This document shows positions 1 through 64,000 of a stretch of DNA of 64,000 nucleotides, in pieces; the stretch's first letter is position 1; every line of letters begins with the position of its first letter. The notes beneath the pieces were generated by a model, which saw only the letters and a program-made list of their open reading frames with translations, ran no database searches and was not told the DNA's origin. Where the stretch lies: assembly GCF_002205845.1 (NCBI RefSeq), contig NZ_NISI01000004.1, positions 124,001 to 188,000 of the forward strand. Reading direction: 5' to 3'. Origin of the DNA: Roseateles puraquae. Its GTDB lineage: Bacteria; Pseudomonadota; Gammaproteobacteria; Burkholderiales; Burkholderiaceae_C. A program made the position numbers and the translations under genes.

Positions 1-120
1 CGACTCGTCGGGGATGGCGGTCACGCGCAGCACCTGCTGTGCCTGCGCGACGGCGCCCGCCAGGGCGAGCGACGCCACCACACCACGCGCCAGACTGGCG
101 ACAACACGAGAAAGGGCCAT
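1..120 (-). CDS. Periplasmic substrate-binding protein of an ABC transporter (PhnD-like, possibly selenium oxyanion), 5' part only
   Basis: Only the first 40 codons are in the window; the gene runs off the left edge. They encode a Sec signal peptide (Arg at 5 and 12, a hydrophobic core, then AQAQQ as probable cleavage region) followed by VLRVTAIPDES, which resembles the mature N-terminus of PhnD-like periplasmic binding proteins. A good ribosome binding site, AGGAG, lies 8 bases before the ATG. It follows the DsrE gene by 33 bases on the same strand, so it is probably the next gene of the selenium cluster. From family knowledge, PhnD-like proteins include a group annotated as putative selenate binding proteins. 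That assignment here is inference from the neighbours, since 40 residues do not fix the substrate. Confidence 0.6.
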   Translation of the reverse strand, partial: MALSRVVASLARGVVASLALAGAVAQAQQVLRVTAIPDES

Positions 121-153
121 GATCAAGTCTCCTGAGGGAAGAACGGTGTCCGG

Positions 154-534
154 TCAGAACACCAGGGTGGCCCAGGCCGGATCAGCAGCCCGGGCAGCGA
201 ATTGCACCGCACCGCCATGCTGGCGGGCGGCAGGGATGAGGTCGGCATGCGTGAGGCCGTGAGCGGCCAACGCATCCGTACAGGCCAGGAAGCGCGCGCC
301 ATGGTCGAGGGCATCCTGCATCCAGCTGGCGATGGTCTTGTCGAAACGCGTGGACGCGCGCAGCGCGTCGGCCACGCCCGGCTGCAGCAACAACACCGAG
401 CGCGCCGTGAAGTAGACCTCCACCTGCAGCTCCAGAGCAGCGCCCGCCGCCGCCTGCGCGAACGGCGTGGCCAGACGCACCGGGTCCGCCGGGTCCGCAG
501 CCCACAACAAAATGGCCAGGCCCTGGCGCGACAT
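154..534 (-). CDS. DsrE-family protein with a single conserved-type cysteine
   Basis: The 126-residue protein has the size and pattern of the DsrE/DsrF fold: a hydrophobic first strand (LAILLWA), a second strand after an Ala-rich helix (LELQVEVYF), and the motif FLACTDALAAHGL. Its only cysteine, Cys85, lies in that motif. In the family this cysteine position carries persulfide in sulfur relay. The start codon overlaps the stop of the lipoyl-protein gene by 4 bases (ATGA), so the two are translationally coupled. Position directly downstream of selB-selC suggests a role in handling sulfur or selenium bound to cysteine; that is inference. There is no signal peptide, so it should be cytoplasmic. 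Confidence 0.75.
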   Translation of the reverse strand: MSRQGLAILLWAADPADPVRLATPFAQAAAGAALELQVEVYFTARSVLLLQPGVADALRASTRFDKTIASWMQDALDHGARFLACTDALAAHGLTHADLIPAARQHGGAVQFAARAADPAWATLVF

Positions 535-971
535 CAGGCACCTTCCAACTGGTTGAGCCAGGCCCAGCGCTGCATTGCGGCGCGGATGTTGGCCTCACCC
601 ACGACAAGCTGGGCGCGCTCCTCGTCCAGTCGCGCCGGCGCCAGCTCCAGCAACCAACCCGCCTCGTAGGGGGCCTGGTGCACCAACTCCGGCCGCTCCT
701 CCAGCGCTTCATTGACCCGCATGACCGTGCCCGACAACGGCGACTTCACCGACACGATGGACTTGGACAACTCCACCACACCCAGTGACCGCCCTTGCTC
801 GACCTCGCTGCCCACCGACTTCGGCCGGCACATGTAGATGTCCCCCGACGCCTTCAAGCCCAGCGCCGTGATCCCCACACGCACCCGCCCCCCATCCAGC
901 GGCATCGCCCAGGTCTGGTCGTCGATCCAGTACCAGAGATGCTCCGGCAGCTCGGCGCCCGCGATCAGCAT
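534..971 (-). CDS. GcvH-like lipoyl carrier protein in the selenium locus
   Basis: The 145-residue protein follows the plan of glycine cleavage H protein: WAMPLDGGRVRVGIT near residues 21-35, ASGDIYMCRP near 41-50, then VELSKSIVSVKSPLSG. Counting back from SPLSG, Lys70 aligns with the lipoylated lysine of GcvH (ESVKAASDIYAPVSG in E. coli). A Cys at 48 is notable. No gcvT or gcvP is nearby. The neighbours are selC upstream and a 4-base-overlapping dsrE gene downstream. GcvH-like proteins that do not serve glycine cleavage are known as sulfur carriers in sHdr-type systems, so this one may be a dedicated carrier. ATG at 971 was chosen because it begins the homologous region; the frame stays open upstream through the tRNA gene. 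Confidence 0.75.
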   Translation of the reverse strand: MLIAGAELPEHLWYWIDDQTWAMPLDGGRVRVGITALGLKASGDIYMCRPKSVGSEVEQGRSLGVVELSKSIVSVKSPLSGTVMRVNEALEERPELVHQAPYEAGWLLELAPARLDEERAQLVVGEANIRAAMQRWAWLNQLEGA

Positions 972-1100
972 GGCGCCCCCACGATGGTTCGGCCGGCGTC
1001 GCGAGCGGGCACAGGTTGGTTCGAGCACCGCAGCCGTACTGGCGTACGGCGAGGAGCGCAGGGCCAAGATGTGTCCGCGCAGTAGCCGGACGGGCCATCG

Positions 1101-1196
1101 TGGCGGAAAGAGGTAGGAGTCGAACCTACCCGGCAACGCATGGCGCCACCCACCGGGTTTGAAGCCCGGCCGACACACCGGTGTCGTTCTCTTTCC
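1101..1196 (-). tRNA. selC: Selenocysteine tRNA, tRNA-Sec (anticodon UCA)
   Basis: Read on the minus strand, the gene starts GGAAAGAG and ends CTCTTTCC-GCCA, giving an 8-bp acceptor stem plus discriminator G and an encoded CCA. The anticodon loop is CTTCAAA with a UCA anticodon. The T arm has GGTTCGACTCC. A long variable arm (GGTGGCGCCATGCGTTGCC region) and the total of 96 bases match the unusually long bacterial tRNA-Sec; E. coli selC is 95. It decodes the UGA in fdnG. Its 5' end is only 4 bases after the selB stop codon, so it is probably processed from the selB transcript. Confidence 0.96.
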
Positions 1197-1200
1197 ATGT

Positions 1201-3066
1201 TCAATGCTCCAGCGGCGCAAACAGCGCGCTGTCAGCCCGCAGCCGATGTTCATCGCCCACCCGGCGCAGCAGACCGACGCGGTCGAAATGCTCCAGGATC
1301 TGGATCGCACGCTTGCGGCCCAGGCCGGTCGCGTCGCGGAAGGCGGCCGCGGCCACATGCCCCTGTTCCGTCGCCAGGCGGCGCACTGTAGCCGCGAGTG
1401 CGGTCATCGTGGGCGTGTCCAGGTACAAGTCCTTCACGACCTGATGCAGATCGCCCTGCTGCGCCAGGCGCGCCAGCGTCGTGCGCATCAGAGGCTCAGG
1501 CTCGGCGCAGTCCTTGGCGAGGTCGCGCGCCCAGGCGCCTTCGGCCCCGGCTGCGGCCAGGCGAGGTGCGACCTTCTGCGCAATGCGCTGCTCGGTGGCC
1601 GACAGCTGAACGCCATGCACTGGCAAATGCACGAAGGCACCGCGCACCGCGACCTGTCCGCGGCCCCGCAGCTCGTTCAGCACCTGGCGCCACAGCGGCT
1701 CGGCCATGCGTGGCGACACGAGGCGGCGCAGCCGGGCCGCGTCAGGCCCGAGCTCGTCGGGTGACTTGGCGTGATAGTCGGCCAACGCGCCCAGCAGCCG
1801 ATGCGTCAGCGCCGCATGGGCCTCGTCACCCAGGGCCCAGCCCTGCAGCGGCTCGGCGAGGCCCTCGGCTTGCGCGAAGCGGGCGAGGTCCAGGCCGAGC
1901 TGGGACAGCACCAGCAGCCGTTCACGGCGGCGCGCCGTGGTGGGCAGCTCACAAGCCGCGAGCTCGTCGAGCCGCTCCGGCGTGCGGCGGTAGCGCGTGG
2001 GGGCAAACGGGTCCAGCACGATGCCGCCGGCCAGCGTGCGCGTGGCACCGGCGTCGCGCAGCACGAGGCGGTCGCCGCGCCAGGCGCCCACGGGGCCATG
2101 GCAGACCAGCTGCACGCGGGCCGCAGCGCCGGGCTCGATCAGGTCGCCATCCAGCACCGCCACGCTGGCCATGGTGCTCTGCGCGCCCAGGTGCAAGTGG
2201 ACCCGCGCGCCCGAGCGCAGCGGCCGGGCCTCGCCGGGCCATAGCTGCAGGCGGGCGTCGAAGCGGTCAGTGGCCAGGGCCACATGCGGCGCCGTGAGCC
2301 AGGCGCCCCGCGGTGCCTCGTCCTTGGCGATGCCCGCCAGCGCGACGGCACAGCGTTGGCCGGCCTGGGCGCGTTCAACCACACGGTTCTGGGCATGCAG
2401 GCTGCGCACCCGGGCGCGGCGCCCGGCCAGCACGAGTTCATCGCCTACGGCGATCTCGCCCGCATGCAGGGTGCCCGTCACGACCGTACCCACGCCATCG
2501 AGCGTGAAGGCGCGGTCCACCGCCAGGCGCGGGGCCAGGCCTTGCCACGCACGCGGCGGCATCTGACGAGCCGCGTTGAACAGCAGCTCCCGCAATGCCT
2601 CGACGCCCTGCCCGGTCTGCGCGCAGACCGCCACGATGGGTGCCTCGGCCAGGCCCGTACCGGCCAGGAGTTCACGCACCTCAGCCGTCAGGGACTCAAT
2701 GCGCCCGGGCTCCGCGCGGTCGGCCTTGGTGATCGCCACCGCGCCGCGCGTCAGGCCCAGCAGGCTCAACACCGCCAGGTGCTCGCGCGTCTGCGGCATG
2801 ACGCCGTCGTCCGCCGCCACGAGCAGCAGCCCGAAATCGATGCCGCTCGCGCCCGCCAGCATGGTGTGCACGAGCTTCTCGTGGCCGGGCACGTCGATGA
2901 AGCCCACGCGCTCCTTGGCGCCGGGCACGTCCAGGTAGGCGTAGCCCAGTTCGATGCTGATGCCGCGCGCCTTCTCCTCCGGCAGGCGGTCGGTGTCCAC
3001 GCCGGTCAAGGCGCGCACCAGGGTCGTCTTGCCGTGGTCGATGTGGCCAGCGGTACCGATGATCAT
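1201..3066 (-). CDS. selB: Selenocysteine-specific elongation factor SelB
   Basis: This 621-residue GTPase delivers Sec-tRNA(Sec) to a UGA codon by binding the SECIS hairpin in the mRNA. GTPase motifs are clear: GHIDHGKT (7-14), DVPGHE (58-63) and TKAD (113-116), with [13 protein letters not shown] as the SelB-type switch I. The middle has EF-Tu-like beta-barrel domains ([17 protein letters not shown]). The C-terminal third contains the winged-helix repeats that bind SECIS RNA ([24 protein letters not shown] near the end). Length is close to the 614 residues of E. coli SelB. The ATG at 3066 starts [13 protein letters not shown]. Longer upstream starts would run into the inverted repeat at 3095 and are unlikely. 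Confidence 0.97.
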
Positions 3067-3094
3067 GGCGTGGGCTCGCTCGCAAAGGACCGAG

Positions 3095-3166
3095 GCCACA
3101 GAGACACAGAGGCACACAGAGGCCGCGATGACGCGCAGCGCCTCTGTGCCTCTGTGTCTCTGTGGC
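3095..3166. repeat. Inverted repeat of the CACAGAG/CTCTGTG type between selA and selB
   Basis: Arms at 3095-3123 (GCCACAGAGACACAGAGG and onward) and 3140-3166 are near-perfect reverse complements, differing by one extra dinucleotide, with a loop of about 16 bases. The right arm continues into CTGTGTTC to about 3173. The element lies in the 121-base gap between the selA stop and the selB start. A second copy with the same core lies at 29136-29205. It would form a strong hairpin in the selA-selB transcript. No U-tract follows, so it is not a standard terminator. It is probably a dispersed intergenic palindrome. Confidence 0.85.
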
Positions 3167-3187
3167 TGTGTTCAACGGCGGCTGTGT

Positions 3188-4612
3188 TCACGCCAGTGCT
3201 TCCTTCAACGTCGTCAGCTGAGATGTCAGCAGCGCCGGCTCCTCCAGGCAGCGCAGATCGAGCAGCAGCCGGCCTTCGTGGATGCGGCCGATGACCGGGC
3301 GGGGCAGTTCGCGCAGCGTGGTGGCCAGCGCGTCGAGGGACCGGCCCCGACCGTCGGCCGGCGTCAGGGCCAGGCCGGCCGAGGGCAGGCGCTCCACCGG
3401 CAGTGAGCCCGATCCGATCTGGCTCTGCAGCGCCACCACCTCGACGCTGAACCGCGGCGCCACGGCCGCCGCCACTTCGGGCAGCAACTGTTGGGCGAGT
3501 GTGGCGATCTGGGACTGGGGCCGGGTCAGCAGGCGCAGCGTGGGCAGGTCCTGCACCAGGCGCTCGGGCCGCTGGTACAGGCGCAGCGTGGCCTCCAGGG
3601 CAGCGAACGGCAGCTTGGACAGGCGCAGCGCCCGCTTCATGGGGAACTTGCGAATACGGCCGATGGCCGCCTTGCTGCCGACGATGAGGCCGGCCTGCGG
3701 GCCGCCCAGCAGCTTGTCGCCGCTGAAGGTGACCACATCGCAGCCGGCGGCCAGCATGGCCTGAGGCAGCGGTTCGGCCGGCAGGCCCCATTTGGCGAGG
3801 TCGACCAGGGCTCCGCTGCCCAGGTCGGTCATCAACGGCACGCCACCGGCGCGCGCAATCGGCGCGAGCGTGGCTTCATCGACCGCAGCGGTGAAGCCCT
3901 GCACCGCGTAGTTGCTGGTGTGCACCTTCACGATGAGGCCGGTGCGCGGGCTGATGGCGCCCTCATAGTCACGCGGGTGCGTCCGGTTGGTGGTGCCCAC
4001 CTCCACGAGGGTGGCGCCCGCCGCGGCCATCACGTCGGGCATGCGGAAGGCGCCGCCAATCTCCACCAGCTCACCGCGCGACACGATGGCTTCCTTGCCC
4101 CGCGCGAGCGCTGCGATGCCGAGCAGCACCGCGGCGGCATTGTTGTTGACGACGGTGGCCGCCTCGGCGCCCGTGAGCTCGCACAGCAGCGACTCGATCA
4201 GGTCATCGCGATCGCCGCGGCCGCCGCTGTCGAGATCGAACTCGAGGTTGTTCGGCGCGCCGGTCAGGGCCAGCACCTGGGCCAGCGCCGCGTCGGCCAG
4301 CAGCGCGCGCCCGAGGTTGGTGTGGATGACCGTGCCCGTGAGGTTCAGCACCGCCCGCATGTTGGGCTGCATGCGCTGGCTCACGCGGGTGGCGAGGGAC
4401 TGCGGCAACAGGGCCAGCTCGGCCCGCGGCAGCTCGCCCGCCACGGCCCGGGCGCGCACGCCGTCCAGCAAGGCCCGCGCCTCACGCGCGACCAGCGTAT
4501 GACCATGCTCCGCCACCAAGGGCGCGCATTCGCGCAGCAGCTTGTCGAGGGCGGGCAGGTCCTTGGGGCTGGCCTTGGAACCGTGAACCACGGATTCGTC
4601 GGGCGTCGCCAT
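3188..4612 (-). CDS. selA: L-seryl-tRNA(Sec) selenium transferase SelA
   Basis: SelA is the pyridoxal-phosphate enzyme that converts seryl-tRNA(Sec) to selenocysteyl-tRNA(Sec) using selenophosphate. The 474-residue length is typical. The PLP-binding lysine is Lys300 in [14 protein letters not shown]. Other family blocks are [17 protein letters not shown] (87-103), [12 protein letters not shown] (154-165), [11 protein letters not shown] (206-215) and [11 protein letters not shown] (230-240). Its start overlaps the fdhE stop by 4 bases (ATGA), placing it in the formate dehydrogenase operon. No selD is visible in the window, so selenophosphate synthetase must be encoded elsewhere, perhaps beyond the left edge. 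Confidence 0.97.
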
Positions 4613-5619
4613 CAGTGGCCTCGACCGGGCGGTGGTGGCGCGTCTTCGGGTTCGCCGAAGAGCAGCAGCAGGTTCACCCCGTGGCGTTGCTGGCCCTCTT
4701 CGCTGACGAGCAGGTCGAGCGTCAGCGTGGCGAGATCGTCCGCCACCGGCTCGATGCCGTTGTCACGTGCGGGGTGCATCAGCTTCAGGTAGTGGCCGCA
4801 TTCGCTGCAGCACTCGGCCTGGACGGCCGGCTGGGTTTCGGCCGCGGCGGCGTCAGCGGCCACGAGGTTCTGCAGCGAGATGCCCTTGGTGCTCTGGCAG
4901 TGGCTGCACTTGATGCGCACGTAGTGCCATTGTGTGGCGCACAGGCCGCAGGCCAGGTAACGGGCACCGTCGGCACCCAACCGCTCGACCGAGGCCACCG
5001 GCCGCGAGGCGCAGCAGGGGCAGACGGTCGGGTCGTCGATGCGGCCGAAGGGTGCGAGCTGGCCGCCCGTGTGCGCCGCTGCCGTCTGCTGCGCGAGGCG
5101 AACCCAGTGCAGCTGCAGGCCCGCCGCCAGCAGCGGGGCTGCCGCCATGTCGAGCCCGAACATCACGCCGGTCAGCAGGCGCCCGGCTTGCGTCTCCAGG
5201 TGCTCGTCGCTGGCGTCAGCCAGTTGCCGCACCGTCGAGCGCGCCGGCCCTTCGGGCAGGTGGGCAGTCAGGTCTTGCAGCATCGAGCGCAGCGACTCGC
5301 GCCAGACTGCGGCACGGGGCCAGGTCTCGGCCGGCAACAACGGCAGGCCGGCGCTCGCAGCCGCCTCCACCTGCTCGGCCGTGGGCAGCGGCACGGCGAC
5401 ACCCGCCTTCAGCGCGCGGTGCTGGGCATCGGCCAGTTCCGCGGCGAAGAGCAGAAAGTCGCGCATCGCATGCCCCTCGGCGAGCTGGCGCAGGCGCACC
5501 GCCCGCGCGGCGAAAACGCCGGCATCGGGCAGGTGCAGGAAGGTCAGCTGTTCGCCCGCGCGAACCGCGATTTCTTCCGGGCTGAGGAGCTTCTGGGAGG
5601 TCGTCGTCGTGGAGGTCAC
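4612..5619 (-). CDS. fdhE: Formate dehydrogenase maturation protein FdhE
   Basis: FdhE is a cytoplasmic accessory protein needed for active respiratory formate dehydrogenase; in E. coli it is a rubredoxin-like iron protein that binds the catalytic subunit. The 335-residue product has the expected C-terminal cysteine pairs: CPCC (200-203), CGLC (224-227), CSHC (238-241) and CCSEC (270-274). The N-terminal half is helical. The gene sits between the structural genes and selA, overlapping both neighbours by 4 bases. The Pro/Gly-rich C-terminus (PPPPGRGH) is probably just a tail. Confidence 0.95.
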   Translation of the reverse strand: MTSTTTTSQKLLSPEEIAVRAGEQLTFLHLPDAGVFAARAVRLRQLAEGHAMRDFLLFAAELADAQHRALKAGVAVPLPTAEQVEAAASAGLPLLPAETWPRAAVWRESLRSMLQDLTAHLPEGPARSTVRQLADASDEHLETQAGRLLTGVMFGLDMAAAPLLAAGLQLHWVRLAQQTAAAHTGGQLAPFGRIDDPTVCPCCASRPVASVERLGADGARYLACGLCATQWHYVRIKCSHCQSTKGISLQNLVAADAAAAETQPAVQAECCSECGHYLKLMHPARDNGIEPVADDLATLTLDLLVSEEGQQRHGVNLLLLFGEPEDAPPPPGRGH

Positions 5620-6239
5620 TGCTTGCCTGTCATCTCACGGTGCCACAGCGCGTGGTTCTGGCGCGCCCAGGCTTCGGTGACCGTGCCGCGCGTCATGGCG
5701 CGCACGGTGCCCTTGACCCAGATGGCCGCATACACGTGCATGATGACACCGAGGACCAGGGCCACCGCGCTGGCCGCGTGCAGCACCACCGCGATCCGGC
5801 GCAGCAGGATCGGGAAGCTGTTGGCGAACCAGGGTTGCCAGAACATCACGCCGGTGATCAGCAGCACCGCGAGGCACACGCTCATCAGCCAGAACACGCC
5901 CTTCTGGCCGGCGTTGTACTTGCCGACCGGTGGCAAGGCCGCCTTGTCGCCACGCAGCATGTCGCCGCTCTTGGCCACCCATTCACGGTCAGCCGGCACG
6001 AACACGTTCTCGCGCCAGAGGCGGAAGAACATGACCGCGAAGGCCAGCACCATGGCCACCCCGAAGAAGGGGTGCAGGATGCGGGTCCAGACGCCACCGC
6101 CGAACAGGCTGCTGAAGAAGTACAGGCTCGGGTGGAAGAAGGCCAGGCCAGACAGGCCGGCGAGCACGAACAGGAGCGCAATGAGCCAGTGGTTCATGCG
6201 GTCCCGGTCTTCATAGCGACGCAGGTATCGAGTTGCCAT
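5616..6239 (-). CDS. fdnI: Formate dehydrogenase gamma subunit (cytochrome b)
   Basis: This 207-residue integral membrane subunit takes electrons from the beta subunit to quinone through two b hemes. Four hydrophobic segments are visible: LIALLFVLAGLSGLAFF, FFGVAMVLAFAVMFF, GVFWLMSVCLAVLLITGVMFW and VLHAASAVALVLGVIMHVYAAIW. Histidines suitable as heme ligands lie at the start of the first segment (MNHW) and in the second and fourth (LHPFFG, LHAAS, MHVYAAIW). The C-terminus WARQNHALWHRE is family-typical. It starts 11 bases after the fdnH stop and overlaps fdhE by 4. It could equally be named fdoI, since the fdn and fdo types cannot be told apart here. Confidence 0.94.
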   Translation of the reverse strand: MATRYLRRYEDRDRMNHWLIALLFVLAGLSGLAFFHPSLYFFSSLFGGGVWTRILHPFFGVAMVLAFAVMFFRLWRENVFVPADREWVAKSGDMLRGDKAALPPVGKYNAGQKGVFWLMSVCLAVLLITGVMFWQPWFANSFPILLRRIAVVLHAASAVALVLGVIMHVYAAIWVKGTVRAMTRGTVTEAWARQNHALWHREMTGKQ

Positions 6240-6250
6240 GTCGTGCTCCT

Positions 6251-7144
6251 TCAGGCGTCGGCCTTGTTGTCGACCTTGTCGTCGGTCTCGTCCTTGGTCT
6301 CGACCGGGCCGACCTTCATGTAGTGGAAGAAGCCGGCAACGGCCGCCCCCACCATCGCCGCCACGGCCAGCGGCTTGGCGGCGCCCTTCCACAGCGACAC
6401 CCACGGGCTGATCTTGGGATCAGCCGGCAGGCCGTGGTAGAGCTCAGGCTTGTCCGCATGCTGCAGCACGTAAACGACGTGGGTGCCGCCGACGCCTTGC
6501 GGGTCATAGACGCCCGCGTTGGCATAGCCGCGGTCCTTCAGGTCGGTCACGCGCTCGGCGCCGTAGTCGAGCATGTCTTCCTTGGTGCCGAAACGGATGG
6601 CGCCCGTGGGGCAGGCCTTGGCGCAAGCCGGCTCCAGGCCCACACCGACGCGGTCGGAGCACAGCGAGCACTTGTAGGCCTTGTTGTCGACCTTGGACAG
6701 TCGCGGCACATCGAACGGGCAGCCCGTCACGCAGTTGCCGCAGCCCACGCAGTGCTCCGAGATGAAGTCCACGATGCCGTTCGTGTATTTCACGATGGCG
6801 CCGGGGGCCGGGCAGCTCTTCAGGCAGCCCGGGTCGTCGCAGTGCATGCAGCCGTCCTTGCGGATCAGCCACTCGAGCTTGTCCTTTTCGACTTCGACCT
6901 CCGAGTAGCGCATGACCGTCCAGCTTTGCGGTGTCAGGTCACGCGGGTTGTCGTAGGTGCCATGGGTTTCGCCCACCTCGTCACGGAGGTCGTTCCACTG
7001 CATGCACGCGACCTGGCAGGCCTTGCAGCCGATGCAGGAGGACACGTCAATGAGCTTGGCGACCTCGATGGTCTTGCGCGCTTGCGGCGGGTTGGTGGTC
7101 GTCGCGGAGCGCTTGGCGATGTCTAGCGATTGGAGTGAAGACAT
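6251..7144 (-). CDS. fdnH: Formate dehydrogenase beta subunit (four [4Fe-4S] clusters)
   Basis: The 297-residue electron-transfer subunit links the catalytic subunit to the membrane cytochrome b. Four ferredoxin-type cysteine sets are present: [42 protein letters not shown] and [11 protein letters not shown]...[12 protein letters not shown]-terminal transmembrane helix ([18 protein letters not shown], about 265-282) anchors it, followed by a short charged tail. The order G-H-I with 9 and 11 base gaps matches the E. coli fdn and fdo operons. As in those enzymes it has no signal peptide of its own and should be exported together with the Tat-carrying alpha subunit. Confidence 0.96.
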
Positions 7145-7153
7145 GGGCGCTCC

Positions 7154-10100
7154 TTATGCCTTCTCGAGGTTGACGGTGAAGCTCTTGAACTCGGGCGTCT
7201 GCGTGTTCGCGTCGCCCACGAAGGGGGTCAGCGTGTTCACGAGATACCCGGGCTTGGCCACCCCGACAAAACCCCAGTGGTTGGGCAGGCCCACGGTGTG
7301 CACGCGCTTGCCGTCCACATCCAGCGACGCGATGCGCTTGCTGACCACGGCCACGGCCTTGATGAAGCCGCGGTTGCTGCTCACCTTGACCCAGTCGCCA
7401 TTGGCAACGCCCTTCTCCTTGGCAAGCTCCTCGCCGATCTCGACGAACTGCTGCGGCTGCACGACAGCCGACGTGCGCACGTTCTTCGTCCAGTAGTGGA
7501 AGTGCTCCGTCAGGCGGTAGCTGGTGGCCACGTACGGGAAGTCCTTGGCCGTGCCGAAGGCCTCCATGTCGCCCTTGAACACGCGGGCGGCCGGATTGCT
7601 CTTGGCCTTGGCGTTCTTCGGGTGCATGGGGTTGGCCTCGAGCGGCGTCTCGAAGGGCTCGTAGTGCTCGGGCAGCGGGCCGTCGACCATGCCGGTGGGC
7701 GCGAACAGGCGAGCCACGCCCTCGGCGGTCATGATGAACGGGCGCACCGCGTCGGCATCCGTCGGGTTGGCATCCGGGCGGATGTCGGGCACGTCGGAGC
7801 CGCCCCACTTCTCGCCGTTCCAGGCCACGAGGCGGCGCTTGGCGTTCCAGGGCTTGCCGTTCGGGTCGCAGGACGCGGCGTTGTAGAGCACGCGGCGGTT
7901 CGCCGGCCAGGCCCAGGCCCAGTTCAGCGTCTGGCCGATGCCGAACGGGTCGCTGTTGTCGCGGCGAGCCATCTGGTTGCCGGCCTGCGTCCAGGCGCCG
8001 GAATAGATCCAGCAGCCGCAGGACGTGGAGCCGTCATCGCGCAACTGGCCGAAGCCGGCAAGCTGGTCGCCCGCCTTCACCAGCACCTTGGTCGGGTCCT
8101 TGGGGTCGGTGACGTCGGCCAGCGCCTTGCCGTTGTATTCCTTGGCCAGCTCTTCGGGCGATGGGTTGTGCGGCTGGGCGTAGTTCCAGGTCAGGTTGAG
8201 GATGGGGTCCGGGAAGGCACCGCCGTCCTTCACGTAGGCCGCCTTCATGCGGGTGAAGATCTCGGCAATGATTTCCGGGTCGCCCTTGGCCTCGCCCGGA
8301 GGCTCGGCGCCCTTCCAGTGCCACTGCAGCCAGCGGCCGGAGTTGGTCAGCGACCCCTCCTCCTCGGCGAAGCAGGTGCTCGGGAAGCGGAACACCGTCG
8401 TCTGGATCTCCTCGCTCTTCACGTCGTTGTGCTCGCCGTAGTTCTTCCAGAACTCGGCGGTCTCGGTGATGAGCGGATCGATGATGACGAGGTACTTGAG
8501 CTTGGACAGGCCCGCGACGATCTTCTTCTTGTTGGGGAAGGAGCCGACCGGGTTGAAGCCCTGGCAGATGTAGCCGTTGAGCTTGCCCTGGTTCATCAGC
8601 TCGAAGGCCTGCAGCACGTCATAGGCCTTGTCCCACTTCGGCAGGTAGTGGTAGGCCCAGCTGTTCTCGGCGGTCGCCGCCTTGCCCCACCACGCCTTTT
8701 GATGGCTGACGAAGAACTTGGGGTAGTTCTGCCAGAAGCTCATCTGGTTGGGACGCAGTGGCTTGACGGCGCGGGGCTTGTAGTAGGTCTCCAGGTCCTG
8801 CTCGGTCTCGCGCGGCAGGCTCATGTAGCCCGTCATGGAGGTGGAGAGCAGCCCCAGGTCCGTGAGGCCCTGGATGTTGGAGTGGCCACGCAGCGCGTTC
8901 ATGCCGCCACCTGGCAGGCCGATGTTGCCCAGCAGCAGCTGCATGATCGCGCCGGTGCGGATCATCTGCGAGCCCTGGCTGTGCTGCGTCCAGCCGAGCG
9001 CGTACATGATGGTCATGACGCGGTTGGGCTTGGACGTCTCGGCGATCATCTCGCACACCTTCAGGAACTTGTCCTTCGGCGTGCCGGTGATCTTGCTGAC
9101 CTGCTCGGGCGTGTAGCGGGCGTAGTGCGCCTTCATCACGTTGAGCACGCAGCGCGGGTGCTGCAGGGTCGGGTCGACCTTGGCAAAGCCCTTGTCGTCG
9201 AGCTCGTAACCCCAGCTCTTGTTGTCGTAGCGGCGCTTGCTTTCGTCGTAGCCGCTGAACAGGCCGTCCTCGAACTTGTAGTCCTCGCCGACGATGAAGC
9301 TGGCGTTGGTGTAGTTCTTGACGTACTCGTGCTGGATCTTGTCGTTGGACAAGAGGTAGTTGATGACGCCGCCCAGGAAGGCGATGTCAGAGCCCGCGCG
9401 GATGGGCGCGTAGTAGTCGCTCATCGCAGCCGAGCGCGTGAAGCGCGGGTCGACCACGACCAGCTTGGCCTTGTTGTGATGCTTGGCTTCGATGACCCAC
9501 TTGAAACCGCAGGGGTGGGCCTCGGCGGCATTGCCACCCATGATGAGCACGAGATCGGCGTTCTTGATGTCCACCCAATGGTTGGTCATCGCACCGCGCC
9601 CAAACGTCGGGGCCAGACTGGCCACCGTCGGGGCGTGTCAAACGCGCGCCTGGTTGTCGAAGACCAGCATCCCCATCGACCGCATCGCCTTGTGGGTGAT
9701 GTAACCCGACTCGTTGGACGATGCGCTCGCGCAGAGCATGCCGGTGGTCAGCCAGCGATTGACGGTCTTGCCGTCGGCCGTGGTGGCTTGGAAGTTGGCG
9801 TCGCGGTCAGCCTTCATCAGCTTGACCAGGCGATCCATCGCCTCGTCCCAGCTGACCCGCTTCCATTCCTTGCTGCCGGGCTCGCGGATCTCGGGGAACT
9901 TCAGCCGGTTGGGGCTGTGCACGAAGTCCAGCAGGCCGGCGCCCTTGGGGCAGAGCGTGCCACGGTTGACCGGGTGATCCGGGTCACCTTCGATGTGGAT
10001 GATGGACGAGGTGACGTTTTTCGCCTTGTCGCCCAGCGAGTACATGATGATGCCGCAGCCCACCGAGCAATACGGGCAGGTGTTGCGGGTTTCTGTCGCC

Positions 10101-10225
10101 CGGGAGAGCTTGAAGTTGCGTGCCTCGGCGAGAGCCGCCGTTGGCGAAAACCCCAAGGCCACGAGGCTGGATGCTGCCAGCCCTGCGCCGCTCACCCGGA
10201 AGAACTGCCTCCGGTTCATGTCCAT
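7154..10225 (-). CDS. fdnG: Formate dehydrogenase alpha subunit, selenoprotein (Sec at codon 196)
   Basis: This catalytic subunit oxidises formate with bis-MGD molybdenum or tungsten, one [4Fe-4S] cluster and selenocysteine. Reading through TGA at 9640-9638 gives 1023 residues. The sequence around it, DNQARV-U-HAPTVASLAPTF, matches E. coli FdnG, where Sec is also residue 196. The N-terminus has a Tat signal (NRRQFFRVSG then a hydrophobic stretch ending AALA). The cluster ligands are CPYCSVGC and LCPKGAG. RBS GGAG lies 9 bases before ATG 10225; a second ATG two codons later is possible. A standard gene caller would split this into 196- and 823-residue pieces. It heads the operon and is followed by fdnH after 9 bases. 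Confidence 0.96.
9601..9640 (-). promoter_or_regulatory. Bacterial SECIS element directing Sec insertion at UGA
   Basis: Immediately 3' of the in-frame TGA (9640-9638) on the minus strand, the coding sequence folds into a hairpin. The apical part GGCCAGTCTGGCC (9623-9611) is a 5-bp stem with a GTC loop, containing the GUCU seen in the loop of E. coli fdnG and fdhF SECIS elements. Flanking bases CCCCGACG and CCCCGACGTT can extend the lower stem only imperfectly. The apical stem starts 14 bases after the UGA, close to the E. coli spacing. SelB, encoded in the same operon, is the expected binder. Confidence 0.85.
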
Positions 10226-10413
10226 GGATATCGTCTCCTGGGGCCCAACGCCCCGTCGAACTTCGATAGGTGTCGCCGGCACGCGGCAGCACACGGGATT
10301 TCTCCACAATCGACCGGGCTTGTCCAATAGGGATTTGGCCGCCCCGGCGATAGGGTCGGGAATGTTCAGGCGTCAGGATGACGTCAGCTTCCCACCACCC
10401 CCTAATTCAGGGC

Positions 10414-11508
10414 TCAGGTGGTCTTGGAGATGGCGATCGTCGGGAACTTGGACGAGTAGTCCTTGCCCTGGGCCGCGATCTTCACGGCCACCTTGCGCGC
10501 CAGCGCCTTGTACAGCGCTGCGACGTCGCTGTCGGGCTCGGCCACGACGGTCGGGGCGCCCGAGTCGGCCTGGGCGCGGATGTTCATCGCCAGCGGCAGC
10601 GAGCCGAGCAGCTCGGTGCCGTATTGCGCCGCCATCTTCTGGCCGCCCTCGGCCCCGAAGATGTGTTCGGCATGGCCGCAGTTGGAGCAGATGTGCACCG
10701 CCATGTTCTCGACGATGCCGAGGATGGGCACGCCCACCTTCTCGAACATCTTCAGGCCCTTCTTGGCGTCGATGAGCGCGATGTCCTGCGGCGTGGTGAC
10801 GATGACCGCGCCGGTCACGGGAACCCGCTGCGACAGCGTCAGCTGGATGTCACCGGTGCCGGGCGGCATGTCGACGACGAGGTAGTCCAGCTCCTGCCAG
10901 CGTGTCTGGCGCAGCAGTTGCTCCAGCGCCTGGGTCGCCATGGGGCCGCGCCAGATCATGGCCTGGTCGTCGTCCACCAGGAAGCCGATGGAGTTGACCT
11001 GCAGGCCGTGGGCGATGTGCGGCTCCATGGTCTGGCCGTCCAGCGTCTCGGGCTTGCCGCTGGTGCCGAGCATCGTGGGCTGGCTGGGGCCGTAGATGTC
11101 GGCGTCCAGCACGCCGACCTTGGCGCCTTCGGCCGCGAGCGCCAGCGCCAGGTTGGCAGCCGTCGTGCTCTTGCCCACGCCGCCCTTGCCGGATGCGACC
11201 GCGATGATGTTCTTGACACCCGGCAGCAGCTGCACGCCGCGCTGCACCGCGTGCGCTACGACCTTGGTACCGATGCTGACGCTCACGTTGCCCACGCCGG
11301 GCAGGCTCCGCGCCGCGGCGATGAGGGCGGCCCGCAGCGCCGGATGCTGGCTGGCAGCGGGGTAGCCCAGCTCGACCTCCACGCTCACATCGGCGCCCTC
11401 GATGCGCACCGACTTCAGCGCCTTCGCTTCGCCGAGCGTGCGGCCACTGCCCGGGTCGACGACGGCTTGCAGGAGGGGTTGCAGCTGGGCATCGGAAATG
11501 GCGGTCAT
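10414..11508 (-). CDS. apbC: Mrp/ApbC-type Fe-S cluster carrier ATPase
   Basis: This 364-residue cytoplasmic protein transfers [4Fe-4S] clusters to apo-enzymes. It has an N-terminal MIP18/DUF59 domain (about 1-85), a deviant Walker A motif SGKGGVGKST (106-115), a Walker B region LVVDMPPGTGD and the cluster-binding pair CSNC before GHAEHIFG. Length is normal for the fused Mrp form. It is on the same strand as fdnG but 188 bases upstream of it, so it may or may not be cotranscribed. A role in supplying clusters to the formate dehydrogenase next door is plausible but not shown. Confidence 0.95.
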   Translation of the reverse strand: MTAISDAQLQPLLQAVVDPGSGRTLGEAKALKSVRIEGADVSVEVELGYPAASQHPALRAALIAAARSLPGVGNVSVSIGTKVVAHAVQRGVQLLPGVKNIIAVASGKGGVGKSTTAANLALALAAEGAKVGVLDADIYGPSQPTMLGTSGKPETLDGQTMEPHIAHGLQVNSIGFLVDDDQAMIWRGPMATQALEQLLRQTRWQELDYLVVDMPPGTGDIQLTLSQRVPVTGAVIVTTPQDIALIDAKKGLKMFEKVGVPILGIVENMAVHICSNCGHAEHIFGAEGGQKMAAQYGTELLGSLPLAMNIRAQADSGAPTVVAEPDSDVAALYKALARKVAVKIAAQGKDYSSKFPTIAISKTT

Positions 11509-11628
11509 GACAGGCAGGAGTTCACGGGAATCGGGGCCGGCAGTCTAGCGGCGACTGGGCCTCGCGCCTGCGCAGGGGGCTTTGTGCGTAGAGTGGCAAA
11601 CCCCTGCACCGTCGCTGGAGACTCCTGG

Positions 11629-12528
11629 ATGCCCCGCCTCGCCGCCCTGCTGATCAGCGCTGCCACCCTCGGCATGCCTGCCTTCGCCCAGCCGGGCGGC
11701 GGCAAGTTGCTGTTGACGGGCGGCGTGTCCAGCATCGACGGCGCCGCTGGGGGCGGTCTCACGCCCTGGGCCGTGACAGGCAGCTATGCCAGCGCCGGCC
11801 AACTGGGCGCCACCGCGTTCGTCACGCGTGTGCAGACGGGCGACTACGGCCTGATCACCTACGGCGCAGCCCTGGGTTTGCACGACCGCGTGGAGCTTTC
11901 GCTCGCGCGCCAGGACTTCGACACCCGCGGCAACCTCGCGCCGCTGGGGCTCGATGGTTTGCACCTCAAGCAGGACATCGCCGGGCTGAAGCTGCGCGTG
12001 GCCGGTGATGCGGTGCTCGACAGCGACACCCTGATGCCGCAGGTCGCCTTCGGCGTCGAATCCAAGCGCAGCGACACCGGCAACCTGGGCCCGACGCTGT
12101 ACGGCGCCCTGGGCGCCAAGCGCTCGGGCACCGATCTCTACGTCAGCGCCACCAAGCTCTTCCTGGCCGAAGGCGTGCTCGTCAACCTGACCCTGCGCTC
12201 GACCCAGGCCAACCAGAACGGCCTGCTGGGCTTCGGCGGCGCCCAAGGCGCGGGCCGGCGGTGGCAGCCCGAGATCTCGCTGGCCAAGCTGCTGCGCCGC
12301 GACCTGGCCGTGGGCCTGGAGTTCCGGGCCAAGCCGGACAACCTGAACGCGTCCGTGCTGGGCACCGGCGCGCTGAAGGAAGACGACTGGAAGGACATCT
12401 TCATCGCGTGGGCACCGAACAAGCACGTCTCGCTGACAGCCGCCTGGGTCGACCTCGGCCGCATCGCCCCCGCGCTGCAGCCACGGCGCCAGAGGGGCAG
12501 CTACCTGTCCCTGCAGCTCGCGCTCTGA
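11629..12528 (+). CDS. DUF3034 family protein, probably outer membrane or periplasmic
   Basis: The 299-residue product has a signal peptide (MPRLAALLISAATLGMPAFA, then QPGGGKLLLTGGVSSIDGAAGGGL). The rest is rich in alternating hydrophobic strands (GLITYGAALGLHDRVELSLAR, LYVSATKLFLAEGVLVNLTLR, HVSLTAAWVDLG) and ends in LQLAL, a beta-barrel style pattern. TGGVSSIDGAAGGGLTPWAV near the mature N-terminus is the part I associate with DUF3034. RBS GGAG lies 8 bases before ATG 11629. Function of the family is unknown to me. It is divergent from apbC and precedes a TonB-dependent receptor on the same strand by about 120 bases, so joint function is possible. Confidence 0.8.
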   Translation: MPRLAALLISAATLGMPAFAQPGGGKLLLTGGVSSIDGAAGGGLTPWAVTGSYASAGQLGATAFVTRVQTGDYGLITYGAALGLHDRVELSLARQDFDTRGNLAPLGLDGLHLKQDIAGLKLRVAGDAVLDSDTLMPQVAFGVESKRSDTGNLGPTLYGALGAKRSGTDLYVSATKLFLAEGVLVNLTLRSTQANQNGLLGFGGAQGAGRRWQPEISLAKLLRRDLAVGLEFRAKPDNLNASVLGTGALKEDDWKDIFIAWAPNKHVSLTAAWVDLGRIAPALQPRRQRGSYLSLQLAL

Positions 12529-12650
12529 CGGCGCCCGAAGCGCGCTGATCCGTCACCGCCCTGATCGTTTCGACGCAGACCGGGTAAAGAAGATTTGCGT
12601 TGACACCCACGCCACACCCGCCCCAGCGGTGCATGGCAAGCTGGCAGGCT

Positions 12651-14912
12651 ATGCACCCGCTCCGCCTGACCGCCACTGCCGCCTTGCTTGCCTGCGGCGC
12701 CCTGCCGCCCGCCCTCGCCCAGACCGCGCCCCCGGCGGCGCCCGACGCCGCGGCATCCGCGCCGACGCAACCGACGCCGCGCCCGGCACCGCGTGCGGGC
12801 GAGCAGCTCAAGCGCGTGGAGATCAGTGGCACGGCCAGCGACGAGTCCATCCGCAAGGCGTCCACCGCCAGCAAGATCGTCGTCACGCGCGAGGAGATCG
12901 AGAAGTTCGGCGACTCCACGCTGGGTGAGGTGCTCAAGCGCCTGCCTGGCGTCACCACCGGCGGCCGCCCAGGCCGCGGGGGCGACATCCGCATGCGCGG
13001 CATGGGCGGCGGCTATACGCAGATCCTGGTCAATGGCGAGCGCATGCCGCCGGGCTTCTCGCTGGACCAGTTGCCCCCTGAACAGGTCGAGCGCATCGAG
13101 GTGCTGCGTGCGCCGACGGCCGAGTACGGCACACGCGCCGTGGCCGGGACGATCAACGTCGTGCTGCGCGAGGCGCTGAAGAAGCGATTGAACGAGTTCC
13201 GCGCCGGCTTCGCGACCGAACGCGGCCAGATCAGCCCCGGCATCGGCTGGAGCCGCAACGACAACTTCGGTGACGGGCATGCCTACAACCTGACCGTCAA
13301 TGCCATGCAGGCCAAGCGCATCGACGACGTCATCAACGACACCGTCACCCGCACCTTGGTCACCGGCACCGACAGCCTGGTGGTGTCGCGCGGCCGCAGC
13401 GACGAAGACCGCAAGGCCCTGAACCTGACAGGCCGGGTGCAGTTCAAGCTCAACGCCACCGACACGCTGGCCCTGCAGCCCTTTGTCGTGTCCAGCAAGT
13501 CGACCACGCAGTCACAACTGCTGCAGACCACCACGCCGACACCCAACCCCAGGCCCGCTGGCTTCTACGACCAGGCCGACACCGACGGCGACACCCGCTT
13601 CAACATGGCGCGACTGAACGCGCAATGGCAAAGCCGCCTGAGCACCGACACCCGCGTGGAGGCCCGCGCCGGCATCGGCCGTGCGCGTGCTGACAGCCAC
13701 AGCCTGCGCCAGGAGCGCCTGGCCGGCGCCGCCACCCGTTTGCAGGACGACACCACCGCCAGCCAGGACAGCAACTGGAGCGCGCTGGCCAAGCTCTCGC
13801 ACAACCTCGGCAACGACCACGCGCTGGTGACCGGCGTCGAAGCCGAAGGCACCACCCGCCACCAGAACCGCGTGACCCTCGTCAACGGCCTGCCGCAGCC
13901 CGGGCTGGATGACTTCGGCGACGACCTCGATGCCTCCAGCACCCGCTATGCCGCCTATGCGCAAGACGAGTGGAACGTGGGCAAGCAATGGGACTTCTAC
14001 GCCGGCGCGCGCTGGGAAGGCATCACCACCCGCTCCACCGGTGCGAGCTATGACGCGCGCAACCGCTCCAGCGTCTTCACCCCGTTGGCCCACGCCCGCT
14101 ACAAGCTCGACGAGCGCGGCCGCGACATGATCCGCGCGAGCCTCACCCGCAGCTACCGCAGCCCGCAACTGCAGGACCTGATTGCCCGGCCAACCATCAA
14201 CAGCCAGGTCCCGCATCAGGCCAACACCCCGGACCGCGCGGGCAACCCCGACCTCAAGCCCGAGCTCGCCACCGGATTCGAGATCGGTTACGAGCACTAC
14301 CTCACCAAGGGCGGCCTGCTCAGCGCCAACTTCTTCGCCCGCCGCATCAGCAACCTGATGCGCACCGTGACCGCCTTGGAGACGGTGCCCTGGTCTGCCA
14401 CGCCGCGCTGGGTGGCGCGCCCGCAGAACATCGGCAAGGCCTCCACCGCCGGGCTGGAGCTGGAAGCGCGCTTCCGGCTCGACGAGTACTTTGAAGACGC
14501 CCTGCCTATCAATGTGCGCAGCAACTTCAGCTTCTTCACGTCCAAGGTCGACGGCATCCCGGGCCCGAACAACCACATTGACGGCCAGCCCAAGGGCACG
14601 GCCAACCTGGGGGCCGACTACCGGCTGCGCTCTCTGCCCCTGACGCTGGGCGCCTCGCTGAACTGGACGCCGGCCACCACCATCCAACAGACGCTGATCA
14701 CCGAGTCCACCGCCAGCCGCAAGGCCGTGCTGGACGCTTTCGCGCTGTGGGCCATCAACACCGAGCAATCGCTGCGACTGTCGGCCACCAATCTGTCGGC
14801 GATGGACTATTTCACCGGCAGCGTGATCAGCACGGGAGATCAGCTGATCACGTCACGCAGCGGGGGGCCGAGCTATACGCAGTGGCAGCTGAGGTGGGAG
14901 ATGAAGATCTGA
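12651..14912 (+). CDS. TonB-dependent outer-membrane receptor
   Basis: The product (753 residues from ATG 12651) has a signal peptide (LTATAALLACGALPPALAQ), an Ala/Pro linker, and a plug domain: KRVEISGTASDESIRKAS, GEVLKRLPGV, IRMRGMGGGYTQILVNGERM, QVERIEVLRAP, GTINVVLRE. A long beta-barrel follows and ends in WQLRWEMKI, lacking the usual terminal Phe. Barrel features such as YAAYAQDEW, LTRSYRSPQL and NPDLKPELATGFEIGYEHYL support the call. The substrate (siderophore, vitamin, sugar or metal) cannot be read from the sequence and no exbB, tonB or uptake genes are near. ATG 12633 would add six residues and is an alternative start; a TTG at 12600 is less likely. Confidence 0.9.
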   Translation: MHPLRLTATAALLACGALPPALAQTAPPAAPDAAASAPTQPTPRPAPRAGEQLKRVEISGTASDESIRKASTASKIVVTREEIEKFGDSTLGEVLKRLPGVTTGGRPGRGGDIRMRGMGGGYTQILVNGERMPPGFSLDQLPPEQVERIEVLRAPTAEYGTRAVAGTINVVLREALKKRLNEFRAGFATERGQISPGIGWSRNDNFGDGHAYNLTVNAMQAKRIDDVINDTVTRTLVTGTDSLVVSRGRSDEDRKALNLTGRVQFKLNATDTLALQPFVVSSKSTTQSQLLQTTTPTPNPRPAGFYDQADTDGDTRFNMARLNAQWQSRLSTDTRVEARAGIGRARADSHSLRQERLAGAATRLQDDTTASQDSNWSALAKLSHNLGNDHALVTGVEAEGTTRHQNRVTLVNGLPQPGLDDFGDDLDASSTRYAAYAQDEWNVGKQWDFYAGARWEGITTRSTGASYDARNRSSVFTPLAHARYKLDERGRDMIRASLTRSYRSPQLQDLIARPTINSQVPHQANTPDRAGNPDLKPELATGFEIGYEHYLTKGGLLSANFFARRISNLMRTVTALETVPWSATPRWVARPQNIGKASTAGLELEARFRLDEYFEDALPINVRSNFSFFTSKVDGIPGPNNHIDGQPKGTANLGADYRLRSLPLTLGASLNWTPATTIQQTLITESTASRKAVLDAFALWAINTEQSLRLSATNLSAMDYFTGSVISTGDQLITSRSGGPSYTQWQLRWEMKI

Positions 14913-14964
14913 GGTGGGGGCTGCGTGCTGGTGAGGCTGCGCCGCGTGACGGTGGCTGAAGGTT

Positions 14965-16887
14965 TCAGGCCGCCCCACTCTCCGTGACCCACGGCCCCGT
15001 GATCCCGTCCAGATCACAGTCCCACAACGCCTGGGCATCCATCTCATCCACCACGCCCTCGCCGTACACCTTCAGCGCGAGGCTGCGCAGCATGATCACC
15101 ATGCCCCGCACAAAGGCGGCCCGGCCGGCTTCGCCCGCGACCCCCAGCAGAACCGAGGCATCGAGCTTCACGTAGTCCAGGCCCGCCTGGTAGAGCCGCT
15201 CGACGTGCGCGAGACCCGCACCCGCGTGTTCAAGGCCCAGCTTCACCCCCAGCGGGCGCAGTTGCTGGCCGATCTCCAGCAGCCGGTCGAAGTGCTCGGT
15301 GGCCGCCGCCTCCGTCACTTCCAGCAGCAGGGCGCGGGCGGCCTGTGGCCATTGGTCAAGCAGTTCGCGCAGCTGGGGCAGGAAAGCGCCGTCGGCCAGC
15401 GACGCGGGCGCCACGTTGATGCAGCGCGCCTGCCCGTCACCGGCGATGGCCTGCAGCGCCAGCCGCACGGCGAACAGGTCAGCCTGCCCCGTCAAGCGCG
15501 CACGCACCGCCAGCGGCAACCAGCCGGAGGCCGCGCGGAACTCGCCGTCGAGTTGCAACTGCAGCGGGCATTCAAGGTGCAGAAGCCGCCCCGCGCGATC
15601 GCGCACCGGGAACTCCACCAGCCGGCCCTGCGCCTGCCCGATGGCCTGCTGCAGTTGGGCACGCCAGAGCGCCTCGCCTTGCTCTCGACCAATGCCGGGC
15701 TCGGCCACGATCTCGATGACGAAACCGCCGTGCGCCTCGCTCAGGTGCTCGGCGCGGGCCAGCGCCGCATCGGCCTCACCGAGCCAGACGTTGCTCGGCC
15801 GCTCGCGCGGCAGCTCGATGGCGCCAAGGGCGACCTGCACGCCGGCGCCGTAGGCCGGCAGGCTGGCACGCAGCGCGTCCGCCAGGGCATGCGCCGTCTC
15901 GGCGGCCACGCCCTGGGCCGGCAACCACAGCGCGAAATCACCACCATTGAGCCGACCCACGCGGCAGCCTGGCACCGACTCGGGATACGCCTGCAGCGCT
16001 GACACGACCGTCAGCAGCACCTCGTCCACCGTGGCCCGGCCCAGGCGGGTGTTCAGGCCGGCGATGTCGCGCAGGCGCACCAGCACCAGGCCTGCCACCA
16101 CGGGTCCATCGTCCCGTTGCAGCGCGGCGTCGAGTTCAGCAAGGAAGTGCTGGCGCGTGGACACCCCGGTCAGCGCGTCGTGGTGCACCTGCTGACGCAG
16201 CACCAGCAACTGGCCGGCCTGCGCTTCGAAGAGGTCCTTGACCCGCTGCACCATCGCGTTCATGGCGCGTGTCAGCCGCTGCAGCTCGGGCACGCGCGGT
16301 TCGGTAACCTGGCCATAGCTGCCCGCCAGCACACCCTCGGCCTGCGCCACCGCGGCGTCCAGCGGCCGGCGGATGCGCCTGAGCCCGGCCCACGCGGCCA
16401 CGGCGGCCACCATGCCGACCACCAGCATCCACGCCACCAGCCGCCGGGTGCCAAGCCAGAGCGCATCGTGCGCATAGCTGGCGTGGCTCTTGACCTCGAC
16501 CGAACCGATGGCCTTCCAGCCGTCCGACACCTGGGCCAGGCCGGACGCGGCCTCGATGGGCAGCAACGACTTGAACCACGCCGGGGCCTGGCCTGCGCGC
16601 GGCGCCTCAGCGCGCTCGTACAGCGTGACACCGGCAGGATCGCGCCATCGGACGAACTCATAGGCACCGGTGTCGAACTGGGCAGACACGAGCAGCTTGA
16701 TCAACTCACCGTCACCCTGTTGCTGCGACAGCGCCAGGGCCAGCGTCTGGGCGTTGTCGGCGTTCTTGAGCTCGAGCTGGGTGCGCATGAGTTGCTGGGT
16801 GGCGAGCGTGGACAGGCCGACGACGCCCCCCAAGGCCGCCAACACCACGCCCAGCAGCAACCAGGCGATCTGGCGCATCAACGACAT
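14965..16887 (-). CDS. lapD: LapD-like inner-membrane c-di-GMP receptor (degenerate GGDEF and EAL)
   Basis: This 640-residue protein has a TM helix (5-30), a periplasmic LapD/MoxY-type sensor domain, a second TM (VAWMLVVGMVAAVAAWAG), a HAMP-like linker, a GGDEF domain and an EAL domain. Both catalytic signatures are altered: RLNGGDFALW stands where RxGGDEF is expected, and EFPV/ECPLQL where the EAL motif should be. It should therefore bind c-di-GMP rather than make or break it. In Pseudomonas, c-di-GMP-bound LapD sequesters the protease LapG and keeps the surface adhesin attached. Here lapG lies 13 bases upstream on the same strand. No large adhesin gene of the LapA type is in the window. Confidence 0.88.
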   Translation of the reverse strand: MSLMRQIAWLLLGVVLAALGGVVGLSTLATQQLMRTQLELKNADNAQTLALALSQQQGDGELIKLLVSAQFDTGAYEFVRWRDPAGVTLYERAEAPRAGQAPAWFKSLLPIEAASGLAQVSDGWKAIGSVEVKSHASYAHDALWLGTRRLVAWMLVVGMVAAVAAWAGLRRIRRPLDAAVAQAEGVLAGSYGQVTEPRVPELQRLTRAMNAMVQRVKDLFEAQAGQLLVLRQQVHHDALTGVSTRQHFLAELDAALQRDDGPVVAGLVLVRLRDIAGLNTRLGRATVDEVLLTVVSALQAYPESVPGCRVGRLNGGDFALWLPAQGVAAETAHALADALRASLPAYGAGVQVALGAIELPRERPSNVWLGEADAALARAEHLSEAHGGFVIEIVAEPGIGREQGEALWRAQLQQAIGQAQGRLVEFPVRDRAGRLLHLECPLQLQLDGEFRAASGWLPLAVRARLTGQADLFAVRLALQAIAGDGQARCINVAPASLADGAFLPQLRELLDQWPQAARALLLEVTEAAATEHFDRLLEIGQQLRPLGVKLGLEHAGAGLAHVERLYQAGLDYVKLDASVLLGVAGEAGRAAFVRGMVIMLRSLALKVYGEGVVDEMDAQALWDCDLDGITGPWVTESGAA

Positions 16888-16900
16888 GTCTCACTCTCCA

Positions 16901-17599
16901 TCAGATGAAGCCCTCCGCTCGGACCTTGGCCACGAGTTCGCGCCACAGCGACAGCCGCGCCATCGGGTCACCTGCCGTGACCGCCCCCGCGCCCTGCCAC
17001 AGGCCCTCGGTGTTGAAGCTGAAGACCGGCGTGAGATCGGGCCGCTGCGAGGCAGGCAGCACGTCGGGCCGCAGGTTGTCCAGGATGAGCGGCTCCGCGC
17101 CCGGCTGGGGATAGTAGGCGAGCACCATATGCGCCAGTGACTGACCTTGCTGGCGCGCCCGCACGTAGACCATGCGCAAACGGGTGGTGGGCACGCCGGT
17201 GGCGGCGAGGCTGAAGTATTTGCCGATGGCGTAGTCCTCGCAGTCGCCGGCACGCTTCTCCAGGCTCTCCAGCGGCGTGGCCCAGTAGTCCGGCACGCCC
17301 CAGGTCAGCGCATCGTCGCGAAAGGCCAGCCGGCGGTTGAAGAAATCATTGATCTCCTTGAGCCGCTGGGCCTCCTCGTGGGTGCTGCTGCGCTCGATCT
17401 GCTGCACCAGCGCCTGCGCCTGCTCGGCGACGCGCGGGCCGCGCTGCGTGGCGACATCCAGCACCCGCGCGGCGTCATAGGCAGCCGCCGCCACCCAGGG
17501 CAGCAGCGCCAGAACGGCCAGCCAACCCCAGCGCAGGCGGGCGACGGTGGCGACGTGGACGATGGAAGTGGGCAAGATTGACGAAGGCGGGCAACTCAA
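16901..17599 (-). CDS. lapG: LapG-like periplasmic cysteine protease (bacterial transglutaminase-like)
   Basis: The 232-residue protein matches the DUF920/BTLCP family. Catalytic residues are visible: Cys120 in RAGDCEDYAIGKY, His157 in LAHMVLAYY and Asp174 in LILDNL. A hydrophobic N-terminal segment (WGWLAVLALLPWVAAAAY, 24-41) serves as signal or anchor. LapG cleaves the N-terminus of a biofilm adhesin when LapD is not bound by c-di-GMP. The frame opens with TTG at 17599; a GTG at 17560 (VHVATVARLRW) may be the true start because it leaves a more normal signal peptide. It forms an operon with lapD and is divergent from the HDOD gene. Confidence 0.88.
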   Translation of the reverse strand: MSCPPSSILPTSIVHVATVARLRWGWLAVLALLPWVAAAAYDAARVLDVATQRGPRVAEQAQALVQQIERSSTHEEAQRLKEINDFFNRRLAFRDDALTWGVPDYWATPLESLEKRAGDCEDYAIGKYFSLAATGVPTTRLRMVYVRARQQGQSLAHMVLAYYPQPGAEPLILDNLRPDVLPASQRPDLTPVFSFNTEGLWQGAGAVTAGDPMARLSLWRELVAKVRAEGFI

Positions 17600-17640
17600 A
17601 TCACTGTAACCGTGTGTTGCCCGCCTAAGATTTTCGGATC

Positions 17641-18531
17641 ATGCAGAACCCGGCCTCAACTCACACAACTCGCACCCAGCAGATCCGGGACGACCTCGAC
17701 CAGTCACGCCGCCGCGGCGCGCTCCAGCAGATCCAGATCCCCCCCTGCCCCGAACTGCTGGCCCAGCTCCAGCAGGCCATGAGCGGGGACGAGCCCGACC
17801 TCAACCTCGTCGCCCGCATCGCCTCCAGCGACGTGGCCATGGCGGCCACGCTGCTGCGCATTGCCAATGGCCCGCTGTTCAAGCCGGTCGGCCTGCCCTG
17901 CACCACCGTCGGCCAGGCCATGACCCGCATCGGCCTGCGCGAGAGCATCGCGGTGATGACGGGCTTTCTGGCGCGGCACGCCATCCCCGTCAATGCGCCG
18001 CAGCTGGCGCGCTTCTGGGAGCGGAGCACCAAGCGCGCCATCGCGATGGCCACGATCGCGCAGCAGCTGCCGGGCCTCTCGCCGGACCTGGCGCACAGCT
18101 TCGGGCTGTTCCTGCACGTCGGCATGCCGGTGCTGCTGCAAAGCGTGCGTGGCTACGCCTCGACGATGGTCGAGGCCGCCGCGCGCATCGACCGCCCCTA
18201 CATCGCCACCGAGAACGCCAACCACAAGACCGACCACGCCGTGGTCGGCGCGCTGGTCGTGCGGGTCTGGAACCTGCCGCCCGTGCTGATGGCGGCCATC
18301 CGGCTGCACCATGACTTCGCCGCCCTGGGCAATGCCGACATCGACCCCGAGGTGCACACCCTGGTGGCGGCCGGCCTGATCGCCGAGCACCTGATGCGCC
18401 GCCACGAGGGCCTGCCGGAAGACGCCGACTGGGCTGGCCACCACCAGGACGCGATGGACTGGCTGCACATTGGCTGGGACGACCTGGCCCATTGGGAAGA
18501 GGCCGTCATCGCGCAGTTCGACGCCGCGTGA
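17641..18531 (+). CDS. HDOD domain protein
   Basis: The 296-residue cytoplasmic protein has an HDOD domain over most of its length: LQQIQIPPCPELLAQL, VARIASSDVAMAATLLRIAN, TVGQAMTRIGLRES, a histidine-containing GLFLHVGMPVL, and HAVVGALVVRVWNLPPVLMAAIRLHH. HDOD proteins are signalling or scaffold proteins related to HD hydrolases but without a proven single function. There is no attached kinase, GGDEF or EAL domain. It is divergent from lapG-lapD, with 41 bases between the start codons, so a link to biofilm control is possible. Its stop overlaps the start of the following small gene. Confidence 0.85.
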   Translation: MQNPASTHTTRTQQIRDDLDQSRRRGALQQIQIPPCPELLAQLQQAMSGDEPDLNLVARIASSDVAMAATLLRIANGPLFKPVGLPCTTVGQAMTRIGLRESIAVMTGFLARHAIPVNAPQLARFWERSTKRAIAMATIAQQLPGLSPDLAHSFGLFLHVGMPVLLQSVRGYASTMVEAAARIDRPYIATENANHKTDHAVVGALVVRVWNLPPVLMAAIRLHHDFAALGNADIDPEVHTLVAAGLIAEHLMRRHEGLPEDADWAGHHQDAMDWLHIGWDDLAHWEEAVIAQFDAA

Positions 18532-19094
18532 AGCTGCCCCGCCTGCGCGTGCTCGTGCTGGTCGCCATGATCGTGGCGTCGCTGGGCACGGTGGGCTGGT
18601 GGATCTTCGGGCCGCCCGGCGTGGCGGTGGAGCTGACCCGGCGCAGCTGGCGCATGGAGATCATCGTGGAGCGGCTGCGCACCGAGTCAGGCTCCGACTG
18701 GTGCGATGAGCTGCCCGCGGGCGCTTTCGACATCACGCGCCGCATGGTCACCGACCCGACCGGCAAGCGCGCCGAGCCGGGCGAGCACTGCCGCTACAAC
18801 CTGCTGGCCTGGCGACGCAGCTGGATCGTCAAGACCGAGGGCGGGCCCGGCGATCGACCCACATGGCCCAACCCACCGCTGCGCCTGGCGCCGCCCGGCC
18901 AGCCGGGCAGCGAGCGCCTGGGCAAGCGGGAGGCCTTCTATGAAATCGAGCTCAGCGACGGCGGCGACCACCTCTGGACCTGCCGCGTCGACCTGGCGCA
19001 CTGGCAGACGCTGCGCGTAGGCCAGCGCTTTCGCATCCCGGTCGACCGCTTCGGCACCGCGGACTGCCCGCGGATGTACGAGTCGCGGCTGTAG
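18528..19094 (+). CDS. Small membrane-anchored protein, unknown
   Basis: The GTG at 18528 overlaps the HDOD stop (GTGA), so the two genes are translationally coupled. The 188-residue product has one N-terminal TM helix (VLVLVAMIVASLGTVGWWIFG, about 7-27) and a soluble, probably periplasmic, remainder with cysteines in SDWCDELP, GEHCRYN, LWTCRVD and TADCPRM. Four cysteines in an exported domain suggest two disulfides. I do not recognise a family. It ends one base before the stop of a convergent small gene. Confidence 0.7.
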   Translation: MKLPRLRVLVLVAMIVASLGTVGWWIFGPPGVAVELTRRSWRMEIIVERLRTESGSDWCDELPAGAFDITRRMVTDPTGKRAEPGEHCRYNLLAWRRSWIVKTEGGPGDRPTWPNPPLRLAPPGQPGSERLGKREAFYEIELSDGGDHLWTCRVDLAHWQTLRVGQRFRIPVDRFGTADCPRMYESRL

Positions 19095-19095
19095 G

Positions 19096-19308
19096 TCAGC
19101 GCATCAGCTCCCAGGCGCCAACCAGCACATTGCCCCAGACGGTGATGTTGAAGGCCAGCAGCGTGAAGACACGCAGGAAGTTCCAGAACTTGCGCGCCCG
19201 ATCCAGGGCCACGTCCGACCCGGTGAAGACGTACAACCCCATGTAGAAGGCCGATGGCAGCAAGGTGGCCGCCATCACGAAGACCATCGTCCAGTAGAAA
19301 AATTTCAT
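19096..19308 (-). CDS. Small two-helix membrane protein, unknown
   Basis: From ATG 19308 the product has 70 residues and two hydrophobic segments: FFYWTMVFVMAATLLPSAFYMGLYVF and FLRVFTLLAFNITVWGNVLVGAW, separated by TGSDVALDRARKFWN. A longer start ten codons upstream is possible. Its stop codon lies one base from the stop of the convergent gene. No family was recognised. The tidy two-helix pattern in a GC-rich region supports a real gene. Confidence 0.6.
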   Translation of the reverse strand: MKFFYWTMVFVMAATLLPSAFYMGLYVFTGSDVALDRARKFWNFLRVFTLLAFNITVWGNVLVGAWELMR

Positions 19309-19397
19309 GCGCACATTGTGGCCAGACTGAAGCCCCACCTGAGCCCGCGTTAGCCCGCACGAGACACCCCTAACACCTCAAGCCGGCCACCCTAACG

Positions 19398-19432
19398 AAA
19401 AGGCCCGGGCCGTTGCCGGACCGGGCCTGTCT
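19398..19432 (-). terminator. Rho-independent terminator after lpdA
   Basis: On the minus strand, AGGCCCGGTCCGG and the later CCCGGGCCT pair into a GC-rich stem, followed by TTTTC. It lies about 17 bases beyond the lpdA stop and would end the aceE-aceF-lpdA transcript. Confidence 0.75.
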
Positions 19433-19448
19433 TTGCGGCGGCGGCGCG

Positions 19449-21254
19449 CTACTTCTTGCGCACCGGCGGCACGTCCGTGCAGGAGCCATGGGCCACCTCG
19501 GCCGCCATGCCCAGGCTTTCGCCGAGCGTCGGGTGCGGGTGGATGGTCTTGCCGATGTCGACCGCATCGGCGCCCATCTCGATGGCCAGCGCGATCTCGC
19601 CGATCATGTCGCCGGCATGCGTGCCGACGATGCCGCCGCCGATGATGCGGTGGCTTTCCTCGTCGAAGATCAGCTTGGTGAAGCCCTCGTCGCGGCCATT
19701 GGCGATGGCGCGGCCTGAAGCCGTCCACGGGAACAGGCCCTTGGTGATCTTGATGCCCTTGGCCTTGGCCTCGTCCTCGGTCATGCCTACCCAGGCGACC
19801 TCGGGATCGGTGTAGGCCACGCTCGGGATCACGCGGGCGTCGAACTGGCTCTTGGCCAGCTTGTCGTCGCCCAGCAGTTCGCCGGCGCAGACTTCCGCCG
19901 CCACGTGGCCCTCGTGCACCGCCTTGTGGGCCAGCATCGGTTGGCCGACGATGTCGCCGATGGCAAAGACGCTGGGCACGTTGGTGCGCATCTGCACGTC
20001 CACCGGGATGAAGCCGCGGTCGGACACCGCCACGCCGGCGTTCTCGGCGCCGATCTTCTTGCCGTTGGGCGTGCGGCCCACCGCTTGCAGCACGAGGTCG
20101 TAGCGCTGGGGCTCCTTCGGGGCGCCCTCGCCCTCGAAGGTCACGTAGATGCCGTCCGGCTTGGCTTCGGCCGCCACCGTCTTCGTGTTCAACAGGATGT
20201 TGTCGAAGCGGTGCTGGTTGAACCTCTGCCAGACCTTGACCAGGTCACGGTCGGCACCGGTCATCAGCGTGGGCAGCATCTCCACCACATCCAAGCGGGC
20301 GCCCAGCGTGGAATACACCGTGCCCATCTCCAGGCCGATGATGCCGCCGCCGACGATCAGCATCTTCTGCGGCTTGACCTGCATCTCCAGCGCGCCGGTC
20401 GAGTCGACGATGCGCGGGTCTTGAGGCAGAAAAGGCAGGCGCACGGCCTGCGAACCCGCCGCGATGATGAGGCGCTTGTAGGCCACCGTCTGCACCGCGC
20501 CCGTCTTGGCCTGGCCGACCGCGCCCTCCGTGGCTTCCACCTTCAGGTGCTGGGCGTCCAGCACGGTGCCCACGCCGCGCAGCACGGTGACCTTGCGCAT
20601 CTTGGCCATGGCGGCCAGGCCGCCGGTCAGCTTGCCCGTGACCTTGTTCTTGTGGGCGCGGAGCTTGTCGATGTCCACGGTCGGCTCGCCGAAGGCCACA
20701 CCCAGGTCGGCCATGTGGCTCACCTCGTCCATCACCGCCGCCACATGCAGGAGCGCCTTGGACGGGATGCAACCGACGTTCAGGCAGACGCCGCCGAGCG
20801 TCGCATAACGCTCGACCAGGGCGACCTTCAGGCCGAGGTCGGCCGCGCGGAAGGCGGCCGAGTAGCCGCCGGGGCCGCCGCCGAGCACGACGAGGTCGAA
20901 GGCCTGGTCGGCGCTGCCGGTGTAGGTCGCGGCCGCAGGCGCCGCCACCGGGGCCGGGGCAGGTGCTGCGGGTGCAGGCGCCGGGGCAGCCGCGGCAGGT
21001 GCCGGTGCAGCCGCCGCATCGGCCTCCACGGTCAGGATGACCGAGCCCTTGCTGACCTTGTCGCCCAGCTTGACCTTGAGCTCCTTGACCACGCCGGCTG
21101 CCGACGACGGGATCTCCATCGAGGCCTTGTCGCTCTCGACGGTGATCAGGCTCTGCTCGACCTTGACGGTGTCGCCGGCCTTGACCAGCACCTCGATGAC
21201 GCCGACTTCGTCGAAGTCGCCGATGTCCGGAACTTGAACTTCAATGAGTGCCAT
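19449..21254 (-). CDS. lpdA: Dihydrolipoyl dehydrogenase (E3) with N-terminal lipoyl domain
   Basis: This 601-residue E3 subunit reoxidises the lipoyl groups of pyruvate dehydrogenase with FAD and NAD+. Residues 1-80 are a lipoyl domain with Lys43 in VESDKASME. An Ala/Pro linker (about 80-115) follows, then the E3 core: FAD motif VLGGGPGGY (123-131), redox pair Cys157/Cys162 in [13 protein letters not shown], and the catalytic HPHPTLGE near the C-terminus. A lipoyl domain on E3 is unlike E. coli but is known from Ralstonia/Cupriavidus PdhL. It follows aceF after 15 bases and ends the operon. Confidence 0.96.
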
Positions 21255-21269
21255 GAGTTCAGCCTCCGA

Positions 21270-22937
21270 TCACAAGGCGATGCGGCGGAAGTCCGCCAGC
21301 AGCGACGCGAAGTAGACGTTGAAGCGGGCGGCCGCTGCCCCGTCGATGACGCGGTGGTCCCAGGAGAGCGACAGCGGCAGGATCAGGCGCGGCACGAATT
21401 GCTTGCCGTCCCACACCGGCTCGGTGCTGCTCTTGCACACACCCATGATGGCCACTTCGGGCGCATTGATGATGGGCGTGAAGTACTTGCCGCCGATGCC
21501 GCCAAGCGACGAGATGGAGAAGCAGCCGCCGCTCATGTCGGCCGGCGCGAGCTTGCCGTCGCGCGCCTTCTTGGCCAGCTCCGACATCTCCTGGCTGATC
21601 TGGAAGATGCCCTTCTTGTCGGCGTCCTTGATGACCGGCACGACCAGGCCATTGGGCGTGTCTGCCGCGAAGCCGATGTGGAAGTAGTTCTTCAGCACCA
21701 GCGTGTCGCCGTCCAGCGAGCTGTTGAACTCGGGGAACTTCTTCAGCGCGGCCACTGCCGCCTTGATCATGAACGCGAGCATCGTGACCTTGATGCCGGC
21801 CTTCTCGTTTTCCTTGTTCAGCTGGACGCGGAAGGCTTCGAGTTCGGTGATGTCGGCATCGTCGTGGTTGGTGACGTGCGGGATCACGACCCAGTTGCGA
21901 TGCAGGTTGGCGCCCGAGATCTTCTTGATGCGGGACAGCTCCTTGCGCTCGACGGGGCCGAACTTCTCGAAGTCGACCTTGGGCCAGGCCAGGAGGTTCA
22001 GGCCCGCACCGCCGCCGCCAGCGGCAGCAGCCGGCGCGGCGGCCTTCTGAGCCGCCGTCTGCACGGCACCGGCCATGACGGCCTTCACGAAGCCCTGCAC
22101 GTCGGTCTCGGTGATGCGGCCCTTGGGGCCGCTGCCCTTGACCTCGGCCAGCGGCACGCCCAGCTCGCGGGCGAGCTTGCGGATGCTGGGCGAGGCATGC
22201 GGCAACTGGCCGGTCGGCGCGGTGGGCTGGTGAGCCGGCAGCGCGGCAGCAGGTGCTGCGGCCTGGGTCGGCGCGGCGGCGACCGGTGCCGACGCGGCGG
22301 CCACCGGCGCTGCGGCAGCAGGTGCGGGCGCGGCGGGCGCAGGTGCGGCAGCGCCACCGGCCGCCTTCACGCGAGCCAGGGCCGTGCCCTTGGCGACCTT
22401 GTCGCCCAGCTTGACCAGCAGTTCCTCGACGACACCCGCGGTCGACGACGGGATCTCCATCGAGGCCTTGTCGCTCTCGACGGTGATGAGGCTCTGCTCA
22501 ACCTTGACGGTGTCGCCCACCTTCACGAGGACCTCGATGACGGCGACCTCGTCGAAGTCACCGATGTCGGGCACTTCGACGGTGACCGAGCCGCCCGCCG
22601 ACGGTGCCGCCGCCGGAGCAGGGGCCGGCTCGGCGGCGGGCGCCGGGGCGGCCGCTGCGGGCGCAGGAGCCGCCGCCACCGGGGCTGGCGCCGCAGCGCC
22701 TTCGGCCTCCACCAGCACCAGCAGGCTGCCTTCCTTGACCTTGTCGCCCACGGCGACCTTGATCTCCTTGACCACGCCAGCGGTGGACGAGGGAATCTCC
22801 ATCGAGGCCTTGTCGCTCTCCACGGTCACGAGGCTTTGCTCGACCTTGACCGTGTCGCCGACCTTGACCAGCACCTCGATGACGCCGACCTCGTCGAAAT
22901 CGCCGATGTCGGGAACCTTGACTTCAACCAATGCCAT
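21270..22937 (-). CDS. aceF: Pyruvate dehydrogenase E2, dihydrolipoyl acetyltransferase
   Basis: This 555-residue E2 core transfers acetyl groups from E1 to CoA. It has two lipoyl domains with lysines 43 and 157 in ESDKASME, each followed by a long Ala/Pro linker. An E3/E1-binding domain follows ([17 protein letters not shown], about 245-285). The catalytic domain has its active-site His528 in [14 protein letters not shown] 22937 was chosen because it starts the lipoyl domain and has GGGAGA 8 bases upstream; a longer open frame exists but overlaps aceE. It lies between aceE and lpdA. Confidence 0.97.
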
Positions 22938-22956
22938 TTGTTGTCTCCCCCGGCGC

Positions 22957-25668
22957 TCAGGCGTAGAGCGGGTTGATCTTGTTCGCGTCGATGCCGTACT
23001 TGGCAATCGCCTCGGCCACCTTCTCCGCCGGGATCGCCCCGTCGTCGGCCAGCGCCTTGAGCGCGGCGACCACGATGTAGTGGCGGTTCACCTCGAAGTG
23101 CTGGCGCAGCTTGGAGCGGAAGTCGCTCCGCCCGAAGCCGTCGGTGCCCAGCACCTTGTACGAGCGGTCCTTGGGCACGAAGGCGCGGATCTGCTCCGCA
23201 TAGTTCTTCATGTAGTCGGTGGACGCGATGACCGGGCCCTTGGTCTGGCCGAGCTGCTGCGTCACGAAGGGCACGCAGGCGAGTTCGGTCGGGTGCAGCA
23301 GGTTCCAGCGCTCGGCGTTCTGGCCGTCGCGGGCCAGCTCGTTGAAGCTCGGGCAGCTCCACACGTGGGCACCCACGCCCCAGTCTTCTTCCAGCAGCAT
23401 CTTGGCCACCTGGCTCTCGCGCAGGATGGTGCCCGAGCCCAGCAGGTTGACCGTGACCGGCTTGCTCGCATCCGCCTCTTCCAGCAGGTACATGCCCTTG
23501 AGGATCTGCTCCTCGGTACCGGCCTTCAGGCCCGGCATCGGGTAGTTCTCGTTGAGCAGGGTGATGTAGTAGAAGACGTTCTCCTGGTCTTCCACCATGC
23601 GCTTCAGGCCCCGGTGCATGATGACCGCCACTTCGTGCGCGAAGGTCGGGTCGTAGGAGATGCAGTTCGGGATGGTGCCGGCCAGGATGTGGCTGTGGCC
23701 GTCCTCGTGCTGCAGGCCTTCGCCGTTCAGCGTGGTGCGGCCCGAGGTGCCGCCGAGCAGGAAGCCGCGCGCCTGCATGTCGCCCGCCGCCCAGGCCAGG
23801 TCGCCGATGCGCTGGAAGCCGAACATCGAGTAGTAGACGTAGAACGGGATCATGATCCGGTTGTTCGTCGAGTAGCTCGTGGCGGCTGCGATCCAGCTGG
23901 CCATGCCGCCGGCTTCGTTGATGCCCTCCTGCAGGATCTGGCCGGCCTTGTCTTCGCGGTAGTACATCACCTGGTCCTTGTCGACCGGGGTGTAGAGCTG
24001 GCCCTTGGGGTTGTAGATGCCGATCTGGCGGAACAGGCCTTCCATGCCGAAAGTGCGGGCCTCGTCCACGAGGATGGGCACCACGCGCGGGCCGATGTCC
24101 TTGTCGCGCAGCAGCTGCGTCAGGAAGCGCACATAGGCCTGGGTCGTCGAGATCTCACGACCTTCGGCGGTCGGGTCGAGGATGGCCTGGAAGGTGGCGA
24201 GATCCGGCGTCTTGAATTGCTCGTCCGCCTTGGCGCGGCGGCTGGGCAGGTAGCCCCCCAGGGCCTGGCGGCGCTCGTGCAGGTAGCGCATCTCCGGCGT
24301 GTCGTCGGCCGGCTTGTAGTACGGGATCTTGGGCAGCTCGCTGTCCGGCACCGGGATGTTGAAGCGGTCGCGGATGTACTTGATGTCGTCGTCGGTCAGC
24401 TTCTTGGTCTGGTGAACGGTGTTCTTGCCCTCACCGGCCTTGCCCATGCCGTAGCCCTTGACGGTCTTGACCAGCAGCACGGTCGGCTGGCCCGTCGTGT
24501 TGTGGTGGGCCGCGTGGAACGCGGCATAGACCTTCTCGGGCTCATGGCCGCCGCGGCGCAGATCGAAGATCTCGTCGTCGGTCATGTGAGCCACCAGCTT
24601 GGCGGTCTCGGGGTACTTGCCGAAGAAGTGCTTGCGGACGTAGGCGCCGTCGTTGGCCTTCATGGCCTGGTAGTCGCCGTCCAGCGTTTCCATCATCAGC
24701 TGCTTGAGCTTGCCGCTCTTGTCGCGGGCGAGCAGTTCGTCCCAGCCCTTGCCCCAGATCAGCTTGATGACGTTCCAGCCGCTGCCGCGGAACTCGCCTT
24801 CGAGCTCCTGGATGATCTTGCCGTTGCCGCGCACCGGGCCGTCCAGCCGCTGCAGGTTGCAGTTGACGACGAAGACGAGGTTGTCCAGCCCTTCGCGCGC
24901 GGCGAGGGCGATGGCGCCCAGGCTCTCGGGCTCGTCCATCTCGCCGTCGCCCATGAAGGCCCAGACCTTGCGGTTCTCGGTGTTGGCGATGCCGCGGGCG
25001 TGCAGGTACTTCAGGAAGCGCGCCTGGTAGATGGCCATCAGCGGGCCCAGGCCCATGGACACCGTCGGGAACTGCCAGAAGTTGGGCATCAGCTTCGGAT
25101 GCGGGTAGCTGGACAGGCCCTTGCCGTCGACTTCCTGGCGGAAGTTGTCGAGCTGCTCCTCCGTCAGCCGGCCTTCCAGGAAGGCGCGGGCGTAGATGCC
25201 AGGCGCGCTGTGGCCCTGGATGTAGAGGCAGTCGCCCCCGTGGTTCTCGCTCTCGGCGTGCCAGAAGTGGTTGAAGCCGGCGCCAAGCATCGAGGCCAGC
25301 GACGCAAACGAGCCGATGTGGCCGCCCAGGTCGCCGCCATCCGCCGGGTTCAGGCGGTTGGCGCGCACGACCATGGCCATGGCGTTCCAGCGCATGTAGG
25401 CGCGCAGGCGCTTCTCGATCTGGATGTTGCCGGGGCAGCGCGCCTCGGCCGACGGCTCGATGGTGTTGACGTAGCCGGTGGTGGCCGAGAACGGCAGGTC
25501 GATGCTGTGCTGGCGGGCGTGCTCCAGCATCTCCTCGATCAGGAAGTGGGCGCGCTCGGCGCCTTCACGGTCGATGACGGCGGACAGCGCGTCCAGCCAC
25601 TCCTTGGTTTCCTGGGGGTCAGCGTCGTTCGAAGCGGCGCCTAGAAAGTGTTGCGGCTGGGCGGACAT
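22957..25668 (-). CDS. aceE: Pyruvate dehydrogenase E1 component (homodimeric type)
   Basis: The 903-residue thiamine-diphosphate enzyme decarboxylates pyruvate and reductively acetylates E2. Characteristic blocks are [22 protein letters not shown], the TPP motif [12 protein letters not shown]...[16 protein letters not shown], and [22 protein letters not shown]. Length is close to the 887 residues of E. coli AceE. ATG 25668 has AGGAG 8 bases upstream. It is the first gene of the aceE-aceF-lpdA operon and is divergent from a sensor kinase, with 195 bases between. Confidence 0.97.
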
Positions 25669-25863
25669 GGCCGGTCTCCTGGTGATTTCGCCTCTGTCGG
25701 GCGGAAGTCGCTGTTCAACAAGCGGGGGCAAACCGCGGGCCAAACCCGCGAGCGGGCGGAGTGTCTCATAAGCCGCCGCGTTTCCCAAATGGTGCGAAGT
25801 CGTTTCTTAATGCGAAATCAGAAGCCGCGCGAGCCGTCAAGCACCCCCGGATAATCCGCGCCC

Positions 25864-28455
25864 ATGTCCCCTGCCTCCGCCCCGCTCAACCGCAGCCAAC
25901 GCTGGATCGCGACACTGCGTCGCCTGGTCACCAGCTGGTGGACTCGCCAGTCGCCGTCACGCCAGGACCGGCTGGCCACGCTCGGGCCCCTGATCTCGGT
26001 GCTGCTGTTCCTGGCCGCCATCATTTCGGCCTTCTGGTACCTCCGCAACGAGGAAATCGAACGCGAGACCGAGTCGGTCAAGCGTGACACCGAGATCGCG
26101 CAGCAGCAGATCCGGCTGCGCCTGATCGAGAACCAGGAGCAGCTGGTGCGCATCGCGCGCGAGGTGGTCACGCGGCAGATCGATGCCCATGAGTTCTCGG
26201 CCCAGGCCCAGGCCTTTGCCCGGGAGCGGCCGGAGCTGACCCACGTCACCTGGCTGAGCGCCAAGCGAGAGCGCCGCAGCAGTGTGGGGGCGGCCGGCTT
26301 CCAGGCCGACGGGCTGATGCAGGCGGACGGTGACGACCCGTCCATGCCGCGCCCCAACCAGTCCAACGCCGCGGCCATCGCCTTCGAGGCTGCCAAGGAG
26401 CGCCGCCAGCCGGTCTATTCGCCGCCGTTCACCGATGCCAACGGCACCACGGTCTTTCAACTGCACATCCCGCTGATCGACCGGGGCGGCTTCGCCGGGG
26501 TGCTGATTGCGGAGTACACCGTCGAGGCGCTGCTGCGCTACTACGTGCCGAGCGAAGTAGCGACGCGGCACAGCATCGCCGTGCTGGATGCCCGCGACCA
26601 GATCGTCAGCAGCACGGTCACGCCCATGCCGGGCCAGGGGCTGCGGCGCACCTCGCTGCTGCATGACGTGCCGCTGGCGCCAGCGCTCAATGGCCTGGTG
26701 CTGCGCGGCCAGGGCTGGCGCACCTCCATCGGCCTGATCAACAACGCCCTGTTCTGGCTGGTGCTGGCACTGGCCGGCATGACGGTGTGGATGCTGCTGG
26801 GCACCTGGCGCCACATGCGCCGCCGCACCCAGATCCAGAACGCGCTGACGCTGGAAACCAACTTCCGCCGGGCGATGGAGAACTCCATGCTGACCGGCAT
26901 GCGCGCCATGGACATGGACACGCGCATCACCTACGTGAACCCGGCCTTCTGCGCGATGACCGGCTTCTCGGAGGCCGACCTGGTGGGCCGCACGCCGCCC
27001 TACCCCTTCTGGCCGACCGACCGCCGCGAGGAGAACGCCCGGCTGCTGCAGCAAGAGCTCCAGGGCAAGAGCCCGTCGGGCGGCGTGGAAGTGAAGATCC
27101 AGCGCAAGGACGGCAGCCAGTTCGATGCCCGCGTCTACGTGTCGCCGCTGGTCGACACCAAGGGCAAGCAGACCGGCTGGATGACCTCGATGACCAACAT
27201 CACCGAGGCCAAGCGCGTGCGCGACCAGCTGTCGGCTTCGCACGAGCGCTTCACCACCGTGCTGGAAGGGCTGGACGCGGCGGTGTCGGTGCTGTCGGTG
27301 CAGCCGCCGGAGCTGCTGTTCGCCAACCGCAGCTACCGGCTGTGGTTCGGGGCCGACCCGGCCGGGCACGCGCTGCTGGCTGGCGGCCAGCTGTCCGGCA
27401 CCACCAGCCGGCATGGAGAGTTGGACGGCGGTGCGGACGAAGTCGACGACTACTCCGGCCTGCCCGCGGAGGCTTTGACCGACGTGGGCTCCGACCCGCG
27501 CGAGGTGTATGTCGAATCGCTGGCGATGTGGTTCGACGTGCGCGCCCGCTACCTGCAATGGACCGACGGGCGCCTGGCGCAGATGCTGATCGCGACGGAC
27601 ATCACCATGCGCCGGCACGCCGAGGCCCAGGCGGCGCTGCAGGCGGAGAAGGCCCAGGTCACCAGCCGCCTGATGACCATGGGCGAGATGGCCTCCAGCG
27701 TGGCCCATGAGCTGAACCAGCCGCTGACGGCCATCACCAACTATTGCAATGGCATGGTCAGCCGCGTGCGCAGCGACAGCATCGACAAGGAAGCGCTGAT
27801 GGCGGCGCTGACCAAGACCGCCAAGCAGGCCGAGCGCGCCGGACAGATCATTCACCGCATCCGCAATTTCGTGAAGCGCAGCGAGCCCCAGCGCCAGCCG
27901 GCGCATGCGGCCGACATCGTCGAGGATGCGGTGGAGCTCGCTGGCATCGAGCTGCGCCGGCGCAATGTGGCCATCCACACCTACGTCGCCCAGCGCCTGC
28001 CGCAGATGATGGTCGACCCCATCCTCATCGAGCAGGTGCTGATGAACCTGTTGAAGAACGCGGCGGAGGCCATCGACAACGCGTCGCTGCCGACCTCGCG
28101 CCGCCACATCGAGCTGCGCGTGGTGCCCAAGCACAGCGCGGAGCTGGGCGGCCAGATCGAGTTCTCGGTGACCGACATGGGCCCGGGCCTGCCGGACGAA
28201 GTGCTGGCGCGCATGTACGAGGCCTTCTTCTCCACCAAGGCCGATGGCCTGGGCATCGGATTAGGGTTATGCCGGTCCATCGTGGAGTCCCACCAGGGCC
28301 GGATAAAAGCGGAGAACCTCTACAATGGCGCCCTGGTTGTCGGGTGCCGGTTCGCCTTCACGATCCCGGTCACCATCACTTCCGAACACCTGCGCCAGGA
28401 AGCCACCCCAGGCACGCCCGGCGGCGCTCCGAGAACTGAACCCACAGCACCATGA
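25864..28455 (+). CDS. PAS-domain sensor histidine kinase (FixL/TtrS-like)
   Basis: The 863-residue kinase has a TM helix (LGPLISVLLFLAAIISAFWYL), a periplasmic sensor region, and a second TM (LVLALAGMTVWMLLGTW). PAS domains follow (NSMLTGMRAMDMDTRITYVNPAFCAMTGFSEADLVGRTPPYPFWP and a second after HERFTTVLEGLDAAV). The kinase core has phospho-His in ASSVAHELNQPLTAI, N box LLKNAAEAI, and G boxes DMGPGLP and GLGIGLGL. It overlaps the response regulator by 4 bases. The signal sensed is unknown. A position between aceE and folD is, to my knowledge, conserved in Burkholderiales. Confidence 0.92.
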   Translation: MSPASAPLNRSQRWIATLRRLVTSWWTRQSPSRQDRLATLGPLISVLLFLAAIISAFWYLRNEEIERETESVKRDTEIAQQQIRLRLIENQEQLVRIAREVVTRQIDAHEFSAQAQAFARERPELTHVTWLSAKRERRSSVGAAGFQADGLMQADGDDPSMPRPNQSNAAAIAFEAAKERRQPVYSPPFTDANGTTVFQLHIPLIDRGGFAGVLIAEYTVEALLRYYVPSEVATRHSIAVLDARDQIVSSTVTPMPGQGLRRTSLLHDVPLAPALNGLVLRGQGWRTSIGLINNALFWLVLALAGMTVWMLLGTWRHMRRRTQIQNALTLETNFRRAMENSMLTGMRAMDMDTRITYVNPAFCAMTGFSEADLVGRTPPYPFWPTDRREENARLLQQELQGKSPSGGVEVKIQRKDGSQFDARVYVSPLVDTKGKQTGWMTSMTNITEAKRVRDQLSASHERFTTVLEGLDAAVSVLSVQPPELLFANRSYRLWFGADPAGHALLAGGQLSGTTSRHGELDGGADEVDDYSGLPAEALTDVGSDPREVYVESLAMWFDVRARYLQWTDGRLAQMLIATDITMRRHAEAQAALQAEKAQVTSRLMTMGEMASSVAHELNQPLTAITNYCNGMVSRVRSDSIDKEALMAALTKTAKQAERAGQIIHRIRNFVKRSEPQRQPAHAADIVEDAVELAGIELRRRNVAIHTYVAQRLPQMMVDPILIEQVLMNLLKNAAEAIDNASLPTSRRHIELRVVPKHSAELGGQIEFSVTDMGPGLPDEVLARMYEAFFSTKADGLGIGLGLCRSIVESHQGRIKAENLYNGALVVGCRFAFTIPVTITSEHLRQEATPGTPGGAPRTEPTAP

Positions 28456-29075
28456 GCTTGATCCCGAAGAAGGGCAACGTCTACGTTGTCGATGACGACG
28501 AAGCGGTCCGCGACTCCCTGCAATGGCTGCTGGAAGGCAAGGACTACCGGGTCAAGTGCTTTGATTCCGCCGAATCCTTCCTCGCCCGCTACGACCCCCG
28601 CGAAGTGGCCTGCCTGATCGCCGACATCCGCATGGACGGCATGACGGGCCTGGAACTGCAGGATCGCCTGATCGAACGCAAGAGCCCGCTGCCCATCGTC
28701 TTCATCACCGGCCATGGCGACGTGCCGATGGCCGTGCAGACGATGAAAAAGGGCGCGATGGACTTCATCGAGAAGCCCTTCAAGGAAGAAGAACTCCTGG
28801 CGCTTGTCGAGCGCATGCTCGACCAGGCCCGTGACGCCTTCTCCAGCCACCAGGAAGCCGCCAGCCGCGACGCCCTGCTCGCCCGCCTCACCACGCGCGA
28901 GGCCCAGGTGCTGGAGCGCATCGTGGCGGGCCGCTTGAACAAGCAGATCGCCGACGACCTCGGCATCAGCATCAAGACGGTGGAGGCGCACCGCGCCAAC
29001 ATCATGGAAAAGCTCAACGCCAACACCGTGGCCGATCTGCTCAAGATTGCACTGGGCGCCACGGCCAAGGCTTGA
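28452..29075 (+). CDS. FixJ-type response regulator (receiver plus LuxR HTH)
   Basis: The 207-residue regulator has a receiver domain with acidic pocket VVDDDEA (12-18), phospho-acceptor Asp59 in CLIADIRMDGM, Thr/Lys positions in VFITGHG and FIEKPF. A C-terminal LuxR/FixJ HTH follows (LTTREAQVLERIVAGRLNKQIADDLGISIKTVEAHRANIMEKL). ATGA overlap with the upstream kinase gene makes them a pair. Targets are unknown; adjacent folD or the divergent pdh operon are candidates only by position. A rho-independent terminator follows within 25 bases. Confidence 0.93.
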   Translation: MSLIPKKGNVYVVDDDEAVRDSLQWLLEGKDYRVKCFDSAESFLARYDPREVACLIADIRMDGMTGLELQDRLIERKSPLPIVFITGHGDVPMAVQTMKKGAMDFIEKPFKEEELLALVERMLDQARDAFSSHQEAASRDALLARLTTREAQVLERIVAGRLNKQIADDLGISIKTVEAHRANIMEKLNANTVADLLKIALGATAKA

Positions 29076-29095
29076 TACTCATCTGACACCGAAAG

Positions 29096-29120
29096 GCCGC
29101 TGAATCGTCAGCGGCTTTTT
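29096..29120 (+). terminator. Rho-independent terminator after the response regulator
   Basis: GCCGCTGA and TCAGCGGC form an 8-bp stem around ATCG, followed by TTTTTG. It starts 20 bases after the regulator stop codon and isolates the two-component operon from folD. Confidence 0.92.
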
Positions 29121-29135
29121 GTTTTCTGATCTTGG

Positions 29136-29205
29136 AACACAGCCACAGAGGCACAGAGGCACAGGGAAATCACCACGCTCTCTGTGCCTCCGTGTCTCTG
29201 TGGCT
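29136..29205. repeat. Second copy of the CACAGAG/CTCTGTG inverted repeat
   Basis: The left arm (AACACAGCCACAGAGGCACAG, 29137-29157, and onward to 29166) and right arm (CTCTGTGCCTCCGTGTCTCTG, 29180-29200, and on to 29205) are reverse complements apart from a few mismatches, with a loop of about 11 bases. The core is the same as in the element between selA and selB. It lies between the terminator of the regulator gene and folD, within the probable folD leader. Confidence 0.85.
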
Positions 29206-29235
29206 TTGTTTCTTTCGCTTGACCGGAACCCCACC

Positions 29236-30096
29236 ATGACCGCACAACTGATCGACGGCCTTGCCCTCGCCAAGCAGACCCGCGCCGATGTCGCCGCCCG
29301 CGCCGCTGCCCTGACCGCCCAAGGCCGCCGCCCGGGCCTCGCCGTCGTGCTCGTCGGCGACAACCCGGCCAGCCAGGTCTACGTGCGCAACAAGGTCAAG
29401 GCTTGCGAGGAGGCCGGCATTCATTCGGTGCTCGAGAAGTACGACGCCAGCATGACCGAGGCCGAGCTGCTGGCCCGCGTGGACGCGCTGAACAACGACC
29501 CGACGATCCACGGCATCCTGGTGCAGTTGCCCCTGCCCAAGCACATCGACGACCACAAGGTCATCGAAGCCATCTCCCCGGCCAAGGACGTCGACGGCTT
29601 TCACGTCGCCAGCGCCGGTGCGCTCATGGTGGGCGAGGCGGGCTTCAAGGCCTGCACCCCCTACGGCTGCATGAAGATGCTGGAAAGCATCGGCATGAAA
29701 GACCTCAAGGGCAAGCACGCCGTCGTGATCGGCCGCAGCAACATCGTCGGCAAGCCGATGGCCATGATGCTGCTGGCGGCCAACGCCACCGTCACCATCT
29801 GCCACAGCGGCACAGCCGACCTTGCTGCGATGACGCGCCAGGCGGACATCGTCGTCGCCGCCGTGGGCAAGCGCAATGTGCTGACGGCTGACATGGTCAA
29901 GCCGGGTGCCGTCGTCATCGACGTGGGCATGAACCGCAACGACGAAGGCAAGCTCTGCGGCGATGTTGACTTCGACGGCGTCAAGGAAGTCGCCGGCTGG
30001 ATCACGCCCGTTCCCGGTGGCGTGGGCCCCATGACGATTGCCATGTTGCTGGTCAATACCCTTGAATCCGCGGAACGTTCCCTCAAGTCCGCGTGA
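29236..30096 (+). CDS. folD: Bifunctional methylenetetrahydrofolate dehydrogenase/cyclohydrolase FolD
   Basis: FolD interconverts 5,10-methylene- and 10-formyl-THF using NADP, supplying one-carbon units. The 286-residue length is standard. Signatures are [25 protein letters not shown] (Tyr and Lys of the active site), [40 protein letters not shown] and the C-terminal [20 protein letters not shown] 29236 follows a purine-rich GACCGGAA; longer frames run into the inverted repeat. It is followed by the peptidase gene prlC 19 bases downstream. Confidence 0.97.
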
Positions 30097-30115
30097 CCTT
30101 GACCGCTGCCACCCC

Positions 30116-32104
30116 ATGACGAACCCGCTCCTCTCCACCGCCGCCCTCCCCGACTTCGCGGCCATCCGCCCGGAGCATGTGCAGCCGGCCATCACCGAAC
30201 TGCTGGCGGCCGCGCAGGCCGCGCTGGATGAAGCCGTCAAGGCTGACACCCCGGCGGACTACGACACTCTCTCCCGCATCCTGGACACGGCCACCGAGCG
30301 CCTGGGCACGGCCTGGGGCGCCGTCGGTCACCTCAATGCCGTGGCGGACACGCCGGCGCTGCGCGAGGCCTACAACGGCATGCTGCCGGTGATCACCGAG
30401 TTCTACACCGCGCTCGGCGCCAACGAGGCCCTGTTCGCCAAGTACAAGGCCATCGTCGCGGCCCAGGGCGACCGCTTGAGCGCCCCGCGCCGGCAGGTGC
30501 TCAAGCACGCCATCCGCAACTTCGTGTTGTCGGGCGCCGAACTGCAGGGCGAGGCCCGCGAGCGCTACGCGGCCATCCAGGAGCGCAGTGCCGAGCTGCA
30601 GCAGCAGTTCAGCGAGCATGTGCTGGACGCGACCGACGGCTGGAGCCACATCGTCAGCACCGAAGAACTGGCCGGCGTGCCGCAGGACGTGCTGGATGCC
30701 ACCCGGCTGGATGACGGCGGCCACAAGCTGACGCTGCATTTCCCGGTCTACCTGCCCGTCATGCAGTACGCCGAAAACCGTGCACTGCGCGAGACGCTCT
30801 ACCGTGCCTACGTGACCCGCGCCAGCGAGCAGGGCAAGCCCGAGTGGGACAACACCGCCGCCATGCGCGAGATCGTCGCGCTGCGCCAGGAAGAGGCCAA
30901 GCTGCTCGGCTACGCCAGCTTCGCCGATGTGTCCCTCGCGCCCAAGATGGCCTCGTCGCCCGCTGAAGTGACGAGCTTCCTGCGCGACCTCGCCAAGCGT
31001 GCGCGTCCGTTCGCGGAGAAGGATCTGGCCGAGCTGCGTGAGTTCGCCAAGGGCCAGCCGCTGGAGAGCTGGGATGTGTCCTACTGGAGCGAGAAGCTCA
31101 AGGAAGCTCGCTACGCCTTCAGCGACCAGACCGTGAAGCAGTACTTCACGGCCCCCAAGGTGGTGGCGGGCCTGTTCTCGATCATCGAGCGCCTGTTCGA
31201 CGTCAAGATCAGCGAGGCCCAGGCCTCGGTGTGGCATGACACCGTCAAGTTCTACGAGATGACGCGCGGCGGCCAACGGATCGCGCAGTTCTACCTCGAC
31301 CTCTACGCCCGCACCGGCAAGCGCCCCGGCGCCTGGATGGACGAGGTGCGCAGCCGCTGGCTGAAGCCCGGCGGCGAGCAGCAGACGCCCGTGGCCCTGC
31401 TGACCTGCAACTTCGCCTCGCCCGTGGGCGGCAAGCCCGCGCTGCTGACGCATGACGACGTCATCACGCTCTTCCACGAATTCGGCCACGGCCTGCACCA
31501 CATGCTCACGCAGGTGAACGACCTGGGCGTGTCGGGCATCTCAGGCGTGGAATGGGATGCGGTGGAGCTGCCCAGCCAGTTCATGGAGAACTTCTGCTGG
31601 GAATGGGAAGTCCTGCAGCAGCTCAGCGGCCATGTCGACAGCGGCGAACCCCTGCCCCGCGAGTTGTTCGACAAGATGACCGCCGCCAAGAACTTCCAGA
31701 GCGGCCTGATGACGCTGCGCCAGATCGAGTTCGCCCTCTTCGACATGCGCCTGCATGGCGAGCCGGGCGCGGAAGCCGACGTGCAAAAGGTGCTGGACGA
31801 CGTGCGTGCGGAAGTGGCCGTGCTCATCCCGCCGGCCTTCAACCGCTTCCAGCACAGCTTCTCGCACATCTTCGCGGGCGGCTATGCGGCGGGCTACTAC
31901 AGCTACAAGTGGGCCGAGCTGCTGAGCGCCGACGCCTGGAGCGCCTTTGAAGAGGAAGGCGTGTTCAACGCGGCCACCGGCAAGCGCTTCCTGACGGAGG
32001 TGCTGGAGCAGGGTGGCGCGCGTGACGCCATCGACAACTTCAAAGCCTTCCGCGGCCGCGAGCCGGCGATCGACGCACTGCTGCGGCATCAGGGCATGGC
32101 CTGA
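30116..32104 (+). CDS. prlC: Oligopeptidase A, M3 family zinc peptidase
   Basis: The 662-residue cytoplasmic metallopeptidase degrades short peptides, including cleaved signal peptides. The zinc motif HEFGH is at residues 454-458, with the downstream block ENFCWEWEVL supplying the third ligand region. Other family blocks are LTCNFASPVG, SGVEWDAVELPSQFMENF and FAGGYAAGYYSYKWAELLSADAW. Length is close to E. coli OpdA (680). It is probably cotranscribed with folD. The gene is convergent with a solute-binding protein gene 84 bases downstream. Confidence 0.95.
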   Translation: MTNPLLSTAALPDFAAIRPEHVQPAITELLAAAQAALDEAVKADTPADYDTLSRILDTATERLGTAWGAVGHLNAVADTPALREAYNGMLPVITEFYTALGANEALFAKYKAIVAAQGDRLSAPRRQVLKHAIRNFVLSGAELQGEARERYAAIQERSAELQQQFSEHVLDATDGWSHIVSTEELAGVPQDVLDATRLDDGGHKLTLHFPVYLPVMQYAENRALRETLYRAYVTRASEQGKPEWDNTAAMREIVALRQEEAKLLGYASFADVSLAPKMASSPAEVTSFLRDLAKRARPFAEKDLAELREFAKGQPLESWDVSYWSEKLKEARYAFSDQTVKQYFTAPKVVAGLFSIIERLFDVKISEAQASVWHDTVKFYEMTRGGQRIAQFYLDLYARTGKRPGAWMDEVRSRWLKPGGEQQTPVALLTCNFASPVGGKPALLTHDDVITLFHEFGHGLHHMLTQVNDLGVSGISGVEWDAVELPSQFMENFCWEWEVLQQLSGHVDSGEPLPRELFDKMTAAKNFQSGLMTLRQIEFALFDMRLHGEPGAEADVQKVLDDVRAEVAVLIPPAFNRFQHSFSHIFAGGYAAGYYSYKWAELLSADAWSAFEEEGVFNAATGKRFLTEVLEQGGARDAIDNFKAFRGREPAIDALLRHQGMA

Positions 32105-32188
32105 GGTCGTACGCCTTTGTCGGGGACATCAGCGCGCTCAACCCGGCGCGCTGCCCGACGGCCTCTGGGCAGCAGGACGCCTGGCGCC

Positions 32189-33007
32189 TCAAAGGCCCTT
32201 GCGCTCCTGCTCCTTCCAGAGCTGCACGCCACGGTCGACGAAGCCGTTCATCAGCTTGTTCTGGCGCAGCTTGAACATCGCCCGCGTGAGGGCTCCGCGC
32301 AATTCCGGCGTGTTGCACGGCGAGCGGTGCGAGACCGTGACGTAGAGCTGCTCCTGGGCCACCGGCGTGGGCATGAGGCGCAGGCTGCGCAGCCCCAGCC
32401 GGGCGATATAGGCCTCGGCGGGGCTGTCCTCGTAGACGAGGTAGTCCGCTCGGCCGCGCTCCAGCATCTGCAGGGCCTGGTCGAGACTGCTGACCTTGGC
32501 CAGGCTCAGCGACTCGTTCGCGAAGCGGTCGAAGGCCTGACCGAAGCTGTTGTTGATCACCGTCAGGCCCTTGCGCGAGACGAGGTCCTCCCAGCGCTGA
32601 TAGGGAAAGGTCGCGCCCTCGCGCTGGATGATGACCGAACGGGTCTCCCGAAACGGCAGCATCGCGTAGTCCATGTACTCGGTGCGCGGCAAAGTGAAGA
32701 AGGCCCCGGCGATCATGTCGACACGCCCGGCCCGCGTCTCTTCCTGCACGCGGGCCCAGTTGCCCACGTAGCGCAGCTCGATCGTCACGCCCAGCTCATT
32801 GCCGAGCCATTCGGCCAGCTCGGCGATCGCGCCGATGAGCCGCGTGTCGTGGTCCGCGTCGCGCCACAGGTAGGGCGGGTACTGCGGATTGCCCGAGGCC
32901 AGCAAGGTCTTGCACGCCGCCTGCGCCTGTGCCGAGGCTGCCAGCACGGCCCCCGCCAGCAGGGCCACACCCCATCGAATCAAGCCATGCGAAAGACCAT
33001 GGTGCAT
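32189..33007 (-). CDS. Orphan periplasmic solute-binding protein (SBP family 3)
   Basis: The 272-residue product has a signal peptide (MHHGLSHGLIRWGVALLAGAVLAASAQAQA) followed by a type-3 binding-protein fold: LLASGNPQYPPYLWRD, GAIAELAEWLGNELGVTIELRYVGNWARVQEETRAGRVDMIAGAFFTLPRTEYMDYAMLPF and DYLVYEDSPAEAYIARLGL. Amino acids or similar small compounds are the usual ligands. No ABC permease or ATPase gene is adjacent, and there is no fused kinase or GGDEF domain, so its partner is unknown. ATG 33007 was chosen for the signal peptide; an open frame continues 59 codons upstream. Confidence 0.82.
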   Translation of the reverse strand: MHHGLSHGLIRWGVALLAGAVLAASAQAQAACKTLLASGNPQYPPYLWRDADHDTRLIGAIAELAEWLGNELGVTIELRYVGNWARVQEETRAGRVDMIAGAFFTLPRTEYMDYAMLPFRETRSVIIQREGATFPYQRWEDLVSRKGLTVINNSFGQAFDRFANESLSLAKVSSLDQALQMLERGRADYLVYEDSPAEAYIARLGLRSLRLMPTPVAQEQLYVTVSHRSPCNTPELRGALTRAMFKLRQNKLMNGFVDRGVQLWKEQERKGL

Positions 33008-33120
33008 CAATTCACCCTGTCGACTGCCATGCGGGGACGCTATCGCGCGGGCGACGGGCTTGGCAAGCTGGGGTTGAGCCCCGATGTCGTCAAACCGCAC
33101 GCTCCGCCCCACGGCGCTGC

Positions 33121-34224
33121 TCAGCCGGTGCTCTCCAGCGTATGCACGCGCATGCCCACGGGGTCGTCGGGCCGCACCTGCCACGGCGCGCGTGCCCGCA
33201 TGTGCCGGCCGTCCTTCAGGCCGGACTGCCAGCGCGCGCGCAGGCGCTCGTCGCTGAAGTCGATGTCGCGCCAGGAGTCCTCGCCCGGCAGGGCCTGCAT
33301 GACGAGGTGGACGACCTCGATGCGTGAATCGCAGCCCATGTCGAGCAACTGCTTCACCGCCGGGTCGGCGGCCGTCCTGGCATCAAGCCGGCGGCCCACC
33401 AGGCGCACCGCACGGCGCAGGTTCTGCAGGCGCTCGTGGTCGGCCAGGTGCTCGTTGATGCGGCTCGCGTACTGGATGTCCTTGTAGCGCGTCAGCACCT
33501 GGGCCATGGTGTGCGGGGCCGCCTCGCTGGCGTCCCACAGGTCCACCATGAAGCACAGGGTGTCGCGGCGCTCGGCATCGTCCAGCACCACGTCCAGCGG
33601 CGTGTTGGAGTAGATGCCACCATCCCAGAACGCCTCCTTGCCGATCTGCACCGGCGCAAAGCCCGGCGGCAGCGCGCCGCTGGCCAGCACATGCTCAGGC
33701 CCGATGCGGGTGTGGCCATCGCGGTTGTCGAACAGCGCCAGCGCACCGCTGCGCACATTCACCGCGCACAAGGTGAGCCGCGTCTCGGCGGCAGCGATGC
33801 GGTCGAAGTCGACCAGCTCACGCAGCGTCGCCGCCAGCGGACTGGTGTCGTAGAAGCCCAGCTCGGGCAGGGGCGCGCGGCGGTTCATGTCCCAAGCCTG
33901 CGGCCCCCGCGGCCGAAAGAACCCGGGCACACCGCTGGTCAGCGTATGCCAGGTCTGCCAGGCCGCGGTGAAGGGGCTGGCCGGCAGATGAGATGACCAG
34001 CCCGGCCGGGTCACGCCGTCCCAGAACTTGCGCAGCGCCGGCAGCCGGTCGGCCGGCGCGTTGCCCGCCACCAGGGTGGCGTTGATGGCGCCGATCGACG
34101 TGCCGACCAGCCAGTCGGGCGCGAGCTCCGCCCCCTCCATCGCCTCCACGAACCCCGCCTGGTAGGCCCCCAGCGCCCCGCCGCCCTGGAAGACATAGAC
34201 GGTCTGGCGCGGGCGGCGGGCCAT
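33121..34224 (-). CDS. Patatin-like phospholipase
   Basis: The 367-residue protein has the patatin elements: oxyanion-hole loop QGGGALGAYQ (13-22), nucleophile elbow GTSIG with Ser43, and catalytic Asp in FWDGGIYSNTP. It has no signal peptide and should be cytoplasmic or peripherally membrane-bound. Expected activity is acyl hydrolysis of phospholipids. The C-terminal part (after DIQYASRINEHLADHERLQNLRRAVRLVG) is family-typical of cytoplasmic bacterial patatins. It overlaps the GST-like gene by 4 bases and is the last gene of that three-gene cluster. Confidence 0.9.
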   Translation of the reverse strand: MARRPRQTVYVFQGGGALGAYQAGFVEAMEGAELAPDWLVGTSIGAINATLVAGNAPADRLPALRKFWDGVTRPGWSSHLPASPFTAAWQTWHTLTSGVPGFFRPRGPQAWDMNRRAPLPELGFYDTSPLAATLRELVDFDRIAAAETRLTLCAVNVRSGALALFDNRDGHTRIGPEHVLASGALPPGFAPVQIGKEAFWDGGIYSNTPLDVVLDDAERRDTLCFMVDLWDASEAAPHTMAQVLTRYKDIQYASRINEHLADHERLQNLRRAVRLVGRRLDARTAADPAVKQLLDMGCDSRIEVVHLVMQALPGEDSWRDIDFSDERLRARWQSGLKDGRHMRARAPWQVRPDDPVGMRVHTLESTG

Positions 34225-34862
34225 CAGCGCAGCTCCACCGCGTCGTCGCAGGGGATGGCGCGGAACACCGGCAGCGCTTCCGCCGCGGCGGCATGCGACA
34301 CCAGGGCCGGAAACGCCGAGGCATCCACGACCTCGGGCAGCATGAACTGCGTGAAGGTCCAGGCCACGGCGGTCGTCAGCGATGCCTGGCCGAGCCCCGC
34401 CTCCGTCAAGGCAGCCGCAGGCGGCAGCGCCCCATGAGACAGCGCCGTCTCCAGCCCGGCGTAGGCGGCCTGCAGCTGGCCGGTCACCCGTTCGATCCAG
34501 GGCGCGTGGTGCTTTTCAGCGGGCCGCAGGCCGCGTTCGTACACGATCTGGGCGGTCTTCTCGCAGGCGGCCAGCGCCAGGCCGATCAGGTGCAGCTCAT
34601 GCGCCAGTGCAGCGGGAGCTGACGGCAGCAGGCTGCGCCCGGCCAGCACCTCGGCGTACTGCAGCATCAATGAAGAATCCATCAGCAGCGTGCCGTCGTC
34701 GCAGACCAGCGTAGGCGCCTTGACGACCGGATTCAGCTGGCGGAACCGGTCGAAGCCGCGGAAGACCGAGATGGACGCATGCTCGAACGGCAGGTCCAGC
34801 AGCCGCAGCGACAGCGCCACGCGACGCACGTAAGGCGAGTCCAGCATGCCGATGAGCTTCAT
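34224..34862 (-). CDS. Glutathione S-transferase family protein
   Basis: The 212-residue protein has a thioredoxin-like N-terminal domain (MKLIGMLDSPYVRRVALSLRLLDLPFEHASISVF, then VVKAPTLVCDDGTLLMDSSLMLQYAE with cis-Pro and the Asp-Ser glutathione site) and an all-helical C-terminal domain. The catalytic position near residues 9-11 is Ser-Pro-Tyr, not Cys. Substrate is unknown. The gene overlaps both neighbours by 4 bases (ATGA), forming a coupled cluster with a small membrane protein and a patatin. Confidence 0.88.
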   Translation of the reverse strand: MKLIGMLDSPYVRRVALSLRLLDLPFEHASISVFRGFDRFRQLNPVVKAPTLVCDDGTLLMDSSLMLQYAEVLAGRSLLPSAPAALAHELHLIGLALAACEKTAQIVYERGLRPAEKHHAPWIERVTGQLQAAYAGLETALSHGALPPAAALTEAGLGQASLTTAVAWTFTQFMLPEVVDASAFPALVSHAAAAEALPVFRAIPCDDAVELR

Positions 34863-35365
34863 GAGGCGGTCTCCGGTCGCTTGGCGCGCGCATCGCGCTG
34901 CAGTTCCTCCACCGCGGCCTTGCCGTGGCGGCGTTCGATCTCGGCCAGCATGATGCGGTTGTAGCCGCTCACGAAGGCCTCGCCCAGCGGCGTGGGCGTC
35001 GTCTTCTTGTAGACCCAGCTCAGGCCCCAGCGGTCTTTGAGGCGCTGGGCGCGAGTCGACTCGGCTGCCGCATCCGCCAGCGGCTTGGCGAAGGTCTGCA
35101 GCTGCAGCAGGCCGTCCTTCAGGTCGGCCTTGGCCCGGGCCTCGCCCTGCTGGCCCACCGCCTCGGGGTCGCCGATGCGCAGGTCGACGCTTGCGATCAG
35201 CTGCCGCTCCACCGCATCGGACGCGCGGACGATGCCGAAGGTGTCGAACAGCCACACCACGCAGCCCGCGGCCAGCAGGCTGACCAGCGCAGCGACGAAA
35301 TGAATACGGCGTGAGCGGCGCCAGGTCGCAACCGCGGGGGTGCGGTCGCTGTCGAGTTCTGTCAT
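34859..35365 (-). CDS. Membrane-anchored protein, unknown
   Basis: The 168-residue product has one TM helix (IHFVAALVSLLAAGCVVWLF, about 21-40) after a short positively charged N-terminus, then a helical, charged soluble domain probably in the periplasm (LQTFAKPLADAAAESTRAQRLKDRWGLSWVY, EAFVSGYNRIMLAEIERRHGKAAVEEL). I do not recognise a family. It heads the coupled cluster with the GST-like and patatin genes and lies 4 bases after the stop of the cysteine-cluster gene. Confidence 0.7.
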   Translation of the reverse strand: MTELDSDRTPAVATWRRSRRIHFVAALVSLLAAGCVVWLFDTFGIVRASDAVERQLIASVDLRIGDPEAVGQQGEARAKADLKDGLLQLQTFAKPLADAAAESTRAQRLKDRWGLSWVYKKTTPTPLGEAFVSGYNRIMLAEIERRHGKAAVEELQRDARAKRPETAS

Positions 35366-35369
35366 GGGT

Positions 35370-35903
35370 TCAGGTCCTTGAGCCGCGATTCTCGGCCAGC
35401 GGCGCCAGCGCTGCCTGCACCCGGGCTTGCCAGTCGACCTGCTCGTCGGGCGACCAGTCGGCCCAGCGCTGAGCCTCGGCCTCCAGGGCGTCAGCCAGCG
35501 CCTGCAGCGGTGCCTGGGCCGACACCTGCGCCGCCAGGCGGAGCTGCGCGAGCCAGGCCTGGGCCTGGCGCACCCGCGGATAGGCCGCGAACAGCCAGCG
35601 CGCCACCGCGGGCTCGTCGCGCCAGTCGGCGCTGCCCCAGCGCTGCTTAGCTTGCGCCGTCAGGCGCTGGCCCGCGCCCAGGCAGTCGAAGGCCGCGCAG
35701 CCCTCGAAGCCCCGCGGCACCAGCGCGTCGTGGATGCCGCAGCGGTGGTCGGCGCAGAGATGCTGGCACGGCGTCTCGGCCGGCTTGTCGAAGCCAAATC
35801 CTTGCACCGCGTCGAACGGCGGCACGACGCAGCACAGGCCCACGCAGGAGGAGCAGTCAGCCTTCAGATGCGCCGGCAGTCGAGGCGTGAGTGTGCTCGT
35901 CAT
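35370..35903 (-). CDS. Cysteine-cluster protein (YkgJ/PPR-like zinc or iron chelating)
   Basis: The 177-residue protein has an N-terminal cysteine cluster: CSSCVGLCCVVPPF, then CQHLCADHRCGIHDAL and FEGCAAFDCLGAGQ, eight or more cysteines within about 65 residues. The pattern CxxCxxxCC...CxxH/C...CxIHD is that of putative metal-binding YkgJ-type proteins. The C-terminal half is helical and Ala-rich. No catalytic role can be read. It is transcribed just after the M16 peptidase gene (9-base gap) and before the membrane-protein cluster. Confidence 0.75.
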   Translation of the reverse strand: MTSTLTPRLPAHLKADCSSCVGLCCVVPPFDAVQGFGFDKPAETPCQHLCADHRCGIHDALVPRGFEGCAAFDCLGAGQRLTAQAKQRWGSADWRDEPAVARWLFAAYPRVRQAQAWLAQLRLAAQVSAQAPLQALADALEAEAQRWADWSPDEQVDWQARVQAALAPLAENRGSRT

Positions 35904-35912
35904 GCCATCGCC

Positions 35913-38729
35913 TCAGGGCGTCTTGAAGTCACCGGCCGTCGAGATGACGAAGCCGTCGGCACGGATGTGCTTGCGCCAGGCCGCGTTGGCCTGCTCCACG
36001 GTCACGGCGGCCAGGGCCTCATCGCGCTTTTGCGCCGCCGCCCAGGTCTCGCCCCGCTCGGCCAGGCTGGTGAGGCCGCCGGCCAGCGCACCGGGGTCGG
36101 CCCGGCCTTGCTTGCGGCCTTCGAGGATGTCCTGCTTGGCACGGGCCAGCTCGGCGGCCGTGACGCCCTGCGCGGCCATGCGGGCCACCTCCTCCTGCAC
36201 CACAGCGATCACGCGGTCACGCTTGTCGGGCGCATACGTGGCCTGGATGGCAAAGCTGCCGGCACGACCCCAGTAGCCGGCATTGAGCGATGCCCCGATG
36301 CCGTAGGTCAGGCCCTCCTTCTGGCGCACCCGCTCCGACAGCCGGCTCTCCAGCCCGCCGCCGCCAAAGATGTGCACCGCCAGCTCCAGCGCCGGGTAGT
36401 CGGGGTCTTCGGCATTCAGCGGCAGGCTCTCGTGCAGGCGAACGATGGCATTGGCCTTGTCACGCGCGATGGCGTCAAAGCGCGCCGGCGGGATCGCCAC
36501 ATGCTCGGGCACGTGGCGCACGAACTTGGGCGCTGCGGGCTTTTTCCAGTCCCCGAAAAGGCGATCCACCTCCGCTGCCAGGCCGTCGGGCAGCGCACCG
36601 ACCACGCTGATCTGGGCGTCGTTCGCGCTCCAGTAGTCCGCGTAGAAGCGCTTCACGTCGTCCAGCGTCGTAGCCTTGAGATTGGCGATGCGCTCGTCCA
36701 GGCTCATCACGTAGTCCGGGTGGCCGAGCTTCACGCCGCGGGCCTGGTTGTAGTGGGCCCGGGTGGCCTCCTGGCGCAGCACCTGGGGCTCCTGCCGCGA
36801 GGCCTCGATGCTGGCGAGGTTGGCCTTGAGCTCGCGCTCGAAGGCCTCCTGCGGGAAGAGCGGCCGGCGCAGCACGTCAGCGGCCACGCGCAGCGCGGGC
36901 AGCAGCGTGTCTCGCTCGGCACTCAGGAAGAGGGTTGCACCCTGGTCGTAGCTGGTGATGTTCAGGCTGGCGCGCAGCTTGATCAGCGCGTCCTGCAACT
37001 GCTGACGGGTGTAGCCCGCGCTGCCCTCATCCATCAGCGCACCGACGAAGCCCGTGCCGTTGCGGGCATAGGTGGCCTCACGCTCGCCCCAGCGCAGCTG
37101 CATCTGCAGCACCACGGTGTTGCCTCGGGTCTGCTTCTGCAAGGTGTGCAGCGCGATGCCGCTGGGCAGCGTGGCACGCCGGGTGCGACTCTCCAGCACC
37201 GCGGGCACGGGCTCCAGCTGCTCACCCGCTTCGACCTTCGGCGGCCCTTTGAGTTCGGCCAGACGTTGGGCGAGCGGCGGCGCGGGGGGCACCTCGACCC
37301 GCTCCACGCTGGGCGCCGGCAGGTAGCGGCCGAGGGTGCGGTTGGCAGGCTTGAAGTAGGCCTTGCGCACCCGATCCACGTCCGCCAGCGTGACCTTGGG
37401 AATGTCTTCCATCAGCTGGAACAGCAGCCGCCAATCCCCCGCGGCGATCAGCCCCGAGATCTGCTGGATCAGGGCCTCAGGGTTTTTCATCTGCTCCCGG
37501 TAGCGATTGACCGCGATGTCACGCACGCGGGCGAGTTCGGTCTCGTCGAAAGCCGGCGCATTGCGACCTTCGGCAAGGTCCAGCAGCAAGGCTTCTACCT
37601 TGGCCACATCGCCGTCGGGCGGCAACACCGCATAGGCGCTGCTGACGTAGGGGTCGACGCCCCCCGTGCCGGCCAGCCCGGCCGCCACGGCCAGCTTGGG
37701 TTCCACCAACTGCTTGTAGAGCTGGCCGCTGGGTTGCAGGCTCATCAGGAGGCCGTAGACGATGAGGGCCGGTGTGTCAGGGTGCGTGATCGCCGGCACG
37801 TGGTAGTTGGCGAGCAGGATGGGCTGGCCGCCCACGCGGCGCACCACCACGCTGCGCTCCCCGTCCTGGGCGGGCTCGACCGTGTAGGGCTGCGGTACCG
37901 GCGCCGCAGGACGGGCGATCGGCCCGAAGTGCTGGCCGATGAGGGCCAGCGTGGCGGCCTTGTCGAAGGCGCCCGCGATGAGCAGCGTGGCGTTGTCCGG
38001 GCGGTAGAAGCGCTTGTAGAACCCCTGCAGCTTCTCGATCGGCACGTTCTCGATGTCGCTCTTGGGCCCGATGGTGGCGTGGCCATAGGGGTGCCACGCG
38101 AACGCGGCGGCATTGACCCGCTGCACCAGCACCGCGAAAGGCTGGTTCTCGCCGCGCTCGAATTCATTGCGCACCACCGTCATCTCGGTGTCGAGGTCCG
38201 CCTTGGCCACCCGGCTGTTGACCATGCGGTCGGCCTCCAGGTCCAGCAGGAAGGCCAGCGTGTCGGCATTCGCATTGAAACTGGCGAAGTAGTTGGTGCG
38301 GTCGACCGTGGTCGTGCCGTTGAAACGCACGCCGCGCTGGGCCATCGCGCCCGGGATGTCCTTCTGCCGTGCCGTGCCCTTGAACAGCATGTGCTCCAGC
38401 AGGTGGGCCATGCCGTACTCGCCCGGTGCCTCGTGACGGCTACCCACGCGGTAGGTGATGTTGACGGTGGTGGTGGTCTGCGTCGCGTCCGGGAAGAGCA
38501 GCACCTGCAGGCCGTTGGGCAGGCGGTATTCCTCGATGCCGCCGAGCTCGCGCACGGGCGTCGGCAGCACCGCCGCCGCCACCGGCCGGGCCAGCTTGGG
38601 CACCGGCTTCTCCAAGCCCACAGGCGCCCGCACCTGCGCCTGCACCTGCGCCTGGGCTGGCGTCCAGGCCAGACTGCAAGCCAGCAACATCAGGCCCAGC
38701 GGCCTGCATCCATTCCACAAACTGCGCAT
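35913..38729 (-). CDS. M16 family zinc metallopeptidase, exported, fused double repeat
   Basis: The 938-residue protein has a signal peptide (LGLMLLACSLAWTPAQAQ) and two M16 repeats. The first contains the inverted zinc motif HLLEH (109-113), with EMTVVRNEFERGEN supplying the downstream glutamate region. The second, from about residue 510, starts RTRRATLPSGIALHTLQKQTRGNTVVLQMQLRWG and lacks HxxEH, as usual for the inactive half. Such periplasmic pitrilysin-like enzymes degrade peptides. An Ala/Val/Gln-rich stretch (VQAQVRAPVGLEKPVPKL) links the signal to the domain. Confidence 0.93.
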   Translation of the reverse strand: MRSLWNGCRPLGLMLLACSLAWTPAQAQVQAQVRAPVGLEKPVPKLARPVAAAVLPTPVRELGGIEEYRLPNGLQVLLFPDATQTTTTVNITYRVGSRHEAPGEYGMAHLLEHMLFKGTARQKDIPGAMAQRGVRFNGTTTVDRTNYFASFNANADTLAFLLDLEADRMVNSRVAKADLDTEMTVVRNEFERGENQPFAVLVQRVNAAAFAWHPYGHATIGPKSDIENVPIEKLQGFYKRFYRPDNATLLIAGAFDKAATLALIGQHFGPIARPAAPVPQPYTVEPAQDGERSVVVRRVGGQPILLANYHVPAITHPDTPALIVYGLLMSLQPSGQLYKQLVEPKLAVAAGLAGTGGVDPYVSSAYAVLPPDGDVAKVEALLLDLAEGRNAPAFDETELARVRDIAVNRYREQMKNPEALIQQISGLIAAGDWRLLFQLMEDIPKVTLADVDRVRKAYFKPANRTLGRYLPAPSVERVEVPPAPPLAQRLAELKGPPKVEAGEQLEPVPAVLESRTRRATLPSGIALHTLQKQTRGNTVVLQMQLRWGEREATYARNGTGFVGALMDEGSAGYTRQQLQDALIKLRASLNITSYDQGATLFLSAERDTLLPALRVAADVLRRPLFPQEAFERELKANLASIEASRQEPQVLRQEATRAHYNQARGVKLGHPDYVMSLDERIANLKATTLDDVKRFYADYWSANDAQISVVGALPDGLAAEVDRLFGDWKKPAAPKFVRHVPEHVAIPPARFDAIARDKANAIVRLHESLPLNAEDPDYPALELAVHIFGGGGLESRLSERVRQKEGLTYGIGASLNAGYWGRAGSFAIQATYAPDKRDRVIAVVQEEVARMAAQGVTAAELARAKQDILEGRKQGRADPGALAGGLTSLAERGETWAAAQKRDEALAAVTVEQANAAWRKHIRADGFVISTAGDFKTP

Positions 38730-38803
38730 TCGCTTGTCTCCACCATCAACCTGTCGTCCGCAGGCCGCCGCATTCTGCGCGGTTTCCGGCGGCCGGCCGT
38801 TCG

Positions 38804-39289
38804 TCAGCCCTGAACGGGGGAATCGGCGCCGGCTGATGGTTGCAGGCGGGCGAGCAATGCCAGCACCTCGTCCACGCTGGCCGGCTTGATGAGGTGGGCA
38901 TCAAAGCCTGCGGCGCGCGCGCGGCGCTTGTCGTCCTCCGCACCCCAGCCGGTGAGCGCCACCAGCAGGGTTCTGACGAAACGCGGGTCCTGGCGCAGTT
39001 GCTGCGCGAACTCATGGCCGCTCATGCCAGGCATGCCCAGGTCGCAGAGCACCGCATGGGGCAGGAAGCGTCCGGCCTGGCACAACGCCGCCGAGCCGCT
39101 GTTCTCGACCTCCACCGCGTGCCCTGACAGGGTCAACAGCATGGCCAGCGACGTGGCGGCATCGTCGTTGTCGTCCACCACGAGCACACGCAGCCCAGAA
39201 GGCATGTCAGTCGCCGGTTCCCGGCCTCGCGGCATCAGATCAGCGTCGGGCGCCACGCCCGCCGAGAGGAGGCCAACTCGCGTGTTCAT
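38804..39289 (-). CDS. Single-domain response regulator (CheY-like)
   Basis: The 161-residue protein is a receiver domain with a 30-residue N-terminal extension: LRVLVVDDNDDAATSLAMLL gives the acidic pocket, the phospho-acceptor Asp lies in AVLCDLGMPGMSGHEF, and LIKPASVDEVL has the conserved Lys. No output domain follows. A partner kinase is not adjacent. A shorter start (MPSGLRVLVVDD) is possible. It lies 137 bases from the start of the overlapping gene series ending in the MFS gene, on the same strand. Confidence 0.85.
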   Translation of the reverse strand: MNTRVGLLSAGVAPDADLMPRGREPATDMPSGLRVLVVDDNDDAATSLAMLLTLSGHAVEVENSGSAALCQAGRFLPHAVLCDLGMPGMSGHEFAQQLRQDPRFVRTLLVALTGWGAEDDKRRARAAGFDAHLIKPASVDEVLALLARLQPSAGADSPVQG

Positions 39290-39425
39290 CAGGCGTTCCG
39301 GTCCATGCGAAGCGCCCTAACGAGGCGACGTGAGTGAATGCAACTCCGCAAGACGCCGAGTCTAGGCCCGCCTCGCACCAAACGACGCGATGACAGGCAC
39401 CGCAAAGTTGTAACGTCTCCCAGCG

Positions 39426-40589
39426 CTACAACTTGCGGGCCGGCCACTGCGCCGCGAGCAAGGCGGCTGCCATGACCCACATCGGCGCCGCGAGCGCGGT
39501 GGCGGCAGCCAGCATGCCAAAGCCCATGGGCATGGCCACCGTGGCACCGTTCACCGTCAGCATGCGCAGGCCCAGTGCCTGGCCGTGGCGCTCGGGCGGC
39601 GTGGCCCGGTGCAGCATGGCCAGGATCATCGGCTGCACCGAGCCCAGCGCGATACCCAGCAGCGCCGAGCCGCACATCAGGCCCAGCGTGCCGGGCAGCC
39701 AGGCATAGGCGATGAAGGTCAGCATGGCCACCCCCATGGCCGCGCGCAGGGCCTTGGCCTCGTCGATGTCATCGGCAAAGCGCACGATGGCCAGGCGCAC
39801 GACGGTCGCCGCCACCGCAAAGCTGCCCAGCACCACGCCGATGCTGGAGGCCGACAAGCCGCGCGCATGGCCCACCACCGGCACCACGAAACTGTGCGCA
39901 TCCCAGCCGGCGGACAGTGCCAGATTGACGATCAGCAGCCGGCGGTAGGCCGGCAAGCGGAACAGGTCCCAGGCCGCCCGCTCGCGAAAGCTCTTGGTGC
40001 GCACGGCCGGCGGATTGCGGGGCACCTGGCGGGCGAGCAGACCCGCGAGCAGGGGCAGCACGGTCGCGAACGCAAAGCCGGCCCACATGCCCACAAGATC
40101 GATCAGCAGGCCGGCGATGATGGGCGACAGAGCGTTGGACATGGCCGGCCCGAGCGCCATCCAGCTGAAGATGCGCTTGAGCTCGCCGGGCGCCTCGGCC
40201 ATCAGGCCCGCCTCGCGCTGCAGGGCGACCGCGGCCACCGCGACCGCACCACCGCACAACAGGCAGCCGGTAGCAATCGCCCACAACTGCGGGATGACGA
40301 GCGCCAGCAAGGCGCCCACGAAGGCCATCGCGACGCCCACACCGACGGGGCGGTGAAAGCCGTGCCGGTCGGCCAGTCGGCCGGCCCACAGCGACAACAC
40401 GATCGGCGCCACCGCGAACAGACTCAGCAGCATGCCCACCGACGCCTCGCCATAGCCCTGGTTCAACACCCACAGGCTGGCCGTGACACGCGTGGTGGCC
40501 ATGCAGGCATGCACGCAGATCATGGTGGCGATCAGCCACGGGAAGGCGTGGCGCAGATGGGTCGGAGCCGCTGGCGCGGGGTCGCTCAC
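39426..40589 (-). CDS. MFS transporter
   Basis: The 387-residue protein has about 12 hydrophobic segments and the major-facilitator loop motif between helices 2 and 3, GRLADRHGFHRPVG. Substrate unknown; it resembles drug/metabolite efflux members. It is the last gene of a seven-gene series in which each start overlaps the preceding stop by 4 bases; its ATG overlaps the rmuC stop. Confidence 0.88.
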   Translation of the reverse strand: MSDPAPAAPTHLRHAFPWLIATMICVHACMATTRVTASLWVLNQGYGEASVGMLLSLFAVAPIVLSLWAGRLADRHGFHRPVGVGVAMAFVGALLALVIPQLWAIATGCLLCGGAVAVAAVALQREAGLMAEAPGELKRIFSWMALGPAMSNALSPIIAGLLIDLVGMWAGFAFATVLPLLAGLLARQVPRNPPAVRTKSFRERAAWDLFRLPAYRRLLIVNLALSAGWDAHSFVVPVVGHARGLSASSIGVVLGSFAVAATVVRLAIVRFADDIDEAKALRAAMGVAMLTFIAYAWLPGTLGLMCGSALLGIALGSVQPMILAMLHRATPPERHGQALGLRMLTVNGATVAMPMGFGMLAAATALAAPMWVMAAALLAAQWPARKL

Positions 40590-41953
40590 TCGGCGTCCTC
40601 GCCCAGGCCAAGCTGCAGCAGCTGCTGGGAGGCGTCGTCAGGCAGCGCCTCGACGCCCTTGAGCTTGCGCGTCATGGCGCGGGTGCGCACCTCGGCGGCA
40701 TCCAGCGTGTTGCCAGCTTCCTCCAGCTTCTTCTTGGCCTTGGCCAACACATCGCCGAACTTGCCGAACTCCGTCTTGACGGCACCCAGCACCTCCCAGA
40801 CCTCGGCGCTGCGCTTCTCCAGCGCCAGCGTGCGAAAGCCCATCTGCAGGCTGGTCAGCGTGGCCAGCAGTGTGGTGGGGCCGCAGAGCATGACCTTGAA
40901 CTCGCGCTGCAGGCCCTCCACCAGGCCCGGGCGGCGAAGCGCCTCGGCATACAGCCCCTCGGTGGGCACGAACAGGATGCCGAAGTCGGTGGTGTGGGGC
41001 GGTCCGATGTACTTCTCGCGGATAGTGCGGGCTTCCAGCCGCAGCCGCGCCTCGATGGCCTTGCCGGCGACATCCGCCGCGGCCACGTCGCCCCGCTCCT
41101 GCGCATCCAGCAGCCGCTCGTAGTCCTCGCGCGGGAACTTGGCGTCGATGGGCAGCCACAGCGGCTGGCCATCGTCACGCTGCCCGGGCAGCTTGATCGC
41201 GAACTCCACGCGCTCGGCCGAGCCCGGCAGTGTCGCCACGTTGGCCGCGTACTGTTCGGGCGTGAACACCTGTTCCAGCAGGCCCGCCAGCTGCACTTCG
41301 CCAAACACGCCGCGCGTCTTCACATTCGTCAGCACGCGGTTGAGTGAGCCGACATCGCGGGCCAGGTTCTGCATCTCGCCCAGGCCTTTGTGCACCTGCT
41401 CCAGCCGCTCGGCCACCTGCTTGAAGCTCTCGCCCAGGCGCTGCTCCAGCGTGGCATGCAGCTTCTCGTCGACGGTGGCGCGCATCTGCTCGAGCTTCTT
41501 CTCGTTGTCCTGCTGGATGGCGGTGAGGCGTTGCTCCACGGTCAGGCGCAGCTCGGCCAGTCGTTCGTCGTTGCGCTTGGACAGGCCCTGCAACTGCTCG
41601 CGCATCGCGTCGTTCAGGCGCTGCATGGACTCGGCCTGGGCCTGCACACTGCGCAACGCGGCGGCATCCTGCGCCTCGCGTGCGGCCAGCGCCTGGGCGG
41701 CGAGCGACTGGTTGCTACCCTGCAGGCCCTGGGTCAGCACCTGCTGGAACTGCGCCAGGCCCTGCATCAGCTCCTGCCGCGTGCCGCTCGCGCTGCGGCC
41801 GAGTTCGTCACGCAGTTCGCGTTCCAGGCGCTCGTTGCTCTGCAGCAGCTCGGGCGGTACGCCCGCCACCGGCTTGTGCCGCACCCAGATCAGCACCAGC
41901 AGCAGGAAGATCAGGGCCAGCAGGCCCAGCACCACCAGCTCGAAACCGGTCAT
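40586..41953 (-). CDS. rmuC: DNA recombination protein RmuC
   Basis: The 455-residue protein has an N-terminal TM helix (VVLGLLALIFLLLVLIWV, 6-23), a long coiled coil rich in Gln, Glu and Arg (about 35-195), and the RmuC core: TRGVFGEVQLAGLLEQVFTPEQY, VEFAIKLPGQ, LWLPIDAKFPREDYERLLDAQE, YIGPPHTTDFGILFVPTEGLYAE and LCGPTTLLATLTSLQMGFRTLALEKRS. The core resembles PD-(D/E)XK nucleases. RmuC limits recombination at inverted repeats. It overlaps both neighbours by 4 bases. Confidence 0.95.
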   Translation of the reverse strand: MTGFELVVLGLLALIFLLLVLIWVRHKPVAGVPPELLQSNERLERELRDELGRSASGTRQELMQGLAQFQQVLTQGLQGSNQSLAAQALAAREAQDAAALRSVQAQAESMQRLNDAMREQLQGLSKRNDERLAELRLTVEQRLTAIQQDNEKKLEQMRATVDEKLHATLEQRLGESFKQVAERLEQVHKGLGEMQNLARDVGSLNRVLTNVKTRGVFGEVQLAGLLEQVFTPEQYAANVATLPGSAERVEFAIKLPGQRDDGQPLWLPIDAKFPREDYERLLDAQERGDVAAADVAGKAIEARLRLEARTIREKYIGPPHTTDFGILFVPTEGLYAEALRRPGLVEGLQREFKVMLCGPTTLLATLTSLQMGFRTLALEKRSAEVWEVLGAVKTEFGKFGDVLAKAKKKLEEAGNTLDAAEVRTRAMTRKLKGVEALPDDASQQLLQLGLGEDAE

Positions 41954-42741
41954 GGCGCCACCAGTCCGGCCACGGCCTTGGGCAGTTCGGCTTCAATCAG
42001 GCCCTCCAGCGCCTGCAGGCGCTGCTCCACCGTGGTGGCGGCCCAGGGGTTGGCCGCATTGGCGGGCGCCACCGGCAGGCGGCTGGCCACGGCGATGGAC
42101 TGCTCGCGGCGCAGCTTCAGGTCGCTCAGGTCCACGAGGGCCACGCGGATGGACACGAACGGCGCAAACACCGGCAAGCCGCCCTGCCCGTCAAAGCCGA
42201 TCTGGCCGCTCGGGCGCTGGTCCAGCACGAAGCCGGGGCCCTCGAGCGTGGTCAGGATGCGCTGCGGCAGTGCCGAGGCCAGCGCCGGCTCCTGCCGGCT
42301 GCGCGTGACGAGCAGCAGATGCGCCGCGCCGCTCTGCCGCACGGCATCGCCCAGCTTGCCGGGCAGGCTCAGGCGGCCGTTGACGAAGAGGTTGGCCGGG
42401 TCGCCAAACAAGCTGCGCGTGCTGGAGGTGTAGAGCTTGATCTCGCGACCGGGGCCGGCCGCCGTGACGGCCTGGTTCAGGGCTTGCAGCACGGCGTTGT
42501 CCAGCCCGCCGCTCGGCGCCGCCGTCCATTCACCGGACTGCACCGTGTCGCCGCGCGCAGGGCTCAGGCTGATGAGTTGCACGCTGTCCCCCAGCAGCGA
42601 CAGCGCGGCGAACTTGTTGGCATCGCGCGGGGTCTTGTCCTCAGCCACCGGCTCGGGCGCTGGTGGCGGCGGTGCCTTGGGTTTCTGGGCCAGGGCCAGG
42701 GCGGGAACGAGACAGAGCAGGCAGATCAGGCGGCGGTTCAT
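41950..42741 (-). CDS. Secreted protein of unknown function
   Basis: The 263-residue product has a signal peptide (MNRRLICLLCLVPALALAQ) and a Pro/Ala-rich spacer (KPKAPPPPAPEPVAEDK). A mixed alpha/beta domain follows without motifs I recognise (FAALSLLGDSVQLISLSPARGD, HLLLVTRSRQEPA, PFVSIRVALVDLSDLKLRREQSIAVASRLPVA). The lipobox is absent, so it should be soluble in the periplasm. It is coupled by 4-base overlaps to rmuC and to the 2-hydroxyacid dehydrogenase gene. Confidence 0.75.
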   Translation of the reverse strand: MNRRLICLLCLVPALALAQKPKAPPPPAPEPVAEDKTPRDANKFAALSLLGDSVQLISLSPARGDTVQSGEWTAAPSGGLDNAVLQALNQAVTAAGPGREIKLYTSSTRSLFGDPANLFVNGRLSLPGKLGDAVRQSGAAHLLLVTRSRQEPALASALPQRILTTLEGPGFVLDQRPSGQIGFDGQGGLPVFAPFVSIRVALVDLSDLKLRREQSIAVASRLPVAPANAANPWAATTVEQRLQALEGLIEAELPKAVAGLVAP

Positions 42742-43733
42742 GCGGAGAGAACTTCAGGGTTCAGCGGTGTGGGCGGCTTGCCGCCGGTCAGCGCGGCGAT
42801 CAGGTTGTCGGCAGCCAGGCCCGCCATGGCGCGGCGCGTGGGCAAGGTGGCGCTCGCGATATGGGGCGTGAGCACGACGTTGGGCAGGGTCAGCAGCGCA
42901 GGGTTCACACGCGGCTCGCCTTCGAAGACGTCCAGCCCCGCCGCCGCGATACGCCGCTCGCGCAGCGCTAGAGCCAGCGCGTCTTCATCGACGATGCCGC
43001 CGCGCGCCACATTGACGAGGGTGGCGGTGGGCTTCATCAGGGCCAGCTCGGGCGCTGCGATGCAGTGATGCGCCTCAGCCGAATAGGGCAGCACCAGCAC
43101 GAGGTGGTCGGCCTCACGCAGCAGCGTCTCCTTGGACACATAGCGAGCGCCCAGCTCAGCCTCGGTGTCCACCGGCAGGCGCGAGCGGTTGTGATAGATC
43201 ACCGGCATCCCGAAGCCGAAGTGGCCGCGCCGTGCGATGGCTTGCCCGATGCGACCCATGCCGAGGATGCCGAGCGTCGTGCCGTGCACCTCCGAGCCGG
43301 CGAGGAAGTCCCAGGCCCAGCTCTTCCAACCGCCATCGCGCAGCAGCCGCTCGCCTTCGCTCATCCGACGCGCCGTGGCCATCAGCAGTGCAAAGCCGAA
43401 GTCGGCGGTCGATTCGGTCAGCACGTCCGGCGTGTTGGTCACGAGCACACCACGCGCGGTACAGGCCGCCAGGTCGATGTGGTTGTAGCCGACGCTCATG
43501 GTACAGACCACGCGCAGCGCTGGGCAGGCGTCGAGCAACGCAGCCGTGATGCGCTCGGTGCCGGTGATGTAGGCGCCAGCCTTGCCGTGCAGCCGTGCCT
43601 GCAGTTCGGCCGGCGGCAAGGGCAGCTCGCCGTCGTGATAGTCCACCTCGAAGGAGGCCTGCAGCCGCTGCAACACCGCTTCCGGGGCGCGGCGGGCCAC
43701 CAGCACGGCGGGCTTGTCGGTCAGCGCGCTCAT
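42738..43733 (-). CDS. D-2-hydroxyacid dehydrogenase (glyoxylate/2-ketogluconate reductase type)
   Basis: The 331-residue cytoplasmic NAD(P)H-dependent reductase has the Rossmann motif LGILGMGRIGQA, catalytic Arg in NVARGGIVDEDAL, Glu in GLDVFEGEP and His in LTPHIASAT, plus the substrate-side SVGYNHIDLAAC. This is the GhrB/TkrA-like branch; the exact substrate (glyoxylate, hydroxypyruvate or 2-ketogluconate) cannot be fixed. ATG 43733 overlaps the nitroreductase stop by 4 bases; a longer frame upstream is out of family. Confidence 0.92.
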   Translation of the reverse strand: MSALTDKPAVLVARRAPEAVLQRLQASFEVDYHDGELPLPPAELQARLHGKAGAYITGTERITAALLDACPALRVVCTMSVGYNHIDLAACTARGVLVTNTPDVLTESTADFGFALLMATARRMSEGERLLRDGGWKSWAWDFLAGSEVHGTTLGILGMGRIGQAIARRGHFGFGMPVIYHNRSRLPVDTEAELGARYVSKETLLREADHLVLVLPYSAEAHHCIAAPELALMKPTATLVNVARGGIVDEDALALALRERRIAAAGLDVFEGEPRVNPALLTLPNVVLTPHIASATLPTRRAMAGLAADNLIAALTGGKPPTPLNPEVLSA

Positions 43734-44443
43734 TCGTCGATGAACCGGGTGAACTCGGCCACCGGCGCGCGCTCGGTCACGAGGCCGTTCTCGACAGCTG
43801 CCGGGTCGGCAAAGCCCAGCGACATGCCGCACACCAGCATCTGCTCCTCGCCCAGCTGGAGCTCGTCGGCGATCACGCGATGGAACTGCGTGAAGGCCGC
43901 CTGCGGGCAGGTGTGCAGGCCGCGGGCGCGAGCGGCGATCATGACGTTCTGCAGGAACATGCCGTAGTCCAGCCACGAGCCCTGCTGCATGACGCGGTCG
44001 ATGGTGAAGAACAGGCCCACCGGGGCGTCGAAGAACACGAAGTTGCGGCCATGCTGGTGCTGCATGCGCGCCTTGTCGGTCTTGGCGATGCCCAGCAGCC
44101 CGTACAGGTCCCAGCCCACCTTGCGCCGACGGTCGATGTAGGGGCTGCGCCATTCGTTCGGGTAGTAGGCGTACTCTTCCTTGTTCGCGGCGTTCTGCTC
44201 CGGATCGAGGTAGGCGGCATGGATGCGGCCGGTCACACGCTTCAAGGCGTCGCCGGTGAGCACATGCACCTGCCAGGGCTGCGTGTTGGTACCCGAGGGC
44301 GCCCAGCGGGCCACTTCCAGGATGTCTTCCACCGTCTCGCGGGGCACGGGCGTGGGTAGGAAGGCGCGCAGTGAATGGCGGGTCTTGATGGCAGCGTCGA
44401 CCGCGGCAGTCTGCTCGGGCGTCGGGGTGTCGAAACGGTTCAT
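43730..44443 (-). CDS. Nitroreductase family protein (FMN-dependent)
   Basis: The 237-residue protein has the FMN-binding N-terminus IKTRHSLRAFLPTPVPRETVEDILEVARWAPSGTNTQPWQ and a C-terminal GMSLGFADPAA. It probably reduces quinones, nitro compounds or an unknown physiological substrate with NAD(P)H. It is coupled on both sides by ATGA overlaps (thioesterase gene upstream, 2-hydroxyacid dehydrogenase downstream). Confidence 0.92.
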   Translation of the reverse strand: MNRFDTPTPEQTAAVDAAIKTRHSLRAFLPTPVPRETVEDILEVARWAPSGTNTQPWQVHVLTGDALKRVTGRIHAAYLDPEQNAANKEEYAYYPNEWRSPYIDRRRKVGWDLYGLLGIAKTDKARMQHQHGRNFVFFDAPVGLFFTIDRVMQQGSWLDYGMFLQNVMIAARARGLHTCPQAAFTQFHRVIADELQLGEEQMLVCGMSLGFADPAAVENGLVTERAPVAEFTRFIDE

Positions 44444-44889
44444 GGGGTCGGGGCCTTCAGGGTCTCGAGAGCGGATAGGTAGGCATCGGGCAGCGCGGCC
44501 ACCGGGCGGCGGCTGTCGCGATCGACGTAGACATGCACGAAATGACCGCGCGCCGCGCAGGTGGCTGCCCCTTCGGCGAACAACCCGATCTCGTAGCGCA
44601 CGCTGGAGCGCCCCTGCTGGGCCACGCGCACGCCGGCCTCGAGGCGCTGCGGGAACGCCAGCGATTCGAAGAAGTTGCAGTGGGTCTCGACGACGAGGCC
44701 GATCACGGCGCCGGCATGGATGTCGAGTGCGCCCGCGTCGATGAGCAGGCTGTTCACCGCGGTGTCGAACAGGCTGTAGTAGACGACGTTGTTCAGGTGG
44801 CCGTAGGCGTCGTTGTCCATCCAGCGGGTGGTCAGCGGCACGAAGCGGGCGTAGGCGTCACGGCTGTCGGGCTGGGGGCGTGAGGTCAT
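44440..44889 (-). CDS. Acyl-CoA thioesterase, hot-dog fold (4HBT)
   Basis: The 149-residue protein matches the 4-hydroxybenzoyl-CoA thioesterase type: TTRWMDNDAYGHLNNVVYYSLFDTAVNSLL with the Asp/His region, VVETHCNFFESLAFP and VRVAQQGRSSVRYEIGLF. ATG 44889 was chosen because it overlaps the stop of the deacetylase gene by 4 bases, as do all other junctions of this cluster; an ATG nine codons upstream is the alternative. Substrate unknown. Confidence 0.88.
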   Translation of the reverse strand: MTSRPQPDSRDAYARFVPLTTRWMDNDAYGHLNNVVYYSLFDTAVNSLLIDAGALDIHAGAVIGLVVETHCNFFESLAFPQRLEAGVRVAQQGRSSVRYEIGLFAEGAATCAARGHFVHVYVDRDSRRPVAALPDAYLSALETLKAPTP

Positions 44890-45824
44890 GCCGCCGATTC
44901 TTTCATGCGCTGCCACACCGCCCAGGACGCGGCGGCGACATTCAGCGTGTTGACCTGCACCGCCACCGTCGTGGCCAGGTCGTGGCCATAGCCGCCCGCC
45001 ATGCTCAGTGCCACGGGGATGCGGCGCGCCCGCAGCGCATCCAGCACGCGGCCGTCACGCTCGGCCAGGCCGTCGTAGCTGAGCTTGAGCCGCCCGAGTC
45101 GATCCGCCTCGTGCGGGTCGGCGCCCGCCAGATAGAAAGCCAGCCCGGGCCGGCAGCGGCGCCAGACCTCCTCCAGCGCCTCATCCAGCGCCGCCAGGTA
45201 TTCCAGGTCGCCGCAACCGTCGGGCAGGCCCACGTCCAGGTCGCTGGCCTCCTTGCGGAACGGGAAGTTGCGCTGGCCGTGCATGGAGAAGGTGAAGACG
45301 GTCTCGTCGTCCCGGAAGATCGACGCGGTGCCGTTGCCCTGGTGCACGTCCAGATCGATGACGAGTACCCGCAGCAACTGGCCATGCCGGCGTGCCCATT
45401 CCGCCTGCATCAGGCGGGCCGCCACGGCCACATCGTTGAACACGCAGTAGCCCGACCCCTTGTCGGCATAGGCATGGTGGGTGCCGCCGGCCATGTTGGC
45501 CGCCACACCTTCGACCAGCGCGGCCCGGGCGGCCGCGATCGTGGCGCCGACCGAGCGGCGCGAGCGCTCGGCGACCGATGGCGTCCACGGGAAGCCGATC
45601 TCCCGTTGCTCCGCCGCGCTGAGCCGCCCCATCAGCACCGCGTCCACGTAGTCAGGCGTGTGCACCAGCGCCAGCTCGCCTTCGGTCGCCACCGGCCCGG
45701 GCTGCATGCGCAGCAGCCCGGGGTGCCGCTCGAAATGTTCCCGCAGCAAGCGGTATTTGGACTGAGGGAAGCGGTGCCCCGGCGGCAACTCCAGCGGGTG
45801 GGCGTCGTAGTGAAAGGCCAGCAT
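44886..45824 (-). CDS. Histone deacetylase-like amidohydrolase
   Basis: This 312-residue protein belongs to the HDAC/AcuC/acetylpolyamine amidohydrolase superfamily: GGTHHAYADKGSGYCVFNDVAVAA with tandem His, zinc ligands in VIDLDVHQGNGTASIF, FSMHGQRNFPF, and AGADPHEADRLGRLKLSYDGL followed by SMAGGYGHD. In bacteria these act on acetylated polyamines, acetylated proteins or other acyl-amides. It is the first gene of the seven-gene overlapping series and is divergent from phaP, with about 150 bases between them. Confidence 0.9.
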   Translation of the reverse strand: MLAFHYDAHPLELPPGHRFPQSKYRLLREHFERHPGLLRMQPGPVATEGELALVHTPDYVDAVLMGRLSAAEQREIGFPWTPSVAERSRRSVGATIAAARAALVEGVAANMAGGTHHAYADKGSGYCVFNDVAVAARLMQAEWARRHGQLLRVLVIDLDVHQGNGTASIFRDDETVFTFSMHGQRNFPFRKEASDLDVGLPDGCGDLEYLAALDEALEEVWRRCRPGLAFYLAGADPHEADRLGRLKLSYDGLAERDGRVLDALRARRIPVALSMAGGYGHDLATTVAVQVNTLNVAAASWAVWQRMKESAA

Positions 45825-45860
45825 GGGCCGCCACGATAGTCACATCCGGACACCCCTAAA

Positions 45861-45935
45861 TTGTTGCAGCGCACAAAAAGTACTTGCAATCCGGCCGCGG
45901 GCCCCTATCATTCGGTTCATGTTGCAGTGCAGCAA
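45861..45935 (+). promoter_or_regulatory. phaP promoter with two PhaR-like boxes
   Basis: TTGCAA (45884-45889) and TATCAT (45906-45911) are spaced by 16 bases as a sigma-70 promoter. TTGTTGCAGCGCACAA (45861-45876) lies upstream, and GTTGCAGTGCAGCAA (45921-45935) lies just downstream of the -10. Both resemble the TTGCAGTGCAA-like sites bound by the polyhydroxyalkanoate repressor PhaR. No phaR gene is in the window. Confidence 0.65.
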
Positions 45936-45976
45936 AGCACGGCAAACGGTTCAACCTCACTGAAACGGAGTCCACC

Positions 45977-46531
45977 ATGCTGACCGCTGAACAAGTCCTG
46001 GCCGCCCACAAGGCCAACGTCGAAACCCTCTTCGGCCTGACCAACAAGGCTTTCGAAGGCGTCGAGAAGCTCGTCGAGCTGAACCTGCAGGTCGCCAAGA
46101 CCGCGCTGACCGAAGCCGCCGACACCACCTCCGCCGCGCTGTCCGTGAAGGACGCCCAAGAGCTGCTGTCTCTGCAGGCATCGCTGCTGCAGCCGACTGC
46201 CGAGAAGGCCGCCTCCTACAGCCGCCACCTGTACGACATCGCCTCCGCCACCGGCTCCGAAGTCGCCAAGGCCGCTGAAGCCCAGTTCGCCGACGCGCAG
46301 AAGAAGTTCACCGCCATGGTCGACACGGCCGCCAAGAACGCCCCGGCCGGCACCGAGAACGCCGTTGCCCTGGTGAAGTCGGCCGTCGCCGCCGCCAACA
46401 ACGCCTTCGAGTCGGTCCAGAAGGCCACCAAGCAGGCTGTCGAGGTTGCCGAAGCCAACTTCCAGGCCGCCACCTCCCAGGCCGTGAAGGCCACGCAGAC
46501 GGCCACCCGCGCCAGCAAGCGCGCCGCCTGA
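45977..46531 (+). CDS. phaP: Phasin (PHA granule-associated protein)
   Basis: The 184-residue Ala/Lys-rich amphipathic helical protein has the phasin_2 pattern: [72 protein letters not shown] and [17 protein letters not shown]. Phasins coat polyhydroxyalkanoate granules and control their size and number. RBS CGGAG lies 7 bases before ATG 45977. Codon use is strongly biased to C-ending codons, in keeping with high expression, and a strong terminator follows. Confidence 0.95.
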
Positions 46532-46551
46532 TCGAACGGGCTTCCTGCCTG

Positions 46552-46585
46552 AAGGCCCGGTGCTCACGCACCGGGCCTTTTTTCT
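46552..46585 (+). terminator. Rho-independent terminator after phaP
   Basis: AAGGCCCGGTGC and GCACCGGGCCTT form a perfect 12-bp stem around TCAC, followed by TTTTC. It is a strong terminator 20 bases after the phaP stop. Confidence 0.95.
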
Positions 46586-46607
46586 TGCGCCCGCTATCGA
46601 GTAGCAG

Positions 46608-46650
46608 ATGCCCTTGATGAAGAGTGGCCCTGTGGATTTAATCAGGGCAT
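46608..46650 (+). promoter_or_regulatory. Candidate leaderless promoter with inverted repeat over the start codon
   Basis: TTGATG (46614-46619) and TTTAAT (46637-46642) are separated by exactly 17 bases. The expected transcription start, 7 bases after the -10, falls on the A of the ATG at 46649. An inverted repeat ATGCCCTTGAT (46608-46618) / ATCAGGGCAT (46641-46650) encloses the promoter and runs into the start codon. This could be an operator or, if transcribed from farther upstream, a hairpin. Confidence 0.45.
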
Positions 46651-47212
46651 GGTCAGAATTCCTGCTGCGCTCAAATGGCTGATTACTCACCGAGGTCGGT
46701 TGCTCGGCGAGATCAAGAAAGTCAAGAAACGTCAGGCCGCGCGTGAGGCGCAGATCGAAGCGGCCATCAGTGCTATCGACAAGCGCAGGCAAACGCTCGA
46801 GAAGCGGCTGAGCATCATCAGGTCGCGCACGCCCTTGTTGATCCAGGGGATTGAGAGCGATATGGCAGCGATCGACCGTGCGATCAGCCAGCACCGCATC
46901 ATGGTTGATGCCGATTCAATATCAGCCATCAAATCGCAAGAGCGGGCCTACTACTTGCAGCCGGGCCAGATGACCAGGCTGATCCTAAAGGCCCTACGCG
47001 AAGCCAACGGTGAAGAGCTGACCACCAACGAGATTGCGGTGTTCGTCATGACGGAGTCAAAGCTTCAGATCCCCGGAGGCGAGTTCTACGAATTCAAGCT
47101 CGCCGTTCGGAAGCGAATGCGAGCGATGCACGCTGCAGGCTTGCTGCGGCGGGCGGCCGTCGGCGGCCACACCGTCGAGAGCCGCTGGACGCAAGCGCCA
47201 CTGGAGCGCTAG
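46649..47212 (+). CDS. Hypothetical protein with coiled coil and possible winged helix
   Basis: The 187-residue product begins basic (MVRIPAALKWLITHRGRLLGEIKKVKKRQAAREAQIEAAISAIDKRRQTLEKRL), a predicted coiled coil over about 20-90. The C-terminal half (MTRLILKALREANGEELTTNEIAVFVMTE...FKLAVRKRMRAMHAAGLLRRA) resembles a winged-helix domain. I do not recognise a family. GC content and codon use are lower than in neighbouring core genes, and it sits at the edge of an IS-rich stretch, which suggests acquisition. The promoter appears to be leaderless, with no Shine-Dalgarno sequence. Confidence 0.65.
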   Translation: MVRIPAALKWLITHRGRLLGEIKKVKKRQAAREAQIEAAISAIDKRRQTLEKRLSIIRSRTPLLIQGIESDMAAIDRAISQHRIMVDADSISAIKSQERAYYLQPGQMTRLILKALREANGEELTTNEIAVFVMTESKLQIPGGEFYEFKLAVRKRMRAMHAAGLLRRAAVGGHTVESRWTQAPLER

Positions 47213-47311
47213 CGCGGTGGCCGTGAGGCACGGACGGCACGTCAAGTGACGGGTGTGCGATGGTATCGCGCCCGTCAGCGCCAGGTGGGCCAAACTACTT
47301 GACTGAGCGTG

Positions 47312-47590
47312 CTAGCCCTGGGCGACGCTGTCGGTTCTTGAACTGGGGATGCGTCCTTGAAAGTACCCGCGCCACTTCGACGTGTGGGAGCTAAGAAGAC
47401 CTCGCGTCAGTGCATCCGTCTTGGTGCCCTCCGTCTGACGTCGGCAGTCTTCTCGCCAAGCCATCTCGACGGCGTAGTCGAGGATGTATTGCGGCTCAAA
47501 CTTGTGACCGATACCTAGGACGTAGCGCCTCAGCCTTGAAAAGAAAGATTCGGCCTGGTTCTCGTTGACGCCCGCAGCGCTGCTGACCTC
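47312..47590 (-). pseudogene. ISXO2/IS1595-type transposase, C-terminal remnant
   Basis: Translated on the minus strand, the segment reads AAGVNENQAESFFSRLRRYV, then HKFEPQYILDYAVEMAWRED and a C-terminal tail ending VAQG. The Asn-x-Asn-x-x-Glu-Ser-Phe-Phe-Ser-x-Leu block and the LDYAxEMAWRED block are characteristic of the ISXO2-like transposase C-terminus. In-frame stops lie just upstream of it, so only about the last 90 residues remain. It ends (stop 47312) about 100 bases from the hypothetical gene. The other edge abuts a truncated DUF2807 gene at about 47580, so the element was cut there. Confidence 0.75.
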
Positions 47591-47911
47591 TCAGGGTCAG
47601 GGGATGTTCGGCTCGCTGGACTGGACCAGGACGAGTTGCGTGTCGAGCTGCGTGGTTCTGGAGATGTCGTCGCCGACGGCCATGCATCGGTCGTCTCGCT
47701 TACCCTGCAAGGCTCCGGCGACATCGACACCCGGCGACTGAGGGCGCGCAAGGCCACGATCAAGCTCCATGGATCAGGCGACGTTCGTGCGTTTGCCAGT
47801 GAGGAAGCGAAGGTCCGCCTGCACGGCTCGGGCGACGTGACGGTCAAGGGCAGTCCCAAGATTCGAGATGCCAAGGTCGCAGGCTCTGGCGACATCGATT
47901 TCGACGACTAG
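47585..47911 (+). pseudogene. DUF2807 (GIN-domain) protein, C-terminal fragment
   Basis: The frame reads DLSGSGDVRLAGLDQDELRV, then GSGDVVADG, GSGDID, GSGDVR, GSGDVTVKG and VAGSGDIDFDD to the stop. The repeated SGSGD strands are the parallel beta-helix pattern of the putative auto-adhesin DUF2807 family. Family members have about 180 or more residues after a signal peptide; here the N-terminal half and signal are missing and the frame is interrupted by a stop at 47537. A TTG at 47636 could still give a 91-residue product. The break coincides with the ISXO2 remnant, indicating insertion followed by deletion. Confidence 0.75.
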
Positions 47912-47949
47912 CCTTGGGCATCGCGAACTAGAACAACGAATGCCGGCGG

Positions 47950-49356
47950 ATGAACGCGTCGACCGGCCCTATAGCGATGACCATGAACCTGCTCAACCTT
48001 CCCGACTTCAAGGTGCAAAGGGTTGAGGAATCCGATCACGACTATCACGTCTACGCCGAAGCGTCGAACCCGCCAGGTGGCTGCAATGCGTGCGGCTCGG
48101 TCCGCGTCATCGGACACGGCCGCAATGAGCAGGTGATCCGTGACCTGCCGACCCACGGCAAGCGCCTGGCCATCTACGTCGACACGCGCCGCTGGCGTTG
48201 CCAGGACTGCGGCAAGACGTTCATGGAGACGCTGCCAGCGGTCAACGCCAAGCGCGAGATGACCGACCGGCTGGTGAAGTGGATCGGCCAGCAAAGCCTG
48301 CGGCGGACGTTCGCCAGCATCGCCGATGACACCGGGCTGGACGAGAAGACCATCAGGAACATCTTCAGGGACTACGTGAACGAGCTGGAGGCCCAGTTCC
48401 GCTTCGAGACGCCGAAGTGGATGGGCATCGACGAGATCCACCTGATCCGGCCACGCTGCGTCATCAGCAACATCGGCAACAACACCATCGTCAACATGCT
48501 CCCCAACCGGGACAAGAAGACGGTGACGAACTACCTGTACCAGCTCGAAGGCAAGAGCGAGGTTCAGTACGTGGCCATGGACATGTGGACGCCGTACCGC
48601 GATGCCGTCCAGGCGGTCCTGCCCGACGCACGAATCGTCATCGACAAGTTCCACGTCGTTCGGATGGCCAATGACGCTGTGGAGAAGGTCAGGAAGAGCT
48701 TGCGCGAGCAGCTCACGTCCAAGCAGCGCCGCGGGCTTATGCACGACCGATTCGTGCTCCTGAAGCGCGAGCGGGACCTCAACGACCAGGAGCTGCTGCT
48801 GCTGGATGGCTGGACAGCTAATTACCCGGAGCTGGGCGCGGCCTACAGGCTCAAGGAGAGCTTCTACGCTGTCTACGAGGGCTCATCCAGCCCCAGGGCG
48901 GCGCTGGCCGCCTACGAGGCCTGGAGCAAGGCTGTGGTCCCTGAGGTACGCGAGGCCTTCACCGACCTTATCCGTGCGTTCAACAACTGGCAGCCCTTCA
49001 TCCTGAACTACTTCGAGCATCCGGTCACCAACGCCTACACGGAGAGCTTGAACAGCCTGATCCGGGTCATGAACCGGCTCGGCCGTGGCTACTCCTTCGA
49101 AGCGCTGCGGGCGAAGATCCTCTTCACCGAGGGCGCCCACAAGAAAACGCTGGCCAAGCCCAAGTTCGAGCGTCGCCGCGAGGTCGAGACGCTCACGTCT
49201 TACGACCTTCCGCCCGGCCGCCTTGCCAGGTCGTTCGCAATCCCGATGAACACCAGGTGGCGTGCCGAGGAACCACAGCGGCAGTACGAGCAGCCGAAGA
49301 ACTTCGGCCCCGACATAAACACACTGATCGAGCTGCTGCAGTCAGGCCGGCTCTGA
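47950..49356 (+). mobile_element. ISL3-family transposase, apparently intact
   Basis: The 468-residue product (or 459 from ATG 47977) has an N-terminal zinc-binding region (CNACG...CQDCGKTF), a HTH-like segment (RRTFASIADDTGLDEKTIRNIF) and the ISL3 DDE core: WMGIDEIHL, YVAMDMWTPYRDAVQAVLPDARIVIDKFHVV and NAYTESLNSLIRVMNRLGRGYSF. No stop or frameshift interrupts it, so it may be active. I could not find matching terminal inverted repeats or a target duplication by eye: the left side has only about 40 bases between the DUF2807 stop and the gene, and the right side continues into gene-poor DNA. Confidence 0.85.
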
Positions 49357-50187
49357 CGCCTCAAACACAGCCAAATCCGGATACCCGTCAATGAAAGCCA
49401 GCACCGACGGTCAGTGCTGGCCAGCGCCTGCAGCCTGGTCGGGCGAGATGCTCGACCCCCACGCGCAACCCATTTCCAGCCGGCTTCTCTGCCGCGGCTA
49501 GCGCTTCTGGAAGCGGCATTGTTATATGCGTTCGCCCTGAACTCGTCGAGGGGCACTGGCCTGGGCGAGCACAGCGTGATGGGCGGGCAGCAACGCGTCG
49601 CGGCCCGATTGCTGTCACCTTACGGCCTCGATCACCCATGTGAAGAGTCTCACGCGCGCGCGGCCCTCCGCACAGCGCAACAGTTCTCCATGTCGCAAGC
49701 CGCTCCCACGGCACGAAGCATAGTGATGGCTGGCCGACACGGGGCACCAGGACCGTAGCTAACTAGTGGAGGTGGTGCGGCACTTCCCAGGTGCAGCTGA
49801 CCAAGACCAATTATCGAGATTTACCAAGAATTATCGCGACTGCCCCAGGCCGCCCGTCAGTTCACAGGCGACCGGGCTGATCGGTCAGCTATTCCGAGCC
49901 AATCGCCCGCCCGTCCCGACAGCTAGCCTCGAGGCTTACTCAGGCGCGTCCGTGGAGATATCGCCAACATTGGTGTGTATCGAAGCAGGTCTGGACGCGT
50001 CAGCTCCAGGCCCGCCGAAGTACGGATGAGCACATAAGTCGTTGATCCAGCTTACTTTTGGCGCTTGCTACTCAAAAGCGCTTGCGCCGTCGATTCGTCG
50101 CCCCGGCACGTCGATTCACCGCCGCGGCCGCGCGAGCCGGGTAGCTTCGGGGTCTACTAGCAGCCCTTGCTGTCTGTGACCCCGCCC
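49357..50187. other. Gene-poor accessory stretch, no convincing gene
   Basis: About 830 bases between the ISL3 transposase and the LiaF-like gene. Short open frames occur on both strands but none has family features, a good RBS or the codon bias of the neighbours. A hairpin CCAGCAC...GTGCTGG lies near 49400-49425. The part around 49790-50060 is less GC-rich than the core. Probably decayed mobile DNA. Confidence 0.5.
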
Positions 50188-50922
50188 ATGCGCCGCACCC
50201 GTCATCCCGCCTTTCGCCGCACCCCGCGTGTCCGCCACGCCGGGCAGCGTGTGTTCTTCGGCCTTGCCGTCATCGGCATCGGGCTGCTGGCCTTGCTGGA
50301 CAACCTGCGGCTGTTCGACATGCCCCTGCTGCGCACCTTCTGGCCGCTGGCCATCGTGCTGTGGGGCGTGGCCCGGCTGATCTGGCCCCAACACCGCGGC
50401 AGCGGCGTGTTCGGCGCGCTGCTGGTCGGCGTGGGGGTGCTGCTCACGGCGCAGAACCTCGGCCTGATGCACGTCAATTGGCGCGACTGGTGGCCGGTGG
50501 TGATCATCCTGGTGGGCCTGTCCATCGTCACCCGCGGGCTGGTGCCGCGCCCCGGCGGCGACCTGGAGCCGGGCGACGTGACGCTGGAGCATGGCGACTC
50601 GGTGGACATCCAGGCCAGCTTCAGCGCGGTCAGCCAGCGCAACGACTCGCCCAGCTTCAAGGGCGGCCGCATCACCAGCACCTTCGGCGGCGTGGAGCTG
50701 GACCTGACCCAGGCCAAGCTCGCCGGACCCGAGGCTCGCCTGGACATCTCGGCCCACTTCAGTGGCATCGACCTGCGCGTGCCGCGCGACTGGCAGGTGG
50801 TGCTGGAGGTGGCCTCCACCTTTGGCGGCGTGGACGACAAGACCGTCCCGCCGATGACGCCGGGCCCTCGCCTGCTGCTGTGCGGCGAGGTGATGTTCGG
50901 CGGTGTCGAGATCAAGCACTGA
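50188..50922 (+). CDS. LiaF-like membrane protein
   Basis: The 244-residue protein has a basic N-terminus and four closely spaced TM helices (VFFGLAVIGIGLLALL, FWPLAIVLWGVARLIW, GVFGALLVGVGVLLTAQ, WWPVVIILVGLSIVT). A C-terminal beta-rich domain follows with repeated STFGGVELDL, ISAHFSGIDL, STFGGVDD and VMFGGVEI, the LiaF/DUF2154 pattern of cell-envelope stress sensors. It lies 6 bases before a sensor kinase and LytTR regulator, so the three likely form an envelope-response unit like LiaFSR. ATG 50188 was chosen over TTG 50167. Confidence 0.82.
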   Translation: MRRTRHPAFRRTPRVRHAGQRVFFGLAVIGIGLLALLDNLRLFDMPLLRTFWPLAIVLWGVARLIWPQHRGSGVFGALLVGVGVLLTAQNLGLMHVNWRDWWPVVIILVGLSIVTRGLVPRPGGDLEPGDVTLEHGDSVDIQASFSAVSQRNDSPSFKGGRITSTFGGVELDLTQAKLAGPEARLDISAHFSGIDLRVPRDWQVVLEVASTFGGVDDKTVPPMTPGPRLLLCGEVMFGGVEIKH

Positions 50923-50928
50923 CGCGCC

Positions 50929-52005
50929 TTGCATCCGCTGCTGACGCACTGGCGCGGGCTGGCGGTCTACCTGCTGGCCTGGGCCCTCGCGGGACCGGCC
51001 CTGGCGCTGCTGCTGCACGCACTGCGCATCGCACCGGTGGGCGCCGCCATGCCCTGGACGATGCCACTGTGCGCGGTGTTCGCCTTCATGCTGCTGGCCA
51101 CCTACTACCCCTGCCGCAGCCGCCCGTTCGGCGCCGGCCCCTGGACGACTGCCCTCGCCCACCGCGGCGCTTTGGTGGGCACGCTTGCGGCCACCATGCT
51201 GGGTCTGGCCCTGGCCTGGGACGCCGCCGGCACGCTGTTCGGCCATGCCCGGGGTTGGGTGGGCCTGAGTGCTGGCGGCATCACGCTGCTGGCCGTCACG
51301 CTGCTCGGCCTTTTGACGCTCGCGGTGCTCGCGCATGACCTGCTGATCGCGTTCCAGGCCAGCCAGAACGCCGCCATGCGCGAAAGCCAGGCGCGATTGC
51401 TGGCCCGCGACATGGAACTGCAACTGCTGCGCCTTCAGATCGACCCGCATTTCCTGTTCAACAGCCTGAACTCCATCAGCGCCCTGACCCAGTTCGACCC
51501 GGCTGGCGCCCGCGCGATGGCCATCGATCTGGCGCAGTTCTTCCGCCAGACCCTGGACCTCGCCGGGCGCGAGCGCATCCGCCTGCAGGACGAACTCGCC
51601 CTGGTGCAGCACTACCTCGCCATCGAGCGGCAACGGCTGGGCGACAAGCTGGCCACGGCCATCGAGGCCAGCGACGACGCCCTGCCCGCACTGCTGCCGC
51701 CGCTGACCTTGCAACCCCTGGTGGAGAACGCGCTCAAGCACGGCCTGCGTCCGCGCGACGACGGCGGACTGCTGCAGATCCAGGCCCTGGTGCGTGACGG
51801 TTGGCTGCATGTCGCCGTGCGCAACCCGGTGCCCGTTGCCCACCTGCCGTCGGGCACCCCGACCGACGCCGGCCTGGGCCTGGGCTTGCGCAACCTGCGC
51901 GAACGCCTCGCGGCCCAGTACGCCGGCCGCGCCCACGTGCACTGGGGCCCGACGCCCGAGGGCTTCGCGGTTGAACTCACCGTCCCTTGCGAGACCTTGC
52001 CATGA
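50929..52005 (+). CDS. LytS/YehU-type sensor histidine kinase
   Basis: The 358-residue kinase has four or so N-terminal TM helices (about 10-140), then the His_kinase domain LLRLQIDPHFLFNSLNSISAL with the phosphorylated His, the N box LQPLVENALKHGLRP, and a C-terminal ATPase region GLGLGLRNLRERL. The start is TTG at 50929, six bases after the preceding stop; no better start was seen. It overlaps the regulator gene by 4 bases. Confidence 0.88.
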   Translation: MHPLLTHWRGLAVYLLAWALAGPALALLLHALRIAPVGAAMPWTMPLCAVFAFMLLATYYPCRSRPFGAGPWTTALAHRGALVGTLAATMLGLALAWDAAGTLFGHARGWVGLSAGGITLLAVTLLGLLTLAVLAHDLLIAFQASQNAAMRESQARLLARDMELQLLRLQIDPHFLFNSLNSISALTQFDPAGARAMAIDLAQFFRQTLDLAGRERIRLQDELALVQHYLAIERQRLGDKLATAIEASDDALPALLPPLTLQPLVENALKHGLRPRDDGGLLQIQALVRDGWLHVAVRNPVPVAHLPSGTPTDAGLGLGLRNLRERLAAQYAGRAHVHWGPTPEGFAVELTVPCETLP

Positions 52006-52736
52006 CGCTGCGCGCCCTGATCGCCGACGACGAACCCCTGGCCCGCCGCCTGCTGGCCGAGTACCTGCGGCCACATGCCGACATCCGCCTCGTGGCTGAG
52101 GCCGGCAACGGCCTGGAAGCGGCCAAGGCCATCACCGAGCACCAGCCTGAGCTGGTGTTGCTCGACATCCAGATGCCCAAGCTCACCGGCCTGGAAGTGC
52201 TGGAGCTGACGGGCCGGCGCGACGGCGTCATCTTCACCACGGCCCATGATGCGCATGCGCTGCGCGCCTTCGAGCTGCATGCGGTGGACTACCTGCTCAA
52301 GCCCTTCGCGCAGGACCGTTTCGACGCCGCGCTGGCCCGCGCACGCCGCCTGATCGGGCAGCCGACGCCCGGGCTGGACCGCCTCCTGTCGCCGGCCGCG
52401 CCTCACATCGCCCGCGTGCTGGTGCGCGACCCGGACACCCCGGGCGGCCTGCAGGTGCTCGCGGTTGACGACATCGCCTACATCGAGTCCCAGGCCGACA
52501 ACGTCGCCTTCCACGCCCACGGCCGGGAACACCTGAAGGCGCAGCGCATCTCGGAGCTTGAAGCCCAGCTCGACCCCACCCGCTTCGTGCGCGTGCACCG
52601 CTCGTTCATCATTCACCTCGCCGCCTTGCAGGGGCTGGAGAAGACCGACAGCGATGCCTACATCGCGCGCATGAAGAACGGCAAGCGCATCCCGGTCAGC
52701 CGCAGTGGCTACGACCGCCTGCGGTCGGTGCTGTGA
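52002..52736 (+). CDS. LytTR-type response regulator
   Basis: The 244-residue regulator has a receiver domain (LRALIADDEPLARRLLAEYL, Asp in LVLLDIQMPKLTGLEVL, Lys in VDYLLKPFAQDRF) and a C-terminal LytTR DNA-binding domain (VDDIAYIESQADNVAFHAHGREHL, FVRVHRSFIIHLAAL, IPVSRSGYDRLRSVL). It is coupled to the kinase by ATGA. Targets are unknown; the upstream LiaF-like gene is the obvious candidate. Confidence 0.92.
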   Translation: MTLRALIADDEPLARRLLAEYLRPHADIRLVAEAGNGLEAAKAITEHQPELVLLDIQMPKLTGLEVLELTGRRDGVIFTTAHDAHALRAFELHAVDYLLKPFAQDRFDAALARARRLIGQPTPGLDRLLSPAAPHIARVLVRDPDTPGGLQVLAVDDIAYIESQADNVAFHAHGREHLKAQRISELEAQLDPTRFVRVHRSFIIHLAALQGLEKTDSDAYIARMKNGKRIPVSRSGYDRLRSVL

Positions 52737-52800
52737 CGTCGCGGCGCTGAGGGGCTTCGTCCTACAAGGCCTCGCCTCGTCTGGCCGCACACTGCGCCGC

Positions 52801-53694
52801 ATGCACTGGCGCCCCCTGCTGCGCCCGCTCGGGCGGGTGCTGATGCTGACCTTCGAAGGCTTCCTGGCCGACCGCGGCCCGCGCATGGGCGCGGCACTGG
52901 CCTACTACACGCTGTTCTCGCTGGCCCCGCTGTTGCTGATCGTGGTGTCGGTCGCGGGCCTGGTGTGGGGCGGCGAGGCGGTCCGGGGGGAGTTGTTCGA
53001 TGAACTGGCCGGCCTGCTCGGTCCCAACGCGGCGTCCACCATCGAATCGCTGTTGAAGTCGGTCTCCTGGCCGGCGGGTGGCTGGCTGAACACCGTGCTG
53101 GGGCTCGGCCTCATGCTGGTGGGCGCGACCACGATGTTCGCCGAGCTGCAGGACGCGCTGGACACCATCTGGCGTGCGCCGGCCCAGCCCCTGCAGGGCT
53201 GGCTGGCCTGGCTGCGGGCGCGGCTGCTGAGCTTCGGCGTGATCCTGGGCCTGAGCTTTCTGATGCTGGTGTCGTTGCTGCTGGATGCCGTCATGTCGGC
53301 TGCGCAGGTGCTCTGGCAGCCCTGGTTCGGCGACGGCCTGCGCGTGGCTGCGGTGGTCAACACGGTGGTCAGCCAGGCGCTCATCGTGGCGGTGTTCGCC
53401 CTCATCTTCAAGTGGATGCCGCGGGTGCGGGTGGCCTGGCGAGACGTGCTGCTGGGCGCCCTCGTCACGGCGGGCCTGTTTGCCCTGGGACGCTACGGCA
53501 TCAGCGTCTATCTGCAGCGCAGCGGCGTGGTGTCGGGTTTCGGCGCGGCGGCCTCGGTGGTGGCGCTGCTGGTGTGGGTGTACTTTTCGGCGCAGATCCT
53601 GCTCATCGGCGCGGAGTTCACCTGGGCCTACGCCCGCGTGCTGGGTTCGCGACGCGAACTCGCCGCGTCTGCGGCAAACTCCGCGCCACCATGA
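52801..53694 (+). CDS. yihY: YihY/BrkB family inner-membrane protein
   Basis: The 297-residue protein has six hydrophobic segments and the family blocks DRGPRMGAALAYYTLFSLAPLLLIVVSVAGLVWG, TTMFAELQDALDTIWRAP and SVVALLVWVYFSAQILLIGAEFTWAYAR. Function of the family is unclear. ATG 52801 starts the homologous region. The stop overlaps the following lipase gene by 4 bases. Confidence 0.92.
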   Translation: MHWRPLLRPLGRVLMLTFEGFLADRGPRMGAALAYYTLFSLAPLLLIVVSVAGLVWGGEAVRGELFDELAGLLGPNAASTIESLLKSVSWPAGGWLNTVLGLGLMLVGATTMFAELQDALDTIWRAPAQPLQGWLAWLRARLLSFGVILGLSFLMLVSLLLDAVMSAAQVLWQPWFGDGLRVAAVVNTVVSQALIVAVFALIFKWMPRVRVAWRDVLLGALVTAGLFALGRYGISVYLQRSGVVSGFGAAASVVALLVWVYFSAQILLIGAEFTWAYARVLGSRRELAASAANSAPP

Positions 53695-54524
53695 CGCTCA
53701 CAACCCACGACGGCCTCGCCCTGCACACCCACCATTGGCCCGCTGCGGCGGCGCCTCGCGGCCAGGTGCTGATCTGCCACGGCCTGGGCGAGCACATGGG
53801 CCGTTACGCCCATGTCGCGGCCGCACTGAATGCCCACGGCTGGGACGTGCACGGCTGGGACCACCGCGGCCACGGCCACAGCGGCGGCCCGCGCGGCGAC
53901 GTGCCTGGTCCGGATGCGCTGCTACGCGACACCGCGCTCGTCATCGACGCAGTGCGCCAACCCGGGCGGCCCTTCGTGCTGCTGGGGCACAGCATGGGCG
54001 GTGCGGTGGCCGCGCGCTTCGCAGCTGATGCCCTGGCTGCGCAGCCGGCTGCCTGGCGACGGCCGCTGGATGGGCTGGTGCTGTCCTCACCCGCGCTTGA
54101 CCCCGGCCTGAGCGGCGCCCAGAAGCTGGCGCTGGCAATTGCCGAGAAGCTCACGCCCGGCCTAGCCGTTGGCAACGGGCTCAAGCCGGAATGGATCTGC
54201 CGCGACCCGGCCGTGGTGGCCGCCTATGTGGCCGACCCGCTGGTGCACGACCGCATCACGGCCCGGCTCACCCGCTTCATCGTCGACGCCGGCGCCCACG
54301 TCATCACCCAGGCCTCGCACTGGGCCGTGCCGACGCTGCTGATGTGGGCCGAAGCTGACCGCTGCGTGGCCCCGCGCGGCAGCGAAGCGTTTGCCGCGGC
54401 CGCCCCGGCGCAGGTGGTGGCCACGCGGCCCTGGGCTGGATGTGCCCATGAAATCTTCAACGAGCCCGAGAAAGCGGCGGTGCTCGCGACCCTCACGAAC
54501 TGGCTGGACGGCCGGGCGCGGTAA
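53691..54524 (+). CDS. Alpha/beta hydrolase, monoacylglycerol lipase/lysophospholipase type
   Basis: The 277-residue cytoplasmic hydrolase has HG oxyanion motif CHGLGEHMGRY, the GHSMGG nucleophile elbow, an acid in MWAEADRCVAP, and the C-terminal His in CAHEIFNEPEK. WDHRGHGHSGGPRG is typical of the serine aminopeptidase S33/PldB group. It is coupled to yihY by ATGA. Its last 32 bases overlap the 3' end of the convergent LON-domain gene. Confidence 0.9.
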   Translation: MTLTTHDGLALHTHHWPAAAAPRGQVLICHGLGEHMGRYAHVAAALNAHGWDVHGWDHRGHGHSGGPRGDVPGPDALLRDTALVIDAVRQPGRPFVLLGHSMGGAVAARFAADALAAQPAAWRRPLDGLVLSSPALDPGLSGAQKLALAIAEKLTPGLAVGNGLKPEWICRDPAVVAAYVADPLVHDRITARLTRFIVDAGAHVITQASHWAVPTLLMWAEADRCVAPRGSEAFAAAAPAQVVATRPWAGCAHEIFNEPEKAAVLATLTNWLDGRAR

Positions 54525-55143
54525 GCGCATCGAGCCGGTCCACCACCAGCTCCAGCCGCAGCAGCGGGTTCTCCAGCGCCATCAGGCGATGGCGCTCTTG
54601 CAGCGTCATGGGCAGCAGGCCCGCCCAGCGGTTGGCCAGCCAGCCCGCGTCGTCCCAGCGGTAGGGCGGCTGCACCGGCAGGTCCTCCGGCGCCGCGCGC
54701 CCGCCCAGGCTGGCCAGCACGTCCTGCAACTGGCGCACGGCCAGGCGCAGGTCATCCGGCACGGGCACCTCGGCATCGTCCGGCAGGCGCTCGATCTGGC
54801 CCACCCACAGGCCGTGACTGAGGCAGCGGCGGCTCAGCAACCGGAAGCGCTGGCGGCCGACAGTGCGGATGTGGATGAGGCCCGGCTGGCTGGCATCAAA
54901 GCGCTCGATGTGGGCCAGCGTGCCCACGTCATGGAACTCCTCGCGCTGAAAGCCCGCGCCGTCGCGGCGTCTCACCTCGTCGCCTTCGGTCAGCGCCACC
55001 ACGCCGAAGGGCTCGCCCCGCGCATGGCAGCGCTGCACCATGTCCAGGTAGCGTGGCTCAAAGATGCGCAGCGGCAGCGGGTCGCCCGGGAACAGTACCG
55101 AGCGCAACGGGAACAGCGGCGTTTCGGTGTCAGGCGAGTTCAT
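54493..55143 (-). CDS. LON substrate-binding domain protein
   Basis: The 216-residue protein is a stand-alone Lon N-terminal domain: LFPLRSVLFPGDPLPLRIFEPRYLDMVQRCHARGEPFGVVALTEGDE, IRTVGRQRFRLLSR, and a helical C-terminal part ending ENPLLRLELVVDRLDAL. It lacks ATPase and protease domains. Role unknown, perhaps substrate recognition. It is transcribed after the patatin lipoprotein (4-base gap) and overlaps the convergent lipase gene tail to tail. Confidence 0.9.
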   Translation of the reverse strand: MNSPDTETPLFPLRSVLFPGDPLPLRIFEPRYLDMVQRCHARGEPFGVVALTEGDEVRRRDGAGFQREEFHDVGTLAHIERFDASQPGLIHIRTVGRQRFRLLSRRCLSHGLWVGQIERLPDDAEVPVPDDLRLAVRQLQDVLASLGGRAAPEDLPVQPPYRWDDAGWLANRWAGLLPMTLQERHRLMALENPLLRLELVVDRLDALTAPGRPASS

Positions 55144-55147
55144 CGTG

Positions 55148-56077
55148 TCAGCGGGTCTTCTCGGCGATGCGCTGGCGGATCAGGGGCAGCAGCGCCTGCG
55201 CGGCCTCGCGGCCGGCCTGCACGGCACGGCGGCGCGCGGTGAAGTCAGCACTGCCGACGCCATCCAGCCGCGGGCGGATGACGACGTCTGCATCACGCAG
55301 TTCGAAGAAATTGATGCTGCGACCCATGATGGAGAAAGTCTGCATCAGCATGCGGAAGGCGTCACCGGGCGGGTCTTTTTCAGGCGGCGAGGTGATGTCC
55401 ACGGCGATGACGAGCTGCGCGCCCATTTCCTTCGCAAAGCGCACCGGCACCGGCGACACCAGGCCACCGTCCACGTACTCGCGCTGCCCGATGCGCACCG
55501 GCTGGAACACCGCGGGCACGGCGCTGGACGCGCGCACCGCCGTACCGGTGTCGCCGCTGCGGAAGAGCACCGAGGAGCCGTCCGACAGGTCAGTCGCCAC
55601 GATGCCCAGCGGCAGCGCCATCTGCTCGATCGCACGGCCACCCGTCTTGTCACGGATGAACCGCGCCAGCGCCTCCCCGCGGATGAGGCCGCGCAGCGGG
55701 AAGGACCAGTCGGTGATGGCGCCCTCGTCCATGGTCTCGGCCAGCGTCTGCAGCTCCTTGCCCGTCTTGCCCGAGGCATACAGCGACGCGACCAGGCTGC
55801 CGGCGGACGTGCCGGCGACCAGGTCCACCTTGATGCCGTTCTCCTCCAGCACCTGGATGACGCCGATGTGCGCAAAGCCGCGCGCAGCCCCGCCACCGAG
55901 GGCCAGGCCCAGGCGCGGTGGCTTGGGCACGGGCTTCACATAGGGCGGCGGATCGACCGGCTGCACGGGCGGGGTGACGACCGGCGTCTGGGGCGGCGGG
56001 CTGGTCATGACGGAGCAGCCAGCGAGGACGAGAGCACTGGCAAGGAGCCAGGCGCGACGGAACAGGGATGAAGTCAT
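55148..56077 (-). CDS. Patatin-like phospholipase lipoprotein (RssA group)
   Basis: The 309-residue protein has a lipobox (LVLAGCS, Cys21) and a Pro-rich linker (PPPQTPVVTPPVQPVDPPP). The patatin core is LALGGGAARGFAHIGV, nucleophile in GTSAGSL, Asp in YVDGGLVSPVPV. It should be anchored in the periplasmic face of a membrane; the acyl substrate is not known. It is the second patatin in the window and differs from the cytoplasmic one at 33121. It is followed by the LON-domain gene after 4 bases. Confidence 0.92.
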   Translation of the reverse strand: MTSSLFRRAWLLASALVLAGCSVMTSPPPQTPVVTPPVQPVDPPPYVKPVPKPPRLGLALGGGAARGFAHIGVIQVLEENGIKVDLVAGTSAGSLVASLYASGKTGKELQTLAETMDEGAITDWSFPLRGLIRGEALARFIRDKTGGRAIEQMALPLGIVATDLSDGSSVLFRSGDTGTAVRASSAVPAVFQPVRIGQREYVDGGLVSPVPVRFAKEMGAQLVIAVDITSPPEKDPPGDAFRMLMQTFSIMGRSINFFELRDADVVIRPRLDGVGSADFTARRRAVQAGREAAQALLPLIRQRIAEKTR

Positions 56078-56169
56078 TTCAAGCGCAGGGAAGCGCGCGC
56101 ACGATAACCGAGGCGCGGCGCCGTCAGCCGGCCTGCGGGGCAGCTGAAGCGGCAGGAACTGTCAGCCGC

Positions 56170-56595
56170 TCAGGCCAGCTTGTAGCTTTGCAGGTGGATG
56201 GAGGTCTCGGTGCTCGCGATGCCCTTGATCAGCCGCACCCGCTCCAGCACGTCCGCCAGCTCCTGCAGCGTCGCGCTGCGGATCTCGGCCAGCAGGTCCC
56301 AGCGGCCGTTGGTGTCGAACAGCCCGGTGATGCCCGGCTCACCGAGCAGCATCGACACCACCTCGCGGGTGCGGTTGCCTTCCACGGTGATGCTCATCCA
56401 GGCGGTGATTTCGTCCGGCACCGAGTCGGGCCGCAGGCGCACCGTGTAGCCGGTGATGACGCCGCTGTCCTCCAGCCGGGCGATGCGGTTGGTGACCGTG
56501 CCCCGCGACACCTTCAGCTTGGCCGCGAGGGTGGCCACCGGGGCCCGGGCGTTGGTGCGCAGCAGCGCGAGCAGTTGCTGGTCGAGGGCGTCCAT
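56170..56595 (-). CDS. Lrp/AsnC family transcriptional regulator
   Basis: The 141-residue regulator has an N-terminal HTH (LDQQLLALLRTNARAPVATLAAKLKVSRGTVTNRIARLEDSGVITGYTVRL) and a C-terminal RAM domain (VPDEITAWMSITVEGNRTREVVSMLLGEPGITGLFDTNGRWDLLAEIRS). It is divergent from the ornithine cyclodeaminase-like gene; palindromes in the shared region suggest autoregulation and control of that gene. The likely effector is an amino acid. Confidence 0.93.
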   Translation of the reverse strand: MDALDQQLLALLRTNARAPVATLAAKLKVSRGTVTNRIARLEDSGVITGYTVRLRPDSVPDEITAWMSITVEGNRTREVVSMLLGEPGITGLFDTNGRWDLLAEIRSATLQELADVLERVRLIKGIASTETSIHLQSYKLA

Positions 56596-56656
56596 TTGCG
56601 CAAATCGTCAGTTGAGACTGTCATTTTGCCAAAACACCTTGCATTACTTGGCAGGA
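56593..56656. promoter_or_regulatory. Candidate operator region of the AsnC regulator
   Basis: Two palindromes lie between the divergent starts: TTTGCGCAAA (56595-56604), touching the regulator's start codon, and TTTTGCCAAAA (56624-56634). A TTGGCA half lies at 56649-56654. AT-rich palindromes of this form suit Lrp/AsnC dimers. Confidence 0.45.
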
Positions 56657-56731
56657 ATTGCGCTTCTGTTTGGCAGCCTGGCTCTGAAGAATCGCTCCAA
56701 CCCTTACTTCAAACCCCGCCAGGAGACTCTC

Positions 56732-57769
56732 ATGACCCGCTTGCTCACCACCCAGGACGTCGCCCACCTCGTGCAGCGCGTGGGCCTGCCCGATTTATTC
56801 CGCCGCCTGGTCGGCGCCTTGGAAGAGGACTATCTGCGCTGGGCCGAGTTCGACAAGACACCTCGCGTGGCGGCCCATTCGCCCGACGGCGTGATCGAGT
56901 TGATGCCCATTGCCGACGCGAGCCTGTACAGTTTCAAGTACGTCAACGGGCACCCCAAAAACCACCGCTTCGGCCTGCCGACCGTGATGGCCTTTGGCGT
57001 GCTCGCCGATGTCGACACCGGCGCGCCGGTGCTGCTGTCCGAGTTGACCCTGACCACCGCCATGCGCACCGCGGCCACCTCCGTGATGGTGGCCAAGCGC
57101 CTGGCCCGCCCCGACAGCCGCGTGATGGCGCTGATCGGCAACGGCGCCCAGAGCGAGTTCCAGGCGTTGGCTTTCCATCACCTGCTGGGCATCCGCGAGC
57201 TGCGCCTGTTCGACATCGACCCCGCCGCCACGCAAAAGCTCGTGCGCCATCTCGAAGGCACTCCCGGCCTGACGCTCACGGTCTGCAGCAGCACGGCCGA
57301 AGCCGTGCAGGGCGCCGACATCATCACCACCGTCACCGCCGACAAGGCCAACGCCACCATCCTCACGCCCGACATGATCCGCCCGGGTCAGCACATCAAC
57401 GGCGTGGGCGGCGACTGCCCCGGCAAGACCGAGCTGCACCCGGGCGTGCTGCAGGCCGCGCGGGTGATCGTCGAGTACGAACCGCAGTCGCGCATCGAGG
57501 GCGACGTGCAGCAGATGCCGGCTGACTTCCCGGTCACCGAGTTCTGGCGCGTGCTCGCAGGCCAGGCCTCAGGCCGCGAGACCGCCGAACAGATCACCGT
57601 GTTCGACTCGGTCGGCTTCGCGCTGGAGGACTTCTCCGCGCTGCGCCTGCTGCGTGACCTGAGCCAGCAGCTTGGTCTCGGCGCCCCGCTGGACCTGATC
57701 CCGCAGATGGCCGATCCCAAGGATCTGTTCGGCGAACTCCAGCTCAGCCAGCAGCGCCAGGCGGCCTGA
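56732..57769 (+). CDS. Ornithine cyclodeaminase/mu-crystallin family protein
   Basis: The 345-residue NAD-dependent enzyme has the family blocks VIELMPIADASLYSFKYVNGHPKNHRFGLPTVMAFGVLAD, LSELTLTTAMRTAATSVMVAKRLARP, the Rossmann motif ALIGNGAQSEFQ and VGGDCPGKTELHPGVL. Ornithine cyclodeaminase makes proline and ammonia; relatives act on alanine or other imino acids, so the substrate is not certain. AGGAG lies 6 bases before ATG 56732. It is divergent from an AsnC regulator, which fits amino-acid catabolism. Confidence 0.9.
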   Translation: MTRLLTTQDVAHLVQRVGLPDLFRRLVGALEEDYLRWAEFDKTPRVAAHSPDGVIELMPIADASLYSFKYVNGHPKNHRFGLPTVMAFGVLADVDTGAPVLLSELTLTTAMRTAATSVMVAKRLARPDSRVMALIGNGAQSEFQALAFHHLLGIRELRLFDIDPAATQKLVRHLEGTPGLTLTVCSSTAEAVQGADIITTVTADKANATILTPDMIRPGQHINGVGGDCPGKTELHPGVLQAARVIVEYEPQSRIEGDVQQMPADFPVTEFWRVLAGQASGRETAEQITVFDSVGFALEDFSALRLLRDLSQQLGLGAPLDLIPQMADPKDLFGELQLSQQRQAA

Positions 57770-57788
57770 AGCAGCACCCGCCGGCGGC

Positions 57789-60713
57789 TCAGGACAGATA
57801 GGCCGTCACGTCCTGCACATCGATCTGTGCCGCGGGCATGAAGCGCCGCGCGTAGGCCAGGCAGGCGCCGGAGCGCAGGAACAGCGCATGAAGATCGGGG
57901 TCGAGATGGCCTTCGGCCGCCATGCGTTGCAGGATGGTCAAGGCCTCCGACAGCGGCTTGCCGGGCTTGTAGGGACGGTCGTCAGCCGTGAGGGCCTCGA
58001 AGACATCCGCAATCGCCATCATGCGGGCCTGCACGCTCATTTGCTCGCCGGTGAGGCCCCGCGGATAGCCGCGCCCATCCATGCGCTCGTGGTGGCCTGC
58101 CGCGATCTCCGGCACCTGGCGCAGATGCCGCGGGAAGGGCAGCTCGCTGAGCATCTTCAAGGTCTGCACGATGTGCTCGTTGATCTTGTAGCGCTCCTCG
58201 TCGCTCAGCGTGCCGCGTGACACCAGGAGGTTGTGCAGTTCACCGCGGTGATAGAGATGCTCGGGCTGCGGCAGGCGGATGCCCCAGCGGTTGTCCCGGG
58301 GCAGCCGGTCTTCGGCGGGCCGCGGGATCAGGTGCTCCGGCCGGTCACTCAGCAAGCGCTCCAGGGCCGGCAGCGCGGGGCGCGGGCGCTGCAATCGCCG
58401 GGCCTCGTCGGCAGAAAGGCCCAGGCTGTCGTCCAGCGTGCGCCGCCAGGTGCGGGCGCCGATCTGGCGCAGCCGCGCCTGATCCTCGGGGCTGAGGTAC
58501 TCGCCGCCCTGGTTGCAGCGGGCCACGAAGGCGAAGTCGGCATCCAGCCCCGCCAGCGCCGGCTGGGCCTCGGCCTGCGCGTGGGCGGCACCGTCAGCGC
58601 CGAGCCGGGCCTGCAGGCGCTCGATCAGCACATCGCGCTTGAGCACCTCGAAGCGGGTGCGGATCTCGTGCACGCGGTTGTAGAGCGTCTCCAGTTTCGT
58701 GGCCTTGTCGACCACGAACTCCGGCGTCGTGACCTTGCCGCAGTCGTGCAGCCAGGCCGCGATGTGCAGGGCCTCCCATTCGTCCGGCGTCATCGTGAAG
58801 CCGGCGAAAGGGCCCTCGGTCGCATCGCAGGCGGCCTGCGCCAGCAACCGCGCCAGCTCCGGGACGCGCTGGCAGTGGCCACCGGTGTAGGGGCTCTTGG
58901 CATCAATCGCGCCGGCCACCAGCTGGATGAAGCTTTCCAGCAGCGCCTTGCGGGCATTGAGCAGCAGGTGGTTGTCGATGGCCAGCGCGGCCGTGCCCGA
59001 CAGCGCCCGCACGAAGGCCACCCGGGCCGCACCGAGCGGCTCGGTCGGCCCGGAGGCGGGCAGCGGGAAGCTCAGCGTGAGGGTGCCGATGGTTTCGTCC
59101 TGCCGGTTCTTCAGTGGCAGCGACAGCAGCCGCATGCGCGCGGCACTCAGGCGCACGAACAGGGTCTCGTAGGCCTGCAGATGGCGGGGGTCGTCCCAGC
59201 GCAGATCGGTCTCGATGGTGGCGTCGGCCTGCACGGCGCGCACGGGCGCGGCCACGCTGTCGGTGTCACGCAGGTCCCAGGTGCGCCCGGCGCCGGGCGT
59301 GGCCTCCCCGAGCAGCCGCGTGGCCACCGGCCGCAGCTCCCCGCCATCCGGGGTCAGCAGGTGCACGGCGCCGCCGCTGGCGCCGGCCACCGCGATCGTC
59401 TCGCTGAGGATGCGGTCCAGCAGGGTGTCGAAATCGCGCTCCGCGCTCAGCGCGCCGCTGATGTCCAGGAAGCGGCGCAGCGAATGTTTCATCGCCGTCA
59501 TGGCCAACGCCAGGCGGTCCACCTCGCGGATCAAGCTGCGCTTGGGGTCCGGCCAGTCGAACTCGAAATGCCGGATGGCCTCGGCCTGCCGTGCCAGGTG
59601 CCGCAACGGGCGCGACACCCGGTCGGCCAGCAGATGCACCACCGGCAACAGCAGCAGCATCAGGCCCAGCGAGATGTAGAAGCCGTGTCGCCGGCTCTCG
59701 ATCTGGAAGGCCTGCAGCTCCTCGCGCGGCGCCGCCATCAGCAGGGTCAGCGGCGGGCTGGCCTCGCCGGTGGCCAGCGGCAGCGCATGCGCCACCCACT
59801 CCCGGCCCGCCACGTCCTGCACCGGCGCCAGCCGGCGCTCAGCGTCCAGCCGGCTCCAGAGGTCGCGCATCACCGGCGTGGCGGCCTCCGTCACCTTGGG
59901 CAGGCTGCGGGCGCCGGCCGAGGCGACTTCTCTGCGCCGCGCCTGGGCCACCAGCTCCCCCTGTGCGGTGGCGATCATCAATTCGGCTGAAGCGCTGATC
60001 TGCGGGCGCGACAGCATCACGCCGAGCGCTTGCAGGCTCACGTCGGCGCCGACCACCACGTCGCCGCGGGCCTCCGCCAGAGTCACGCCGGGCTCTCCCG
60101 TCGTGAAGAAGACATAGGGCTCGGACTGCACCGACTTGCCGTCCCCCGCCCGGCGTGCCAGCTCGTACCAGGGGCGGGTGCGCGGGTCGAAGTCGTAGTC
60201 CGGGCGGTCCACGCGCTGCAGCTCGCGCAGGTCGGCGTCCAGGAAGCGGTAGCTGCCGCGGGCGGTGCCGGTGTCGCGGTCCACGCTCTGCAAGCCGTAG
60301 TGCGCGTCGCCAGGCGCGCCCATGCGGCTGCGGGCGGCGGCGCTCGTCAGGCTGCGCAGCAGCAAGAAGGAGCCTTTCGCCGTGCCGACGTAGACCGCCG
60401 ACACCGAGTGGTTGCTGCGCAGAGCCGCCGCCAACTGCGGGAGCGCGGCCAGGCGTTCGGCCTCGCTGCGGGCACCGGCCAAGCCACTGGCGGCCAGCAG
60501 CGCCACACTGACGCGCGCCGGCCGCAGCTCCGACTCCACCGTGGCCGCCGCCTCGCGCCCAATGCGTTTGGCAGCCGCTCCGGCCTGCTGCAGCATCAAC
60601 GCGTCGCTGCGTGACCGCTCGTGCAGCATCAGCGCGCCATAGACCAAGATCACGAGGCCGATCATCAACAGGCTCAACGTGACGTAGAGGGTCTTCGGCT
60701 TCAACTGAGGCAT
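57789..60713 (-). CDS. Multi-domain HD-GYP protein with Cache and GAF regions, enlarged HD-GYP
   Basis: The 974-residue protein has a TM helix (TLYVTLSLLMIGLVILVYGALML), a Cache-like periplasmic sensor (about 35-330), a second TM (YISLGLMLLLLPVVHLLAD), a HAMP, a GAF domain (about 430-600) and a C-terminal HD-GYP domain. HD is at 656-657 (AAWLHDCGKV) and GYP at 882-884 (HHERMDGRGYP), about 225 residues apart; typical HD-GYP spacing is near 60, so there is an insertion of some 160 residues. Activity should be c-di-GMP hydrolysis. ATG 60713 begins the first TM. Confidence 0.88.
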   Translation of the reverse strand: MPQLKPKTLYVTLSLLMIGLVILVYGALMLHERSRSDALMLQQAGAAAKRIGREAAATVESELRPARVSVALLAASGLAGARSEAERLAALPQLAAALRSNHSVSAVYVGTAKGSFLLLRSLTSAAARSRMGAPGDAHYGLQSVDRDTGTARGSYRFLDADLRELQRVDRPDYDFDPRTRPWYELARRAGDGKSVQSEPYVFFTTGEPGVTLAEARGDVVVGADVSLQALGVMLSRPQISASAELMIATAQGELVAQARRREVASAGARSLPKVTEAATPVMRDLWSRLDAERRLAPVQDVAGREWVAHALPLATGEASPPLTLLMAAPREELQAFQIESRRHGFYISLGLMLLLLPVVHLLADRVSRPLRHLARQAEAIRHFEFDWPDPKRSLIREVDRLALAMTAMKHSLRRFLDISGALSAERDFDTLLDRILSETIAVAGASGGAVHLLTPDGGELRPVATRLLGEATPGAGRTWDLRDTDSVAAPVRAVQADATIETDLRWDDPRHLQAYETLFVRLSAARMRLLSLPLKNRQDETIGTLTLSFPLPASGPTEPLGAARVAFVRALSGTAALAIDNHLLLNARKALLESFIQLVAGAIDAKSPYTGGHCQRVPELARLLAQAACDATEGPFAGFTMTPDEWEALHIAAWLHDCGKVTTPEFVVDKATKLETLYNRVHEIRTRFEVLKRDVLIERLQARLGADGAAHAQAEAQPALAGLDADFAFVARCNQGGEYLSPEDQARLRQIGARTWRRTLDDSLGLSADEARRLQRPRPALPALERLLSDRPEHLIPRPAEDRLPRDNRWGIRLPQPEHLYHRGELHNLLVSRGTLSDEERYKINEHIVQTLKMLSELPFPRHLRQVPEIAAGHHERMDGRGYPRGLTGEQMSVQARMMAIADVFEALTADDRPYKPGKPLSEALTILQRMAAEGHLDPDLHALFLRSGACLAYARRFMPAAQIDVQDVTAYLS

Positions 60714-60977
60714 GGAAACCAGGCGGGGACCGAGATGCGCGGCAGTATCCCCGCGTGCCACCGCTCCGGCTGTGCATTCCTTCGCGGTTGGCGCGGTCCA
60801 GCGCCGGGTGGCGCTGCCCCAAGTTTGGAGGGAAAGATTCACCGGGGCTAACGTCGTCTCCTGACGACAAGACTTCCAGCATGGGTCATGGTGTGCACCT
60901 AGCATCCGCTCCGCCTCGAAAGGCGCCGCCGCGGTCACTGCCTCGCGCGGCAAGCCACACAACCTCGCAAGGAAGAC

Positions 60978-61535
60978 ATGAAGAAGTACGCACTCGTGAT
61001 CGCCGCGGCACTGGCCGCCGGCGCCGCTCACGCCGATGAACCCGCCCGCGCCTACCTGACTCTGGCCGGCGGCTCGACCCATGTGAACCTGGACTGCACC
61101 GGTGCCACGTCTTGCGACAAGACCGACACCGGCGGCAAGATCGTCGGCGGCTACAGCTTCGGCAACGGCTTCAGCCTCGAAGCAGGCTACTGGGGTCTGG
61201 GGAAGGCCAGCGGGTCGGACAGCGCCTCCTCGGGCACGCTCAAGTCCTCGGCCTTCACCATCGGCGGCGCCTATGCGCTGCCTCTGAGCAACGAATGGGG
61301 AATGAACTTGCGCCTGGGTGCTGCTCAGGTAAAGACCAAGGCCGATGTTCGCTCCGGCGCCATCGCCGTCTCGACATCCGAAACCAAGACCAAGGTCTAC
61401 GCCGGTGTCGGCCTCACCTACGCCATCAGCCCGGCCGTCAAGCTGGAACTCGGCGTGGATTCAACCGAGGGAGAAGTTGCGGGCCAGAAGGGCACGCTTC
61501 GCCTGATCAGCGTGGGCGCCACCTTCGCGTTCTGA
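60978..61535 (+). CDS. Small outer-membrane beta-barrel protein
   Basis: The 185-residue product has a signal peptide (MKKYALVIAAALAAGAAHA) and eight or so amphipathic strands (KIVGGYSFGNGFSLEAGYW, SSAFTIGGAYALPL, GMNLRLGAAQVK, TKVYAGVGLTYAI, VKLELGVDS, LRLISVGATFAF), ending in Phe as required for outer-membrane assembly. Two cysteines (DCTGATSCDK) may form a disulfide in a surface loop. It belongs to the OmpA/OmpW-like small barrel group. AAGGAA lies 5 bases before ATG 60978. Confidence 0.88.
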   Translation: MKKYALVIAAALAAGAAHADEPARAYLTLAGGSTHVNLDCTGATSCDKTDTGGKIVGGYSFGNGFSLEAGYWGLGKASGSDSASSGTLKSSAFTIGGAYALPLSNEWGMNLRLGAAQVKTKADVRSGAIAVSTSETKTKVYAGVGLTYAISPAVKLELGVDSTEGEVAGQKGTLRLISVGATFAF

Positions 61536-61556
61536 TCGAACTTCACTCGATCCACA

Positions 61557-61579
61557 GGCCGCCCACGGGCGGCCTTTGT
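61557..61579 (+). terminator. Terminator after the beta-barrel gene
   Basis: AGGCCGCCC and GGGCGGCCT pair around AC, with the two-base gap implying that one or two base pairs open, followed by TTG. The U-tract is short, so termination may be moderate. Confidence 0.6.
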
Positions 61580-61598
61580 CGTTCCTACACTCGCGGGC

Positions 61599-62525
61599 AT
61601 GGATTTCCCCGCTCTCATCAAGGAACTCGGCCGCGGTGCCCGAGGCGCGCGTGACCTGACCCAGCCGCAGGCCGAGGCCCTATTCGGCGCGATGCTCGAC
61701 GGCCAGGTGCCGGACCTGGAACTGGGCGCCATCCTGATCGCGCTTCGGGTCAAGGGCGAGAGCGCAGACGAAGTGGCGGGCTTTCTTGCGGCGATGCAGG
61801 CCCGCACCGCGCCACTGACCGCGCCGCCGGGCGCGCGCACCGTGCTGCTGCCCAGCTTCAACGGGGCCCGCAAGCAAGCCAACCTGATGCCGCTGGTGGC
61901 GCTGCTGCTTGCCCGGGAGGGCGTGCCGGTGCTGATCTTCGGCCGGCATGACTTCGACAGCCGCCACAGTCCCTTCGAACTGCTGGACGCCCTCGGCCTG
62001 CCGACCAGCGCCTCGCTGCCCGACGCCGAGGCCCGGCTGGCGGGCGACCGCCTGGCAGTGCTGCCTTTGTCGCTGCTGAACCCAGGCTTGAACAACCTGA
62101 TGGCCTTGCGCCCGCGCCTGGGCCTGCGCAACAGCAGTCACAGCCTGGCCAAGCTGCTCGACCCCTTCCCCGCCGGCCGGGCGGTGCGCGTGGTGGCCGT
62201 GACCCATCCGGAGTATCTGGACAGCATGGGCGCCGCCCTGCCTGACCTGACCGCCGCACCTGGCGGCCGTGCGCTGCTGATGCGTGCCAGCGAGGGCGAG
62301 GCCTACGCCCATCTGCGCCGCAAGGCTCACCTGATCGGGTTCCAGGACGGCCAGACGGCGCCTCTGCACCCGGCCGACACCGGCGACCTCGACTGGCCGC
62401 TATCGCCCGCTTGCACCCCGCAGGAGAACGCCTCGTTCATCCGCGCCATCCTGGCCGGCCAGGCGCTGGTGCCGCCGCGCATCGCGGAACAGGTGGCCGT
62501 CCTGCGGCTTTTGGCCACAAACTGA
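61599..62525 (+). CDS. ybiB: DNA-binding protein YbiB (TrpD2-like)
   Basis: The 308-residue protein resembles anthranilate phosphoribosyltransferase but belongs to the nucleic-acid binding YbiB/TrpD2 group: LIKELGRGARGARDLTQPQAEALFGAMLDGQVPDLELGAILIALRVKGES, then LLPSFNGARKQANLMPLVALLLAREGVPVLIFGR and the tail CTPQENASFIRAILAGQ. The GSGxD motif of true TrpD is absent. It lies upstream of the sulfite exporter and cysI, in the same direction. Confidence 0.88.
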   Translation: MDFPALIKELGRGARGARDLTQPQAEALFGAMLDGQVPDLELGAILIALRVKGESADEVAGFLAAMQARTAPLTAPPGARTVLLPSFNGARKQANLMPLVALLLAREGVPVLIFGRHDFDSRHSPFELLDALGLPTSASLPDAEARLAGDRLAVLPLSLLNPGLNNLMALRPRLGLRNSSHSLAKLLDPFPAGRAVRVVAVTHPEYLDSMGAALPDLTAAPGGRALLMRASEGEAYAHLRRKAHLIGFQDGQTAPLHPADTGDLDWPLSPACTPQENASFIRAILAGQALVPPRIAEQVAVLRLLATN

Positions 62526-62631
62526 AGTTGCTTATTCGGCCTAGGCATATAGGCCCAAGAATTAAATAGTTCTGCCGCAGCGCAACATTGCCTAGAGTCG
62601 CGGCCTCGGGTGACATGGGGTCACCCCTGGA
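62526..62631 (+). promoter_or_regulatory. AT-rich promoter region of the sulfur-assimilation operon
   Basis: Relative to surrounding sequence this stretch is AT-rich. It has an inverted repeat GGCCTA (62538-62543) / TAGGCC (62550-62555) and GAATTAAATAGTTC just downstream. A binding site for a CysB-like activator is plausible; it cannot be confirmed by eye. Confidence 0.4.
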
Positions 62632-63411
62632 GTGCGCTGGGTGCTGGACGGAATTGCAATTGCGAGTGGCTTGGGCGTCGGCCTCATCGTCGGGATCACC
62701 GGCGTGGGCGGCGGTTCCCTGATGACGCCACTGCTGCTGTCCGTCTTCAAACTGAGCCCGGCCGTCGCCATTGGCACGGACCTGTGGTTCGCCTGCCTGA
62801 CCAAGGTCAGCGGTTCAGTCGCCCATGCCCGGCACGGCCATGTGAACTGGCTCATCGTGCGCCGCCTGCTGGCGGGCTCGGTGCCGGCGTCCCTCGCCAC
62901 CATCGCCCTGATGCACTTCACGGGCATCACCAAGGGCTGGGCCTCGGCCCTGACCGTCGCGCTGGGCATTGCGCTGCTGCTGACGGCGGTCGTGGTGGCC
63001 TTCAAGCAGAGCTGGCAGGCCCTGGGCCTGCGGCTGGAACGCTGGATTCCCGACACCCGCAAGCCGGGGTTGACCGTGCTGAGCGGGCTCGTCCTCGGGG
63101 TCCTGGTGTCGCTGTCTTCCATTGGCGCTGGTGCCATCGGCGCTACGCTTATCCTGCTGCTCTACCCGCGGCTGAAAGCGCGCGATATCGTCGGCACCGA
63201 TATTGCTCACGCAGTGCCCCTCACGCTGGTGGCCGGCCTCGGCCATGCCAGCCTGGGCAACGTGAACTGGGAGCTGCTGGTGTCGCTGCTCATCGGCTCG
63301 CTGCCCGGTATCTGGCTGGGCGCCCAGCTGACTCGCCGTCTGCCGGACGGCATCGTCCGCAGCCTGCTTTGCGTCTCTCTCCTGATGGCCGGCTGGAAGG
63401 TCATCCACTAA
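62632..63411 (+). CDS. TauE/SafE-type sulfite or anion exporter
   Basis: The 259-residue membrane protein has about eight hydrophobic segments and the family motifs GLIVGITGVGGGSLMTPLLL and GLGHASLGNVNWELLVSLLIGSLPGIWLGAQL. It likely moves sulfite or related organosulfonate across the inner membrane. The start is GTG 62632; no strong RBS is visible. It lies 2 bases before cysI, so it is cotranscribed with sulfite reductase, which suits disposal of excess sulfite. Confidence 0.88.
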   Translation: MRWVLDGIAIASGLGVGLIVGITGVGGGSLMTPLLLSVFKLSPAVAIGTDLWFACLTKVSGSVAHARHGHVNWLIVRRLLAGSVPASLATIALMHFTGITKGWASALTVALGIALLLTAVVVAFKQSWQALGLRLERWIPDTRKPGLTVLSGLVLGVLVSLSSIGAGAIGATLILLLYPRLKARDIVGTDIAHAVPLTLVAGLGHASLGNVNWELLVSLLIGSLPGIWLGAQLTRRLPDGIVRSLLCVSLLMAGWKVIH

Positions 63412-63413
63412 CC

Positions 63414-64000
63414 ATGTATCAGTACACCGACTTCGACCGCCGCTTCGTCCGCGCCCGCGCTGCGCAGTACCGCGACCAGCTGGAACGCCATCTGCGTGGC
63501 GAACTGGGCACCGACGAGTTCCGCGCCCTGCGCCTGCAGAACGGCTGGTACATCCAGCGCCACGCGCCGATGCTGCGCGTGGCCATCCCCTACGGCGAGC
63601 TCTCCAGCCGCCAACTGCGCCAGCTCGCGCGCATCGCCCGCGACTACGACGTGGTGACCGAGGGCCCGTTCAAAGGCCAGGGCGGCTACGGCCACTTCAC
63701 GACGCGGCAGAACCTGCAATACAACTGGATTCCGCTGGACAAGAGCGCCGACGTGATGGACCTGCTGGCCGAGGTCGACATGCACGGCATCCAGACCAGC
63801 GGCAACTGCATCCGCAACATCACGAGCGATGCCTTCGCCGGCATCGCGCCCGACGAGCTCATCGACCCGCGCCCCTACTGCGAGATCCTGCGCCAGTGGA
63901 GCACGCTGCACCCCGAGTTCGCCCACCTGCCGCGCAAGTTCAAGATCGCCGTCAGCGGCGCGGCGGAGGACCGCGCGGCCATCGGCTGGCATGACATCGG
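63414..64000 (+). CDS. cysI: Sulfite reductase hemoprotein / nitrite-sulfite reductase, 5' part
   Basis: The first 195 residues are in the window; the gene runs off the right edge. They hold the ferredoxin-like N-terminal half: MYQYTDFDRRFVRARAAQYRDQLERHLRGEL, VAIPYGELSSRQLRQLARIARDYD, HFTTRQNLQYNWI and TSGNCIRNITSDAFAGI. The [4Fe-4S]-siroheme cysteines lie beyond the edge. It starts 2 bases after the exporter gene. Named cysI by context; the protein could also be annotated nitrite/sulfite reductase. Confidence 0.9.
   Translation, partial: MYQYTDFDRRFVRARAAQYRDQLERHLRGELGTDEFRALRLQNGWYIQRHAPMLRVAIPYGELSSRQLRQLARIARDYDVVTEGPFKGQGGYGHFTTRQNLQYNWIPLDKSADVMDLLAEVDMHGIQTSGNCIRNITSDAFAGIAPDELIDPRPYCEILRQWSTLHPEFAHLPRKFKIAVSGAAEDRAAIGWHDI

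Follow-up and report, generated by a model that had tools for sequence, protein, structure and literature searches.

A lipoyl carrier and a DsrE-family protein encoded together beside selC: a candidate accessory module for selenocysteine-containing formate dehydrogenase in Burkholderiales-type bacteria

The window analyzed here, a stretch of 64,000 nucleotides from a contig of Roseateles puraquae, begins with a gene cluster that lies entirely on the minus strand in the order fdnG, fdnH, fdnI, fdhE, selA, selB, selC, lipoyl carrier, DsrE protein and binding protein. The first gene, fdnG (7154..10327, minus strand), encodes a formate dehydrogenase (FDH) alpha subunit with molybdopterin domains and one in-frame TGA for selenocysteine (Sec) at 9640-9638; a search of the whole source genome for FDH alpha gave 1494 bits against TIGR01553, with one TGA. 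It is followed, likewise on the minus strand, by the genes for the FDH beta (Fe-S) subunit FdnH (6251..7144; TIGR01582, 447 bits versus a cut-off of 334.7), the FDH gamma (cytochrome b) subunit FdnI (5616..6404; TIGR01583, 166 versus 115.85 bits), the FDH accessory protein FdhE (4612..5619; TIGR01562, 222 versus 187.65 bits), the selenocysteine synthase SelA (3188..4612; TIGR00474, 562 versus 267.9 bits) and the Sec elongation factor SelB (1201..3117; TIGR00475, 447 versus 242.25 bits). The coordinates of fdnI and of selB are those of the longest open reading frames, and the real start is probably internal in both. ARAGORN placed selC, the tRNA-Sec with anticodon tca, at 1101..1196 (minus strand), beyond which follow the genes for a lipoyl carrier of 145 amino acids (534..971, minus strand) and a DsrE-family protein of 126 amino acids (154..534, minus strand) and, at 1..120 (minus strand), the start only of a putative selenate ABC transporter substrate-binding protein. 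Open reading frame calls, domain searches and ARAGORN confirmed the positions that an earlier note on this DNA had given for the pair, its Lys70 and Cys85, and its placement after selA, selB and selC on the same strand. The ATGA coupling described in that note has to be corrected, as the DsrE start codon sits within the lipoyl-carrier stop codon as TGATG, a 1-base overlap; a 4-base overlap of the two genes occurs in several congeners. No sigma-70-like site was found in a promoter scan of positions 1-1400.

In the whole contig the binding protein comprises 291 amino acids (open reading frame L048:11251-12126), and downstream of it lie a gene for a nitroreductase-family protein (PRK10828, 94 bits, under the cut-off of 183) and then a urease gamma gene. 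The binding protein resembles the members of TIGR04553 in its score (401.4 bits versus a cut-off of 250), the family name 'putative selenate ABC transporter substrate-binding protein' being itself a hypothesis (hypoth_equivalog). It differs in that the window's copy has no adjacent ATPase and permease genes, whereas at loci L052, L053, L057 and L067 the binding protein gene is followed by such genes (PhnC/PhnE-like according to a domain scan of those at L053). The source genome does have similar ABC genes, next to one of its selD genes (L263) and some 2.4 kb away from the second (L264), an arrangement that fits selenium import via the binding protein, a putative role. The selenium link that the earlier note suggested for the binding protein is already contained in an NCBIfam name, while the ABC genes that were found lie near selD and not beside the binding protein. 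Excerpts of two reviews note that a high-affinity transport system specific to selenium has yet to be identified (PMC9312934, PMC13188914).

The lipoyl carrier matched PF01597 (GCV_H) with 91.9 bits (cut-off 22.2; 3.6e-26), and its AlphaFold model (pLDDT 92) has the H-protein fold, with 3hgb as the top PDB match in Foldseek (E 2e-13). Its lipoyl lysine, Lys70, lies within VVELSKSIVSVKSPLSG and is kept in 134 of 134 aligned carriers from all groups, GcvH and LbpA among them. Although the carrier of the sel locus shares the fold and the lipoyl lysine with GcvH, it stayed under both curated NCBIfam cut-offs for GcvH (TIGR00527, 73.6 versus 115.85; PRK01202, 91.1 versus 117), it has no adjacent gcvT or gcvP, and it stands apart from 17 GcvH rows in the tree (support 100/100). 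Moreover, the source genome holds a second, ordinary GcvH, which is encoded on another contig (locus L296) between gcvT (544 bits) and gcvP (1428 bits), in agreement with the earlier observation that glycine cleavage genes are absent beside the carrier. The lipoyl carrier of the sel locus is therefore not the glycine cleavage H protein. Cys48 of the carrier was considered as a universal second thiol and was rejected, being found in 68 of 81 main-clade rows but missing from all 15 rows that make up the three other sel/FDH groups. No open reading frame was matched by both the lipoyl and the DsrE model, as would be expected of a natural fusion.

The DsrE-family protein contains one cysteine only, Cys85. 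Its score against PF02635 (29.3 bits versus a cut-off of 22.7; 1.1e-06), the DsrE fold of its AlphaFold model (pLDDT 91.5) and the conserved cysteine together place this protein in the DsrE/DsrF family. Foldseek matches included 3mc3 as the best (E 7e-07) and 2hy5_B (E 9e-04), and the cysteine aligns with one in 3mc3 and one in 1l1s, which we take to be the active-site cysteine of DsrE/TusD. A cysteine occupies this site in 132 of 133 aligned rows, the remaining row being a gap. Among the neighbors at the window's locus (selC, binding protein, nitroreductase and urease) there is no dsrF or dsrH partner of the kind found in a DsrEFH/TusBCD complex.

The pairing of the two genes is conserved. 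A pattern scan of one genome per species across 84,980 species yielded 113 relatives of the DsrE protein, the best 80 of which constitute our named loci. Within these best 80 of 113 loci a lipoyl gene was present in 76, tRNA-Sec in 73, selB in 72, selA in 65, fdhE in 63, a nitroreductase gene in 38 and a relative of the binding protein (by tblastn) in 21, all counts being lowered by the 8-kb limit on the flanks and by contig ends. Carriers of the locus include Roseateles saccharophilus DSM 654 (L075) and Hydrogenophaga palleronii (L097). The lipoyl and DsrE genes lie on the same strand in all 76 two-gene loci of this set, and in six loci (L135, L137, L138, L139, L142 and L145) the pair is turned around with respect to selC and still adjoins it. 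In a set of 60 relatives the pair was found in 13 genomes, all 13 of which carry selA (29 of 60 overall). Since the order selB-selC-lipoyl-DsrE recurs in all 13 of these pair loci, and since tRNA-Sec accompanies so many of the named loci, the adjacency is not due to chance. Where tRNA-Sec was missing from the best 80 loci (seven cases), selA was present elsewhere in the genomes of L129, L141, L144, L147 and L148, and none was detected in those of L126 and L127; selA was found in 11 of 15 genomes checked, and the genomes of L100 and L133 are without selA yet have selB and tRNA-Sec in the locus. Four of the best 80 loci have a DsrE gene without a lipoyl gene (L117, L126, L127, which is a 3.7-kb contig, and L141); the L117 genome carries its lipoyl gene elsewhere, between fdhE and selA (L262). 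Among the genomes searched here the lipoyl-DsrE family was found only in Burkholderiales-type genomes. A search of 398 genomes of the phylum gave 12 matches at E<=1e-8, two of them from the source genome and G299; no sel locus was recognized among the matches inspected (six of L273-L279, that is all but L277, together with L280 and L282 of the weak L280-L283), and L273, L276 and L279 resembled sHdr loci by eye.

The earlier note had set in advance a comparison of neighborhoods with and without selenium genes as the test of a selenium link, and the pair turned out not to be equally common without them. SelA was over the cut-off in 108 of 399 genomes of the order, and the sel/FDH-type pair was present in 21 of the 399, all 21 of which carry selA (Fisher p 2.6e-13, ignoring kinship), a count that is partly circular as genomic context helped to define the 21 pair genomes. 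The distinction is mirrored in the DsrE tree, in which a branch with support 100/99 sets 42 rows from sel/FDH loci apart from 17 solo and 14 other DsrE rows (with long-branch warnings). As an internal control we used the sHdr-type lipoyl-DsrE pair, assigned by coordinates, which was found in 26 genomes, only 9 of them with selA (p 0.37); HdrB-like and HdrC-like genes were present in all 7 of the 26 control loci that were examined (L061, L220, L221, L223, L224, L315 and L316). In further loci that were re-checked the DsrE proteins fell outside the sel group, except in G390, and that of G037 was left unplaced; G390, which carries selA, has a partial lipoyl-DsrE copy beside tRNA-Sec and stands outside both the 21 genomes and the FDH comparison below. 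The association between the pair and selenium genes is both strong and specific.

Within the selenium-using genomes the pair looks to follow Sec-FDH rather than selenium genes at large. FDH alpha was searched for in 80 selA-positive genomes (the 21 with the pair and 59 of the 87 without it) at a threshold of E<=1e-100, and was found in 21 of 21 pair genomes versus 35 of 59 pair-less ones (p 1.8e-4, ignoring kinship). Each of the 21 pair genomes has an FDH alpha with one in-frame TGA, in G065 as a fragment only. Conversely, the sel/FDH-type pair was found in none of the 24 tested selA-positive genomes without FDH alpha. DsrE matches of any kind occurred in nine of these 24, of which eight (G045, G081, G090, G094, G135, G238, G246 and G268) were nearest to the hdr/other DsrE group, and the ninth, G037, is a distant match at a locus without a lipoyl gene, beside ABC genes like those of L141. 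The catalytic site was readable in ten FdnG-like rows. TGA stands there in nine of them (eight pair loci and the pair-less congener L067), and the tenth, L209, has cysteine, is 26% identical, lies in an sHdr locus and is another enzyme. Gene order points in the same direction. In five genomes the pair follows fdhE (L144/G434, L148/G435, L182/G384, L190/G298 and L197/G204, a single gene intervening in L190 and L197), and in all five selA-selB-selC is found at another place without the pair; in addition, L202 and L262 have the order fdhE-lipoyl-selA. In G166, which belongs to the same genus as G384, G298 and G204, selA is present, but neither an FDH alpha above the cut-off nor any DsrE match was found. 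Two genomes speak against a tie to FDH: that of L141 (G438) combines selA and a DsrE gene lacking its partner with no FDH alpha above the cut-off, and in G118 the pair lies beside selC and other sel genes, some 22 kb separating FDH from selA. A gene for a TupB-like tungstate permease (E below 1e-40) was found within roughly 6 kb of the pair in 10 of the best 80 named loci as well as in L182, L190 and L202; most of these loci also have TupA/TupC and some ModA, the strand not always being shared with the pair. At L144 the Tup models were under their curated cut-offs, and at L202 ModA was over one (316 versus 264). The persistence of the pair beside fdhE, its absence without FDH alpha, the lack of a nearby selD and the Tup genes in some loci make the module look tied to Sec-FDH assembly more than to general selenium metabolism.

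The pair is nevertheless dispensable. Five of 16 selA-positive genomes of the genus lack it, and of four pair-less congener loci three have selC followed by the binding protein or nitroreductase gene, while the contig of G017 breaks off within selB. A tree built from SelA, FdnH and FdhE of 15 loci did not group these four pair-less congeners together and needs at least three changes. Because these congeners and the many other genomes with selA and FDH alpha do without the pair, it is not needed for Sec-FDH in general.

Taken together, we consider it about as probable as not (roughly 0.5) that the pair is a dedicated, non-essential accessory module for active respiratory Sec-FDH, most likely a lipoyl/DsrE chalcogen relay. 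In such a relay, for which we infer lipoylation and persulfide transfer as well as cargo and recipient, the DsrE protein would take a chalcogen atom onto Cys85 as a persulfide (or perselenide) and exchange it with the carrier's dithiol arm on Lys70; the lipoyl carrier would then hand it, reduced, to the FDH assembly line. The persulfide step is suggested by analogy, because of what is known of DsrE/TusD and of LbpA (PMC6067878, in excerpt). Delivery might be of sulfur for the Mo/W cofactor, at the FdhD step, or of selenium for the Sec machinery. FdhD is encoded in the source genome, with a score over the cut-off, and, at E<=0.001, in 52 of the 60 genomes that form the relatives set (the source included), 35 of 60 being over the cut-off. 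Since FdhD is present, the sulfur step already has a catalyst, and a sulfur role would mean supplying or boosting FdhD; the pair as a replacement for FdhD is ruled out by its presence in the source genome and most relatives. Selenium could still be the cargo, because FDH may be the main selenoprotein of most hosts. We tentatively suggest, as a conceivable though less than even prospect, that lipoic acid serves here as the swinging arm of a two-protein relay of sulfur or selenium dedicated to making a selenoenzyme, Sec-FDH.

The earlier note had favored a selenium relay toward SelD, in which the lipoyl dithiol and Cys85 would carry selenide or perselenide and the binding protein would import the selenium compound. 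The frequency of tRNA-Sec in the best 80 loci, where it adjoins even inverted pairs, the strict co-occurrence with selA, and the relatives of the binding protein in 21 of these loci, with the window's copy belonging to TIGR04553, would all suit such a relay. However, selD was found in none of 114 lipoyl-DsrE pair loci (some places taken twice; flanks of 8 kb in most cases), nor does it lie close to the pair in the source genome, the pair is found by fdhE and away from the sel genes in five genomes, and it is absent from the 24 tested selA-positive genomes without FDH alpha, so that delivery toward SelD itself is not borne out and this explanation is rather unlikely. A somewhat weaker candidate, which we regard as unlikely, is redox repair, in which a lipoyl dithiol recharged by a reductase would reduce oxidized Sec or persulfides in the FDH of organisms that encounter oxygen, with the DsrE protein as adaptor. 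Lipoyl arms are redox dithiols, the patchy occurrence of the pair among close relatives would suit conditional protection, and a nitroreductase-family flavoprotein is encoded in 38 of the best 80 loci; yet the nitroreductase is no known disulfide reductase and is also present at the pair-less congener loci L065, L067 and L068, and the cysteine at the DsrE site in all 132 lettered rows points to persulfide transfer over disulfide reduction. It is improbable that the two proteins act as a regulator or sensor of selenium/sulfur status or as an FDH scaffold instead of a carrier, since, small and dispensable as they are and with no enzyme active site recognized beyond one lysine and one cysteine, neither has a DNA-binding domain (domain search) and both residues are invariant in all lettered rows. 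Least of all do we expect a duplicate GcvH and a general DsrE protein to have hitch-hiked there by accident, common as both folds are, given the distinct tree groups, the strict co-occurrence with a matched negative control, and the position of inverted pairs still next to selC and of relocated pairs still near fdhE.

Safe delivery of selenide and the source of the Mo/W sulfur ligand of FDH are both incompletely understood in bacteria, and the pair, confined to carriers of Sec-FDH among the genomes searched, offers a concrete and deletable candidate. If the chalcogen relay is true, lipoate would gain a function in addition to those in 2-oxoacid dehydrogenases, in glycine cleavage and in sHdr sulfur oxidation. 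The pair may also aid the expression of active FDH for CO2/formate conversion. A literature search with most subscription journals outside its reach found no description of GcvH together with DsrE and selenium, or of a lipoate-binding protein together with formate dehydrogenase and selenocysteine. Both kinds of protein are already known, and their joint attachment to Sec-FDH appears to be new.

Among known systems, the sulfur carriers of sHdr loci are similar in architecture, and the earlier comparison with them holds in that the two proteins belong together and have relatives in sHdr loci. LbpA, like the carrier described here, is a lipoyl carrier of GcvH fold encoded with a DsrE-family sulfurtransferase; an excerpt of the source describes it as a proposed sulfur carrier via lipoate and reports that dihydrolipoate takes up sulfane sulfur in vitro (PMC6067878). 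In contrast to LbpA, which is tied to sulfur oxidation, the sel/FDH pair is tied to Sec-FDH. HdrB-like, HdrC-like and lipoate-ligase-like genes were found in none of 114 sel/FDH pair loci (some taken twice; flanks mostly 8 kb), while 22 other lipoyl-DsrE loci contained HdrB in 9, HdrC in 9 and the ligase in 15. Moreover, the residue after the lipoyl lysine is W in 21 of 21 sHdr rows and A in 15 of 17 GcvH rows, whereas most sel rows have S, A or T there. In a 77-row tree of lipoyl carriers (with 24 of the 81 main-clade rows) six groups came out separately, namely the main sel carriers (97/94), four FDH-linked rows (100/100), two smaller sets of sel carriers (both 100/97), the sHdr carriers (78/93) and GcvH (100/100), and a single origin of all sel/FDH carriers was not rejected (p-AU 0.37). 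With no hdr-like genes or lipoate ligase gene of its own and no grouping with LbpA, the sel carrier does not belong to LbpA, and the absence of these neighbors and the separation in both trees also rule out a remnant of an sHdr system. The other point of comparison is YedF/FdhU, a two-domain TusA-DsrE protein that shares with our pair a DsrE-like domain in a selenium context and has been reported, in excerpts of two papers, in the biogenesis of the Se-dependent FDH of Campylobacter (PMC5322559; PMC4178425), for which a TupABC-like tungstate transporter is also named (PMC4178425, in excerpt). The DsrE protein of the window differs from it in being a single domain of 126 amino acids with ACTD at the site, without a TusA/SirA domain or a CGXC motif, its partner being instead the lipoyl carrier. 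By analogy, FdhU/YedF of Campylobacter is the nearest functional precedent for the lipoyl/DsrE pair.

Two sites in the genome that holds the window carry a selD gene, one copy per contig, and ABC genes lie near both. At the first site (L263:5515-9078) the ABC genes adjoin selD, and at the second (L264:3107-9132), on a different contig, about 2.4 kb separates selD from the ABC genes; both sets resemble the ABC genes downstream of the TIGR04553 binding protein in congeners. Within the window itself, pyruvate dehydrogenase genes were recognized at 19449-25788 when the ORF sequences were read by eye; one of them encodes a dihydrolipoyl dehydrogenase that carries a lipoyl domain of its own at the N-terminus.

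In two sel loci that have no lipoyl-DsrE pair, a pyridine nucleotide-disulfide oxidoreductase gene separates selB from selC, assigned by sequence likeness in one (L255:1634-2542) and by a Pfam scan in the other (L257:12242-13162). A partial copy of the pair, which may be decayed, frameshifted or divergent, adjoins tRNA-Sec and an FdnG fragment in genome G390 (L297, about 8264-9373). At L141:7875-11800 and L314:8497-11859 a DsrE-like gene has no lipoyl gene beside it, and its neighbours are ABC genes and the gene for a binding protein of the phosphonate type; both genomes have selA, and neither has an FDH alpha that exceeds the cut-off. A related solo DsrE family (L184, L193, L196, L198 and L212; sequence start MMLLTIDPD...) adjoins a large gene whose start resembles a membrane sensor protein, which is an unrelated setting. 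The label of locus L144, Bordetella parapertussis, may be wrong, the source being a metagenome-assembled genome.

On the window's contig the binding protein gene is followed by a nitroreductase-family gene (L048:10613-11395), and in 38 of the 80 loci with the best of the 113 DsrE relatives a gene of this family comes after the pair, or after the binding protein. In E. coli a relative, ydjA, likewise adjoins selD.
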